Below, piece by piece: positions 1-64,000 of a DNA stretch of 64,000 nt. The DNA lies in contig CABZOF010000001.1 of the NCBI GenBank assembly GCA_902527215.1, positions 354,501 through 418,500 of the forward strand, written 5' to 3'. Within the stretch, counting starts at the first letter, position 1. Every line of letters begins with the position of its first letter. The position numbers and the translations under genes were made by a program. Under the pieces are notes generated by a model, which was given only the letters and a program-made list of their open reading frames with translations, did no database searches and was not told the origin of the DNA. Source of the stretch: an uncultured Pelagibacteraceae bacterium (GTDB taxonomy: Bacteria; Pseudomonadota; Alphaproteobacteria; Pelagibacterales; Pelagibacteraceae).

Positions 1-2
1 AT

Positions 3-317
3 ATAACTACACATCTGGGTATTGATGATCTATTTGAAAACGTATTTGATATAGTCGATGCGGAATATAACCCAAAACCTGCAGCGAAAGCATTCGATCT
101 GATGGTAAAAAAATTTGATATTGACCCAAAAGAAACAATTTATATTGAAGATATTGCAAAAAACTTGTCAATTGGGAAAGAAAGAGGAGCTACGACAGTT
201 TGGCTAATCAATAATGAATATTGGGGTAAAAAAGAATCTGATAAAGACTATATTGACTATAAAATAGAAAATCTCTCTTTATTTTTAAAAGAAATAAGGA
301 TATTAAAAAACTCATAA
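3..317 (+). CDS. HAD-family pyrimidine 5'-nucleotidase-like protein, C-terminal part (5' truncated by window)
   Basis: The open frame runs upstream of the listed ATG to the window edge (ITTHLGIDDLFENVFDIVDAEYNPKPAAKAFDLMVKKFDIDPKETIYIEDIAKNL), typical of the HAD nucleotidase C-terminal half. Confidence 0.75.
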   Translation: MTTHLGIDDLFENVFDIVDAEYNPKPAAKAFDLMVKKFDIDPKETIYIEDIAKNLSIGKERGATTVWLINNEYWGKKESDKDYIDYKIENLSLFLKEIRILKNS

Positions 318-320
318 ATT

Positions 321-1148
321 ATGAGTATAGAAAACTTCATAAATGAAGCGTGGGAAAAAAGAGATCAAATAAATCCTTATTCAGATCAGTCTTTAAAAGA
401 TACAATAAATCAAGTCATTGATGACTTAGATAGTGGAAAGTCGCGAGTTGCTGAAAAAATAAATGGTGAATGGATAACTCATCAACATTTGAAAAAAGCA
501 ATCATGTTAAGTTTTAGATTATATCCAATGGAGAATTTGAACGGTCCATATAGTAGTTGGTATGATAAATCTCATCTACTAAAAGGTAAGACTGCAGGAT
601 GGACAAAAGAAGATCATGAGAAAGCGGGTTTTAGAATGGTGCCTAACTCTCCAGTAAGAAAAGGAAGTTTTGTTGGAAAGAACGCAGTTTTAATGCCATG
701 CTACGTTAACATTGGAGCATACATAGATGAAGGAACAATGATTGATACATTTGCAAGAGCAGGAAGCTGTAGCCAAATTGGAAAAAATTGTCATATCTCA
801 GCAGGTTCAGGTGTAGGTGGAGTTTTAGAACCTGCGCAAGCTCTGCCAACTATTATTGAGGATAATGTTTTTTTAGGTGCGATGTCTGAAGTTGTAGAAG
901 GTGTAATTGTAGGAGAAGGATCTGTACTGAGTATGGGCATGTACATAGGACAATCTACAAAAATTGTTAATAGAAAAACTGGAGAAATTACTTATGGAAA
1001 AATTCCTCCTTATTCAGTTGTAGTACCAGGTTCACTTCCTGACAAAAATAACCCAACTGCACCTTCACTATATTGTGCTGTAATAATTAAGCAAGTAGAT
1101 GAGAAGACAAGATCTAAAACTTCTATTAACGATCTGCTGAGAGAATAG
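321..1148 (+). CDS. dapD: 2,3,4,5-tetrahydropyridine-2,6-dicarboxylate N-succinyltransferase
   Basis: Left-handed beta-helix hexapeptide repeats, 275 aa, RMVPNSPVRKGSFVGKNAVLMPCYVNIGAY; followed by dapE. Confidence 0.95.
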   Translation: MSIENFINEAWEKRDQINPYSDQSLKDTINQVIDDLDSGKSRVAEKINGEWITHQHLKKAIMLSFRLYPMENLNGPYSSWYDKSHLLKGKTAGWTKEDHEKAGFRMVPNSPVRKGSFVGKNAVLMPCYVNIGAYIDEGTMIDTFARAGSCSQIGKNCHISAGSGVGGVLEPAQALPTIIEDNVFLGAMSEVVEGVIVGEGSVLSMGMYIGQSTKIVNRKTGEITYGKIPPYSVVVPGSLPDKNNPTAPSLYCAVIIKQVDEKTRSKTSINDLLRE

Positions 1149-1153
1149 TTTCG

Positions 1154-2311
1154 ATGAAAATTATAAATGAACTTCAATTAGCTAAAGAGCTAATCAGATT
1201 TCCAACTGTAACTCCTATAGATGCTGGAATAATGAAATTTTTAGAAAAAAAATTGAAAAAACTCGGCTTTAAAACTAAAATTCTGGAGTTCAAAGAAAAA
1301 GGAATTGCTCCAGTTAAAAATCTATATGCAAGATTAGGAAGCAAAAGTCCTAATTTTTGTTATGCAGGACATCTTGATGTTGTTCCAGCTGGAAATTTAA
1401 GAGATTGGACAGTAAATCCATTTAAACCAACAATTAAGAAAGGACATTTAATTGGAAGGGGTGCAAATGATATGAAAAGTTCTATAGCTGCATTTGTGTC
1501 AGCTATAAGCGTTTTTGTTGAAAAAAATAGAGGATTTAATGGATCGATAAGTCTTTTAATTACTGGAGATGAAGAAGGTGTTGCGATTAATGGAACCAAG
1601 AAAGTTGTAGATTATTTAAAAAAGAAACGAGAGAAAATAGATTTTTGCTTAGTTGGAGAGCCAACTAATCCTAATAAATTAGGTGAAATGATTAAAATTG
1701 GTCGAAGAGGAAGTATGAACGGTCGATTAACAATTACAGGTGTTCAAGGGCATGTAGCATATCCTCATAGAGCAAATAACCCTTCTACTGCTCTAGTAAG
1801 AATACTTAAAGAACTAAAAGATATACGATTTGACAAAGGCACGAAGGATTTTCAACCAACAAATCTTGAAATTACGAAAATTAATATAAATAATACTGCA
1901 GACAATGTAATTCCAGGTTTTGCATATGCTTCATTTAATATAAGATTTAATAATATGCATACTTCAAATTCCATTAAAAAAAAAATTAATAAAATTTTAA
2001 AAAAAGTTTGTAATAAAACTAAATCTAAATATAAAATTGATTACAATGTTTCAGGTGAAGCTTTTCTTACAAAGCCTAATAGTACAACATTTATGATACA
2101 AAGTATTATTAAAAAAGTTACTAAAATAAAGCCTAAACTTTCAACCACTGGAGGTACATCTGATGCAAGGTTTATTAGGGAAATAGCTCCTTGTTTAGAA
2201 TTTGGCTTAGTAGGAAAAACTATGCATAAAGTTGATGAGGCTGTCTCACTAACTGATTTAAAAAAATTGAGTTTAATATATTCAAAAGTTTTAAAAAATT
2301 ATTTTAAGTGA
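1154..2311 (+). CDS. dapE: Succinyl-diaminopimelate desuccinylase
   Basis: M20 peptidase motifs (YAGHLDVVPAG, GRGANDMKSSIAAF, TGDEEG); adjacent to dapD. Confidence 0.95.
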   Translation: MKIINELQLAKELIRFPTVTPIDAGIMKFLEKKLKKLGFKTKILEFKEKGIAPVKNLYARLGSKSPNFCYAGHLDVVPAGNLRDWTVNPFKPTIKKGHLIGRGANDMKSSIAAFVSAISVFVEKNRGFNGSISLLITGDEEGVAINGTKKVVDYLKKKREKIDFCLVGEPTNPNKLGEMIKIGRRGSMNGRLTITGVQGHVAYPHRANNPSTALVRILKELKDIRFDKGTKDFQPTNLEITKININNTADNVIPGFAYASFNIRFNNMHTSNSIKKKINKILKKVCNKTKSKYKIDYNVSGEAFLTKPNSTTFMIQSIIKKVTKIKPKLSTTGGTSDARFIREIAPCLEFGLVGKTMHKVDEAVSLTDLKKLSLIYSKVLKNYFK

Positions 2312-3237
2312 AGACCGGTCTAATCACTTCAGATACTTATAAAAACCATAATACTGGGAATGGCCATCCAGAAAAAATTGATAGAGTTACTGCTATAATT
2401 GATAACTTTAAAAAAGTAGATAACAAAAATCTTATATGGAAAAAACCAAATAAATTTGACGAATTTTTTTTAAATAAAACCCATTCAATAGAATATATTA
2501 ATCATGTTAAACAGTCTTTTCCAAAAAAGGGTTTAGTATTTTTAGATGGTGACACAATTGTTTCCCCTGGTAGTAAAGATGCTACTAAAGATGCAGTCGG
2601 TTCAATTATTACAGCAATAGATGGGGTGCAAAACAAAGAATTCAAAAACGCTTTTTGTGCTGTAAGACCTCCGGGCCATCATGCAGAAAAAAATAAAGCC
2701 ATGGGATTTTGTATATATAATAATGTAGCTGTTGGTGCTAATTATCTAATTGAAAAGTATAAATACAAAAAAATTGCAATAATTGATTTTGATGTTCACC
2801 ATGGTAATGGAACTCAAGATATTTTTTATGATAATGAAAAGGTATTGTATGTTTCTACTCACCAATACCCTTATTACCCCGGTTCAGGTTCAAATAAAGA
2901 AAATGGAAAATTTAATAATGTATTAAATATTCCACTAGAAGCTGGAACAACATCTGAAGTATATTTAAATGCATATGAAAATGTTTTAACTAAAATAAAA
3001 CAGTTCAAACCTGAATTCTTGTTATTTTCTGCGGGTTTTGATGCACATATTGATGATCCGTTAGCACAAATGAAATTATGTACTGAGGATTTTTATAAAA
3101 TTACCAAAAGGACTTTAGAATATTCTAAATCTTTTTGTAATGGTAGGGTCGTTTCAATTCTTGAAGGTGGTTATGATCTTAAAGCATTACAAAATAGTAC
3201 TCAAAGACATGTTGATGCGTTGTTAGAATTTAATTGA
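2308..3237 (+). CDS. Histone deacetylase / acetylpolyamine amidohydrolase family protein
   Basis: HDAC motifs RPPGHHAEKNKAMGFCIYNNVAVGA, IDFDVHHGNGTQDIFY, SAGFDAHIDDPLA, LEGGYDL. GTG start overlaps the dapE stop (GTGA). Confidence 0.9.
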   Translation: MKTGLITSDTYKNHNTGNGHPEKIDRVTAIIDNFKKVDNKNLIWKKPNKFDEFFLNKTHSIEYINHVKQSFPKKGLVFLDGDTIVSPGSKDATKDAVGSIITAIDGVQNKEFKNAFCAVRPPGHHAEKNKAMGFCIYNNVAVGANYLIEKYKYKKIAIIDFDVHHGNGTQDIFYDNEKVLYVSTHQYPYYPGSGSNKENGKFNNVLNIPLEAGTTSEVYLNAYENVLTKIKQFKPEFLLFSAGFDAHIDDPLAQMKLCTEDFYKITKRTLEYSKSFCNGRVVSILEGGYDLKALQNSTQRHVDALLEFN

Positions 3238-3268
3238 TAATATTTTTTTAAGCGCTAAACACAAAAAT

Positions 3269-3742
3269 ATGAAACCATATAAGATTAAAAAGTCTGATAT
3301 TGATAAAAAAGGTAAAGGACTCTACGCCACAAGAGATATAAAAGAAGGTGAAAAAATAATAGATTACATTGGTAAATTAATTACCAAAAAACAAACTGAG
3401 AATTCTGACAAATACGATAACAGTAAGCCAATATATTTATTTACAGTAAATAAAAGATATGATCTCGATGGGGATTTCCCATGGAATACAGCTGGTCTAA
3501 TAAATCACTCATGTGAAAATAATTGTGATTACGATGGTAAGGGGCTTAAAATTTGGGTTAAGGCTATAAAAGATATTAAAAAAGGTGAGGAATTAACTTG
3601 TGACTATGGATTTGGTTATGACAAAGATTATAAACAATTTCCTTGTAAATGTAAGTCAAAAAATTGTTGTGGCTATATTGTAAGAGCAGAATCAAGATGG
3701 AGAATTAATAAAAAATTCTCAATGGGTAATAAGAAAAATTAG
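3269..3742 (+). CDS. SET domain protein (putative protein-lysine methyltransferase) with post-SET Cys motif
   Basis: GKGLYATRDIKEGEKIIDYIG, GLINHSCENNC, GEELTCDYGFGY, then CKCKSKNCCG. Confidence 0.9.
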   Translation: MKPYKIKKSDIDKKGKGLYATRDIKEGEKIIDYIGKLITKKQTENSDKYDNSKPIYLFTVNKRYDLDGDFPWNTAGLINHSCENNCDYDGKGLKIWVKAIKDIKKGEELTCDYGFGYDKDYKQFPCKCKSKNCCGYIVRAESRWRINKKFSMGNKKN

Positions 3743-4479
3743 TATAAAATTTTTTTCAAAAATAATCCTTCTGCTGGTGCTGGTGGTGCGCATAAATTTC
3801 TATTTTTTGATTTAATTACACTTGTAAATTTTTTTAATGTCCACTTTTTTTCACCAACATATTTTAAACAACCAACCATTGATCTAACTTGTTGTTTTAA
3901 AAATGATTGTGATCTAAACTCTAGTTCAATTTTGTTTTTTGTCTTTTTAATTTTAACTGATTTAATTGATCTTATTGGGCTTTTCGCATTACATCCAGAT
4001 GCTCTAAAAGTTGAAAAATCATGAGATCCAATTAACTTTTTTGCTGCTTTTTTCATTTCCTCTAATTCGAGGTTTTTAATAACAAACCAACCTCGCTTAT
4101 TTTGAAGGATCGGTTTACTTGATTGATTGAAAATAACATATTTATAAACTCTTTCTTTTGCAGAAAAACGTGCATGAAATTTCATATTTTTTCTTTTTAT
4201 TTTTAAAATGGCTATTTCGTATTTATTTAAAAAAAAATTAATTGATTTTAAAAATTGATTTAAATTTTGAATTTTTTCAGTGACATCAAAATGTGCAGAT
4301 TGCTCAATTGCATGTACACCTGTATCTGTCCTTCCCGAGCCAATAAGTGTAATTTTTTCATTTAAAAGATATGAAATTTTTTTTTGAGTTAATCCTTGTA
4401 TAGTTTTGCCTTTTGTTTGTACCTGCCAACCTATGAAAGAGGATCCAACATATTCGATTAGAATTTGATATCTGAACAT
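3739..4479 (-). CDS. truA: tRNA pseudouridine(38-40) synthase
   Basis: GSGRTDTGVHAIEQSAHFD, FLKQQVRSMVG. Confidence 0.95.
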   Translation of the reverse strand: MFRYQILIEYVGSSFIGWQVQTKGKTIQGLTQKKISYLLNEKITLIGSGRTDTGVHAIEQSAHFDVTEKIQNLNQFLKSINFFLNKYEIAILKIKRKNMKFHARFSAKERVYKYVIFNQSSKPILQNKRGWFVIKNLELEEMKKAAKKLIGSHDFSTFRASGCNAKSPIRSIKSVKIKKTKNKIELEFRSQSFLKQQVRSMVGCLKYVGEKKWTLKKFTSVIKSKNRNLCAPPAPAEGLFLKKILY

Positions 4480-4481
4480 GT

Positions 4482-5402
4482 TTAATTCAAATCGGTGCCT
4501 TTAGTGATTTGGCTACCGCGCAGAAATTCCTTAGTTTTTTGAACTGTTTTACCTTGTCTTTGTATCTCAATGATCTTTATTGAATTTTCACCGCAACCAA
4601 TTTCAAAATTATCTGATAAGACATAACCTGATTTTCCACTTAAAATTGATTTTTCTGCTTTTAGTATCTTGTATCTTTCCCCTTTAAATTCAAACCAACC
4701 TCCTGGATTTGGATATAGACCATTAATTTTTCCTATGATTTTTAAATTACTGTCCTCCCAATTTATTTTTCCTTCTTCTTTTTTAATTTTTTTTGCATAT
4801 GTAGATTTGCTATGATCTTGTTCTTTAAAATGTGCTTTGTTATCAAATATATCATCAATATTTTGTAGTATTTTTTCAGATGCTAAATTACTTAATCTTT
4901 GAGATAAATCCTCACTATTTTCATTTTCTAAAATATTTATGGAATATTGATTACAAACAGGACCAGAGTCTAAACCCTCATTAATTTTCATTATAGAAAT
5001 ACCTGTTGACGTTTCATTGTCCATAATTGCTCTTTGAATGGGAGCAGCACCTCGTAATTTTGGTAAAAGTGAATAATGAATATTTATCCATCCATATTTT
5101 GGAATTTCTAAAATGTTTTTCTTAAGAATTTGCCCGTAAGCAACAACGATACCCAAACTTATATTTTGTTTATTAAGAAAGTTTTTTTCTTCAGCATTAT
5201 CTAATGCAATTGGAGTTCTAACAGGAATATTTAATATTTCAGCCATTATATGAACGGGTGACTTATTTAATCTTTGTCCTCTATTTGATGCTACGGGTGG
5301 TTGAGTATAAACAACCTCAATATCAAAACCATTTTGATACAATGATTTGAGTATTTGCCCAGAAATAGTGGGAGTACCCATGAAAGCAATTTTTTTGCTC
5401 AT
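4482..5402 (-). CDS. fmt: Methionyl-tRNA formyltransferase
   Basis: IAFMGTP, NIHYSLLPKLRGAAPIQRAI; between truA and def. Confidence 0.95.
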   Translation of the reverse strand: MSKKIAFMGTPTISGQILKSLYQNGFDIEVVYTQPPVASNRGQRLNKSPVHIMAEILNIPVRTPIALDNAEEKNFLNKQNISLGIVVAYGQILKKNILEIPKYGWINIHYSLLPKLRGAAPIQRAIMDNETSTGISIMKINEGLDSGPVCNQYSINILENENSEDLSQRLSNLASEKILQNIDDIFDNKAHFKEQDHSKSTYAKKIKKEEGKINWEDSNLKIIGKINGLYPNPGGWFEFKGERYKILKAEKSILSGKSGYVLSDNFEIGCGENSIKIIEIQRQGKTVQKTKEFLRGSQITKGTDLN

Positions 5403-5923
5403 TAAACAATAATTCTATCAGGAGGATTTTTTCTTTTTGATAATTTTTTAACAATCATTGTTTTTTTTAATTTTGATAAATAATCTATGAATAGAATTCC
5501 TTCAAGATGATCCATTTCATGCTGTATACAGGTTGCAAGGAGTCCATCAGCTTCTAAAGTTTTATTTTCACCATTATAATCTAAATATTCAACCTCACAA
5601 TATTTAGGTCTGTCAACTTCCGCAAAATAATCAGGGACAGATAAACATCCCTCTTCATATGTTGTTTTTTCCTTATCCTTATTTTTAATTATAGGATTTA
5701 CAAAATACATTGGATTTTTCTTTCCATCTTTTGAAATATCCATCACTATAATTCTTTTGGGAATACCAATTTGAATTGCTGCTAAACCAATACCATTAGC
5801 TGCATACATTGTTTCCAACATATCATCCATTAATTTTCTTTCTCCATTACCCACTGTTGGTACTGGTTTTGAGACTTGTCTTAAAATTTCGTTAGGTTCA
5901 GTTATAATTGTTTTTATTGTCAT
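5402..5923 (-). CDS. def: Peptide deformylase
   Basis: GIGLAAIQIG, EEGCLSVP, QHEMDHLEGILF. Confidence 0.95.
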   Translation of the reverse strand: MTIKTIITEPNEILRQVSKPVPTVGNGERKLMDDMLETMYAANGIGLAAIQIGIPKRIIVMDISKDGKKNPMYFVNPIIKNKDKEKTTYEEGCLSVPDYFAEVDRPKYCEVEYLDYNGENKTLEADGLLATCIQHEMDHLEGILFIDYLSKLKKTMIVKKLSKRKNPPDRIIV

Positions 5924-5939
5924 GATTAATTGAAGTATT

Positions 5940-7676
5940 TTAAACTTTTAATGGAAGAATTTCCAATAATAGTTCATTTCTCAAGCTAATTAATTTTGTT
6001 CTATTCATAATTTCAATTATAAAATTTAGTGACTCACTATTTAATTCATCCAACTCTTTGTCACCAATAATCTCCACTAGTTTTAATAATATCATGCCCG
6101 ATTCCTTATTATCTATCATTTTATCAAATTCTGAATTTAATTCGGATTTATACTGAGAAAGTTCCTCAATTGGATCTATTTGAATTCCATCAGATCTCAA
6201 TGATTGCAGTAATAAAACATCTTTAAAGCTGAAAGAGTAATTTTTATCATTTTTCATCTTTGACAACAAATTATCAGTTAATTTTTGTGTTTTAGGTAAG
6301 CTTTGCTTATTCAGAAAATAATTTAATATTTTTGATTGATGAAATACTTCATTATTAAACTTAATTTTATTTTTTCTCTTTTCTTCAGTAATTAAATTAG
6401 TTTGGTAAAAGTCAGAAAACTTTACAGGGATTTCTTTTTTGTCCATTTTTTTTAATAGACTAGACAGTTCATCATCAAATGATTTTTTAAAATTTGAGTT
6501 TTCAAAAGAATTAATCAATTTTGATAATAATGAAAGTTTATTTTCAATATTATCTGATAGTAAAAACCTCTGATACATTAGAGCTCTTCCTTCATAATCG
6601 GGTAAGTTTTTTAATGCATTCTCATAATTAATAAGGTCATCTATCTCAAATTGAAATTTTTTGTACAAATTTAATAGATCTTTTTCATCAAAAATACCTT
6701 TACTGGTTGCTTTCTCTAAAAACTTTACCTGATCAATATCGCTAAGATTAAAATCATTTAAATTTTTAAGTATGTTTGAGTTAGATAAATATTTCCAAAT
6801 AAATTCTTCGGACTCTACTGATGGATAATATAAAAATGTCTTATCCGTTTTGTGAGATAAGTGAAAATAAAGAATATTTTCATCAGACAATATAAAATTA
6901 TTATCCTCATATCCCATTAATACTTCAAACTTTTTAACAAAAAAATCATTCAAAGGATCTAGTTCAGAGTTAAGATCAAACAACAACTGAGCCTCATCTT
7001 TTTTATTCTGAGTTATTAAACAATAAATTTTGAAATATGTTAGGTATTCATCAGTTATTAAAGTTAAACTATCAATTGCTGAGCATGAATTTTCTATTTT
7101 GTTTAATGACAAATAATAGTTAGCTACATGTTTTATAAGTCTTTCTTTGTCTTTTATTGATGAATTTTTTTGAATAAATTCTTCAACTAAATCAAAATCT
7201 TTTTTTTTAATTAGATGATCAAGTGTGAAATTTTCAAATTCATTTAATGAAAAATTTTGATTTGGTACATAAGAGTTTGTTAATAATGCTACATCCATTA
7301 ACCTTTCAGAGAAACTTGATAAATTTTTAGACTGTATTTTTTCTAGTAATTTTTTAATTTTTATTCCATCTGTTTTTAACCACATATCAAGATTTAGATC
7401 GTTATCATCAGGGTCAAATAATCCAGCCAACAAAATATTAGAATTGTCTAAATTTTGATCAACTATAATATTTTCATCAGAAAGTTTTACTTTAACATCC
7501 TCCATCTGGCTTGAGTTATTAGATGTGTTAATATTATTTGTCGATTGAGTATTGTTAGCCTCTTTTTTTTCTATTTCTGACCAAAATTCTTTAATTTCCT
7601 GTGCCTGAACAGATTGAATAAACAAAAAAAAAGATGCAAAAATTAAAAATTTACTTAATTGTTTTGAAATTTTCAT
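5940..7676 (-). CDS. Uncharacterised secreted/periplasmic helical protein (~578 aa)
   Basis: Long ORF with signal peptide MKISKQLSKFLIFASFFLFIQSVQAQE. Start placed at M7 of the 584-aa ORF. No family recognised. Confidence 0.75.
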   Translation of the reverse strand: MKISKQLSKFLIFASFFLFIQSVQAQEIKEFWSEIEKKEANNTQSTNNINTSNNSSQMEDVKVKLSDENIIVDQNLDNSNILLAGLFDPDDNDLNLDMWLKTDGIKIKKLLEKIQSKNLSSFSERLMDVALLTNSYVPNQNFSLNEFENFTLDHLIKKKDFDLVEEFIQKNSSIKDKERLIKHVANYYLSLNKIENSCSAIDSLTLITDEYLTYFKIYCLITQNKKDEAQLLFDLNSELDPLNDFFVKKFEVLMGYEDNNFILSDENILYFHLSHKTDKTFLYYPSVESEEFIWKYLSNSNILKNLNDFNLSDIDQVKFLEKATSKGIFDEKDLLNLYKKFQFEIDDLINYENALKNLPDYEGRALMYQRFLLSDNIENKLSLLSKLINSFENSNFKKSFDDELSSLLKKMDKKEIPVKFSDFYQTNLITEEKRKNKIKFNNEVFHQSKILNYFLNKQSLPKTQKLTDNLLSKMKNDKNYSFSFKDVLLLQSLRSDGIQIDPIEELSQYKSELNSEFDKMIDNKESGMILLKLVEIIGDKELDELNSESLNFIIEIMNRTKLISLRNELLLEILPLKV

Positions 7677-7851
7677 TTGGTAAAATTTTTTCAATTTGTT
7701 TAAGTGGAGCAGGTAAGTTGATCTGATTGATCAAAATAAAGCCAAATACAATTATTAAAATGGCAATTATAATTTTTGAAATTGTTTTAAAACTAAAAAT
7801 TTTGTCTTTACTTGTTTTTTTTGTAAATTGCATATATTTTAATAATTTCAA
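7651..7851 (-). CDS. Small single-TM hypothetical protein
   Basis: 66 aa with hydrophobic segment IIIAILIIVFGFILI; its 3' end overlaps the start of the downstream secreted protein. Confidence 0.6.
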   Translation of the reverse strand: MKLLKYMQFTKKTSKDKIFSFKTISKIIIAILIIVFGFILINQINLPAPLKQIEKILPNENFKTIK

Positions 7852-7888
7852 AATAAGACATATTTGTGTTTTTTCAATATAGAAACTA

Positions 7889-8401
7889 ATGAAATCAAAT
7901 AAAAATATTGTATTAATTGGGATGATGGGATCTGGAAAATCATCAATTGGTAAAATTTTGTCAAAAAAATTAAAATTAACATTTATTGATATTGATCAAA
8001 AAATTGAAGAAAGTGAGAATTCTAAAATATCAGAAATTTTTAGTAAATATGGAGAGCATTATTTTCGTAAAATTGAAGAAAAAATATCTTTAAAATATCT
8101 TAATTCAGAAAATTCTGTAATTTCTTTAGGTGGAGGAGGTTTTATAAATGCGTCAATCAGAAAAATGTGTAAAAAAAATTGTCTATCTTTTTGGCTAGAT
8201 TGGAAAAATGAAACAATAGTAGAAAGAATCTTTAAGAGCAAGAAAAGACCTTTGGCAATAAATCTTACAAAGGGTCAAATTAATAATTTAATAAAAGAAA
8301 GATCAAAATTTTATAGCTTGTCGAATCATAGAATTAACTGCAATAAATTAGACAAAGTTGAAATTATAAATAAGATATCAGATATTTATGAATACGAATA
8401 A
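7889..8401 (+). CDS. aroK: Shikimate kinase
   Basis: GMMGSGKSSIGKILS, SLGGGGF; overlaps aroB. Confidence 0.95.
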   Translation: MKSNKNIVLIGMMGSGKSSIGKILSKKLKLTFIDIDQKIEESENSKISEIFSKYGEHYFRKIEEKISLKYLNSENSVISLGGGGFINASIRKMCKKNCLSFWLDWKNETIVERIFKSKKRPLAINLTKGQINNLIKERSKFYSLSNHRINCNKLDKVEIINKISDIYEYE

Positions 8402-9491
8402 AATTACAATCAAAACAAGTACAAAGAAGTACTCAATTATAATTGGAAGAGATCTAATAGGTAAAATTGATAAAATTTTAAAAGCTAATCTTATTAAATT
8501 TGATAAATGTTTAATAGTTATAGATAAAAATATACCTCACAAATTTAAACGACTTTTATACAAAAAGCTAAAAACAAATAAACTTTTTAAAGTAGAAATA
8601 TCGGCATCAGAAAAAAATAAAAATTATCGAACAATTGAAAAAATTCATACAATTTTATTTAAAAACAGGTTTAATAGAGAAGATTGTATTATTTCTTTTG
8701 GTGGTGGAATTATTGGGGATATAGTTGGTTTCGCATCTAGTACATTTAAAAGAGGTATGAAATTGATAAATATTCCATCAACTTTACTGTCTCAAGTGGA
8801 CTCATCAATAGGTGGTAAAACAGGTGTAAATAATAAATTTGGAAAAAATTTGATTGGAAGTTTTTATCAACCTGATTTAGTGGTTTCTGATATGAATATT
8901 TTAGCTTCTTTACCAGAAAGAGAAATTATCTGTGGATATGCTGAAATATTAAAAAGTAGTATTATAGATAGTTTTAATAATTTTCTCTATTTAGATAAAA
9001 ATTTAAAAAAAATTTTAAAATTAGAATCACCTTTCATTGAAAGATCCATAATTAAAAGCTGTAATTTAAAAAAAAGAGTTGTAGAAACAGATGAAAACGA
9101 AAAAAACTACAGAAAGGTATTAAATTTAGGTCACACTTTTGCCCATTCTTATGAATCTACTTTAGGATTTTCTAGAAAACTAAATCATGGGGAAGCTGTA
9201 ATTTTAGGTATTAAAAATGCAGTAGAATTTAGTTTTAAAAGAGGAATTTTATCGAAAAAAAAATTTAATATTATCTTGAATCATATTAATAGAATTGAAA
9301 TGAAACCAAAAATTGAAAAATTATTTAAAAAAAAACACGTATCTAAAATTATGAATTATATGAGAAGTGATAAAAAAAATAATTCAAATAACATTAACTT
9401 AATTTTAATAAAAGATTTTGGAAAAATAATAGTTGACTTTCAGATCAATCCTTCAAATTTAAAAAAATATATTTCTAATAGTTTAAATTAA
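8388..9491 (+). CDS. aroB: 3-dehydroquinate synthase
   Basis: FGGGIIGDIVGFASSTFKRG, PSTLLSQVDSSIGGKTGVN, LGHTFAHSYE. Confidence 0.95.
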   Translation: MNTNKITIKTSTKKYSIIIGRDLIGKIDKILKANLIKFDKCLIVIDKNIPHKFKRLLYKKLKTNKLFKVEISASEKNKNYRTIEKIHTILFKNRFNREDCIISFGGGIIGDIVGFASSTFKRGMKLINIPSTLLSQVDSSIGGKTGVNNKFGKNLIGSFYQPDLVVSDMNILASLPEREIICGYAEILKSSIIDSFNNFLYLDKNLKKILKLESPFIERSIIKSCNLKKRVVETDENEKNYRKVLNLGHTFAHSYESTLGFSRKLNHGEAVILGIKNAVEFSFKRGILSKKKFNIILNHINRIEMKPKIEKLFKKKHVSKIMNYMRSDKKNNSNNINLILIKDFGKIIVDFQINPSNLKKYISNSLN

Positions 9492-9743
9492 TTTGATCTG
9501 TAATGAATGAATATAATTTTTTAATTCATTATCTAAAATTTTATAAATAAACCTCGTTGAGTATAACTTACTTTTATTCTTTAACTCAACAGACTCAATA
9601 AAAAGAACAATATGAAATTTTCCATTTTCATTTGATTTGTGATTTTTATGCAGAAATGACTTATCCTCTATATAAACTTTTGAAATACAATCCTGCGACA
9701 AAATTTTTTTTTCTACAGTTTCAATTAGTTGATTAATATTCAT
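9483..9743 (-). CDS. BolA family protein
   Basis: 86 aa, BolA-like fold pattern (GKFHIVLFIES...); typical neighbour of the DnaJ-cobST trio in Alphaproteobacteria. Confidence 0.75.
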   Translation of the reverse strand: MNINQLIETVEKKILSQDCISKVYIEDKSFLHKNHKSNENGKFHIVLFIESVELKNKSKLYSTRFIYKILDNELKNYIHSLQIKLI

Positions 9744-9763
9744 GTTATAAAGTATTATATATC

Positions 9764-10297
9764 ATGAAAAATATTTGTGATTGGAATAATTGTTCGGAAG
9801 AAGGTCTTTTTAAAGCACCTAAAGAAAGGGATAATAGTAAAGATTATAGATTACTATGTTTAAACCATGTTAAAGAATTTAATAAAAGTTGGAATTATTT
9901 TACTGGTATGAGTGATCAACAAATAGTTGATTTTTTAAGGTCTGACATGACTTGGCACAAACCAACCCAAAGTTTTAGTTCATCTGATAATTTCTTCAAA
10001 GTCCTTTGGAGTAATGCTTTAAAAGATGAAATGGATAAATTTAAATTTAATAATGATTTTAATAATATGAATAAGTTTAAATTTAATAATAATGATTTAA
10101 AAGCCTTTAATATATTGGGAATTAGTGTTGGATTAAAATGGGAAAAAGTTCAAGAAAAATTTAAAAAGCTTGTTAAAAAATTTCACCCTGATATGAATTC
10201 TGGAAATAAAAAATTTGAAGACAAGCTTAAAGTAATAACTTTAGCTTACACTCAATTAAAAAATACATATAAGGATAAAATTGACACCAAATATTAA
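9764..10297 (+). CDS. DnaJ-domain protein, J domain C-terminal
   Basis: C-terminal AFNILGISVGLKWEKVQEKFKKLVKKFHPDMNSG with HPD motif; N-terminal CDWNNC...CLNH. Confidence 0.9.
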   Translation: MKNICDWNNCSEEGLFKAPKERDNSKDYRLLCLNHVKEFNKSWNYFTGMSDQQIVDFLRSDMTWHKPTQSFSSSDNFFKVLWSNALKDEMDKFKFNNDFNNMNKFKFNNNDLKAFNILGISVGLKWEKVQEKFKKLVKKFHPDMNSGNKKFEDKLKVITLAYTQLKNTYKDKIDTKY

Positions 10298-11255
10298 TCA
10301 TACCCCAGATATTAAGTTATCTATTAAACAAACATTTGGTATCGAAAGTGACATTGAAGTCGATGCATTTTCAAAATCAAGTGAGTACGTACCAGAAATT
10401 GACAAGACTTATAAGTTCGACAAAGATACAACTTTAGCTATTTTATCAGGATTTTCTTTTAACAAAAGAGTATTAATTCAAGGTTACCATGGAACTGGAA
10501 AATCAACGCATATAGAACAAATTGCAGCTAGATTAAACTGGCCTTGCATAAGAATTAATCTGGATAGTCATGTTAGTAGGATTGACCTAATAGGCAAAGA
10601 CTCAATAGTAATTAAAGATGGTAAACAGGTAACCGAATTTAAAGAAGGAATACTACCTTGGTCAATTCAAAATCCTGTTGCACTAGTTTTTGATGAATAT
10701 GACGCTGGGAGACCAGATGTAATGTTTGTTATTCAGAGAGTGCTAGAGTCTGAAGGTAGCTTTACTTTATTAGATAAAAATAAAGTTATTAAGCAAAATA
10801 AATTTTTTAGGCTTTTTGCAACAACAAATACTGTGGGACTAGGTGATACAACCGGATTATATCATGGGACACAACAAATTAATCAGGGACAAATGGATAG
10901 ATGGAATATTGTATCCACATTAAACTATCTTAGTTTAGATAAAGAAATGGAAATTATATTAGGAAAGAACAAAAATTTAAATAATCCTAAAGGTAAAGAA
11001 CAGGTTTCAAACATGATAAAAGTAGCTTCACTTACAAGGAAAGGCTTTATGGCAGGTGACATATCAACAGTAATGAGTCCTAGGACAGTATTGCATTGGG
11101 CAGAAAATTCTGAAATTTTCAAGGATATTGGATATGCATTTAGGGTAACATTTTTAAATAAATGTGATGATGCTGAGAAAAATACTATTGCTGAATATTA
11201 TCAAAGATGTTTTGGGGAAGAGCTGCCTGAGTCAATGATCAATATTCAAATTTAA
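10281..11255 (+). CDS. cobS: CobS-like AAA+ ATPase (cobaltochelatase subunit CobS family)
   Basis: GYHGTGKST Walker [54 protein letters not shown] start overlaps the DnaJ gene. Confidence 0.92.
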
Positions 11256-13048
11256 TGAACAAAGAAGATAGTATTAAAGAAAAATTTAAACAAGCCCTTC
11301 AATCAACTTATAAAGTAATTTCAAATGACTATAAAGTCGTTAAAAATAGAAAAAATGATGAAAAAGTTTTTGATATTGGAGAAATTGATAATGTTAATGA
11401 TAAAAATCAATTTAAAAAACTTAGGGCTGAAACAGATTCTGAGGCTTTAAGAAGAAGATTTTCAAACAAAAAATTATTAGATAAAAATAATCCACAAAAT
11501 CCCTCCTGTAGAACACTGTATCAGCTTGCAGAAAAGGTAAGATATGAATTACTTGGTTCAGAGATGTTAAAAGGAATTTCCAAAAATTTTAAAGATAATT
11601 ATAAAAATAGACTTAAACATCTTAAACAAGAAAAAATAACAAAAAAAGAAGATACAAATATTATTGATGCTTTTGAGATTTATATGACAAATAAGTTTTT
11701 TAATGTTGAATTATACCCAGAAAATAAAGAAATTCTAAAATTTTGGGAGAAAGATTTTAATAAGTCAATTGACAAGCACCTTGAATTTTTAACCCAAAAT
11801 TTAGATAATCAAGAAGTGTATAATGCTAAATTTTCTGAAATTTTAGAAAGCATGGATATATTTGAAAATGATGACACAACTGAAAAAGAAAATGAAGAAA
11901 ATGATGATACACAAGATCAAAATAATTCGAATAATAGTGATGATAAAGATAAGAATGATTCTAGCGAAACAAGTGAAGATGAAAATATAAGCCAGGGGAT
12001 GGATAGCAACGATGATGTAAATGATTTTAGACTTGAAGATCAGCTTGGTAGTGAAAACAGCGAGGAATCCGAGTCAGAAAATGTTGTACAAAAAAAAAAT
12101 TTAAGTTTAAGCGATAAAGAATACAAAGTATTTACTACTGAATTTGATGAAGTTGCAAAAGCGGAAAGTCTAGACACAGCTGAAGAAATTCAAAAACTGA
12201 GAAAAAATTTAGACCAACAGCTTACAAGTTTTCAAGATTTGATAACTAAGTTAGCAAATAAATTACAAAGACAATTAATGGCAAAACAAAATCGATCGTG
12301 GGAATTTGATCTAGAGGAGGGATTGTTAGATAGTTCAAAATTACCTAGAATTATCATTGATCCATATAATTCTTTATCATTTAAAAAGGAAAAAGATTTA
12401 GACTTTAAAGATACAATTGTGACACTTTTAATTGACAACTCTGGGTCGATGAGAGGTAGACCAATAACAATAGCTGCAATATGTGCTGATATATTATCCA
12501 GAACCTTAGAAAGATGCTCAGTGAAAGTTGAAATACTTGGTTTTACTACAAAAAATTGGAAAGGTGGTAAAAGTCGTCAGGAATGGAATAGAGTAGGTAA
12601 AACGAAAAATCCTGGAAGACTTAACGATCTAAGACACATAATTTATAAAGGTGCAGATTCTCATTGGAGACAATCGAAAAAAAATTTGGGATTGATGCTA
12701 AAAGAGGGTTTACTTAAAGAGAATATAGATGGTGAAGCTATAACGTGGGCATTCAATAGATTAAAAAAAAGAAAAGAGGAAAGAAAAATCCTTATGGTTA
12801 TTTCAGATGGAGCACCAGTCGACGACTCAACATTATCAGTTAATTCGGGAGATTTTTTAGAAAAAAATTTGAAAAAAATTGTTAAATTTATTGAGAATAA
12901 AAGTGAAATAGAAATACTAGCTATAGGAATTGGGCATGATGTATCTCGGTATTATAAAAAAGCTATCAAAATTTCAGATGTACAAGAACTAGGAGATGTT
13001 ATGATAGATCAATTAAGTGGCCTATTTGAAAATAAAAAACTTCACTAA
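11255..13048 (+). CDS. cobT: CobT-like protein with acidic linker and VWA domain
   Basis: Asp/Glu/Asn-rich central region, [33 protein letters not shown]-terminal [13 protein letters not shown]. Confidence 0.92.
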
Positions 13049-14322
13049 ATATTAATTAAATCTTTATTTGACCATTCTATTTTTATTTCAGCTCCGCCTC
13101 TAGTTTCTGAGTTCCTAATTAAAAGTTTAGCCTTATTTTTTTCTAGTAGTGTTTTACCTATGAAAATTCCTAAGCCCAACCCTGCTCTAGATTTATTTTT
13201 AGATTGTAAAGATTTTATATATGGATCACCAATCTTAGTTAATATATCTTTGGGAAATCCCGTCCCATCATCTTCGATAGATATTGATGAGTTTTCACTA
13301 TCGCTTGTTATTGAAATATAAATATTTTTTTTTGCAAATTTATTTGCATTTCCAATAAAATTTCTTAATCCATAAACTACTTCAATAGATTTTGAAATTT
13401 CAAAAGAGTTATAATTTTGTTCTGTATTGATAATAAAATTTTTATTAGATATTTCATTGAAGGAATTTATAATTTCTTTAATATAATTATGTAAAGTGAT
13501 ATCCTTATCTATAAAATCGTCTTCAACTACTGGGTTTATAGATAATTTTTTTAATATTTCGTTACATCTATCTACTTGGCTGACAAGTAACTCAATATCT
13601 TTTTTTATATAATCATTGTTTTTAAAATTATGATACAAATCTTGAGAAATAATTTTTATTGTAGAAAGCGGAGTGCCTAAAGAATGAGCAGCAGCAGCAG
13701 CTTGTCCACCCAATGAAACTAATTGATTCTCCTTAGAAATAACTTCCTGAATCTTATCTAATGCATCTTTTCTAACTTTTGACTCATTTCCAAACGTTAA
13801 AGCAAAAAAGCTTAGAAATATAAGTGCAATAATTAAGGCTAAAGGAACTGAATAGTAATAGTAATTACTAAAAATATATTCATTTAATGGTGAAGGTAAT
13901 TCTTGATGATAGAAAGTAAGAATAATAATTGAAGATATTGTTAAAATTATTAATAAAATGTTTGTTCTAATGCTTAAGCTATTTGAGGCAAATATACTTG
14001 GTATTATTAGGAATATTGAGAATGGATTTATGGTACCACCTGTTAAATAAAGCAAAAAACTTAATTGTATAATATCAAGGGTAAGAAAGGTTAAAGAAAT
14101 TTTTTCTTGAAGCTGATTTTTTTTAAAAAAATAAAATAGGAAAATGTTACTTAAAGCACCTAGTAAAACTATAATATTTGCTAATAAAAAATTAAATTCA
14201 AATTTAAATAAGAATGCAACAGCATTTATAGTAATAAATTGACCTATTACACCTATCCATCTTAAATTAACGTATGTAATTTTATTTAGATACAATGATT
14301 TGGAATTAGTACTTAACTCCAT
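13045..14322 (-). CDS. regB: RegB/PrrB-type redox-responsive sensor histidine kinase
   Basis: Six-TM N-terminus, [10 protein letters not shown] (quinone-site-like GGxxNPF), H-box [22 protein letters not shown] and G boxes ([16 protein letters not shown]). Confidence 0.85.
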
Positions 14323-14325
14323 TAA

Positions 14326-16389
<2,064 letters not shown>

Positions 16390-16554
16390 TTATATGGAAT
16401 AATCTTTTATACCATTTTTAAAATTTTTAATAAAATCTCTCATGACTTTGAGGTTAAATTAGTAAGTAAAATCAACAATAATATAAGATTTTTTAGAAAA
16501 ATTTTCTATTTCTAGTTTTTACCGAATAAAAGCAGTTTTTATATATATAATTAA

Positions 16555-16644
16555 TGGCGGAGAGAATGGGATTCGAACCCATGATAGGGTTTCCCCTATA
16601 CACGCTTTCCAAGCGTGCGCCTTCAACCACTCGGCCACCTCTCC
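16555..16644 (-). tRNA. tRNA-Ser (anticodon GGA)
   Basis: ggagaggtggccgagtggttgaaggcgcacgcttGGAaagcgtgtataggggaaaccctatcatgggttcgaatcccattctctccgCCA; cloverleaf with long variable arm and encoded CCA. Confidence 0.96.
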
Positions 16645-16646
16645 AT

Positions 16647-18458
16647 TTATTTCTCCTTAGATATTTTGAGTACACCTATAAATGCTTCTTGTGGGATTTC
16701 AACTTTTCCAAATTGTTTTGCCCTTGCTTTTCCTTTTTTTTGCTTTTCAAGTAGCTTTCTTTTTCTGTCAGTAGCTCCTCCACCATGAATTTTGGTTAAA
16801 ACATCTTTTTTAAAGCCTTTAATTGTTTCTCGCGCAATAATCTTTCCACCTATTGCTGCTTGGACTGGAATCATAAAGTTATGTCTTGGAATTAAATCTT
16901 TTAATTTCTCACATACCTCTCTCCCAGTCTTTTGAGCAAAGTCTTTGTGTATCATCATAGCTAGAGCGTCTACTGGTTCTGTATTTACTAAGATACCCAT
17001 TTTCACCAGATCTCCTTCCCTGTGACCTATTATTTCATAATCAAAGCTTGCATATCCACTTGTCATAGATTTTAAACGATCATTAAAATCAAATACTATT
17101 TCATTTAATGGTAATTCATAATTTACAACTGCTCTACTTCCGGAGTAACTTAAGTTTGTTTGAATTCCTCTTTTATCTTGGCATATTTTCATTATGGGAC
17201 CAAGATACTGATCAGGAGTAATAATAGTTGCTTTGATCCAAGGTTCTTCAATAAATTTTATCAAACTTGGATCTGGTAAACTTGATGGATTTTGTAAATC
17301 TTTTATCTCACCATTGTTCATATGGATCTTATATACAACGCCAGGAGTTGTAGTTAATAAATTTATATCAAATTCTCTTTCGAGCCTTTCTGAAACTATT
17401 TCTAAGTGCAACAAACCTAAAAAACCACACCTGAAACCTAAGCCTAGAGCACTTGAAGACTCGGGTTCAAAAGAAAAACTCGAATCATTTAACTTTAGTT
17501 TAGCTAATCCATCTTTTAATTTTTGATACTCAGAGCTATCGACTGGAAATAATCCACAAAACACTACCGGTTTACTTGGCTTAAAACCAGGTAACGACTC
17601 TGATAATGGTTTAGATGCATCACAAATTGTATCTCCAACTTTTGTCTCTGATAAAATTTTTATTCCTGTTGTTATAAACCCAATCTCTCCAGAATTTAAT
17701 TCATCAACATCTTTTGGTTTGGGTGTAAAAACTCCTACTTTCTCAACAAAATATTCTTGATTTGTAGACATCATTTTAATTTTCATATTATTTTTAATTT
17801 TTCCATCAATTACTCTTACTAAAATGACTACGCCTAAATAAGTGTCATACCAACTATCTACTAATAAACACTTTAGTTTTTGATCTCTTTGACCTTTTGG
17901 ACCTGGTAGAGTATGGATAATTTGTTCTAAAATTTCATCAATTCCTTCACCAGTCTTTCCAGAACATGGAACAGCTTTGGATGTATCAATACCTATTACA
18001 TCTTCAATTTGTTTATTTGTTCTATCAATATCTGAAGCTGGTAAATCAATTTTATTTAAAACTGGTATTATTTCATGATTAATATCAAGAGCTTGATAAA
18101 CATTCGCCAATGTTTGAGCTTCAACTCCTTGAGTACTATCCACAATTAATATTGAACCTTCACAGGCATACAAAGACCTACTTACTTCATAGCTGAAATC
18201 AACATGACCTGGGGTATCTATAATATTAAGAATATAATTTTTCCCATCTTTAGATTTATAATTTAATTTTACCGTTTGAGCCTTAATAGTTATACCTCTC
18301 TCTCTTTCAATATCCATCGAGTCAAGTACTTGAGCTTTCATTTCTCTGTCTGTCAAACCACCACATTTATGTATAATTCTATCTGCTATAGTTGACTTGC
18401 CATGGTCAATATGGGCAATGATTGCAAAATTTCTGATATTATCAATTTCAGTAGACAT
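16647..18458 (-). CDS. lepA: Elongation factor 4 (LepA)
   Basis: [60 protein letters not shown]. Confidence 0.97.
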
Positions 18459-20867
18459 TTAAGATCTAATTTTTGCGCCAGATTTAGTTTCTACAGTTGA
18501 AATAATTAACTTATTAATTTTTTCAAGATCGGTCTCTTCAAGAGTCTTTTCAGATGATTGAATTGTTACATTGAGAGCTATCGACTTTTTGTCTTGAGGA
18601 ATATTTTCACCTTCATAAATATCAAAAATTTTAATAGATCTTATTAAATTTTTATCAATTGATGATATTATTTCTATTAAATCTTGTGCCTTAAAATTTT
18701 TATCTACAACAAATGCAAAGTCTCTTTCTGATTTTTGATAATCTGAGTACTCAAAATTTGTTTTTAAGTCTTTAAGTTTTGTTTTATGCTCCCTTAGATA
18801 ATCTATATAAATTTCAAAACCGACCAGACCTTCAGTTTTAATATCAAGTTTTTTTAAAATATTTGGATGTATTTCACCAAAATAAGCAACAGGGTCTATT
18901 TCGTCCTTATCAAGATAGACAGAGCCAGATTTGCCCGGGTGATAATATGCAGGAGATTTATCTCTTACAAAAAAACTTTGCCTGTCGTATCCAGCTTCGA
19001 CTAGTGTCTGAATTACATCCTTCTTTACATCAAAAACATCAACTATCCTTTCTTTTTCGTTCCAGTTTAATCTTGATACTTTTCCTGATTTTATTGCACC
19101 AATTACCGTCGATTGCTCGCCTGGCTTACTACCCTTAAAAATTGGTCCAATTTCAAACAGTGAAATATCTTTAAATCCTCTGTCTAAATTTTTCTTTAAA
19201 TAAAATGTCAAATTTGTGAAAATCGAATTTCGTAGAACATCTAAGTCTGAACTTATTGGATTTACGATTTTAATTTCTTTTAGATTTTCTTTAAAAAGTT
19301 TGTTTATTTTTGAATCTGTGAATGACCATGTTACAGTCTCAAAATAACCTTTGGATGCCACAGAACGTTGAAGAAAGTGAAAAAGTTTTTGTTGTGCATT
19401 TAAAGTATCTTTTGTTATTGTTTTTTCAGGTTGTAAGGTTTTTATGTTCTCATATCCTTTAATTCTTACTATTTCTTCGACTATATCAATTGGTTGAGTT
19501 ATATCAGGTCTCCAAGTAGGTATTGTTAAATTTAATTTAAATTTTTCCTTTGAAACTTCAAATCCTAGATCGGTTAAAATTTTAATTATTTCATTGTCAT
19601 TTACTTTAAAACCAGTTATTTTTTCAAATAAAGAGACATTAAATTTAATTTTATTCTTTTCATGCTTATCGATTTGTTGAATATCAAAATTACTTATTTT
19701 ACCGCCACAAATCTCAGATATCAATTCAGCAGCTTTTGACAAACCTAACTCGATCGATTGAGGATCAATTCCTCTTTCAAATCTGAATTTTGCATCAGTA
19801 TCAATATTTAATAATTTTGAAGTTTTTCTAATTGATCTAGGAATAAAATAAGCGGATTCTAATAAAATATTTTTAGTATTAATTTCAGTTCCAGAACGAG
19901 TTCCTCCAATGATTCCTCCCAAGCCTAAAACTCCAGATTTATCAGAAATAACACACATATCATCACCTAATTTATACTCTTTGTTATCAAGAGCTTCAAA
20001 AGTTTCACCCTTTTTTGAATTTCTTACTATAATTTCCTTATCAATTTTATCTGCATCATATGCATGAAGTGGTCTATTTAAATCTAACATCACATAATTT
20101 GTAATATCAACAACTGCTGAAATTGGTTTTTGACCAAGCGAAATAATTTTTTCTTTAAGCCATTGAGGACTTTCTTTATTAATAACACCCTCAATTAAGC
20201 AACTACCAAATACAGTACAACCTTGATTTTTATCTTTTGTAATTGAAACTTTAATTTTTTGTGACCCATTTTTTTTAATATTTTTAAGTGAAATTTTTTT
20301 TAATTTACCAATTCCAGCAGCAGCAAGATCTCTAGCTATACCTCTTACACCCAAGCAATCAGGACGATTAGGTGTAATTGATAAATCTACAACTTTTTCA
20401 GTATTACTTTTAAAAAAATTTTTACCAATTTTATCAGAGTATTTACTAGTTGTTAGTTCTGTTATTCCTTCACTTTCATTTGATAGGTTAAGTTCAGACT
20501 CTGAACACAGCATTCCATAGGAAGTAACACCTCTAATCTTACTAACTGAGAGTTTCATGTTATTTTTTGGAATTATTGATCCAGGACCTGCATAAATAGT
20601 CAAAAGATCTTTTTTTGCATTTGGCGCTCCACATACTACCTTAACAGTATCATCCAACCCAACATCAACATCACATATTCTCAGCCTATCTGCATTAGGA
20701 TGTTGTTCAGCATTAATAATTTTTGCTACTTTAAAACTATCTAAACTAGAGTTTAGATTTTCAAAACTTTCAACTTCTAGACCAATATCTGTTAGTTTTT
20801 CAATTAACTCATTAACTTTCTTTTGAGTGTCTAGGTGCTCCTTTAACCAACTTATGGTAAATTTCAT
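18459..20867 (-). CDS. pheT: Phenylalanine-tRNA ligase beta subunit
   Basis: [32 protein letters not shown]-terminal anticodon-binding fold; overlaps pheS. Confidence 0.97.
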
Positions 20868-21931
20868 CTGCTAAGACCTCTATAATTTGATGGAACATCT
20901 AATGGATCAAAACCAAAATGATTAAGCCATCTATAGTCAGTCTCAAAAAAAGCTCTTAAATCATTGATTCCATATTTAAGCATTCCAAGTCTATCTATAC
21001 CAATCCCAAAAGCATAACCTTGATACTTATCTGGATTTACTTTAACATTCTTAAGTACATTGGGATGCACCATCCCACAACCAAGAATTTCTAACCATTT
21101 ATCTCCTTCTCCAATTACTATTTTTCCATCTTTTATCTCATAACCAATATCTACTTCTGCAGATGGTTCAGTGAAAGGAAAGTGGCTTGGTCTAAATCTC
21201 ATTTTTATTTTATCGACTTCAAAAAATGATTTTATGAAATAATTCAAGCATCCTTTTAGATGACCCATATTTATGTCTTTATCTATATGAAGACCTTCAA
21301 CTTGGTGAAACATAGGAGAATGAGTTTGATCACTATCAGATCTATATGTTCTGCCTGGAGCTATAATTTTAAATGGAGGTTTTCCATTTAGCATTGTTCT
21401 AACTTGTACTGGAGAAGTATGAGTTCTTAATAATAATTCTTTATTATTGTCTATATAAAAAGTGTCATGCATATCTCTTGCCGGATGATTGTCCGGCGTA
21501 TTTAATGCAGTAAAATTATAATGCTCATTCTCTATATCTGGCCCTTCTTCAACACTAAACCCAATTTCTGAAAATATTGACGATATCTCGTCAATTACTT
21601 GCGAGACAGGATGTATTTTTCCACGACTAAACTCTCTCTCAGGTAATGTTACATCTACTTTTTCATTTTCAAGTTTAGAGTTAATCTCTTTTGTTTCAAT
21701 TTCTTGAAGTTTAGAATCTATCTTAACTTGTAGTTCGTTTTTTATTGAATTTAAATCTGATGCAAATTTTTTTCGCTCATCAGTTGGTAAAGATCCTAAT
21801 TTTTTAAAAGAATGAGAAATCTTTCCATTTTTACCAAATAATTCTGTTTTTATTTGATTTAAACTTTCAATATTCAAATCATTATTTAATTTATTCAAAT
21901 AATCATCTTTGATTTTTTTAATATCGGACAT
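20864..21931 (-). CDS. pheS: Phenylalanine-tRNA ligase alpha subunit
   Basis: [66 protein letters not shown]. Confidence 0.97.
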
Positions 21932-21974
21932 ATTTGTAGAATATTTGTTAACTCTAGAAAAACAACAATGAATA

Positions 21975-22331
21975 TTAATTCAATGCTGCTTGAGCTTTTT
22001 TGACTATAGTTTTAAATACTTCTGGATTATCGTAAGCTATTTCAGCGAGTATTTTTCTATCTATTTTAATACCTGTTTTACTAAGGCCATTTATAAATTT
22101 AGAATATGTTAAGCCCTCTGATCTTACACCAGCGTTAATTCTTTGTATCCAAAGCGATTTGAAGTCTCTTTTTCTATTTCTTCTATCTCTATAAGCATAT
22201 TGCATAGCTTTTTCCATTGCCTGTCTAGCTACTCTTATAGTATTCTTTCTTCTTCCCCACTGACCCTTAACAGCTTTTAATACTTTTTTATGTTTAGCTC
22301 TGCTTGTTACACCTCTTTTTACTCTAGCCAT
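21975..22331 (-). CDS. rplT: 50S ribosomal protein L20
   Basis: [37 protein letters not shown]. Confidence 0.98.
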
Positions 22332-22332
22332 A

Positions 22333-22539
22333 TTATCCTCTTAGGTTGTACGGCATGTAAGATTTTACAATCTTTCCATCTTGTTTTGACATTACCGTAG
22401 TGCCTCTTTGCTTTCTGATCTGTGAATTAGTTCGTTTGATCATGCCATGTCTTTTACCAGCCTGAGCAGTTATTACTTTTCCTTTAGCTGAAATTTTAAA
22501 TCTTTTCTTTGCCGAACTTTTTGTTTTTAATTTAGGCAT
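22333..22539 (-). CDS. rpmI: 50S ribosomal protein L35
   Basis: [21 protein letters not shown]; start moved to the internal ATG of the tracked ORF, the conserved L35 N-terminus. Confidence 0.95.
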
Positions 22540-22593
22540 AATTTTTGAGGGGTTATACAAATAATAATATTAATTTACAACCAGAAATAAGTC

Positions 22594-23139
22594 TTATAAA
22601 GGCTGAATAACCATTATCATTTGCTTACCATCAAACTTTGGTTGTAATTCGACACGTCCTACTGACTCCATATCTTGTTTTATCTTATCCATCAACTCAT
22701 TACCTAAACTAGAATGTTGCAGTTCTCTTCCTTTAAATCTAATTGTAAATTTTACTTTATCTCCTTTTGCAATAAATTTTTGAGCATTTTTAATTTTAAA
22801 AGTGTAATCATGAACTTCGGTAACTGGTCTTAATTTAATTTCCTTTAATTCTATCTTTTTTTGTTTTTTCTTTGCCTTATTAGCTTTTTTTTGAGCATCA
22901 TATTTATATTTTCCCATATCCATAATTTTACATACGGGAGGCTTTGCATTTGGAGCAATTTCAATTAAGTCCAGACCTTGTTCTTTAGCTCTATCAATTG
23001 CATCTTGCAAATTTAGAATACCCAAATTATCACCATCACTTGCAATAACTTGAACGTCTTGTGAAGTTATTCTTTGATTTGTTCTAGGACCCTTAGGTTT
23101 AGTTCTTTTCTGAAAGTAGTTCTGTTTAAAATCTGCCAC
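22594..23139 (-). CDS. infC: Translation initiation factor IF-3
   Basis: AIDRAKEQGLDLIEIAPNAKPPVCKIMDMGKYKY; canonical thrS-infC-rpmI-rplT order. Confidence 0.97.
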   Translation of the reverse strand: MADFKQNYFQKRTKPKGPRTNQRITSQDVQVIASDGDNLGILNLQDAIDRAKEQGLDLIEIAPNAKPPVCKIMDMGKYKYDAQKKANKAKKKQKKIELKEIKLRPVTEVHDYTFKIKNAQKFIAKGDKVKFTIRFKGRELQHSSLGNELMDKIKQDMESVGRVELQPKFDGKQMIMVIQPL

Positions 23140-25056
23140 TTAGATTGAAGGTGCTTTATTTAGAGCGGAGTATTTTTTTAAGAATTTATTTAAATCCATA
23201 GTTTCTTGTTTTTTAGAATCCAATCTTCTAATAGTTACTGTGTTGCTGTCAACTTCTTTTTTTCCACATATTAGTAGCATTGGAACTTTAGTTAATGAAT
23301 GTTCTCTAATTTTATAATTTAAATTATGATTTTTTAAATCTACTTCAGAAGAAAGCCCTACTTTTTTTAACTGACTGTTTACTTCTTTTGCATAATCATC
23401 AAAATCACTCGTGATTGGAATAACTATTGTTTGAACTGGACAAAGCCAAAAAGGTAATTTTCCCGAATAATTTTCAATTAAAATTCCTATAAATCTTTCT
23501 AACGATCCAAATAATGCCCTGTGTAACATAACAGGAACTTTTTTATCTCCTCCATTATCAACAAATGAAGCACCTAATCTTCCTGGTAAGTTTAAATCTA
23601 CTTGCAAAGTTCCACATTGCCAATCTCTACCGATTGCATCTCTTAAAACAAATTCTATTTTTGGACCATAAAAAGCACCTTCACCCTTATTAATAGAATA
23701 TTCTAATTTTGTTGCTTTAATTGCTTCAAGTAAAGCAGCCTCTGATTTATCCCAAACTTTGTCATCACCAACTCTTAATTCTGGTCTATCAGAATATTTT
23801 AAAATTACATCTTCAAAACCTAAATCCTTATAAATTTCTAAAATTAAATTAGTTACAGTTAAACATTCTTGGGTAATTTGTTCCTCGGTACAAAAAATAT
23901 GTGCGTCGTCTTGAGTGAATGCTCTTACTCGCAATAACCCATGTAGCGCCCCTGATGGTTCATACCTATGAACCTTTCCAAATTCTGACATCTTAAGTGG
24001 TAAATCTCGATAACTTTTTAAACCCTGATTAAAAACCTGAACGCAACCTGGACAATTCATCGGCTTTATAGCAAAAACTTTTTCATCAGGTGTAGTAGAA
24101 GTATACATATTAGCACCAAATTTTTCCCAGTGACCTGATTTCTCCCATAGCGAGCGATCTAATATTTCTGGTGTATTTATTTCCTGATACCCTGCTGTTT
24201 CTTGCTTCATTCTCATATATGAAATGAGCTTTTGAAACAAGCTCCATCCTTTTTGATGCCAAAATACTGAACCAGGGCTCTCTTCTCTAAAATGAAATAA
24301 GTCCATTTCTTTTCCAATTTTTCTATGATCTCTTTTTTCTGCTTCTTCTATTCTATTTAAATAATCATCTAACTCTTTTTGCGTAGACCAACTTGTTCCA
24401 TATACTCTTTGCAACATTTCGTTATTAGAGTCGCCCCTCCAATACGCACCTGAGACTTTTGTTAATTTAAAATATTTACCAATTTTACCAGTTGAACTTA
24501 AATGAGGTCCTCTGCATAAATCATGCCAATCTCCATGAAAATATAAGGACACATCCTCACCTTCTGGGATGCTTTCTATTATCTCAGCTTTATATATTTC
24601 TCCCTTTTTTTTAAAGTGTTCAATTGCATCATTTCTTTTCCAAACTTCTCTGTAGGTTTTTTCATCTCGATCTACTATTTCTTTCATTTTATTCTCAATT
24701 TTATTTAAATCTTCTGTTGTAAAAGGTTCTTTCCTTGCGAAATCGTAATAAAAGCCATCTGTAATAACTGGACCTATTGTAACTTGCGTCCCTGGAAATA
24801 GTTCTTGAACTGCCATAGCGAGTATGTGAGCAGTATCATGTCTTATAGTCTCCAAACCTTCTTTATCTTTTGATGTAAATATCTTAATTGAAGAATCTTT
24901 AGAAATACTGTGATTTAAATCTTTTAATTCTCCATCAACGCTTATTAACAAAGCTTGTTTTGATAGAGATTTGCTAATTTTTTCTGCAACTTCAAATCCC
25001 GAAATACTTTTTTCAAAATTAATTTTTTTTCCGTCTGGTAATGTAATATTTGGCAT
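23140..25056 (-). CDS. thrS: Threonine-tRNA ligase
   Basis: TGS domain, HDTAHILAMAVQELFPGTQVTIGP, KPMNCPGCVQVF, RVRAFTQDDAHIFC. Confidence 0.97.
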   Translation of the reverse strand: MPNITLPDGKKINFEKSISGFEVAEKISKSLSKQALLISVDGELKDLNHSISKDSSIKIFTSKDKEGLETIRHDTAHILAMAVQELFPGTQVTIGPVITDGFYYDFARKEPFTTEDLNKIENKMKEIVDRDEKTYREVWKRNDAIEHFKKKGEIYKAEIIESIPEGEDVSLYFHGDWHDLCRGPHLSSTGKIGKYFKLTKVSGAYWRGDSNNEMLQRVYGTSWSTQKELDDYLNRIEEAEKRDHRKIGKEMDLFHFREESPGSVFWHQKGWSLFQKLISYMRMKQETAGYQEINTPEILDRSLWEKSGHWEKFGANMYTSTTPDEKVFAIKPMNCPGCVQVFNQGLKSYRDLPLKMSEFGKVHRYEPSGALHGLLRVRAFTQDDAHIFCTEEQITQECLTVTNLILEIYKDLGFEDVILKYSDRPELRVGDDKVWDKSEAALLEAIKATKLEYSINKGEGAFYGPKIEFVLRDAIGRDWQCGTLQVDLNLPGRLGASFVDNGGDKKVPVMLHRALFGSLERFIGILIENYSGKLPFWLCPVQTIVIPITSDFDDYAKEVNSQLKKVGLSSEVDLKNHNLNYKIREHSLTKVPMLLICGKKEVDSNTVTIRRLDSKKQETMDLNKFLKKYSALNKAPSI

Positions 25057-26210
25057 TAATTAAATAGTTTTTTATATTCTGAATAAGTAGAAAAACACAT
25101 TTTTTCAACATTAAATTTTTTTAATGCATTTTCTCTTCCATTATCACCCATTTTACTGATTTCATTAGGATCCATATTCATTACTTTAATTATTTTTTCA
25201 GATAATTCATCAGAGTTTCCTGCCTCAAATAAAATACCAGTTTTTCCATCTATTACAGTTTCATTAGATCCACCTAAATTACTTGCTACAATCATTTTCT
25301 GCATAGATTGTGCTTCAACTGATACCCTGCCAAATGCTTCTGGTTCTATTGATGCTGAAATTACTATATCTGAAATTTTGTAAGCCAATGGCATATTTTT
25401 ACAATGGTCGATAAATCTAATTTGTTTTGTAAGTCTATATTGCTCGACAAGTCTTATTAGTTTTTTTTTGTAAAGGTCCCGCCCCTGATCATTACCGAGA
25501 ATAACTGCAATGAATGCATCATTGCCTAATTGAATATTTACTTTATTTAAAGCATCTAAAAACATTTCTTGGCCCTTCCAAGCAGTAAGCCTTCCAGGTA
25601 ATAAAATTATTTTTTTACCAACAATTAAATTCCAAGATTTGAACAAGTTATCTTCATCATTTTCAAGAGTTGTAGACGCATCATAATAGTCTGTATTAAT
25701 ACCACGAAAAATTGAAAGTAATTTTTTTCTATCAGATAAATATTCTGAATAGTTTTCTTTAATATGTGAAAATATAAAATTTGATCCTGCAATAATTAAA
25801 TCTGATCTAACCATAACAGAGTTATAAAATTTTTTTATATTATTTTTGAAATTATATGTTCCATGGAAAGTAGTAACAAATTTTCTTCTAGTAATCTTTG
25901 TTGCTATTAAACATGACCAAGCTGGGGCTCTGCTTCTAGCATGAACAATATTAATACCATTTAATAAAATAATTATTGAAATAATTATAGAGTTTAGAAG
26001 AATAAGTATTGGATTTTTAGATTGAACTGGGAGTCTAATTACTTTAACTTTTTTTTTATCAATAAATTTTAATAATTCACCACCACTTGTTATTAAATAA
26101 GATCCAACATTATTTTCTGGTAAATAATGGGCAATATCATAACAACCGGTTTCAGCTCCACCGTAACCTAGTTTAGGAATTACTTGAAGGACTTTTAATT
26201 TAGACTGCAT
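25056..26210 (-). CDS. Glycosyltransferase family 4 (GT-B)
   Basis: VIPKLGYGGAETGCYDIA, LLPGRLTAWKGQEMFLDAL, EAFGRVSVEAQSMQKMIVASNLGGSNE. Confidence 0.85.
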   Translation of the reverse strand: MQSKLKVLQVIPKLGYGGAETGCYDIAHYLPENNVGSYLITSGGELLKFIDKKKVKVIRLPVQSKNPILILLNSIIISIIILLNGINIVHARSRAPAWSCLIATKITRRKFVTTFHGTYNFKNNIKKFYNSVMVRSDLIIAGSNFIFSHIKENYSEYLSDRKKLLSIFRGINTDYYDASTTLENDEDNLFKSWNLIVGKKIILLPGRLTAWKGQEMFLDALNKVNIQLGNDAFIAVILGNDQGRDLYKKKLIRLVEQYRLTKQIRFIDHCKNMPLAYKISDIVISASIEPEAFGRVSVEAQSMQKMIVASNLGGSNETVIDGKTGILFEAGNSDELSEKIIKVMNMDPNEISKMGDNGRENALKKFNVEKMCFSTYSEYKKLFN

Positions 26211-26252
26211 GTGGTAATAATATTATAAACTTGGTCAACTTTATTACTTTAT

Positions 26253-27014
26253 ATGAAAAAATATAAATTTCTAAGAATTTCTAAATATAAAAAACTAAGA
26301 TATATAGCAAATAATTATAAAAAAAAACTTTACGTAGTTTTTTTACCTGGTTTTGCATCTGATATTGACGGTGATAAACCAAAGAAATTTTTAAAGTTTT
26401 CTATTCAAAATAAACTTGGATTTTTAGCTCTGGAATACTTTGGTCATGGAAGATCATCGGGAGAATTCACAAGAGGCAACATCACTAAATGGTCAAATGA
26501 CGCGAGAATTACAATAAGTAAAATAGTTAAAAAGAATGACTTTATACTAATTGGATCTAGCATGGGCGGCTGGATTTCTTTATTAATGCATAGATATTAT
26601 AGTTCACAAATTAAAGGTTTTTTAGGAATTGGATCTGCTCCTGAGTTTCTTACAAGAATTATGTGGAAAAAATTTCCAAAAAAAACGAAAAGTGAAATTT
26701 TAAAAAAAGGTATTTCAAAAATTAAAAATGGTGATTATGAGTATTTAATAACAAAACAGTTAATTTTAGATGGTAAAAAAACCAGCAATAAAGTTCTTAA
26801 TAGAAATTTATATAATACAAATCCTGTAACTATGGTTCATGGGCAGAAAGATGAGGTGGTTCCAGTAATATATTCGAGAAAAGTTTTGAAAATTTTTCCT
26901 AAAGCAGAAAAAAAACTACTAGTGATAAAAAATGGAGATCATAGCCTTTCTTCAAAAAAAAATTTAAATATTATTTGCAAAGAGTTAAAATCTATAATCA
27001 AAAAAGTTAACTAG
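26253..27014 (+). CDS. Alpha/beta hydrolase
   Basis: FLPGFASDIDG, LIGSSMGGWISLLMHRYY (GxSxG), late D (MVHGQKDEVVP) and H (NGDHSLSS). Confidence 0.85.
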   Translation: MKKYKFLRISKYKKLRYIANNYKKKLYVVFLPGFASDIDGDKPKKFLKFSIQNKLGFLALEYFGHGRSSGEFTRGNITKWSNDARITISKIVKKNDFILIGSSMGGWISLLMHRYYSSQIKGFLGIGSAPEFLTRIMWKKFPKKTKSEILKKGISKIKNGDYEYLITKQLILDGKKTSNKVLNRNLYNTNPVTMVHGQKDEVVPVIYSRKVLKIFPKAEKKLLVIKNGDHSLSSKKNLNIICKELKSIIKKVN

Positions 27015-30000
27015 CTTTTCCCACTAAACTTTTATTTGTAATAGGGTTTTCTAATTTATTTAACATTTCTTTAGGGCAAACTTGTAAGAAATTTTTAATT
27101 TCATCGTCAAAATTTTCAATAATCTGTGCTGATAAATTAGAATTAGTTTCCTCATTGTGTTTTAGAACTAAATCTTTTAGATAGTTTTTCCAATACTCTG
27201 TCTCGGGAGTTTGCCAAACTATTGTTTCTGGATTAGCTTTTTTTGCGAACTGGTTTTTTGGGTCATATATAAATGCCATACCACCAGTCATTCCAGCTCC
27301 AAAATTATCACCTACCTCTCCCAATATTACTATCGACCCACCTGTCATGTACTCACAACCATTTGAATCACATCCTTCTATGACTGCAGTAGCACCCGAA
27401 TTTCTAACAGCAAATCTTTCACCTGCCTGCCCAGCTGCAAAAAGATATCCTGATGTTGCTCCATATAAGACTGTATTTCCTATAATAGTATTTTCATTTG
27501 AAATTAAATTACTTTCATCTCGAAGTTTAATCACGATAGATGCACCTGATAGACCTTTTGCAACGTAATCGTTTGCATCTCCCTGTAATATTAGTTTAAG
27601 TCCTTTAACACCGAAGGCACCAAAAGATTGACCAGCAGAACCTTTAAAGTTAATAGTAAAAGTATTTTCCCCTAATTTATTATTTCCAAATTTTTTATAG
27701 AGATTATATGAAATTCTTGTTCCAACAGCTCTATCTGTATTTTCAATTGAATAAACATTTTCTAACGGCAATTTTCTGTTAATTAAACTTTCTATCTCAG
27801 GCCAAATTTTTTGGTCTAAAGTATCTGGTACTTCATTTATTATAGGAGTTTCACAATATCTTTTGTTTGTGCCTGGATCAGCTTGAACAAATAAAGGATT
27901 TAAATCTAGGTCATCTAAATTCGGTGATCCTTTACTGACTTGTCTTAGTAAGTCTGTTCTTCCGATTACTTCATTTAAATTTTTAAATCCTAAACTTGAT
28001 AAAATTTCTCTAACTTCTTGGGCTATAAAAGAAAATAGATTTACTATTTTATCTGGAGTGCCAGTAAATTTTTTTCTTAATTCATCATCTTGAGTACAAA
28101 CTCCAACTGGACATGTATTAGAATGACATTGTCTCACCATAATACAACCCATTGCAACTAGCGCGGTTGTTGCTACGCCAAATTCTTCAGCTCCCATCAT
28201 TGCAGCTATTACAACGTCTCTTCCTGTTTTAATTCCTCCATCTGTTCTTAATGTAACTAGGTGTCTTAATTTGTTTAAAGTTAATACTTGGTTTGCCTCT
28301 GTTAGTCCCATTTCCCATGGAATACCAACATATTTAACACTTGTTTGTGGCGTGGCACCAGTCCCACCATTATGACCTGAAATTAAAATTATATCTGCTT
28401 TTGCTTTAGCAACACCTGCAGCAATTGTTCCTATACCTGAAGAGGCAACTAATTTTACACCAACTCTTGCCTTTGGATTAATCTGCTTTAAGTCGTAAAT
28501 AAGTTGAGCTAAGTCTTCAATTGAGTAAATATCGTGATGTGGTGGTGGCGATATTAAGGTTACGCCAGGCGTAGAATGTCTTAGTCTTGCAATTTCCTCT
28601 GTTACTTTAAATCCTGGTAATTGACCACCTTCTCCAGGTTTTGCTCCTTGAGCAATTTTGATTTCAATCTCATTACAATTATTTAAATAGTTAATAGTTA
28701 CTCCAAATCTTGCAGAAGCAATTTGTTTTACTCTAGAATTTGCGCTATCTCCATTATCTAATACTTTAAATCTCTCTTCATCTTCTCCACCTTCTCCACT
28801 GCATGAAGCGCCTTTAATTCTGTTCATTCCCATAGCAAGTGTTTCGTGTGCCTCTTTTGACAAGGCTCCATGAGACATGCTTCCACTTCCAAATCTTTTC
28901 ATGATTTCAGTTATTGGCTCAACTTGATCAATATTAATTGCCTCCTGATTTTTAAAATCAATTAAATCTCTTAAACTAATTGGTTTTAAGCCATAAATAC
29001 CTTTAGTATACTTTTTATAAGTTTCATACGAATTTGAGCCGACAGCTGCTTGTAAAAGATGAATTAATTTTCCTTGATATTGATGTGTTTCACCATTTTT
29101 TCTATACCTGTAAATTCCACCAATTGGTAAAATGTTTGAGTGAATATCAAACGCATCTTTATGTATAGATCTTATTTTTTTTTCAATACCAGTTAATCCT
29201 ATTCCAGAAATTTTAGATAATACTCCTGGAAAATAATCTTTTACAATTGTTCTACTCAATCCAACTGTTTCAAAATTACATCCACCTCTATATGAACTTA
29301 AAACTGATATACCCATCTTTGACATTATTTTTAATAGTCCAAGATTTACTGATTTAATATATCTGGTTACACACTCATCAAATGAGAAATTACCAAAAAG
29401 TTTTTTTGAATATCTTTGGTGCAAACTATCAAATGCTAGGTAAGGATTAACCGTTGTAGCTCCAACACCTATTAATGTTGCAAATGAATGGGTGTCTAAG
29501 GCATCCCCTGTTTGTACATTAATTGATGCATAGCCTCTCAAGCCTAATTTTATTAAATGAGTATTTATTGCACCAATACATAAAAGCATTGGCATTGGTA
29601 ATTTTGTTTCAGATATATTTTTATCAGATAAAATAAGTTGAGTATTACCCTCTCTAACTGCTTTTTCAGCGTTATTTTTTAATAATTCTATAGCTTCTTC
29701 TAAACTTTGCTCAGTGTTGAATGTACAATCTAAAATTTTATAGTTGTCTCCAAAATACTTTATAAATTTTTCAAACTGAGTGTTTGATAAAATTGGACTA
29801 TCTAAAACATAAATATTTTCCTCAGTAAGATTAGAAAAATCTAGAATATTTCCTAAATTTCCAAATCTTGTTTTCAAGCTCATCACTTTATTTTCCCTAA
29901 GAGAGTCGATAGGGGGATTGGTCACCTGACTAAAATTCTGTCTAAAATAATGATAAAGAGGTCTGTATTTATCAGATAAAACTGCAAGGGGAGTATCATC

Positions 30001-31503
30001 TCCCATTGACCCAGTTGCTTCTTTAGCATCCTCAGCCATAGGATGTAGAATTAACTCCAAGTCCTCAAGACTATAACCAAAACAATGTTGAATCTTTTTT
30101 AAATCAGCACCTGAGAACTCGCTTTTTTCATTTTCTATAGTTAATGATTTATCTAATTCAATTATTTGATTATTGAAGTGTTTATATTCTTTAGACAAAT
30201 AATTCTTTATTTGATTATTTGTATAAACTTTTCCCTTTTCAATTCTTACTCCTAATATTTCACCTGGTCCTAGTCTTCCTTTTGAAACAATTTTCTTCTC
30301 ATTTAGGTCAATCATGCCAGTCTCAGATCCTGCAAATAGAAGTTTATCTCTTGTAATTGTATATCTAAGAGGTCTAAGTCCATTTCTGTCACTACCTACA
30401 ATAACCCACTCATTGTCAGTTGCGGCTATGGCAGCAGGTCCATCCCAAGGTTCCATTGTACTATTTAAAAAATTAAAAAGTTGTTGATGATCTTTTGGAA
30501 GAACTTTACTTTTTTTTGACCAAGCATCTGGTATTAGCATAAGTTTTGCTAAAGGTGCTGAATGTCCAGAAATATTTAATAATTCAAACACATTATCTAA
30601 TGACGCAGAATCAGAATTACCAGCAGGGATAACTGGTTTTAAATTTTCCATATCATCAAACAAAGGACTAAACATTTCCTCTTCGTGAATTCTCATCCAA
30701 TTAATATTTCCTTTTAAAGTGTTTATCTCCCCATTGTGAGCAATTGATCTAAAAGGTTGGGCTAAATCCCAACTTGGAGCGGTGTTAGTAGAAAATCTTT
30801 GATGGAAAATTGCATAACGTGAAATGAAACGCTCATCTTTTAAATCTGGATAAAAGTCAGATAAAGACTCCGCTAAAAACATTCCTTTATAAATTATTGA
30901 TTTCGAGCTGAATGAACAAATATAAAAATTGTTTAATTGATTTCTTAAAGCTTCTTTTTCAATTTTTCTTCGAGTTTCATAAAGAGCTCTTTCTAGGTCT
31001 TTGCCATGAATTGACTTATCATTGTGAGTAAAAAGAACCTGTGTAATCTCAGGTCTAGTTTGTTCTGCCTTTTCTCCTAAAACTGAAGGATCCACAGGTA
31101 CTTGTCTCCATCCGTAAATATTAAAATTCTTTTTTGTTAATTCACTTTCTACAATTGATCTGCATTGCTCCTGTCCCCCAAAGTCATTTCTTGGCAAGAA
31201 AATCATTCCCACACATAAATCTGAGTTATCGTGCTCATGACCTGTTATTTCAATTTTTTCTGCAAAGAAATCATTTGGTATTTCAATATGAATACCTGCT
31301 CCGTCTCCAGTTTTACCGTCTGCATCAATTGCACCTCTATGCCATACAGCTTTTAGAGCCTCGATACCGTATTCGACTACTTTTCTTGATTTTAGACCCT
31401 CAGTTGAAGCAACAAGACCTACTCCACATGCATCATGTTCCATAGTTTCATGATAAACATGATTTTTTTTTAAAAGTTTACGATTTTTATTTTGAATATC
31501 CAT
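27007..31503 (-). CDS. gltB: Glutamate synthase (NADPH) large subunit
   Basis: EHDACGVGLVAS N-terminal Cys amidotransferase motif, PPHHDIYSIEDLAQLIYDLK, GXGXG C-terminal domain; 1498 aa; next to gltD. Confidence 0.97.
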   Translation of the reverse strand: MDIQNKNRKLLKKNHVYHETMEHDACGVGLVASTEGLKSRKVVEYGIEALKAVWHRGAIDADGKTGDGAGIHIEIPNDFFAEKIEITGHEHDNSDLCVGMIFLPRNDFGGQEQCRSIVESELTKKNFNIYGWRQVPVDPSVLGEKAEQTRPEITQVLFTHNDKSIHGKDLERALYETRRKIEKEALRNQLNNFYICSFSSKSIIYKGMFLAESLSDFYPDLKDERFISRYAIFHQRFSTNTAPSWDLAQPFRSIAHNGEINTLKGNINWMRIHEEEMFSPLFDDMENLKPVIPAGNSDSASLDNVFELLNISGHSAPLAKLMLIPDAWSKKSKVLPKDHQQLFNFLNSTMEPWDGPAAIAATDNEWVIVGSDRNGLRPLRYTITRDKLLFAGSETGMIDLNEKKIVSKGRLGPGEILGVRIEKGKVYTNNQIKNYLSKEYKHFNNQIIELDKSLTIENEKSEFSGADLKKIQHCFGYSLEDLELILHPMAEDAKEATGSMGDDTPLAVLSDKYRPLYHYFRQNFSQVTNPPIDSLRENKVMSLKTRFGNLGNILDFSNLTEENIYVLDSPILSNTQFEKFIKYFGDNYKILDCTFNTEQSLEEAIELLKNNAEKAVREGNTQLILSDKNISETKLPMPMLLCIGAINTHLIKLGLRGYASINVQTGDALDTHSFATLIGVGATTVNPYLAFDSLHQRYSKKLFGNFSFDECVTRYIKSVNLGLLKIMSKMGISVLSSYRGGCNFETVGLSRTIVKDYFPGVLSKISGIGLTGIEKKIRSIHKDAFDIHSNILPIGGIYRYRKNGETHQYQGKLIHLLQAAVGSNSYETYKKYTKGIYGLKPISLRDLIDFKNQEAINIDQVEPITEIMKRFGSGSMSHGALSKEAHETLAMGMNRIKGASCSGEGGEDEERFKVLDNGDSANSRVKQIASARFGVTINYLNNCNEIEIKIAQGAKPGEGGQLPGFKVTEEIARLRHSTPGVTLISPPPHHDIYSIEDLAQLIYDLKQINPKARVGVKLVASSGIGTIAAGVAKAKADIILISGHNGGTGATPQTSVKYVGIPWEMGLTEANQVLTLNKLRHLVTLRTDGGIKTGRDVVIAAMMGAEEFGVATTALVAMGCIMVRQCHSNTCPVGVCTQDDELRKKFTGTPDKIVNLFSFIAQEVREILSSLGFKNLNEVIGRTDLLRQVSKGSPNLDDLDLNPLFVQADPGTNKRYCETPIINEVPDTLDQKIWPEIESLINRKLPLENVYSIENTDRAVGTRISYNLYKKFGNNKLGENTFTINFKGSAGQSFGAFGVKGLKLILQGDANDYVAKGLSGASIVIKLRDESNLISNENTIIGNTVLYGATSGYLFAAGQAGERFAVRNSGATAVIEGCDSNGCEYMTGGSIVILGEVGDNFGAGMTGGMAFIYDPKNQFAKKANPETIVWQTPETEYWKNYLKDLVLKHNEETNSNLSAQIIENFDDEIKNFLQVCPKEMLNKLENPITNKSLVGKAS

Positions 31504-32963
31504 TATGCAACCTTCATTTTTTGTTTTGATTGAAGATAGCTTTCGATTGAAGTCGCAGCATCTCTACCGTCTTTAATAGCCCATACAACTAATGAGGCAC
31601 CTCTTACTATGTCTCCAGCCGCAAATATACCTGGTATACTTGTCTCCAAGGTATCAAAGTCAGCTTTTATTGTTCCCCACTGTGAAACTTGTAATCTAGG
31701 TTCCTGAAATAGAACTGGTAAATCTTCTGGATCAAAACCTAAGGATTTAATTACCAAATCAGCATTAATTTCAAATTCTGAGTTTTCTTCTGCAACAGGT
31801 CTTCTTCTACCACTTTCATCTGGATCTGTTAATTTCATTTTATCTACAATAATACTATTTACTTTATTAGTGCCTCTAAACTCTTTTGGATTACTTAACC
31901 AAATAAATTCTACACCTTCCTCCTCAGCATTTCCTACTTCTCTCGCTGATCCAGGCATATTTTCTCTATCTCTTCTGTAAAGGCATTTTACAGATTTGGC
32001 TTTTTGTCTTACTGATGTTCTTACACAATCCATTGCCGTGTCTCCACCACCAATTACTACTACATCTTTACCTTCAGCGTTTAATGTTCCGTTATCAAAC
32101 ATTTCGACTTTATCACCTAAGCCTTTTTTGTTTGAAGCTGTTAAGAATTCCATTGCAGGAAAAATATTACTTAGATCATTTCCAGGTAAGTTAACCTCTC
32201 TTGCTTTGTAAACACCTGTTGAAATTAATAAGGCATCATGTTTTGATTGTAATTCTTTTAATGTAGAGTCTTTACCAACCTCAAAATTATGAACAAATTT
32301 TATTCCACCTTCTTTTAAAAGTTTAATTCTTCTCTCAACCACATGTTTTTCTAATTTAAAATTTGGTATTCCATATATTAACAATCCACCTGCTCTGTCA
32401 TACCGATCATATATTGTTATTTGATATCCCTTTTTTCGTAATTCTTCACCACAAGCTAATCCTGCGGGGCCTGCTCCAATAATTCCAACACTTTGTTCAT
32501 TTTCAATTTTTACATTTATTGGTTTTACCCAGCCATTTTCCCACGCTTTATCTGTTAGATATTTTTCAACTGAACCAATTGTTACTGTTCCATGTCCCGA
32601 TTGCTCAATTACACAGTTTCCTTCACATAACCTATCTTGTGGGCATATTCTTCCACAAACTTCCGGCATATTATTGGTACTTTGGGATAGATGGTAAGCT
32701 TCTTCATACCTTCCCTCTGCAGTTAACTTTAACCAATCAGGTATATTGTTACTTAATGGACAGTGAACTTGACAAAAAGGAACACCACATTGTGAGCACC
32801 TGCTCGATTGTTCTTTAGCTTTTTCATGAATAAACTCTTGATAAATCTCTCCAAAATCCTCTTTTCTTTGGGATTTATCTCTTTTAGGTGGATTTTGTTG
32901 ACCTATATCCACAAACTTAAGCATTTTATTTGTCATTTGAATCGGTTTATACACCAGAAGCAT
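31503..32963 (-). CDS. gltD: Glutamate synthase (NADPH) small subunit
   Basis: SRCSQCGVPFCQVHCPLSNNIPDWL, GAGPAGLACGEELRKKGYQITIYD; SD-like AAGGA just upstream of the ORF's ATG. Confidence 0.96.
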   Translation of the reverse strand: MLLVYKPIQMTNKMLKFVDIGQQNPPKRDKSQRKEDFGEIYQEFIHEKAKEQSSRCSQCGVPFCQVHCPLSNNIPDWLKLTAEGRYEEAYHLSQSTNNMPEVCGRICPQDRLCEGNCVIEQSGHGTVTIGSVEKYLTDKAWENGWVKPINVKIENEQSVGIIGAGPAGLACGEELRKKGYQITIYDRYDRAGGLLIYGIPNFKLEKHVVERRIKLLKEGGIKFVHNFEVGKDSTLKELQSKHDALLISTGVYKAREVNLPGNDLSNIFPAMEFLTASNKKGLGDKVEMFDNGTLNAEGKDVVVIGGGDTAMDCVRTSVRQKAKSVKCLYRRDRENMPGSAREVGNAEEEGVEFIWLSNPKEFRGTNKVNSIIVDKMKLTDPDESGRRRPVAEENSEFEINADLVIKSLGFDPEDLPVLFQEPRLQVSQWGTIKADFDTLETSIPGIFAAGDIVRGASLVVWAIKDGRDAATSIESYLQSKQKMKVA

Positions 32964-33042
32964 ATTTCCTTAAAGAATTACTAGGTAATATATACTGACA
33001 TATAATTTAAAAAAATGTTTATTTCATTGAATTTTCTATTTT

Positions 33043-33090
33043 ATGCATATTTGATATGCATTTATAAGATTGCCTTATTTAGGTAATCTT
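33043..33090 (+). promoter_or_regulatory. Two tandem hairpins in the gltD-uppP divergent intergenic region
   Basis: ATGCATAT-ttg-ATATGCAT (33043-33061) and AAGATTGCC-ttattta-GGTAATCTT (33066-33090, one G:U), the second followed by TT. Confidence 0.6.
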
Positions 33091-33114
33091 TTAACTATCT
33101 ATTAAAAGTCCTTA

Positions 33115-33882
33115 ATGATTTCAGAATATATAGAAGCATCAATTTTAGCGTTTGTACAAGGTTTTTCGGAATTTATACCGGTTAGTTCCTCTGCCCACCT
33201 TATAATAATATCAAAAATATCGAACTTTAGTATTAGTTCGCTTCAACTTGATATTAGTCTTCACTTAGGTTCCCTTTTGGCAATTATTTTTTATTTTAGA
33301 AAGGATTTGATAAATATTTTAAGAAATAAGTCTTTATCATTGCTTATAATTTTAGGGTCTTTTCCATTAGTTGTTGTTGGTTATTTTATTTATTCCTCAG
33401 GTCTAATTGAAAATTTAAGAAATTTAAAAGTGATAGCGTGGACAACTTTGTTATTTGGTATTTTATTATTTATTGCAGACCGATCTAGTATTAAAAATAA
33501 AATTGATACCAGTTTAAGTTTAAAAAATATTTTAATAATTGGTATTTTTCAAATTTTAGCTGTTATACCTGGTGTAAGCAGATCAGGGATAATAATTACA
33601 GCTTCAAGATTTTTAAATTTCGATAGAGTAGATTCTTCAAAAATATCTTTTTACTTATCAATACCTGCATTAGCAGGAGCAAGTATACTTAGTTTGAAAG
33701 ATGTAATGAATGCAAATACAGATTTGAACATATTATTTTTATATTCAATAATATTTTCATTTATAATTTCTTATTTAACAATCAAATATTTTTTAATTTA
33801 TGTAAAAAATTTTAATTTAAATATTTTTGTTTATTATAGAACTTTTCTTGCTTTAATTCTTTTTGTAATTGCTTATAGCTAA
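33115..33882 (+). CDS. uppP: Undecaprenyl-diphosphate phosphatase (BacA/UppP)
   Basis: FVQGFSEFIPVSSSAHLIIIS, IPGVSRSGIIITASRFL. Confidence 0.95.
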   Translation: MISEYIEASILAFVQGFSEFIPVSSSAHLIIISKISNFSISSLQLDISLHLGSLLAIIFYFRKDLINILRNKSLSLLIILGSFPLVVVGYFIYSSGLIENLRNLKVIAWTTLLFGILLFIADRSSIKNKIDTSLSLKNILIIGIFQILAVIPGVSRSGIIITASRFLNFDRVDSSKISFYLSIPALAGASILSLKDVMNANTDLNILFLYSIIFSFIISYLTIKYFLIYVKNFNLNIFVYYRTFLALILFVIAYS

Positions 33883-34763
33883 TTTTTAGAACTAGGTGAA
33901 ATTTGAGAAGAAATTACTGCAATCAATATTAATAAACATCCAATCATGTTATTAGTGCTTAAAAATTGATTGAGAATAATCCATCCTGCAACAGCTGCAA
34001 ATACTCCCTCGAGAGAGTAAATAATTGCTGCTGGTGCCTCTTCTATATTTTTTTGAGCATACATTTGTAATGTAAAGGCTATACCGCCTGATAGTGCTCC
34101 TGCGTAAAGAATAGAACTACTTTCCATTAATATTTTTGAAATATTTATTTCCTCAAAAATATAAGAAAAAATTAGTGAAAGTGATGCAACAAATAATGCT
34201 TGAAGTGCAGCATAAAACATTGGGATATTAAATTCTTCCATGAACTTACCTGCAAAAATTATGTGCAAAGCCCAAAATACTGAGCACAATATAACTAGAC
34301 CATCACCTAACATAATTTCTGAGTTAGAAAAATCACTTAGAAGGTATACACCAAGAACACAAAGACAAATGGCTGGCCATATACTCCAATGAACTTTTTT
34401 GGAGTAGATTAAAAATAACAAAATTGGAACTATAGGTACGTAAAACACTGTAAAGAAAGCTGCATTTGCAATATTTGTATATTGTAGAGCAGCTTGTTGT
34501 AAAAAAGTTCCCAAAAACAGAGATACTCCCATGAAAACAAGGTATTTTATAAAAAGTTTTGATTTTGAAAATATTTCTAGTTTAATTTTCTTCCTTTCAA
34601 ATAATAAGGCCAGTGGCAATATTGTAAAAAAGCCAACAATAAATCTTGCTGAATTAAAAGTTAATGGACCGATATTATCCATACCTGTATCTTGGGCAAT
34701 GAAAGCTGTTCCCCAAATAAAAGTTGTGACTAGTGCGCAGACCATTGAAAGGGATTTTGTCAT
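33879..34763 (-). CDS. EamA/DMT family transporter
   Basis: 10-TM pattern with EamA repeats (ATFIWGTAFIAQDTGMDNIGPLTFNSARF; ALHIIFAGKFM). Confidence 0.85.
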   Translation of the reverse strand: MTKSLSMVCALVTTFIWGTAFIAQDTGMDNIGPLTFNSARFIVGFFTILPLALLFERKKIKLEIFSKSKLFIKYLVFMGVSLFLGTFLQQAALQYTNIANAAFFTVFYVPIVPILLFLIYSKKVHWSIWPAICLCVLGVYLLSDFSNSEIMLGDGLVILCSVFWALHIIFAGKFMEEFNIPMFYAALQALFVASLSLIFSYIFEEINISKILMESSSILYAGALSGGIAFTLQMYAQKNIEEAPAAIIYSLEGVFAAVAGWIILNQFLSTNNMIGCLLILIAVISSQISPSSKN

Positions 34764-34789
34764 TATATTTAATTAGAAAATTTTATTAA

Positions 34790-35890
34790 TTAATTTATTC
34801 CGTTTAACTTACGAGAGCTGTCGAAATCCTCTTTGTTAATATAACATCCGGACATTTTTCTAACTCCATTAAACGATCCTCTACCATGAAGTATTCGCCA
34901 ATTATTAAATATTAGAAGTTCTCCAGGTTTAAGTATATGTCGCCACTGATAATCTTTATTATTAGCAATAAGATCAAATTTTTTTATCGCCTCATAAAAC
35001 TTTAATGTTAAATCTTTTTCAAATCTAAATGGTGCTCGATCATAATTATTAAAACTAACTTGGACTATTTCATTATTTTCATTTATCTTAAATATTGGTC
35101 TTTCAGCCTCAAGATAAACACCATCACCGATATAATTTCCCTTAACATTTATTTTTGTCATTAATTCATACATCGGCTGGTTTTCTTTTTTTATTGTTTC
35201 TGCTATTTTTAATCCATCAACCATTATCGACTCACCACCTCTAGCATTATATTCACAACATAGTAATAATTGTAATCCTGGAGCGTCATTACTATATGTT
35301 GAATCTGTATGAGGTCTGAGCTCTTCTCGAGTGTATGCACTATCAGCTTTATTTTCATCTGATTCAAAACTCCATAATCCTCCAAATATAGAGTTTCTTA
35401 CGTAACCAATTCTATTTGCAATTGTTTCAACAGACTTTAAATTGGTTTCACAGTTTTTAATTACTGAAAATCCATAGTCATGAAGATTTTTCAAAAAATT
35501 TCTAAATCCTTCATTTGATAAAATTGAACTATAATCTAAAAAAATTTCTTCTTTTATTTCACTAGCTTTCCAGATTTTTAAATTAGATTTTACTTCTTCT
35601 TTTTTTTTTAATTTATTATTAGTTAGAAATTTACATGAATATTTAACTGGTTTTTCTAAATCAGGCCATGAGACACTCAAATATTTTCCATTTTCAATTA
35701 TTTCTGCCTTTATAACTTTCAAATTTATATCTAATGCTGCTGTATATGTTTTCCTTTGGCTAGACCTTTTATCCCAATTTTCTTCATCTTTTGCGTGATC
35801 TCTTAGCCAAATATTAGGAAAAATTTCAGAATTTTCTCCATTAAAGTGGACATGTACATCATCTGCTAGTATTTCGATTTTAGTAATCAT
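34790..35890 (-). CDS. Gamma-butyrobetaine hydroxylase-like Fe(II)/2-oxoglutarate dioxygenase (DUF971 + TauD/TfdA)
   Basis: N-terminal IFPNIWLRDHAKDE, facial triad PHTDSTY...WRILHGRGSF; ATGA overlap with upstream E2 gene. Confidence 0.85.
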   Translation of the reverse strand: MITKIEILADDVHVHFNGENSEIFPNIWLRDHAKDEENWDKRSSQRKTYTAALDINLKVIKAEIIENGKYLSVSWPDLEKPVKYSCKFLTNNKLKKKEEVKSNLKIWKASEIKEEIFLDYSSILSNEGFRNFLKNLHDYGFSVIKNCETNLKSVETIANRIGYVRNSIFGGLWSFESDENKADSAYTREELRPHTDSTYSNDAPGLQLLLCCEYNARGGESIMVDGLKIAETIKKENQPMYELMTKINVKGNYIGDGVYLEAERPIFKINENNEIVQVSFNNYDRAPFRFEKDLTLKFYEAIKKFDLIANNKDYQWRHILKPGELLIFNNWRILHGRGSFNGVRKMSGCYINKEDFDSSRKLNGIN

Positions 35891-36813
35891 TTACTTAAAT
35901 TATATGCAAAATTAGAACCAAGATTATCTTTTAATTCGTTATTGAATTTAGCAGCCTCAGCACCATCTATAATTCTGTGATCATATGAGAGAGATAGTGG
36001 AAGAATGGTTCTCGGAACAAACTTACCATCAATAAATACCTGTTTTTTATAACTTCTACCAACGCCAAGTATAGCAACTTCTGGAAAGTTAATTATTGGT
36101 GTAAAAAACGAACCACCTATGCCACCTAAGCTTGTGATAGTCATTGATCCTCCAAAGAACTCTTTTTTATCAATTTTTAAATTTCTACAATCATCACTTA
36201 CTTTTTTTAATTCCTCACTTAACTGATTGATATCTTTTTGATTAGCATCTCTAATTTTAGGAACCATAAGTCCATGTTGAGTATCAACTGCGATACCAAC
36301 ATGAAAATACTTTTTAAAAGTAATCTTTCCATTTTCGATATCATCAATTGATGAATTAAATGATGGAAATTTTTTTAGTGAAAGTACCAATGCTTTTATA
36401 ATAAATGCAAGAGGAGTAATTTTTATTCTTTCTCCTGTATAATTATCTTTTATTGAGCTTCTAAATTCTTCCATTTCTGTAATATCAGCCTCATCGTGGT
36501 TTGTTACATGTGGAATGTTTGTCCACGAATTTACAAGATGTGGAGCTGCTATTTTTTTTACTCTAGGAATATTTTTAATTTCAACTTCCCCAAAATCTGA
36601 ATGTTGATATTCACTTTTAATAATTTTTTCTTTTTGTCTTTCACTATTATTCTGGGGATGACTGATTCTAGATGAGACAAAATCTTTTAAATCTTTTTCA
36701 ACAACCCTACCTGATCTCTCTGTTCCCTTAACATTATTTATATCTACTCCAAGTTCTCTTGCAAATTTTCTAACTTTTGGACTTGCAGATGTTTTATTTG
36801 ATTGATCAGACAT
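35887..36813 (-). CDS. Dihydrolipoamide acetyltransferase (PDH E2), peripheral subunit-binding plus catalytic domains, no lipoyl domain
   Basis: PSBD KVRKFARELGVDINNVKGTERSGRVVEKDL and catalytic LSYDHRIIDGAEAAKF; 308 aa only; starts directly after E1. Confidence 0.88.
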   Translation of the reverse strand: MSDQSNKTSASPKVRKFARELGVDINNVKGTERSGRVVEKDLKDFVSSRISHPQNNSERQKEKIIKSEYQHSDFGEVEIKNIPRVKKIAAPHLVNSWTNIPHVTNHDEADITEMEEFRSSIKDNYTGERIKITPLAFIIKALVLSLKKFPSFNSSIDDIENGKITFKKYFHVGIAVDTQHGLMVPKIRDANQKDINQLSEELKKVSDDCRNLKIDKKEFFGGSMTITSLGGIGGSFFTPIINFPEVAILGVGRSYKKQVFIDGKFVPRTILPLSLSYDHRIIDGAEAAKFNNELKDNLGSNFAYNLSK

Positions 36814-39800
36814 TTACATTTTTGTTGGCATGGGTTTGTTTTTATCAATTTTATACTTTTTGATTGCATCTCCAGCATACTTTGACGCAACAAGCTGTTC
36901 ATTTGCTAAAACACTAAGGCTATAGGCAACTATATGTTCTTTATCTACTTCAAAAAAATTTCTTAAGTTTTTTCTTGTATCACTTCTCCCATATCCATCC
37001 GTACCTAATGAATAAAAGCTCTTTTTTGTAAAAGGTCTTATTTGATCAGCATTTATTCTCATATAGTCAGTGGCTGTAAGGATAGGACCTTGTTGTTTGC
37101 CTAAACATTCCTCTACATATGATTTTTTATTTGTTTCTGCGGGATTTAGAAGGTTAAATCGTTCAACTTCCATTCCATTTTTTCTTAACTCATTAAAACT
37201 AGTAACACTCCAAACTTCACTATCGACCTGATATTCTTTTTTAAGAATATCTGATGCTGCAATCATTTCTCTTAGTATTGTTCCAGAGCCTAATAATTGA
37301 ATTTTTGCATCTTTAGAACTTGATGTTTCTTTAATTTTGTACATTCCTTTGAGAATTCCATCCTCACAATCCTTTGGCATTTCGGGATGAGAGTAATTTT
37401 CGTTCATTGTTGTAATATAATAAAAAATATTTTCATTTTTTTCATGCATCCTTCTTAAACCTTCTCTAAAAATCACAGCTAATTCATAATGGAATGTTGG
37501 ATCATAAGAAATGCAGTTTGGAATTGTTGATGCTAACAAATGACTATGACCATCTTGATGTTGAAGACCTTCTCCTGCAAGTGTTGTTCTTCCAGCAGTC
37601 GCACCAATTAAAAAGCCTCTCGCTTGACTATCTCCTGCAGCCCAAGCAAAATCTCCAATTCTTTGAAAGCCAAACATAGAATAGAAAAGATAAATTGGTA
37701 TCATTTCAATATCATGATTTGTATATGCCGTTCCAGCTGCTATCCAAGAAGACATTGAACCAGCTTCTGTAATACCTTCTTCTAATACCTGGCCACTTTT
37801 TTCTTCTCTATAAGATGAAAGTTGTGCTGAGTCCTCTGGCTCATATTTTTGACCTTCATGAGCATAAATACCTATTTTTTGAAAGAAACCCTCCATTCCA
37901 AATGTTCTAGCTTCATCGGGAATAATTGGAACCAATTTTGGTGCAACATTTTTATCTCTCAAAAGATTAGTTAACATTCTTACTAACGCCATTGTTGTAG
38001 ACATTTCTTTTTCGCCAGTAGACTTTTTCATAAAATCAAAAATATCTTTTACTGGGGCTTTAATCGGTTTTGAATATGATGTTCTCTCTGGTATATATCC
38101 ACCAAGTTCTAATCTTCTTTTTTTTAAGTATTTAATTTCTTCGGAGTTTTCGTCTGGTTTGAAATATTCAATATTTTTGACTTGAGAATCTGTTAAAGGA
38201 ACATCAAACCTATCCCTGTAATACATTAAATCATCAACATCCAATTTCTTTTGTTGGTGAGTAGTGTTTACACTTTCACCACTTTTACCCATACCATAAC
38301 CTTTTATAGTTTTAGCTATTATGACTGTAGGGCTTCCTTTGTGATTGACCGCTTTATCATATGCAGCATAAACTTTATGAGGATCATGGCCTCCTCTATT
38401 AAGCCTCCAAATATCAGTATCTGACATTGATGAAACTAATTCTGTTGTTTCAGGATATTTGCCAAAAAACTTTTCTCTTACATAAAGTCCATTTCTTGCT
38501 TTAAATGCTTGATATTCACCATCTACGGTCTCATTCATAATTTTTACTAAATGTCCTGTCTTATCATTTGCTAAAAGTGAGTCCCAATAAGATCCCCAAA
38601 TAACTTTTAAAACGTTCCAGCCACCTCCTCTAAAAATACCCTCTAATTCTTGAATTATTTTTCCATTTCCTCTTACTGGTCCGTCTAATCTTTGTAAGTT
38701 GCAGTTTACAACAAATATTAAATTATCTAAATTTTCACGCGCCGCTAAACCAATTGCTCCAAGTGACTCGGGTTCATCCATTTCTCCATCTCCAAGAAAA
38801 GCCCAAACTTTTCTTCCCTCATCTTTAATTAATCCTCTATTGATTAGATATTTCATAAATCTTGCTTGATATATTGCTAACATAGGACCAATACCCATTG
38901 AAACTGTTGGAAACTGCCAAAAGTTTGGCATGAGCCAAGGATGTGGATAAGATGAAAGTCCACCAGTTCGTACTTCTTGTCTAAATTTATCTAACTGCTT
39001 TTCATTTAGTCTTCCCTCAAGAAAAGCTCTTGCATACATTCCTGGTGCACTATGACCTTGAAAATATACTAGATCACCTCCGAATTTATTATTCTTTGCT
39101 CGCCAAAAATGATTCATCCCAACATCGTACAAGGTTGCAGCTGATGCAAATGTTCCTATGTGACCGCCAAGTTCAGGATGTTTTTTATTTGCTCTTACTA
39201 CCATCGCAGCAGCATTCCATCTAATTAAAGATCTTAACTTACGTTCTATGTTTTGATCTCCAGGTGATCTTTTTTCCTCTTCAGGAGGTATAGTATTTAC
39301 ATAAGGAGTAGTTTGAGTATGAGGAATTTTAGATCCAGCTTTATAAGATTGATCAATTAATTGTTTAATTAAAAAATGAGCTCTTTCAGATCCATCATTT
39401 TGCATAACTGCACTTAATGAATCTAACCACTCTTTAGTTTCAATTGGATCAATATCATCGTTACTACTGACCATTTTAACTTCATTAACTAATCTTGTTT
39501 GCTTGATTTGCGTTGGCTCTATAACTTTTGTTTCAACTTTTATATCAGGTTTTGTAGCAGTTTCTGCTTCTTCGATTAATTTCTCGGTTGAGGGTGGAAT
39601 TTTTTCATTTAAAGTATTGCTAATTTTCTCGCTTTCATCTTTATTTTCTGAAGATAGAGTTAATATCAAATCACCTTTTGAAACTTTATCACCAATTTTT
39701 ACATTTATATTTTCAATTGTGCCTTCATAATTGGATGGTACCTCAACACTTGATTTATCACTTTCTAAAGTGACAACAGGGTCATTTTTATTGATTTTGT

Positions 39801-39879
39801 CACCTTTTTTTACAAGTACTTCGATAATTTCAACGTTTTCAAAGTCTCCTATATCAGGAACTAATAAATCTAGATTCAT
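36814..39879 (-). CDS. aceE: Pyruvate dehydrogenase E1 (homodimeric AceE type) with N-terminal lipoyl domain
   Basis: N-terminal LVPDIGDFENVEIIEVLVKKGDKI...TLESDKSSVEVPS (lipoyl-Lys motif), then AceE core (LRSLIRWNAAAMVVRANKK, WAFLGDGEMDEPESLGAI). Confidence 0.92.
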   Translation of the reverse strand: MNLDLLVPDIGDFENVEIIEVLVKKGDKINKNDPVVTLESDKSSVEVPSNYEGTIENINVKIGDKVSKGDLILTLSSENKDESEKISNTLNEKIPPSTEKLIEEAETATKPDIKVETKVIEPTQIKQTRLVNEVKMVSSNDDIDPIETKEWLDSLSAVMQNDGSERAHFLIKQLIDQSYKAGSKIPHTQTTPYVNTIPPEEEKRSPGDQNIERKLRSLIRWNAAAMVVRANKKHPELGGHIGTFASAATLYDVGMNHFWRAKNNKFGGDLVYFQGHSAPGMYARAFLEGRLNEKQLDKFRQEVRTGGLSSYPHPWLMPNFWQFPTVSMGIGPMLAIYQARFMKYLINRGLIKDEGRKVWAFLGDGEMDEPESLGAIGLAARENLDNLIFVVNCNLQRLDGPVRGNGKIIQELEGIFRGGGWNVLKVIWGSYWDSLLANDKTGHLVKIMNETVDGEYQAFKARNGLYVREKFFGKYPETTELVSSMSDTDIWRLNRGGHDPHKVYAAYDKAVNHKGSPTVIIAKTIKGYGMGKSGESVNTTHQQKKLDVDDLMYYRDRFDVPLTDSQVKNIEYFKPDENSEEIKYLKKRRLELGGYIPERTSYSKPIKAPVKDIFDFMKKSTGEKEMSTTMALVRMLTNLLRDKNVAPKLVPIIPDEARTFGMEGFFQKIGIYAHEGQKYEPEDSAQLSSYREEKSGQVLEEGITEAGSMSSWIAAGTAYTNHDIEMIPIYLFYSMFGFQRIGDFAWAAGDSQARGFLIGATAGRTTLAGEGLQHQDGHSHLLASTIPNCISYDPTFHYELAVIFREGLRRMHEKNENIFYYITTMNENYSHPEMPKDCEDGILKGMYKIKETSSSKDAKIQLLGSGTILREMIAASDILKKEYQVDSEVWSVTSFNELRKNGMEVERFNLLNPAETNKKSYVEECLGKQQGPILTATDYMRINADQIRPFTKKSFYSLGTDGYGRSDTRKNLRNFFEVDKEHIVAYSLSVLANEQLVASKYAGDAIKKYKIDKNKPMPTKM

Positions 39880-39956
39880 TTTTGTAATATATATATATCA
39901 ATATTTGCTAAAAAAATAATTTACATTATTAATTATGTATAAAAACTGTGCAAATT

Positions 39957-40033
39957 GCGCCTGTAGCTCAATTGGATAGAGCGCTTGGCTACGGACCAGG
40001 AGGTTCTGGGTTCAACTCCTAGCAGGCGCACCA
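39957..40033 (+). tRNA. tRNA-Arg (anticodon ACG)
   Basis: gcgcctgtagctcaattggatagagcgcttggctACGgaccaggaggttctgggttcaactcctagcaggcgcaCCA. Confidence 0.97.
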
Positions 40034-40047
40034 AAATGAAAGGATAA

Positions 40048-40131
40048 ATGAAAGTATCACTTGAAAAATCTGTAATATATTTCTTTTGTTTAGTTTTATT
40101 ATTTATACTAATTATGGCTATAGTTTTGTAA
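40048..40131 (+). CDS. 27-aa putative single-TM micropeptide
   Basis: MKVSLEKSVIYFFCLVLLFILIMAIVL, preceded by AAAGGATAA; below the ORF-track length cutoff. Confidence 0.45.
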   Translation: MKVSLEKSVIYFFCLVLLFILIMAIVL

Positions 40132-40147
40132 CTCTATCTTGGAGACC

Positions 40148-41173
40148 ATGAAAAAAATATTTTTACCTTTATTACTTATATTTGCTTGTTCAGCTGTAAG
40201 TGCTGAAATTAAATGTATGAACAAAAGCGGTTTCATAAATGAAAAATTTAATTATCTAAAAAAAAATTATAAAATAGATGATCCTTCAAATACGCTTATT
40301 TTTTTGTTTAACCACGGAGACAAAGGAGATAGAGCAGCTAAAAAAGATGACTGTCCTTTTTGGAAACAGTATATTAAAAATGTAGTTGAGTTATCGAAGG
40401 AAGATTTTGGTGCAAAAAAAAATTTAGTTTATTTGGTAAATACAAAGCCTTTGTGGGGGGATGCATATAAAGATAAAAAAAGTAAGACAAAATGGTTACC
40501 TTTTCCTGGTGGTAAATATCCAGGGAAAACAAAAACTGAAAAGAAAATAGATCTTACAAATGAAATTATCGACAAATTTTTAGCCCTGGGTATCAAACCA
40601 AATAATATAATTATATCAGGGCATTCATGCGGTGGATGGTTAACACTTCTCTACACTGCAAGACATCCTGAAAAAGTTAGAGGAGGAATTGCTTATCACC
40701 CTGCCTGTTATGGAGAATTATCTGCTTATAAAATTTGGACTGAAGAAGGGATGGATGATTATCTCTGGGATTATAATGATCATGAAGAGAGTTCAAATAC
40801 TTCAAAAACTTGTGATACTAAAGATAGATACAAATGGGAGTATGCTTGCTCAAGAAATTATTTAAAGAAAAGAGATAAAGAAATAAGTGAAATTCAGGGG
40901 ACAAAAAATTTACGTATTGCAGTAATTCATAATGATGAAGATCCGTACGGTGGTAAAACAAGTGCTTGGTTAAAAAATATTAAATCAATAAATTTTATTG
41001 AAACACCAACAAGTAAAGAAAATTGGAAAATAAATGGTAAATCTTGTAAAGCAAAAACTAGTAAACAATGGTATGGATATGGGTATGGTCACCATGTTAT
41101 GGAAGCGAAATGTATGCCAGAATATTTTCCACAAATAGTAAAATATTTCAAAATTGATGACAAAAAAATTTGA
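40148..41173 (+). CDS. Secreted alpha/beta-hydrolase-like protein
   Basis: Signal peptide MKKIFLPLLLIFACSAVSAE, GHSCGGWLTLLYTARHPEKVRGGIAYHPA, multiple Cys. Confidence 0.75.
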   Translation: MKKIFLPLLLIFACSAVSAEIKCMNKSGFINEKFNYLKKNYKIDDPSNTLIFLFNHGDKGDRAAKKDDCPFWKQYIKNVVELSKEDFGAKKNLVYLVNTKPLWGDAYKDKKSKTKWLPFPGGKYPGKTKTEKKIDLTNEIIDKFLALGIKPNNIIISGHSCGGWLTLLYTARHPEKVRGGIAYHPACYGELSAYKIWTEEGMDDYLWDYNDHEESSNTSKTCDTKDRYKWEYACSRNYLKKRDKEISEIQGTKNLRIAVIHNDEDPYGGKTSAWLKNIKSINFIETPTSKENWKINGKSCKAKTSKQWYGYGYGHHVMEAKCMPEYFPQIVKYFKIDDKKI

Positions 41174-41582
41174 ACAATTAAGTAATAAGCCAAGCTACAT
41201 GAAGCATAATGGTGGTTTATTATTTAGATCTATTAACAAGAAAAAATTTGAGTTTAAAACTAAGATTAAAAAAACACATTTAAATAAAGCTGGGATAACC
41301 CATGGCGGTTATATTTGTACAATCATTGATGCTGGTGCAGGTACTGCTTGTCATAGAGCAAGTGGAAATAAACCATGTGTAACTATTTCATTGGATATAA
41401 AATTTATAGCTCCCTCGAACATTGGAGACGAATTATTGGGAACAGTAGAAATTCAAAAAGTTACAAAGTCAATGGTATTTATAAATTGTAAACTCAAGTG
41501 TAAAAATAAATTAATTGCAAGTGCGGTTGGGATTTGGAAAATTTTAAGAAGACCTCTTCCAAATGCTGGACTAGGTGGATAA
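41154..41582 (+). CDS. PaaI-family hotdog thioesterase
   Basis: KAGITHGGYICTIIDAGAGTACHR, VTISLDIKFIAPSNIGDELLG. Confidence 0.85.
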   Translation: MMTKKFEQLSNKPSYMKHNGGLLFRSINKKKFEFKTKIKKTHLNKAGITHGGYICTIIDAGAGTACHRASGNKPCVTISLDIKFIAPSNIGDELLGTVEIQKVTKSMVFINCKLKCKNKLIASAVGIWKILRRPLPNAGLGG

Positions 41583-41585
41583 GTT

Positions 41586-43571
41586 TTATTTTCTTAATTG
41601 AAGAACAAATATTGGCAACACTAAAACTAAACCAATAATTGATGAACTTAGACCAGGTGCAATAAATAATAATGATATAATTCCCAAATACCATCTCTGA
41701 AACGTAGAAACTGTTTTAAATAGATAGCCTGTAAATCCAATTCCGATTAAACCAATTCCAATCATTGCAGATATTAAAGTTACAAAAAAATCATAAAAAT
41801 TAAATCCTTGGGCAACAAGTAATAGAGATGGTGAATAAACAAATACAAAAGGCACAAGAGCTTTTGCAATGCCTAATCTAAATGCAGTATTACCCGTGGT
41901 AAATGGATTTGACCCTGCGATTCCAGCAGCAGCATATGCTGCAAGAGCAACAGGAGGTGTTATGTCAGCTAAAACACCATAATAAAACACAAAAAAGTGA
42001 GAAACAATTGGCTCAATTTGTAATTGAGTGAGAGCTGGCGCGGCAACAGCAACTAGTATTATGTATGTTGCAGTAGTTGGTACTCCTGTACCCATAAATA
42101 TGCACGATATTGCAATTAATATTAATGAGAAAAATAATGTTAGATCGGCTAAAGAAAAATAATTAAAAGGTAAAAAGTTTAAGAAGAAACCTCCAATATC
42201 ACCAGCGGTTTGGATTACTACATAACCTAATCTAAAACCAACACCTGTTAGTGTAACTACACCAACTATAATCCCTATTGATGTTGCGGCGGCTCCAACA
42301 GCTAAGGTATTCTTTGCACCTCTTGCAAGACATTCAAATAAGTCGTTAAAAGATAGTCTATTTTTTTTTCTAATAAATCCAATAACAACACATGCAATTA
42401 TTCCATTTACTGCAGCATAATCGGGAGTACGACCAACTAAAATTAAATATACCAAAATAAATAATGGAACTATTGAAAGCCAATTATCTTGTATAATTTT
42501 TATAAATTTAGGAACCTCACTTTCGTTTAAACCTCTAAGTCCTAATTTTTTTGCCTCCAAATGAACCATTACAAAAATTCCAAAATAGTGAAGTAGTGCG
42601 GGAATTAACGCAGCTGCTAAAATATCTCTTAAGGGTAATTCTAAATATTCTACCATAATAAAAGCAGCAGCCCCTAGAATAGGCGGGGTTATTTGTCCAC
42701 CAGTAGATGCTGTGGCTTCTACAGCTCCAGAAAAATGTGGGGGATATCCAACTTTTTTCATTGCAGGTATTGTTAAAGATCCAGTTGTTACTGTATTTGC
42801 AATTGAAGACCCAGATATAGTCCCAAGAAATGCTGAAGAAAAAATTGCTACTTTTGCTGGACCTCCAGAATATCTTCCAGCTATCACCATTGCTAAATCA
42901 ATAAATAATTGTCCTAGTCCTATTCGTGTTGCAAGTACTCCAAATAAAATAAATAAAAAAACATATTGAGCCATAACACCAACAGCGATTCCATAAATTC
43001 CTTGATTAGTTATATAAATATGATTTACAAAACCTGCCCAACTACTGCCTCCATGCTTTAAAGCTCCAGGGAAAATTGGACCATAAAGTGCAAAAATAAT
43101 AAATATTACACATATTAACGGCAGTGTATATCCAATAGATCTTCTTGCAGCTTCAAGGGTCAGAATTATAAGTATTGATCCCATTATAACCTCAGTACTT
43201 GATGGATTTCCTACTCTGCTAGCTAATATTTCAGGAGGCAATAAAGGTAGATAAAGTGCAGTGGTTACAACTAGAATTGAAAAAATAATATCTATTATAG
43301 GAACTTTGCTTTTTGATTTATCATCAGGAAATCTTTTCCAATTATAAAATAGGAATACTAGACCAACTACAAAAGAAATGTGAATACCTCTATGAAGTAT
43401 ATCTCTGATTGTTCCAAATCCTGATGCATAAAAATGGTAAATTGACATTATAACTAATGCAATAAACGTTAATAATTTTAGAAAATTTTTTAATCTTCTT
43501 TCGTTGCTTTTTATTTCAAACTTTTCCTCAAGTTTTGAAACTTCCTCAGGAGAAATGTTAAATTGAGACAT
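41586..43571 (-). CDS. TRAP transporter fused 4TM/12TM permease (TAXI-associated)
   Basis: 661 aa polytopic; GGQITPPILGAAAFIMVEYLELPL, DITPPVALAAYAAAGIAGSNP; next to a TAXI binding protein. Confidence 0.93.
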   Translation of the reverse strand: MSQFNISPEEVSKLEEKFEIKSNERRLKNFLKLLTFIALVIMSIYHFYASGFGTIRDILHRGIHISFVVGLVFLFYNWKRFPDDKSKSKVPIIDIIFSILVVTTALYLPLLPPEILASRVGNPSSTEVIMGSILIILTLEAARRSIGYTLPLICVIFIIFALYGPIFPGALKHGGSSWAGFVNHIYITNQGIYGIAVGVMAQYVFLFILFGVLATRIGLGQLFIDLAMVIAGRYSGGPAKVAIFSSAFLGTISGSSIANTVTTGSLTIPAMKKVGYPPHFSGAVEATASTGGQITPPILGAAAFIMVEYLELPLRDILAAALIPALLHYFGIFVMVHLEAKKLGLRGLNESEVPKFIKIIQDNWLSIVPLFILVYLILVGRTPDYAAVNGIIACVVIGFIRKKNRLSFNDLFECLARGAKNTLAVGAAATSIGIIVGVVTLTGVGFRLGYVVIQTAGDIGGFFLNFLPFNYFSLADLTLFFSLILIAISCIFMGTGVPTTATYIILVAVAAPALTQLQIEPIVSHFFVFYYGVLADITPPVALAAYAAAGIAGSNPFTTGNTAFRLGIAKALVPFVFVYSPSLLLVAQGFNFYDFFVTLISAMIGIGLIGIGFTGYLFKTVSTFQRWYLGIISLLFIAPGLSSSIIGLVLVLPIFVLQLRK

Positions 43572-43576
43572 AATAA

Positions 43577-43602
43577 TGCCCTAGGTCTAACAACCTAGGG
43601 CA
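43577..43602 (-). promoter_or_regulatory. Perfect 10-bp hairpin overlapping the TRAP permease RBS
   Basis: tgccctaggt (43577-43586) / acctagggca (43593-43602), 6-nt loop; permease ATG begins at 43571. Confidence 0.8.
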
Positions 43603-43628
43603 CAATATATTTTATAATACTTATAAAT

Positions 43629-44636
43629 TTAATTTATAAGTCCAGCTTCTTTATAGAACTTTTCTGCACCAGGATGTAATGGTACTCCTACTCCAGAAAG
43701 AGCTGTATCAGGCGTTATTGTTTTACCTTTAGCATGACCAACATCCATTAGCTTTCTAGATTCTTTATTCCATAAAGCTTTAGTGATTTGATAGATTAAC
43801 TCATTATCTTCTTTTGCAGATGTAAACCATTGAGCACCTACTGCTACAGTATTTACTTCATCAACTCCTTCATAAGTTCCAGAAGGAATTGGGCTTTGTG
43901 AAAAAAATCCATATTTTGAAGTTAATGCTTTAGCTCCTGCACCATCTATAGGAACTAGTTTTATATCAACTGCAGATGCTAACTCAACAATGGCTCCTGT
44001 TGGAAAACCTGCTACGACAAAAATTGCATCAACTTTGCCATTTCTTAGAGCATCTGTAGCTGCTTTACCTTTTAAAGCTTCAGCTTTTACGTCACTAGTG
44101 TTTAAACCATTTGATTCTAAAATTAATTTAGCATCAACATACGTACCAGATCCAGGTTCATCTAGTGAAACTCTTTTTCCTTTTAGATCTTTAACAGAAT
44201 TAATATTACTTTTTTTAAGAGCAACTAAATGAATATGTTCTTGAAATAGTGCTGCAATAGTTCTTAGGTCTTTTGCTGGTTCTTTTCCTTGCATAGTTCC
44301 AGTACCAGTGTAGGCCCAATAAGCAACATCAGACTGTGCAAATCCTGAATTTCTCAAACCTGAAATAATTGCATTTACATTATCTACTGATCCTCTTGAT
44401 GAAACAGCAGATGCAATTAAGTTAGGAACTCCACAACTTCCACCTTTACCACATTCTCTTGATCCTGGTGGTTTAGAAATTGCATTAGCAATCATTCCAC
44501 CAACTGGATAGTAAGTATAAGCTGTTCCACCTGTACCAATTGTAAAAAATTTAAGTTCTTGAGCAAACGATTTACCTGACAAACCAATTGTTAGAAGTAA
44601 TATCATTAAAGAACTTTTAAATAAGTTTTTAATCAT
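43629..44636 (-). CDS. TAXI family TRAP transporter solute-binding protein
   Basis: Signal peptide ending SFAQE, FTIGTGGTAYTYYPVGGMIANAIS, YWAYTGTGTM. Confidence 0.93.
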   Translation of the reverse strand: MIKNLFKSSLMILLLTIGLSGKSFAQELKFFTIGTGGTAYTYYPVGGMIANAISKPPGSRECGKGGSCGVPNLIASAVSSRGSVDNVNAIISGLRNSGFAQSDVAYWAYTGTGTMQGKEPAKDLRTIAALFQEHIHLVALKKSNINSVKDLKGKRVSLDEPGSGTYVDAKLILESNGLNTSDVKAEALKGKAATDALRNGKVDAIFVVAGFPTGAIVELASAVDIKLVPIDGAGAKALTSKYGFFSQSPIPSGTYEGVDEVNTVAVGAQWFTSAKEDNELIYQITKALWNKESRKLMDVGHAKGKTITPDTALSGVGVPLHPGAEKFYKEAGLIN

Positions 44637-44712
44637 TTTCTCTCCAATTTATTAATTATTGTTACTATTTAATATTAATCAATTATTATTGTCTATATAA
44701 ATTTAGTAGTAT

Positions 44713-46671
44713 TTATGGTCTCTTAAGTTCATCCAAATTTTTAAATTCATTTAAAATATTTGGATTTATTAGCGCTTGGACATTTTTTATTTTATTTCCC
44801 TCAATAGTATCTCTAACAGCGATCTCAACTATTTTTCCATTTTTTGTCCTTGGTATATCTGAAACCTCAATTATTTTTTTGGGTACATGCCGTGGGGATG
44901 CATCTTTACGTATAGCCTTCTTTAAATTAAAAGATAAATCTTCATTTAATGACTTAGGTTTCTTAAGGACGACAAATAATATAATTCTCACATCGTTATC
45001 CCATTTCTGACCTATTACTATTGATTCTTTAACTTCTTTAAATTTGTCAACCACAGAATAAATCTCAGCAGTACCTAACCTTGCTCCACCAGGATTTAGT
45101 GTAGCATCTGATCTCCCATAAATTACATAACCTCCATTAGATTTTCTTTCAGCAAAATCTCCATGATGCCAAACATTTTTAAATTTTTTGAAATATGCAC
45201 TTTTATATTTTTCATTATTCTTATCATTCCAAAATAATTTTGGCATTGAAGGAAAAGGTGATTTACAGACTAATTCCCCTTTTTGATTTATTAAAGATTT
45301 TCCTCTTTCAGAAAAAACATCGGTGTTCATTCCTAATCCATTATTCTGAATTTGCCCTCTATAAACAGGTGAATATATATTTCCCAATACAAAGCATGAT
45401 ACCAAGTCTGTTCCTCCTGCAATTGATGCTAAATGAACATTTTTTTTTATATTTCTATAAACATAATCAAAACCATCAGATGATAAGGGTGATCCAGTTG
45501 AACAAATAGTTTTGAGAAATTTTAGTTTAAATTTTTTTTTAATTTTTACATTAAGCTTCTTTAATTGGTCGATATACTTAGCACTAATACCAAACAATGA
45601 TATTTTTTCTCTCTCAGCTATTTTTAATAGTAAGTCACTTTTTTTATACATTGGAAAACCATCGAATAGAACAATTGAGGCTTTTGATGCCAAAAAAGTC
45701 ATTAACCAATTCCACATCATCCACCCACAGGTAGTAAAATAAAATACATTATCTCCTTCCTTAACATCACAATGAAGTTTATGCTCTTTAAGATGCTGTA
45801 ACAAAACTCCGCCAGCTCTATGACATATGCATTTTGGTTTTCCTGTTGTTCCACTTGAATATAAAATTGCTAGCTCTTTATCAAAATCAAACTTTTTGAA
45901 TGTAAATTCTCTATCTTTTTTAAATTTAATTTTATTATAATTAAAAATTTTAATTCCTTTGATCTTATTTTGTTTTAAACTTTTTTTACCTGGATAATTA
46001 ATAATTAGAACACATTTAATAGATTTAATTTTTTTTAAAATAGCTGGCAATCTTTCAAGTACATTTATCTCTTTACCATTATAATAATACCTATCAGTAA
46101 TTATTAATAATTTTGGTTTAATTTGAGAAAATCTTTCTATAACACCTTGTATACCAAAGTCTGGCGAACAAGAAGACCATATAGCACCTATTGCACTAGT
46201 TGCTATAAAACTTTCAACGGTTTCGATTTGATTTGCAGTATATGCTGCAATTCTGTCTTTTTCTTTGATTTTATTTTTTTTAAAAAAATTAATTAATTTT
46301 AGAGTGTTGTTATTTAATTCATTCCAAGATTTTTCTTCCCGGTATCCGTTTTCACTAATAAATGTGACAGCCTTTAAATTATCGTTTCTAGACAACAAGT
46401 TTTCTGCATAATTTAATTTTGAATTTACTAAAAATTTACTTTTTATAATTTCTTTAGGAAAATGAAATTTATAGTTTTTAATACCTTTAATATTTGAAAA
46501 TTCCCATATTGAGGACCAAAAATCTTTTGGATTTCTGATTGTCCAATTAAACAATTTTTTATAATTTTTCTCAGGTTTATAATTAAAATTTTTTGCTAAA
46601 AATTTTTCAAAAGCAAATAAATTAGATTTTGTTTTTATTTTTGAATTAGCTTCCCACAGTTTCTGAGACAT
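44713..46671 (-). CDS. Acetoacetyl-CoA synthetase
   Basis: AMP-binding ILYSSGTTGKPKCICHRAGGVLLQHLKEHKLHCDVKEGD, YVIYGRSDATLNPGGARLGTAEIY; 652 aa. Confidence 0.92.
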   Translation of the reverse strand: MSQKLWEANSKIKTKSNLFAFEKFLAKNFNYKPEKNYKKLFNWTIRNPKDFWSSIWEFSNIKGIKNYKFHFPKEIIKSKFLVNSKLNYAENLLSRNDNLKAVTFISENGYREEKSWNELNNNTLKLINFFKKNKIKEKDRIAAYTANQIETVESFIATSAIGAIWSSCSPDFGIQGVIERFSQIKPKLLIITDRYYYNGKEINVLERLPAILKKIKSIKCVLIINYPGKKSLKQNKIKGIKIFNYNKIKFKKDREFTFKKFDFDKELAILYSSGTTGKPKCICHRAGGVLLQHLKEHKLHCDVKEGDNVFYFTTCGWMMWNWLMTFLASKASIVLFDGFPMYKKSDLLLKIAEREKISLFGISAKYIDQLKKLNVKIKKKFKLKFLKTICSTGSPLSSDGFDYVYRNIKKNVHLASIAGGTDLVSCFVLGNIYSPVYRGQIQNNGLGMNTDVFSERGKSLINQKGELVCKSPFPSMPKLFWNDKNNEKYKSAYFKKFKNVWHHGDFAERKSNGGYVIYGRSDATLNPGGARLGTAEIYSVVDKFKEVKESIVIGQKWDNDVRIILFVVLKKPKSLNEDLSFNLKKAIRKDASPRHVPKKIIEVSDIPRTKNGKIVEIAVRDTIEGNKIKNVQALINPNILNEFKNLDELKRP

Positions 46672-46804
46672 AAAAAAAATATATTTAATTTTTTGAAATT
46701 ATGATAATCTTAAAACATTAAATAATAAAAATGAGAACTTTTTCCTCAACGATTCGGACTAGTTTTAGCCTATTTTTGTTCTTTAGAGGTAACAATATAT
46801 AGTA

Positions 46805-49318
46805 TTGGTAATAAAAATCATACCAAAGCTAGAAATGATAAAAAATAAAATCACAGCAGTTCTAGGGCCTACAAATACCGGAAAAACCTTTCTGGCAATA
46901 GAGACAATGCTTTCTTTTGATTCGGGTATGATTGGTTTTCCTCTTAGGCTTTTAGCAAGAGAAGTGTATGACAAAATTATTACAAAAGTTAACCCATCAA
47001 AAGTAGCATTGATTACTGGTGAGGAAAAAATAATTCCAATAAATGCAAAATATTTTCTTTGCACAGTTGAGTCAATGCCATTGGATAAAAATTTAGAATT
47101 TGTTGGTATTGATGAAATACAAATGTGTAATGACCACGAGAGAGGTCATATTTTTACTGATAGATTGTTAAATATGAGAGGTGAAAAGCTTACTATGCTC
47201 ATGGGTTCAAATTCCATAAAAAATATTATTCTAAAACTTGAAGATGATATTGAATTTAAAAATAGAGAAAGACTCTCAAAATTATCATTTGGTGGTCATA
47301 AAAAAATATCTAGGATAGAAAGAAAAAGTGCTGTTATAGCTTTTTCTACTGAAGAGGTTTATGCAATTGCTGAATTAATTAGACGTCAAAAAGGAGGAGC
47401 TGCAATTGTGATGGGCTCTCTTAGTCCCAAAACAAGAAACTCACAAGTAAGTTTATATCAATCTGGCGATGTTGATTATTTAGTCGCAACTGATGCAATT
47501 GGAATGGGAATAAATATGGATCTAGATAATGTTTATTTTTCAAATTTAAAAAAGTTTGACGGTAAAAAATTAAGAAATTTAAGTATTTCAGAAATAGGAC
47601 AGATTGCAGGTAGGGCAGGAAGATATTTGAATGATGGCATATTTGGCACAACTGGAGAATGTAAGGAAGTTGGTCCCGAGGAAATTGAAGCATTAGAAAC
47701 ACACACTTTTCCAGATATACAAACAATCTTTTGGAGAAATTCAAAATTAAATTTTGCTAATAAAGTTTTGTTGTTAAAATCTTTAGAAGAGAGACCCCAT
47801 AAAGATTGGCTTAGAAGAATAGGTGAATGCCAAGATGAAAAAGTATTAAAATATTTTCTGAAAGAAGCTCCAAATTTAAAAATTGAAGATAATACAGAAA
47901 TTTTACAAATACTTTGGGAATGTTGTCAAATACCTGATTTTGTAAAGAAAACTTATGGTCATCATTTTGATGTTGTAAGTAAGATTTTTAATTTTTTAAC
48001 AAATGGAAATAAAAAAGTTCCCAATTACTATATGAAGGAACAGCTATCCACACTGGATAAATTAGATGGAAATGTCGACTCTTTATCAAATAGAATTGCT
48101 AATGTTAGAACATGGGCTTATGTATCAAATAAGTCTAATTGGGTTGAAAATCAGGACTATTGGATAGATAGAACTAAAAACCTTGAAGATAAACTATCTG
48201 ATAGACTTCATGAAGAATTAACAAAAACTTTCATTGATAAACGAGCAAGTGTTTTGGCTAGAGGTTTAAAACAAGATATAGTTTTTGAAACTAAGATTGT
48301 TAATGATGAAGAAGTAATGATTAATGAGCAGTATATTGGACGTTTAAAAGGTTTAAGATTAGAATTAGACTTAAAAGTTGATACATTGGATGCTGATGTA
48401 AAATCACTAAAAAAAGCAGCAAGACAAAATGTTGTTCCAGAAATTATAAAGAGAATAACTCAGATAATTGATACTAGTTTAATTGAACTAAAAGATGATT
48501 TTAAAATTTATTGGAACAACAATCAAATAGCTAAATTAATTCCAGGTTCAGATTATCTAAATCCTCAAATTCAATTAATTATTGATGAAATGATTGAGAA
48601 TAATGAAAAATCAAGACTAAATTCTTATTTACAGAAATGGATAAATGATAAAATTGAAACAGAGTTAAAAAGCCTAATAGACTTAAAAAATGTTAAAGAT
48701 AATAATTCTGAATTAAGAGCCTTAGCCTATCATCTATATGAAAATAATGGAGTTGTTAAAAGAGATGAGGTTTTAAATTATTTAAATAAACTAAACCAAG
48801 ATGAAAGGAAAAAACTGAGAAACTTAGGTGTAAAATTTGGTAGGTATCATGTTTTTTTATTTAAATTATTTAAACCAAGTTCTGTATCATTACGAATTCT
48901 TTTATGGAAAAACTTTAATGGGAAAAATTTTGATTTCTCTCCTCCAACGTTTGGATTGAACTTTTTAGAAGAAAAGAAAATATTAAATAGGAATCTAATG
49001 CTATTATGTGGATTTGAAAAATTTGAAGATTTGTATGTTAGAATAGATATTTTAGAGAGGTTATTTTTAATGATTTTTAATACTAAATCAGAAAATAAAA
49101 TTAAAGAGATCAAATTAATTCCTGAAATGCTGAATTTGTTAGGTTGTAATAAAGAAAATTTTGTGAAACTAATAAAAAAAATGAATTACAAAACTTATGA
49201 GAAAGATGATAATCTTCACTTTAAATATGTTCCATCGAGAAAAGTGATTAAAAAAGATACTAATAGGAAAATAAATGATAACCCATTTAATGTACTCTCA
49301 CAGCTCAACTTAAAATAA
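46805..49318 (+). CDS. SUV3-like superfamily 2 RNA helicase
   Basis: GPTNTGKTFLAIETML, DEIQMCNDHERGH, GAAIVMGSLSPKTRN, QIAGRAGRY. True start may be ATG 46835. Confidence 0.88.
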   Translation: MVIKIIPKLEMIKNKITAVLGPTNTGKTFLAIETMLSFDSGMIGFPLRLLAREVYDKIITKVNPSKVALITGEEKIIPINAKYFLCTVESMPLDKNLEFVGIDEIQMCNDHERGHIFTDRLLNMRGEKLTMLMGSNSIKNIILKLEDDIEFKNRERLSKLSFGGHKKISRIERKSAVIAFSTEEVYAIAELIRRQKGGAAIVMGSLSPKTRNSQVSLYQSGDVDYLVATDAIGMGINMDLDNVYFSNLKKFDGKKLRNLSISEIGQIAGRAGRYLNDGIFGTTGECKEVGPEEIEALETHTFPDIQTIFWRNSKLNFANKVLLLKSLEERPHKDWLRRIGECQDEKVLKYFLKEAPNLKIEDNTEILQILWECCQIPDFVKKTYGHHFDVVSKIFNFLTNGNKKVPNYYMKEQLSTLDKLDGNVDSLSNRIANVRTWAYVSNKSNWVENQDYWIDRTKNLEDKLSDRLHEELTKTFIDKRASVLARGLKQDIVFETKIVNDEEVMINEQYIGRLKGLRLELDLKVDTLDADVKSLKKAARQNVVPEIIKRITQIIDTSLIELKDDFKIYWNNNQIAKLIPGSDYLNPQIQLIIDEMIENNEKSRLNSYLQKWINDKIETELKSLIDLKNVKDNNSELRALAYHLYENNGVVKRDEVLNYLNKLNQDERKKLRNLGVKFGRYHVFLFKLFKPSSVSLRILLWKNFNGKNFDFSPPTFGLNFLEEKKILNRNLMLLCGFEKFEDLYVRIDILERLFLMIFNTKSENKIKEIKLIPEMLNLLGCNKENFVKLIKKMNYKTYEKDDNLHFKYVPSRKVIKKDTNRKINDNPFNVLSQLNLK

Positions 49319-49743
49319 TGTTTAATATTTTTAAAAAAGAAGAATCTGAAAAAGAAAATAATCATCCATCAACAATGGCGGTCGCTTGTCTATTAATTCA
49401 TTCAGCCAAAATTGATGAAAATTATACGAATAAAGAAAAAAAAATTATTAAAGATGCAATTATAGAAATGGGAGCAGTACCTGAGGAAATAGATAAAATA
49501 ATTCAAGATGCTGAAGAAAAAGAAAAAGATTCGAATCAAATACTTGATTTCACGAAAGAAGTTAAAAATATAAACGAGCAAGATAAAAAAACCATAATAG
49601 AGGCCTTATGGGATATTATATACTCCGATGAAGATGCGGATATGTATGAAACAAACTTAATGAGAAGATTGTCTGGTTTGCTTTATTTAGATCCAAAAGT
49701 TGTAGGTGACATTAAAGAGAAAGTTCGTCAAAAAAAAACATGA
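49318..49743 (+). CDS. TerB-like protein
   Basis: [32 protein letters not shown]...[25 protein letters not shown]. Confidence 0.8.
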
Positions 49744-50069
49744 CCTATTTAGTAAATGATAAATGCATCAAATGTAAATTGATGGATTGTGTTGAAGTGT
49801 GCCCAGTGGATTGCTTTTACGAAGGTAAAAATATGCTTGTAATTAAACCCGATGAGTGTATAGATTGTGGCGTTTGTGAGCCAGAGTGTCCTGTGGACGC
49901 CATAATATCTGATAATGATGATAATGGTGGAAAGTGGTTGGAAGTAAATAAAAAATATGCGGACTTATGGCCTAATATTAGTGAAAAAAAAGATCCACCA
50001 GGAGATCATGAACAATTTAAAAACGTAAAAGATAAATATGAAAAATATTTTAAAGAAAATCTTGAATAA
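49740..50069 (+). CDS. fdxA: 7Fe (3Fe-4S/4Fe-4S) ferredoxin
   Basis: [41 protein letters not shown] overlap with TerB gene. Confidence 0.95.
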
Positions 50070-50871
50070 AAAGAAGACTAAAAAAGTTGTTAAGAAAAAA
50101 GTTAAAAGTGTAAAAAAAAATATTAAAACAAAAAAGGTTGCTAAGTTAGCAAAAGTTAAAAAAGTAACTAAGGTATTAAATAAAAAAAAAATAGTAAAAG
50201 AGACAAAGAAGAAAGATAAAGATAAAGTTGAACTCAAAACTGATCCACTAAGAATACCAAAAAATAACGAGCAAAAACCTGAAATAAAAAAAGTAAAAAA
50301 ACAAGAGACTGAAAAAAGATTATTTAAGGCTAAAGATTATGTCGTTTATCCAAAACATGGAGTAGGACAGATTACGGAAACCAAAAAAATTAACATAGGT
50401 GGAATTGATGTTGAAACTTATATTCTAAAATTTGAAAAGGATAAGGCTAACGGTATGGTACCAGTAAATAAACAATCTCACTTAAGACCATTAGCGACGA
50501 TTAACCAAATTAATAAATGTGTAAGTATTCTGAAAAGTAAACCAAAAATAAAACGTTCAATGTGGAGTAGAAGAGCTCAAGAATATGAAGCGAAAATATC
50601 ATCTGGCAAAATCTATGATTTAGCAGAGGTTGTAAGAGATTTAAATAAAGGGGATGATATAATGATTGATCAATCTTATAGCGAGAGACAATTGTTCGAA
50701 AAAGCTTATGAAAGATTACTTACTGAATTTCAGATGGTGATGGGGTCAAGTATAGAAGATGCTCAAAAAAAACTTGATAAAGCTTTAAAGAGAAATCTAG
50801 AAAATCAAGTAAAGAAGGTTGAGGAAAAACTTGATACTGAAGAGCCAATTAATCAAGAATTAACAGAGTAA
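50038..50871 (+). CDS. CarD/CdnL-like transcriptional regulator with Lys-rich N-terminal extension
   Basis: Core [69 protein letters not shown]; ~94-aa Lys-rich tail before it. Confidence 0.9.
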
Positions 50872-50909
50872 AAAAAAACGCTTCCCACGCAAGCGCCATG
50901 AGAAGCGTT
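50871..50909 (-). terminator. Intrinsic terminator of the 27-aa ORF (stem then U8); weaker bidirectional use for carD
   Basis: Stem aacgcttc 50877-50884 / gaagcgtt 50902-50909, followed on the minus strand by T8 (A 50871-50878). Confidence 0.8.
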
Positions 50910-50931
50910 ATTATTTAAAAAGAATACTAAA

Positions 50932-51015
50932 CTATCTTCTTTTTTTCTTCTTAGCTTTTTTCTTAGCTTTTTTCTTAGTTTTCTTTTTAGCAGCTTTTTT
51001 TCTTCTTTTAGCCAT
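50932..51015 (-). CDS. 27-aa polycationic Lys/Arg/Ala peptide
   Basis: MAKRRKKAAKKKTKKKAKKKAKKKKRR*, SD-like GGGAG 7 nt upstream of the ATG, intrinsic terminator downstream; below the ORF-track cutoff. Confidence 0.75.
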   Translation of the reverse strand: MAKRRKKAAKKKTKKKAKKKAKKKKRR

Positions 51016-51202
51016 CTTTAGCTCCCTTTTTTTTATAAACGAATCTTTATGATTCGTTAATAACTAATTTTTATTTTTTTTGAATAGTTATGTCAAACAT
51101 ATAATTTTTTTGAGAATTAAAAAAAAATAATTTTTTTATATTTTTTATTAATTAAAAAAAAGTTAATTAAATCGCTATTAATAAAGTGTTTTTAAAAATA
51201 TT

Positions 51203-52903
51203 TTAATAAAGTTTTTCAAATTCATTTTTATATTTTTGAACAATTTTATATCTTTTAAGTTTTAGAGTTGGAGTTAGCATTCCATTTTCAATTGAAAATT
51301 TTTCATTAATTATAAAAAATTTTTTTATATTTTCTATTCTAGAAAGATTTTTGTTTATATTTTCTATTTCTTTCTCAATTTGATCATTAGTTACATTGAT
51401 ATTATCATCTGATAGAACTAATAATGCAACTAGATAGGGTTTATTGTCTCCATAAACAATTGATTGATCAATTAATTTAGAATTTAACAACTCGTTTTCA
51501 ATTTTAACTGGAGAAATATTATCTCCCCCAGGGGTAATCAAAATATCTTTTTTTCTGTCAGTAATTTTTAAATAACCATTCTCAAAAATGCCAATATCCC
51601 CAGTATGCAACCAACCATCTTTTAAAACTTTCTTAGTTTCTTCTTCATTATTCCAATAACCCAACATTACATTTTCACCTTTTACTAAAATTTCTCCATC
51701 TGAGGCTATTTTTACCTCATTTCCTTTAAACGGGGGTCCTACAGTCTCAACCCTAATATCATTAATTGGGTTGCAACTTACAACTGGAGAGGTCTCGGTT
51801 AATCCGTATCCTTGTAAGGTAGGAAGACCTATAGCATTTAAGAAAATACCAACTTCTTTATCAAGAGCTCCACCACCAGAAACGAAGGTTTTAAGCTCGC
51901 CTCCAAATTGACTTTTTATTTTTTTTCTTACAATTTTTTCTAATATATTATCAATTAATTTTTCTAAAATTGTTAAAGACTGTTTATTTATTTTTTTGGT
52001 TCCTAATGCTAACATTTTTAATATTAATTTTTTCTTTAAACCTGTTGCCTTGTTAAAGCTTGCATTTATCTTTTGAAATAAATTTTGGTAAAACCTAGGT
52101 ACTGCAGTCATTAATTGAGGTTTACAATCATTCATATTTTTAATTAATTTTTCAATACTTTCTGCATAGAATATTTTTGCTCCAACACTTATTTGAACAA
52201 ATTGAACAGTGTGTTCATATGAATGTGAGAGAGGCAACCAGGTTAAAAATCTGGTCTGATCTGTTAGCAAAGGTTTCAATATATCGAGTGCTCCATCACA
52301 ATTATTTAAAATACCACCGTGACTTAAGATTACACCTTTTGGGTTACCTTGTGTTCCTGAAGTATAAATAATACAAGCTGGATCCTCTCTTTTAATGGAT
52401 AAATCCGGTACATTTAAATCTTGATAATCTAAATTAGAAAATAATTTATTAACATTAATATAAGTATCACTGTCTGTATCTAATTCTTCAAAAGAAAATA
52501 TTTTAATAATAAAACTTTTATTTTTTATAATTTCTTTTACTTTATTAAATTGTTCCTGATTGGAAACAAAGATTAATTTTGGATTACAATTATCAATTAT
52601 ATATTCATAATCTTTCTCAGCATAAGTTGTATAAGCTGGCACAGTTATAGCTTCAGATAACATCACTGAAAGATCAGTTATAAACCACTCAGGTCTATTT
52701 TCAGATATTAATAAACATCTATCACCCTTATTTGCATATTTTTTAATTTCTGAAGAAAGTTTTTTAATTGAATGGAATGTTTTTTCCCATGTAAAATGAT
52801 TATTTGTATCTTTTAAAGATTTTAAAAGAATATTATTTTTTTTTTGTTTTTTATAATTAATAAAAAATAGTTCGACTAAATTATTGATATTTTGTGTACT
52901 CAT
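51203..52903 (-). CDS. Long-chain acyl-CoA synthetase (AMP-forming)
   Basis: CIIYTSGTQGNPKGVILSHGGI, GYGLTETSPVVS, GWLHTGDIG, KITDRKKDILITPGGDNISP. Confidence 0.92.
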   Translation of the reverse strand: MSTQNINNLVELFFINYKKQKKNNILLKSLKDTNNHFTWEKTFHSIKKLSSEIKKYANKGDRCLLISENRPEWFITDLSVMLSEAITVPAYTTYAEKDYEYIIDNCNPKLIFVSNQEQFNKVKEIIKNKSFIIKIFSFEELDTDSDTYINVNKLFSNLDYQDLNVPDLSIKREDPACIIYTSGTQGNPKGVILSHGGILNNCDGALDILKPLLTDQTRFLTWLPLSHSYEHTVQFVQISVGAKIFYAESIEKLIKNMNDCKPQLMTAVPRFYQNLFQKINASFNKATGLKKKLILKMLALGTKKINKQSLTILEKLIDNILEKIVRKKIKSQFGGELKTFVSGGGALDKEVGIFLNAIGLPTLQGYGLTETSPVVSCNPINDIRVETVGPPFKGNEVKIASDGEILVKGENVMLGYWNNEEETKKVLKDGWLHTGDIGIFENGYLKITDRKKDILITPGGDNISPVKIENELLNSKLIDQSIVYGDNKPYLVALLVLSDDNINVTNDQIEKEIENINKNLSRIENIKKFFIINEKFSIENGMLTPTLKLKRYKIVQKYKNEFEKLY

Positions 52904-52910
52904 AAATTTT

Positions 52911-52997
52911 TGGTGGGCAAAGAGAGAATCGAACTCTCACAGTATTGCTACTATTGGATTTTGAGTCCAACGCGTCTACCAGTTCCGCCATTCGCCC
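52911..52997 (-). tRNA. tRNA-Leu (anticodon CAA)
   Basis: gggcgaatggcggaactggtagacgcgttggactCAAaatccaatagtagcaatactgtgagagttcgattctctctttgcccaCCA. Confidence 0.96.
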
Positions 52998-53054
52998 AAA
53001 ACTTAACATATTTTAATTCATAGTATTAAATTACTTATTATAATAAAAGAAAAT

Positions 53055-53663
53055 ATGTTTAAAGAACTTTACAATAAAACAATTAAACTTGCAGGTAACA
53101 AAAGATCTAAGTCTATTTTAGGATTTGTATCTTTTATTGAAAGTTTTATATTCCCAATACCACCAGATGTTTTGATAATTCCTATGACAATAGCTAGAAA
53201 GCATGAATGGATTAGAATTGCATTGATTGCAACTATTGGGTCTATTTTGGGAGCTTGTCTTGGATATCTTATTGGATATGTTTTCTTTAATGAAATTGGA
53301 CTAAAAATTTTTGAAATTTATGGTGTTGATGATACTTCATTTTTAAAAGATAAAGTCTCCTCAGAAGGTGGTGTTATTGCCTGGATAACTTTATTAGCAA
53401 TTGCTGGGTTTTCTCCTGTGCCTTTTAAGCTACTTACAATCACAAGTGGTTTTATAAACTTTAATATTTTGTATTTTATTATCATTTCTCTCGTAACAAG
53501 AGGATCGCGTTTTTTTTTAATAGCATTTTTAGTTGGAAACTTTGGACCTACAATGAAAAAAATTATTGAAAAAAAACTTCTTAAGTTCTCAATCTTTTTA
53601 TCGATTATTCTAATTATTCTTGCTTATTTTATATATAAATTTTTAAATAATTTTATTAATTAA
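53055..53663 (+). CDS. DedA/YqaA-family membrane protein (SNARE-associated domain)
   Basis: SFIESFIFPIPPDVLIIPMTIA, GSILGACLGYLIGY, GFSPVPFKLLTITSGF. Confidence 0.85.
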   Translation: MFKELYNKTIKLAGNKRSKSILGFVSFIESFIFPIPPDVLIIPMTIARKHEWIRIALIATIGSILGACLGYLIGYVFFNEIGLKIFEIYGVDDTSFLKDKVSSEGGVIAWITLLAIAGFSPVPFKLLTITSGFINFNILYFIIISLVTRGSRFFLIAFLVGNFGPTMKKIIEKKLLKFSIFLSIILIILAYFIYKFLNNFIN

Positions 53664-53665
53664 AT

Positions 53666-54145
53666 ATGATCTTATTTCCTAATAGAAAAAATTTTTATTT
53701 AATTATTTTATCTATCTCATTAATTTCAATAATTTCAGCTTTATACGTTGAGTATATATTGCAGTTTCAACCATGTAAGTTATGTATTTATCAGAGGTTA
53801 CCTTACCTAGGTGCAATAATTGTAAGCTTTATAGGGTTTAATTATTCGAATAATGACCAAATTTTAATAGTTACAATTATGATATTTGCTTTGAGCACTA
53901 TACTATCTGGGTATCATTTTGGAATTGAGAATAGTATATTTGATGAGCTATCAGCCTGTACAAATGGTTCATCAGATATTTTAAATAAATCAAAATTACT
54001 AGAATCTCTTAACAAAACTATGCCTGTTAACTGTAAAGATGCTACTTTTAAAATTCTTGGAATTTCACTAGCGGCAATTAATACAATTTTATCAATTTTA
54101 ATTCTTATTTTTTCTATTAGAACGTTGGTCTATGAAAAAAACTAA
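53666..54145 (+). CDS. DsbB-like disulfide bond formation protein
   Basis: QFQPCKLCIYQRLPYL motif, 4-TM pattern. Confidence 0.85.
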   Translation: MILFPNRKNFYLIILSISLISIISALYVEYILQFQPCKLCIYQRLPYLGAIIVSFIGFNYSNNDQILIVTIMIFALSTILSGYHFGIENSIFDELSACTNGSSDILNKSKLLESLNKTMPVNCKDATFKILGISLAAINTILSILILIFSIRTLVYEKN

Positions 54146-54665
54146 TAAAAAAAAATTAGAAGAATTTATAAGAGTAGATCACGCTGGTGAAAGAGGTGCA
54201 ATTAAAATTTATGAGGGTCAACTGCTTGCTTTAAATACTATTGTAAAAAATGATGATTTGAAACAAATTATTGGAGAAATGAAGAAGCATGAAGAGGAAC
54301 ATTCAAATTTTTTTGAGGATGAAATAGAAAAAAGAAATATAAAACCAACAAAGTTACTACCGTTATGGGATTTGCTTGGACTAGGTCTTGGATTTAGTTC
54401 AACGATACTTGGAAAAAAAGCAGCGATGTTATGTACAGCCTCTGTCGAGGAGGTAATAGATGAACATTATAAAAGCCAAATTGACCAGATAGAGGGAGAT
54501 GAAAAGGATTTAAAGGAAAAAATAATAAAATTTAGACAAGACGAATTAGACCATAAAGATATAGCCTACGAGAGGGGTGCTACAAAAAAAGGTGTTTATT
54601 CAATTATGGATAAAGTAATTAAAACTGGCTCTAAGGTTGCTATAAAAATCTCTGAAAAAATTTAG
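54132..54665 (+). CDS. Demethoxyubiquinone hydroxylase (Coq7)
   Basis: FIRVDHAGERGAIKIYEGQ, KHEEEHSNFF, EEVIDEHY, DELDHKDIAYERGA. Confidence 0.93.
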   Translation: MKKTNKKKLEEFIRVDHAGERGAIKIYEGQLLALNTIVKNDDLKQIIGEMKKHEEEHSNFFEDEIEKRNIKPTKLLPLWDLLGLGLGFSSTILGKKAAMLCTASVEEVIDEHYKSQIDQIEGDEKDLKEKIIKFRQDELDHKDIAYERGATKKGVYSIMDKVIKTGSKVAIKISEKI

Positions 54666-55250
54666 TTACGGTTCAAGTTCGACATCCCAATACAAATAGT
54701 CCATCCAACTTTTATGTAAAAAGTTAGGTGGGAAATTCTTTCCATTTTTATGAAGATCTTCTGTGGTAGGTTGAAAAGGCCATTGATTTAATGTCATACC
54801 TGAGTTCTTTATTAATCTTCCTCCCTTTTTAACATTACAGGAAGAACAAGCTGTTACAACATTATCCCAATTGGTTTTTCCACCTTTTGATCTTGGCAAT
54901 AAGTGATCAAAGGTTAATTCATTTTTACTTCCACAATATTGGCAGCTAAACTTATCTCTTAAAAATACGTTAAACCTTGTAAAGTTAGGATTTGATTGAG
55001 GTCTAATGTATGATTTAAGAGCAATTACACTTGGAAGTTTCATACTAAACGAAGGACTTCTGATTTGTCTGTCATAATAACTAACAATAGAAACTCTATC
55101 TAAGAAAACAGATTTAATTGAATCTTGCCAGCTCCACAATGAAAGTGGATAATAACTTAAAGGTCTATAATCTGCATTTAAAACTAACGCTGGACATTTT
55201 TCTAGCGATATACTTTGATCTGAGAGCTCAATCATAATTAAAACATACAT
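54666..55250 (-). CDS. HNH endonuclease family protein
   Basis: FSCQYCGSKNELTFDHLLPRSKGGKTNWDNVVTACSSCNVKKG. Start may be internal M (MIELSDQ). Confidence 0.88.
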   Translation of the reverse strand: MYVLIMIELSDQSISLEKCPALVLNADYRPLSYYPLSLWSWQDSIKSVFLDRVSIVSYYDRQIRSPSFSMKLPSVIALKSYIRPQSNPNFTRFNVFLRDKFSCQYCGSKNELTFDHLLPRSKGGKTNWDNVVTACSSCNVKKGGRLIKNSGMTLNQWPFQPTTEDLHKNGKNFPPNFLHKSWMDYLYWDVELEP

Positions 55251-55296
55251 TAAATATATTTTTTATCAACTTTACTAATTGTATATTAAGTATTTA

Positions 55297-55971
55297 TTAA
55301 TTAATTATATTTCTTTTAATAAAGTTTAATGCCGCACTTGATGCTTCCATAGGTATATGGTGATCACAGTTTTTAATCATTAAAGTTTCAATTTTAATTT
55401 TATTTCTTATAAAAAAATCTTCAGCCTCAAGTAAATTGCTTGGGGGGACGATTGGATCATTTTCACCATGTATCATTAAAATATTAGTTTTATTTTTAAT
55501 TCTTGGAGAAAGGTCTTTCATATTTATGATTCTTCCAGAAAACCCTACAATACAACTAAATTCTTTTTCTGATGTTAGACCAACATTTAATGACATCATA
55601 CATCCTTGACTGAAACCAGAAACACAAATTTGTGAATATTCTAAATTAAAATAATTACTTACTTCTGAAATATAACCGTTTAAAACATTTTCTGCCCCTT
55701 TTGACTCTTGAAGAGTATATTCTGGATCTTCATTATTTAAATCAAACCATTGAAAGCCAGTTGGATTTATGCTGCAAACTTCATGTGCATCAGGACATAA
55801 AAAAACTGTATTTTTTAAAAATCTTTTCCAATTTAATGTAAGCATACTGATATCTTTTCCATCACCTCCATATCCATGAAGTAAAATTACTGCACTTTTA
55901 ACTTTCTCATTATTTTCTGGTTTTATTATTGTTGTATTTAACGAAAATTTCATAAAATTTTTATTAACCAA
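55297..55971 (-). CDS. Phospholipase/carboxylesterase family hydrolase
   Basis: LLHGYGGDGKDI, CVSGFSQGCMMSLNVGL, HGENDPIVPP, NCDHHIP. Confidence 0.9.
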   Translation of the reverse strand: MVNKNFMKFSLNTTIIKPENNEKVKSAVILLHGYGGDGKDISMLTLNWKRFLKNTVFLCPDAHEVCSINPTGFQWFDLNNEDPEYTLQESKGAENVLNGYISEVSNYFNLEYSQICVSGFSQGCMMSLNVGLTSEKEFSCIVGFSGRIINMKDLSPRIKNKTNILMIHGENDPIVPPSNLLEAEDFFIRNKIKIETLMIKNCDHHIPMEASSAALNFIKRNIIN

Positions 55972-56480
55972 TCAAGTAAAGATTTATCATTAAAGTCAAT
56001 ATACCCAACAATTCTCCCAACTTCAAAACCATTTCGGTCTATTAGAATTGTTGTTGGCAATCCCCTTAGTTTAAACAACTGTGAAAACTCTGGTCCAGAT
56101 CCTGTAAAAATATCTAAATTTTTAATTTTGATTTCATCAAAAAATACTTTTGATTTTTTGTAGCTTTCGCCACCGATATTAATTGGAATAATATTAATAT
56201 TTTTAAATTCATTTAAAGTTTTAAGTTTATCCAAAGATGGCATCTCTTTTTTACAAGGAGCACACCAAGTGGCCCAGAAATTTATTATTAATGGGTATGA
56301 TTTATAATCATTTAAACTTACTTTTTGGCCATCAGATTTAATAAATTCTATATTTTCAATTTTTTTCTTGTCTTTATGTACTATAAGATTCTTAATTTCA
56401 GGACGCTCTATTGAATATGAGACGCTAGATGATATTAAGTAAAATATTATTATAAGATAATTAAAAAAAATGATTTTCAT
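55950..56480 (-). CDS. TlpA-like periplasmic thioredoxin
   Basis: LIINFWATWCAPCKKEMPSL, RGLPTTILIDRNG. Confidence 0.9.
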   Translation of the reverse strand: MKIIFFNYLIIIFYLISSSVSYSIERPEIKNLIVHKDKKKIENIEFIKSDGQKVSLNDYKSYPLIINFWATWCAPCKKEMPSLDKLKTLNEFKNINIIPINIGGESYKKSKVFFDEIKIKNLDIFTGSGPEFSQLFKLRGLPTTILIDRNGFEVGRIVGYIDFNDKSLLDWLIKIL

Positions 56481-56503
56481 AAAATCTGTAACAATTAAAT
56501 ATC

Positions 56504-57892
56504 ATGGGTAAAAATAAAAACAATCAACCAATTTGGAACACTAGAATTAAAAAGGAAAAAGCAAACCTTTTTAAAAAGGTTGGTGGATCAATTTCGATCG
56601 ATAAAAGATTATTTAGAGAGGATATTGAAGCTTCAGTTGTGCATGTTGAGATGTTGTTTAGACAAAAAATTATAAATTTTAAAATTAAAAATAAAATAGT
56701 ATGGGGTTTAAATAGAATTAAGAACGAAATTATAAAAAAAAAATTTATTTTTGACGACAAGCTTGAGGATATTCATATGAATATAGAACACAGACTCTTT
56801 GAACTAATTGGAGAAGACGCGGGGTATATTCACACTGCAAGATCAAGAAATGATCAGGTTATCACAGATTTTAAAATTTGGTTAAGAAATGCTAATAAAG
56901 AAATCGTTAAAAACATTGATGCAACAATTAAAAATATTTTAAAAAAAGCAGAAAAAAATATTGAAACAGTTATGCCTGGTTTTACGCACCTTAAAAATGC
57001 ACAACCAGTTTCTTTTGCTCATTATTTAATGGCGTACTTGGAAATGTTTAACAGAGATAAAAAAAGATTTAAAAACAATTTAGAGAGCCTTAATGAAAAT
57101 CCACTTGGTGTAGCTGCTTTAACAGGTACATCTTTTAAAATTGATAGATTTTATACTTCAAAAAAATTAGGTTTCGACAGGCCAACTAAAAACTCAATTG
57201 ATACTGTTTCTGATAGAGATTTTGTAATTGATTTTCTATATTCTTGCTCTGCATGTGCTGTTCATATCTCTAGGATTGCAGAGGATTTTATCATCTGGAA
57301 TTCAGATGCTTTTAAACTTATTAATTTGAATGATAAAATTGTAACTGGATCATCGATTATGCCTCAAAAAAAAAATCCTGATCCTCTAGAATATTTAAGA
57401 GGTAAAACAGGTTTCATGTTTGGAAATCTATTTTCTATGCTTACAACATTAAAAGGGTTGCCTCTTTCTTATTTTAAGGATTTGCAAGATGATAAAGAAA
57501 TTGTTTTTAAATCATTTGATCAATTAAAAAATTCCTTAATTATATTAAATGATGTTCTTAAAAATTTTTCACCAGATAAAAAAAGAATGATTGAACTTGC
57601 AGAAAGTGGATATATTACAGCAACTGATTTAGCAGATTATATGGTAAGAGAATTAAATTATCCATTTAGAAAAGCTTATTTACAAACGGCTAAAATAATA
57701 AATTTTGCTGAAAAAAATAAAAAAAAATTATCAGAGCTGTCAATAAAAGAGTTAAATAAAATTGAAAAAGGTTTAACCTCAGATGTTCTAAAAGTATTTG
57801 AACTAAAAAAATCCGTTAATTCTAAAGTTTCTTATGGCGGAACTTCTTTCGACAACATTAAGAAGATGATATTAAGTTACAAAAAGAAATAA
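56504..57892 (+). CDS. argH: Argininosuccinate lyase
   Basis: AGYIHTARSRNDQVITDFKIWLR, TGSSIMPQKKNPDPLEYLRGKTG. Confidence 0.97.
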   Translation: MGKNKNNQPIWNTRIKKEKANLFKKVGGSISIDKRLFREDIEASVVHVEMLFRQKIINFKIKNKIVWGLNRIKNEIIKKKFIFDDKLEDIHMNIEHRLFELIGEDAGYIHTARSRNDQVITDFKIWLRNANKEIVKNIDATIKNILKKAEKNIETVMPGFTHLKNAQPVSFAHYLMAYLEMFNRDKKRFKNNLESLNENPLGVAALTGTSFKIDRFYTSKKLGFDRPTKNSIDTVSDRDFVIDFLYSCSACAVHISRIAEDFIIWNSDAFKLINLNDKIVTGSSIMPQKKNPDPLEYLRGKTGFMFGNLFSMLTTLKGLPLSYFKDLQDDKEIVFKSFDQLKNSLIILNDVLKNFSPDKKRMIELAESGYITATDLADYMVRELNYPFRKAYLQTAKIINFAEKNKKKLSELSIKELNKIEKGLTSDVLKVFELKKSVNSKVSYGGTSFDNIKKMILSYKKK

Positions 57893-57894
57893 CT

Positions 57895-58059
57895 ATGATC
57901 AAAAAAGTAACTTTAATTACAATTTGCCTAATTTTAATAACTTCATGTGGTAGAAAAAATGATCCAAAGTATGAGGCATCATTAAATAATAATGTTCTGA
58001 AATCTAAAAATATTAATAAGATATTTAAAATGACAAAAAAAGATGAAATATATCAATAA
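57895..58059 (+). CDS. Small lipoprotein (LptM/YifL-like)
   Basis: 54 aa MIKKVTLITICLILITSCGRKNDPKY... with lipobox ITSC|G; between argH and lysA, overlapping lysA; below the ORF-track cutoff. Confidence 0.8.
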   Translation: MIKKVTLITICLILITSCGRKNDPKYEASLNNNVLKSKNINKIFKMTKKDEIYQ

Positions 58060-59257
58060 TATTTTTACAATTGAAAAATCCAGACTCACTAAAGTAATTA
58101 AAAAATTTGAAACTCCAATTTTTTGCTACTCTGAGAAAAAAATTAATGAAAATATAATTAACTTTAAGAATAGTTTTAAATCATTTTCTCCTATTATATG
58201 TTTTTCAACAAAGTCCAACTGTAATCTAGAAATACTAAAACTAATTAAACGAAATAAATTGGGAGCTGATGTTGTCTCTAGAGGTGAATTAATGATTGCT
58301 CTTAAAGCTGGAATAAATTCAAAGAAAATTGTATTTTCTGGAGTAGGTAAAACTAGATCAGAATTGATTTATGCAATAGATAAAAATATTTTATTAATTA
58401 ATTGCGAGTCAAAAAGCGAAATCTTAGAAATTGAAAGTATAGCAAAATCTAAGAATAAAAAGGTAGATATTGGGGTTAGATTAAATCCAAATACTGACGC
58501 AAAAACAATTAAACAAATCTCAACTGGTAAAAAGGAAAATAAATTTGGTGTTAATGAAAAGACATTTATTGAAATTTCAAAATATATAAAAAGTTCAAAA
58601 TTTTTAAATCTAAAATGTTTAAGTGTTCATATTGGAAGTCAAATCCTAGATCATAAGCCTTATCAGAAAATGATTAACGTCTTAGAAAAATTAATAAAAA
58701 AAATTAATTTTAATTTTGAGTATATAGATCTTGGTGGTGGTATGGGCATTGATTATAACAAGGAAAATAAAAAATTTAATTATAAAAAATATAATCAAAT
58801 TATTAAAAATTTTCTAAAAAAACATAAGTCAAAAATTATTTTTGAACCCGGTAGGTCAATTATTGGAGATACGGCAATATTAATTTCAAAAATTATTTAT
58901 ATAAAAGAAAGTTCTAAAAAAGATTTTATTATTGTAGATGCAGCTATGAACGATTTTATGAGACCTGCGTTGTACGGAGCTAAGCATAAAATAATTCCAT
59001 TAAAAAAAACCAACAAAATGACTAACAAAAGCTATGATTTTGTTGGCCCAATTTGCGAAACTACAGATAAATTTCTAACGACAAATAAATTTCAAAAATT
59101 AAATGAGAAAGATTATATTATTATTTGTGACGTAGGAGCATATGGCTCATCATTAGCCTCGAATTATAACATTAGACCTAAACCTGCAGAAATATTAATT
59201 AAAGGTTCAAAAATAAATGTAATTAAAAAAAGACAAAAACTAAAAGATATAATTTAG
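58043..59257 (+). CDS. lysA: Diaminopimelate decarboxylase
   Basis: FSTKSNCNLEILKLI, SVHIGSQI, YIDLGGGMGI, EPGRSIIGDTAILI, CDVGAYGSSLASNYN. Confidence 0.95.
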   Translation: MKYINNIFTIEKSRLTKVIKKFETPIFCYSEKKINENIINFKNSFKSFSPIICFSTKSNCNLEILKLIKRNKLGADVVSRGELMIALKAGINSKKIVFSGVGKTRSELIYAIDKNILLINCESKSEILEIESIAKSKNKKVDIGVRLNPNTDAKTIKQISTGKKENKFGVNEKTFIEISKYIKSSKFLNLKCLSVHIGSQILDHKPYQKMINVLEKLIKKINFNFEYIDLGGGMGIDYNKENKKFNYKKYNQIIKNFLKKHKSKIIFEPGRSIIGDTAILISKIIYIKESSKKDFIIVDAAMNDFMRPALYGAKHKIIPLKKTNKMTNKSYDFVGPICETTDKFLTTNKFQKLNEKDYIIICDVGAYGSSLASNYNIRPKPAEILIKGSKINVIKKRQKLKDII

Positions 59258-59260
59258 TTT

Positions 59261-59971
59261 TTGATAACAATGATAAGAAATCTTCTATTTTTAATTTTTT
59301 TCTTCCTAGGTATAGCTATAATTTCAATAATATTCCTGCCATCATTAATAATGCCAACTAAAATAGTTTTATTTGGTGGAAAAATGATGGGAAGGTGGGC
59401 TGCGGTTTGTCTTCAAATTTTTTTACAAACCACTATTATAGTTAAAGGCAGAGAGAACATTATTAAAAATGAGAAGTTTTTTATTGCTTGTTCTCATCAA
59501 TCTATGTTTGAGACTTTTTACCTACAAACAATTTTTAATTCACCAATATTTATTTTAAAATATGAATTAATCAAAATGCCTATATTTGGTTGGTATTTAA
59601 AAAAGATAGGATCAATTTCAATTAATAGAAATAAAATTAGTAAAGATAATTTAGGTATAATAGATAAAATAAAAAATTCTATAAGAAATTCAGAAAGACC
59701 ATTAATTATATTTCCACAAGGAACAAGAATATTGCCGAATGAAATAATTCCTTTTAAAAAAGGTGTTGGTAGAATTTATGACGAATTAAAAATAAATTGC
59801 CAACCAGTGGCGATAAATTCTGGAAATGTTTGGCCAAAAGATGGAAAATTATCTTCAAAAAAAACAATAACAATATCAATTCTTCCAGCAGTAAAACCTG
59901 GAATGAAGTCAGCAGACTTTACGAATTATATAGAGGATAAAATATATACTGAGTTAAAATTAATGAATTAG
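59261..59971 (+). CDS. plsC: 1-acyl-sn-glycerol-3-phosphate acyltransferase
   Basis: ACSHQSMFETFYLQ (HX4-like), IIFPQGTRILPNE. Start may be the second Met (MIRNLL). Confidence 0.88.
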   Translation: MITMIRNLLFLIFFFLGIAIISIIFLPSLIMPTKIVLFGGKMMGRWAAVCLQIFLQTTIIVKGRENIIKNEKFFIACSHQSMFETFYLQTIFNSPIFILKYELIKMPIFGWYLKKIGSISINRNKISKDNLGIIDKIKNSIRNSERPLIIFPQGTRILPNEIIPFKKGVGRIYDELKINCQPVAINSGNVWPKDGKLSSKKTITISILPAVKPGMKSADFTNYIEDKIYTELKLMN

Positions 59972-61080
59972 CCCTTCATTGGCATTACAACATATATGCT
60001 GTCATAATCAGCTGGATCTCTTATTAAGGCTGGTGAACCTGTATCTTTTAGATAAATCTCAATGTTATCTCCATCAAGTTGGGAAGCAACATCAATTAGA
60101 TACCTAGAATTAAAACTTATATCTAGCTCGTGATCAAACTTAACATTTAAACTTTCTTTACCATCACCACTATTAGTATTGTTAACTGAAAGATCAAGAT
60201 TATCTTTTGAAAGGTTAAATTTAACTCCATCTTTTTTATCTAATGAAACTGAGGCAACTCTATCTACGGAATTTAAAAATGATTTGAGATCAACTTCTAA
60301 TTTTTTTTGGTTTTCTTTAGGTATTACTTGTACGTAGTTTGGAAATTTTCCATCAATAAGTTTAGATATCAATATACTATTGCTAATTTCAAATTTAATT
60401 TTTGATTTTATATTTGATATTTTAACCTCACCTTCATAATCTTCTAGTAATGAGCAAAGTTGAAAAATAGTTTTTTTTGGTAAAATTATCTGATCAAATT
60501 GAACTTTATTTTGTAGTCTAATCTTCGAAATAGACATTCTATGACTATCAGTAGCTGCGGCTGTTAAGAAATTCTTATCTTCAACTTCTGTCTGATGTAA
60601 AAAAATTCCACTTAGATAATGTCTTGTTTCATCATTAGATACTGAAAATTTACATTTATTTAACAGTTTTAGTAACTCTTTTGATTTAATCGAAAACTCG
60701 TTTTCATTAAAATTTTCATCCGTTAATGGAAATTCAGAAGCGCTAATACAATTTAAATTGAAAACAGATTTATCAGATTCTAAATGCAATTTGTTTTCAC
60801 TGAGATTAGAAAAGTTAATTTTACTTCCAGATGAAAACTTTCTAACAATGTCATACATTATTGATGAAGATGAAGTAGTTTTACCCTCTTCAATTATCTC
60901 GACATTCGGAATTTGATGAATAAAAATCAAATCTAGATCGGTCGCTGTAATTGTAAGTTTACCATTACGTACATCTAACAATACGTTGGAAAGAATTGGC
61001 AAGGTACTTCTTTTTTCAATTACACCCTGACAATAATTTAAAGATTTTTGAAGGTCTTGTTGATTTAAGCTAAACTTCAT
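59968..61080 (-). CDS. dnaN: DNA polymerase III beta sliding clamp
   Basis: MKFSLNQQDLQKSLNYCQGVIEKRSTLPILSNVLLDV...PALIRDPADYDSIYVVMPMKG. Confidence 0.96.
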   Translation of the reverse strand: MKFSLNQQDLQKSLNYCQGVIEKRSTLPILSNVLLDVRNGKLTITATDLDLIFIHQIPNVEIIEEGKTTSSSSIMYDIVRKFSSGSKINFSNLSENKLHLESDKSVFNLNCISASEFPLTDENFNENEFSIKSKELLKLLNKCKFSVSNDETRHYLSGIFLHQTEVEDKNFLTAAATDSHRMSISKIRLQNKVQFDQIILPKKTIFQLCSLLEDYEGEVKISNIKSKIKFEISNSILISKLIDGKFPNYVQVIPKENQKKLEVDLKSFLNSVDRVASVSLDKKDGVKFNLSKDNLDLSVNNTNSGDGKESLNVKFDHELDISFNSRYLIDVASQLDGDNIEIYLKDTGSPALIRDPADYDSIYVVMPMKG

Positions 61081-62485
61081 TTTCTTTATTATACAAAATC
61101 TTATTTTTTAAACTATCTATATTAATATTTAACTCACTATCCTCTTTTCTTAATCTCTCTATAGTTTTCACTGAGTGAATTACAGTTGTGTGATCTCTAT
61201 TGGAAAAAGATCTACCTATTTCTGGTAATGATTTAGATGTTAGCATCTTAGCAAGATAAATTGCAGTCTGTCTTGGTCGTACAAGGTATCTTGATCTTCG
61301 TGGAGAAAGCATTTCATTTTTGCTAATTTTATAATATTTGCAAACTATTGTCTGGATTGTATCAATATCCACTTTATTTTCAGTAAGATTTAGCAAATCT
61401 TTTAAAACTATTTTAACTTCTGACAAACTTGGAACTTTATTATAAATCCTTGTGAATGAAACAATTCTATTTAGTGCTCCAACTAATTCTCTTATACTAG
61501 TTTTAATTTCTGTACTTAAAAATTTTTGAATTTCCTCGGAAATAACTACTTGATTTGAATAAGATAATTTTAATTCTTCAGTTTTAGATTTAATAATTTT
61601 ATATCTAAGTTCATAATCGGGGTTTTGAATATCCACAACTAAACCTCCTGAAAATCTAGATTTGATTCTCTCTTGAATTCTAGTTAGTTTATTTGGCGGT
61701 CGATCTGCTGAGATTATTATTTGTGAATTTTTATCTAATAATGCGTTGAAGGTATGAAAAAATTCTTCTTGCATAGCTTCTTTACCATTCATAAACTGAA
61801 TATCATCAATTAATAAAATGTCAGTATTTCTAAAGTACTCTTTAAACTTTACCATTTCATTTGATTTTATAGACTTTACAAATTGATACATAAATCTTTC
61901 TGCTGATATAAACATAACTTTGTTCTTTTCTTTTAATTGTAAACCAATAGCGTTTAGCAAGTGTGTTTTACCCATTCCTACACCGCCATATAAATATAGT
62001 GGATTATAATGAGCTATATCTTCAGAAACTTTTTTTGATGCTTCAAATGCTAACTTGTTACTTCCCCCAGTTATGAAATTTTCGAAGTTTTTATTTGGAT
62101 CTATTCTATTATATTGAAGATAAGAGTCTTTTATAAACGACACATTGTCATTATTAGTTTCAAAAGAATTTTGAGATGAAGTATTTGTATCGCTAATTTC
62201 AGTTTCTTTATTATTTTTTATTGTGAATTCAATCCTCACCAAGTCTTTTTTGTATTGTTTAATTGTCTGCAATATTTGGTCTAAATATCTCGATACTATC
62301 CAATCTCTTATAAATCTGGTTGAGACTGAAAATAATATATAGTTATGAAATTCTTCAACTAATTCAATTTTATTTATCCAACTCTCAAAAATATCGTTTC
62401 CAAGTTTTTCACGTAATTCTTTTTTAATACTCTGCCAATCAATTTTCTTTTCGAGTGCTTTATTGTTTTGTAAATTATTTTTCAT
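61070..62485 (-). CDS. dnaA: Chromosomal replication initiator DnaA
   Basis: LYLYGGVGMGKTHLLNAIG, ILLIDDIQFMNGKEAMQEEFFHTFN, SRDHTTVIHSVKTIERL-like domain IV. Confidence 0.97.
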   Translation of the reverse strand: MKNNLQNNKALEKKIDWQSIKKELREKLGNDIFESWINKIELVEEFHNYILFSVSTRFIRDWIVSRYLDQILQTIKQYKKDLVRIEFTIKNNKETEISDTNTSSQNSFETNNDNVSFIKDSYLQYNRIDPNKNFENFITGGSNKLAFEASKKVSEDIAHYNPLYLYGGVGMGKTHLLNAIGLQLKEKNKVMFISAERFMYQFVKSIKSNEMVKFKEYFRNTDILLIDDIQFMNGKEAMQEEFFHTFNALLDKNSQIIISADRPPNKLTRIQERIKSRFSGGLVVDIQNPDYELRYKIIKSKTEELKLSYSNQVVISEEIQKFLSTEIKTSIRELVGALNRIVSFTRIYNKVPSLSEVKIVLKDLLNLTENKVDIDTIQTIVCKYYKISKNEMLSPRRSRYLVRPRQTAIYLAKMLTSKSLPEIGRSFSNRDHTTVIHSVKTIERLRKEDSELNINIDSLKNKILYNKENEV

Positions 62486-62751
62486 GAAGGAATTCCACTT
62501 AAGACTTATAAAAATTTATTGCAATAAGTTTATTTGTAAAAACAAAAATAAATAAAATTTATGATTGAATAAATTTTAGATTGAATTTTTTAAAATTTTT
62601 TTGCAACCTGGTCGGGTACAGATTTAAAATTTAAAAATATTACTAAATCTATATCTAGTAATTTATTTAATTAAACTTTTAGATGTAGTAAATTATTAAT
62701 AAATTGTACGCTTAAGTTGTATAGGAAAAAGTTTTTACTTATTAGGGGTTG

Positions 62752-63012
62752 TTATAAAGAATTAATTTTTTTTGTAATTCTCGATACATTCCTTGAGGCG
62801 TTTTGTCTTTTAATGATTCCTGTTTTTGCAATTGACATCAATTCAGAATTTAGTTTCGGAAGAAACGCTAAAGCCTCTTTTTTGTCCTTTTTTTCAATTA
62901 TAGAGTTCATTTTTTTTAATGCACTTTTATAACGACTCTTTCTGGATCTGTTAACAGCTGTTTGCCTTTTAATTTTTCTAGTTCGCTTAATTGCTGATTT
63001 TGTATTAGCCAT
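62752..63012 (-). CDS. rpsT: 30S ribosomal protein S20
   Basis: MANTKSAIKRTRKIKRQTAVNRSRKSRYKSALKKM. Confidence 0.97.
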   Translation of the reverse strand: MANTKSAIKRTRKIKRQTAVNRSRKSRYKSALKKMNSIIEKKDKKEALAFLPKLNSELMSIAKTGIIKRQNASRNVSRITKKINSL

Positions 63013-63062
63013 AAGCGAGAGTGTATATCTTCAGATAATGATTGGGTCAATACAATAATAAT

Positions 63063-63929
63063 TTATTTTTGACATAAATTACAAAAAAAACTAGACCTAT
63101 TTGAAATAAATTTTTTATGTATCATCCCTTTGCAGCTATATTTTAAACATTTTTTATTTTCTCTTTGATAAACATTAAAATTATTTTGAAAAGAACCTTG
63201 GTCTCCACTTGTATTCATAAAATTCCTGATACTCGATCCTCCTTTCTCAATTGCTTTTCTTAAAACTACTTTTGAAAAATGTGAAATTTTTTGACAATCT
63301 CTTAAGCTAAGCGAACTTGCCTCCTTAGATGGTAAAATCTTACATAAAAATAATATTTCACTTGCATAAATATTACCAATTCCTGAAACAAAGTTTTGAT
63401 CAATTAAAAAATTCTTAATATTTTTTTTTTTATTTTTAAAATAATTAAAAATATAATTTTTATTAAATAAAGGATCAAAAGGTTCTGGTCCATATTTTTT
63501 AAAATTATTATGTATATCTTCTTCATTTTTAAAATAAGAAAAATAACCAAATCTTCTTGGATCGTTATAAATTAATTTAAAGTTATCGATTTTGATTTCT
63601 ACATGATTATGCTTTTTAGGTAACAATGGAGAATGATAAAAACTGGTATTTGTTATGGAATTTTTTTTTCTAGATTTACTTATCAAATGAATAGTTCCTG
63701 ACATTCCAAGATGTATCATTAAATTAGAGCTATCCTCAAATTTGAGTATTAAATGTTTTGAAAACCTATCTACTTTAATGATTTTTTTTTTTAGTATATT
63801 TTTTTCAAAATTTTTTGGGATCTTAAACCTTAAATTTCTATTTTTTATTAATATGCCTTTAATAATCTTTCCTGTAATAGTCTTATTCAAAGATTGTTTG
63901 ACGATTTCTACTTCTGGTAATTCGGGCAT
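63063..63929 (-). CDS. mutM: Formamidopyrimidine-DNA glycosylase
   Basis: MPELPEVEIVKQSL; C-terminal zinc finger CLKYSCKGMIHKKFISNRSSFFCNLC. Confidence 0.95.
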   Translation of the reverse strand: MPELPEVEIVKQSLNKTITGKIIKGILIKNRNLRFKIPKNFEKNILKKKIIKVDRFSKHLILKFEDSSNLMIHLGMSGTIHLISKSRKKNSITNTSFYHSPLLPKKHNHVEIKIDNFKLIYNDPRRFGYFSYFKNEEDIHNNFKKYGPEPFDPLFNKNYIFNYFKNKKKNIKNFLIDQNFVSGIGNIYASEILFLCKILPSKEASSLSLRDCQKISHFSKVVLRKAIEKGGSSIRNFMNTSGDQGSFQNNFNVYQRENKKCLKYSCKGMIHKKFISNRSSFFCNLCQK

Positions 63930-63962
63930 TTCATACTATATTAGTGTTTTAATATAATTTAT

Positions 63963-64000
63963 ATGCAACAAAATCTTCAAAATAAAGTAGGTCTCGTCGA
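63963..64000 (+). CDS. Truncated ORF start, probably UbiE methyltransferase
   Basis: MQQNLQNKVGLV..., divergent from mutM; ubiE commonly sits here in Alphaproteobacteria. Only 12 codons visible. Confidence 0.4.
   Translation, partial: MQQNLQNKVGLV

Follow-up and report, generated by a model that had tools for sequence, protein, structure and literature searches.

Convergent to carD in a member of the Pelagibacterales lies a reading frame of 27 codons, most of which specify lysine or arginine. Is so short and so highly charged a frame a gene and, if so, what might its product do and how might its synthesis be controlled? These questions were addressed using a 64,000-nt stretch of DNA (the window) from a Pelagibacterales assembly of 1.35 Mb, the best relatives of which are Pelagibacteraceae, together with related genomes across the order.

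A short reading frame beside carD

The features at the locus are as follows.

50038 to 50871, plus strand: carD (CarD_TRCF_RID and CarD_C) with a Lys-rich N-terminal extension; convergent neighbour and syntenic anchor
50869 to 50909, minus strand: intrinsic terminator, AACGCTTCTCATGGCGCTTGCGTGGGAAGCGTT plus U tract, abutting the end of convergent carD
50932 to 51015, minus strand: coding sequence of the 27-aa polycationic peptide, MAKRRKKAAKKKTKKKAKKKAKKKKRR; conserved ATG, frame and composition
51009 to 51026, minus strand: Shine-Dalgarno (SD) sequence, spacer, start codon and codon 2, GGGAGCTAAAGATGGCTA; proposed antisense target
51039 to 51057, minus strand: 5' UTR hairpin or inverted repeat, ACGAATC-ATAAA-GATTCGT, in 147/148 Pelagibacter copies
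51067 to 51096, minus strand: predicted promoter, TTGACA (51096-51091), 17-18 nt, TAAAAAT (51073-51067); the box recurs in relatives
51203 to 52903, minus strand: AMP-binding ligase gene, with the peptide gene downstream on the same strand

An earlier note had drawn attention to a polycationic frame on the minus strand, and translation confirms it: MAKRRKKAAKKKTKKKAKKKAKKKKRR, followed by a stop, contains 16 Lys and 4 Arg (20/27 residues) and no hydrophobic stretch. The SD-like GGGAG that the note had placed 7 nt before the ATG is present, but the intervening spacer (CTAAAG) is 6 nt long. The stem and U tract that it had reported after the stop were also found: the stem has 13 pairs and, with its U tract, occupies 50909-50877 of the same strand. 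Two terminator-like sites were found, against 0.1 in shuffles. The promoter scan at the peptide gene was not above chance by itself; a TTGACA or TTGACT box stands at the same place in the relatives that were read, and transcription of the peptide gene is predicted to start near 51061.

Two further observations concern the neighbourhood. Ahead of the RID domain (aa 96-152), the CarD proteins of SAR11 carry a Lys-rich N-terminal extension of ~60-90 residues (50038-50320 of the window, plus strand), and this extension, which adjoins the polycation gene, is itself H1-tail-like. An inverted repeat resembling CGAATC/GATTCG also precedes a lipoprotein-like gene of another genus (locus L432, ~515-545), and the repeat could be a shared regulatory site.

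Conservation and selection on charge

The peptide ORF was found at the same place in 73 of 80 carD-syntenic loci from other Pelagibacteraceae, and the seven loci that lacked it were each at most 3.4 kb long and ended near carD. The proposal that the frame is a stand-alone gene is strongly supported. Failure of the frame or start codon to be conserved had been named as an observation that would argue against a gene; instead, the ATG was present in 148 of 148 distinct Pelagibacter copies, the SD sequence was kept, and the indels that vary the length of the peptide between 22 and 35 aa preserve the frame. A chance ORF in an A-rich region is ruled out by this conservation.

The check for selection that had been suggested gave a pN/pS of 0.23 over the same 148 copies. 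Beyond the initial Met, their residues are limited to K, A, R, T and P. Loci L262 and L135 have a form of 20 aa that includes Ser and is too short for the filter applied to the set. Single-base codon differences, counted over sequence pairs and so not as independent events, were either K/R replacements (2446), A/P replacements at codon 2 (47) or silent (2370), and among the 148 copies Lys codons were never seen replaced by codons for Glu, Asn, Ile or Thr. This pattern indicates that selection acts on charge and not on exact sequence, with K/R swaps and length changes tolerated. At the level of sequence, these comparisons confirm the 27-aa polycation ORF as a genuine gene.

Relatives of the peptide across the order

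A K-rich ORF convergent to carD was found in 13 of the 13 Pelagibacterales genera examined, a count that includes one genome in which the contig ends inside the ORF and a genus (g9) in which the frame from the conserved ATG is short or broken. The 5' UTR element CGAATCA also recurs throughout the order. Outside Pelagibacter the ORF is longer, at 36-38 aa in genus g2, 50 aa in genus g4 and 84-91 aa in the sister family f2, whose proteins read MEELKVIFAKARKKAKKKAAPKKKRKAAK... and contain the AAPKKK repeats typical of H1-like tails. The long f2 relatives (L273-L276) start MEELKVIFAKA or MEDLKIIFAAA, a short conserved non-basic N-terminus that is absent from the Pelagibacter form. No K-rich ORF was found beside carD in other Alphaproteobacteria (0/29 loci read). 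A tblastn search of phages for copies of the peptide was empty, and although 74 viral contigs contain the 16-nt start region described below, none of these has a K-rich ORF.

The proposal that the peptide is H1-like gained indirect support, from the AAPKKK-containing relatives at the same locus and the retention of charge, but none from any curated profile: no family in Pfam, NCBIfam or the PDB was matched by the peptide, nor any in Pfam or NCBIfam by its 50-91 aa relatives, as is expected of so low a complexity. A Lys/Ala-rich low-complexity composition, strong in the 84-91 aa relatives, is shared with Lys-rich H1-like proteins of the Hc1, AlgP and BpH1 type, from which the Pelagibacter form differs in lacking a profile match, in being reduced to 20-35 aa and in having a putative antisense RNA partner of its own. 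Judged by synteny and composition, the Pelagibacter peptide is the shortest form of an H1-tail-like Lys-rich protein found beside carD throughout the Pelagibacterales. Its charge, composition and selection suggest a peptide that binds, coats or condenses nucleic acid, and it is probably disordered or helical.

An antisense match in the rhtB RNA

The start region of the peptide gene provided a lead to its possible control. The 16 nt that comprise the SD sequence, the spacer, the ATG and most of codon 2 (GGGAGCTAAAGATGGC) have one other exact copy in the genome, which lies in antisense in the apical loop of a hairpin of the 'rhtB' RNA family (RF01814).

G000:C1:157086-157161, opposite strand to the 16-mer copy: rhtB RNA (RF01814) partner, 76.3 bits; unlinked to the peptide gene and outside the window

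The covariance-model score of this partner compares with a gathering cut-off of 55 bits. The family was described in 2009 as a hairpin with a conserved loop and bulge upstream of rhtB, a candidate cis element or terminator whose function was left open (Meyer et al. 2009, PMC2704228).

The rhtB RNA loop, 5'-UAGCCAUCUUUAGCUCCC-3', is a perfect 18-nt complement of the peptide start (51009..51026). By genome-wide pattern matching the exact 16-mer occurs twice, the next best site having three mismatches, and in a duplex scan of the 64 kb window the peptide start was the best of 8526 segments (z -6.1). An Rfam scan inside the window gave sub-threshold matches only, one of which, to 'rhtB' (E 0.28), was antisense to the peptide gene and proved to be a real signal.

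The complementarity is maintained across genomes. An uninterrupted helix of 14-20 bp was found in 82 of 82 genome pairs in which both loci could be read, these genomes being mostly incomplete single-cell or metagenome assemblies; in 1640 shuffles the longest helix had a median of 8 bp and a maximum of 13 bp. The cofold gain had a median of -17 kcal/mol in the 82 pairs, against ~0 for shuffles. Within Pelagibacter the SD, spacer and start region is 99-100% conserved except for a covarying base before the ATG and the first base of codon 2. The spacer CTAAA is held at 99-100% in this genus, which has the RNA, and is variable in genera without it (GAAAAG, GTTAAAG, GATAATG and others). Of two internal departures from the complement, that on the side of the peptide mRNA reads GGGAGCUGAAG and that in the loop replaces GCUCCCGG with GCUCUCGG; G-U wobble pairs remain in both cases. 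In 34 of the 82 pairs (the MPK lineages) codon 2 is CCT and the loop still matches GCT, so that the helix meets an uncompensated C-C mismatch beyond 14 bp.

At the base immediately preceding the ATG, 66 genomes have G and 16 have A, and the corresponding loop base matches in each (66 G/G, 16 A/A, 0 mixed). A search for the A form over 399 genomes found no mixed genome, and where the A form occurred only once a G-form partner was absent. On a tree built from one gene, carD, the A form requires three changes, of which at least two fall on branches with good support; the test for a single origin rejects it (p-AU 2.6e-5). At least two, and up to three, independent G-to-A double switches are thereby indicated, and the covariation between the loci consists of this one position and these 2-3 events.

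The rhtB RNA as a predicted transcript

The hairpin stem covaries, with four pairs changed on both sides (reached by none of 500 shuffles), and the loop is fixed. Of 86 loci, 67 have an extended -10 box just upstream of the hairpin on the rhtB strand, and none has one on the other strand; this places the transcription start at the foot of the hairpin, where it is predicted at GATAGTCC. The same absence of a box (0/86) led to the rejection of a decoy reading, in which the transcript of the hairpin locus would have the same sense as the peptide mRNA. A U tract directly 3' of the hairpin is found in only 24 of 86 cases. As side observations, the rhtB RNA promoters share TAATGCA near -35 (L003 1482-1557, minus strand; G000:C1:157086-157161), possibly the site of a specific regulator or a sigma preference, and a DUF2805/TIGR03643 gene is divergent from the rhtB RNA (L003 1608-1907, plus strand).

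In the genome under study a LysE translocator gene (PF01810) follows the rhtB RNA directly, and the ATG of rhtB often begins 5-14 nt after the hairpin. However, rhtB is gone from 19 of the 58 loci whose flanks are long enough to judge, and there the hairpin is kept with its loop intact, proC, exported proteins or an opposite-strand neighbour standing in rhtB's place. Since a pure cis element would not be kept in this way, action in trans is most likely. The idea that a Lys-rich peptide is paired with a Lys exporter proved weak, the downstream protein scoring best against homoserine/leucine efflux models, below cut-offs, and not as a lysine exporter.

RF01814 was above its cut-off in 227 of 397 genomes of the order, essentially in one genus, and the antisense control would therefore be younger than the peptide gene. 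A search of other genera for RNAs like RF01814 gave weak matches only, the strongest of which (in G427) was on inspection an ordinary terminator-like hairpin. The loop may derive from a duplicated part of the peptide start, since its opposite strand still reads like a truncated one (ATGGCTAGATAG = MAR*, or MAKKDY).

A proposed antisense switch and its rivals

The explanation that best accounts for these observations, and probably the right one, is that the micro-gene encodes a polycation of nucleic-acid-binding type whose translation is controlled in Pelagibacter by the rhtB RNA, acting in trans as an antisense hairpin. The hairpin would be transcribed from its own promoter at a locus unlinked to the peptide gene, and its apical loop would pair with the SD sequence, spacer, AUG and codon 2 of the peptide mRNA; such pairing would occlude the ribosome-binding site and presumably repress the peptide. 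Where the rhtB mRNA carries the hairpin as its 5' leader, pairing might also open that leader and affect rhtB, although this is speculative. A free sRNA from the hairpin, if made, would be ~50 nt. Points that weigh against this explanation are the C-C mismatch in the MPK lineages, the single covarying position with its 2-3 events, and the small share of loci in which a U tract adjoins the hairpin.

The strongest rival, though improbable, is that the 16-mer GGGAGCTAAARATGGC is a DNA operator through which one DNA-binding protein regulates both units, with the RNA complementarity a by-product. Strand is irrelevant to a DNA site, each copy has a predicted promoter a short way upstream, and one-base co-switching at both sites fits a changed protein specificity. 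However, one block coincides exactly with the SD sequence, AUG and codon 2 of a conserved gene and the other exactly with the loop of a covarying hairpin; the 16-mer is not palindromic, a third copy within two mismatches is absent, and both internal departures are of the kind that RNA can accommodate as G-U pairs. Likewise improbable is a type I toxin-antitoxin-like module, with the hairpin RNA as antitoxin to a polycation that does damage if left unrestrained. In trans-encoded type I pairs such as TisB/IstR-1 an antisense RNA blocks the start of a small-peptide mRNA, and the anatomy is alike here: IstR-1 too is a short RNA hairpin whose unpaired loop can base-pair with a region needed for translation of a small peptide. 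The product in the present case is nevertheless a polycation and not a hydrophobic membrane toxin, the RNA is often also a transporter mRNA leader, there is no SOS or toxin-antitoxin context, the peptide is present in genera without the RNA, and none was found in phages.

That the hairpin acts purely in cis on rhtB, as a terminator or riboswitch-like element, and that the match to the peptide is incidental or a relic of duplication, is very unlikely. Its description upstream of rhtB in 2009 (PMC2704228), the short distance to the rhtB ATG and the resemblance of the opposite strand to a truncated peptide start would all fit, but hairpin and loop persist where rhtB is missing, the loop is invariant when its flanks are not, and its A/G state follows the peptide locus. 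It is more improbable by far that the ORF is a Lys-rich leader peptide that senses charged tRNA-Lys, with the stem-loop as attenuator. Sixteen of 27 codons are Lys codons and a terminator follows the stop; however, there is no co-directional gene downstream, the terminator being followed by convergent carD in the relatives read, Lys and Arg swap freely, which a Lys sensor would not tolerate, and the family f2 form is 84-91 aa long.

Discussion

No literature on the peptide or on its link with the rhtB RNA was found in a search of open-licence sources, nor was an assigned trans-acting RNA-mRNA pair in SAR11. These bacteria are among the most abundant in the ocean and are thought to rely on RNA-level control, with few transcription factors (PMC13198564).

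The minimum length used by common gene callers is 90 nt and the peptide gene has 84; it is therefore likely to be missing from many annotations, though present in every genus examined. By composition, without profile membership, the peptide alone would be a new and extreme example of the Lys-rich H1-like kind, and with five amino-acid types besides the initial Met across 148 copies it may be among the simplest nucleic-acid-binding proteins known.

The antisense partner belongs to the published rhtB RNA family, scores 76.3 bits and lies upstream of a LysE/RhtB gene. The motif as published had neither target nor function, whereas conserved complementarity here points to an unlinked mRNA, and persistence without rhtB accompanies it. 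The link would give an orphan RNA family known since 2009 its first proposed target, one that is single and covarying, and peptide and RNA appear to be two halves of one regulatory switch. The proposed pair also makes the function of the family testable in E. coli with two plasmids.

A broader reading, held with slightly more doubt than belief, is that the peptide is a minimal H1-like coat for the chromosome or for RNA, under the post-transcriptional control of a trans-acting antisense hairpin, often itself the leader of the mRNA for an amino-acid exporter. If this is true, the state of the nucleoid or ribosome would be tied to amino-acid efflux, and RF01814 would gain its function.
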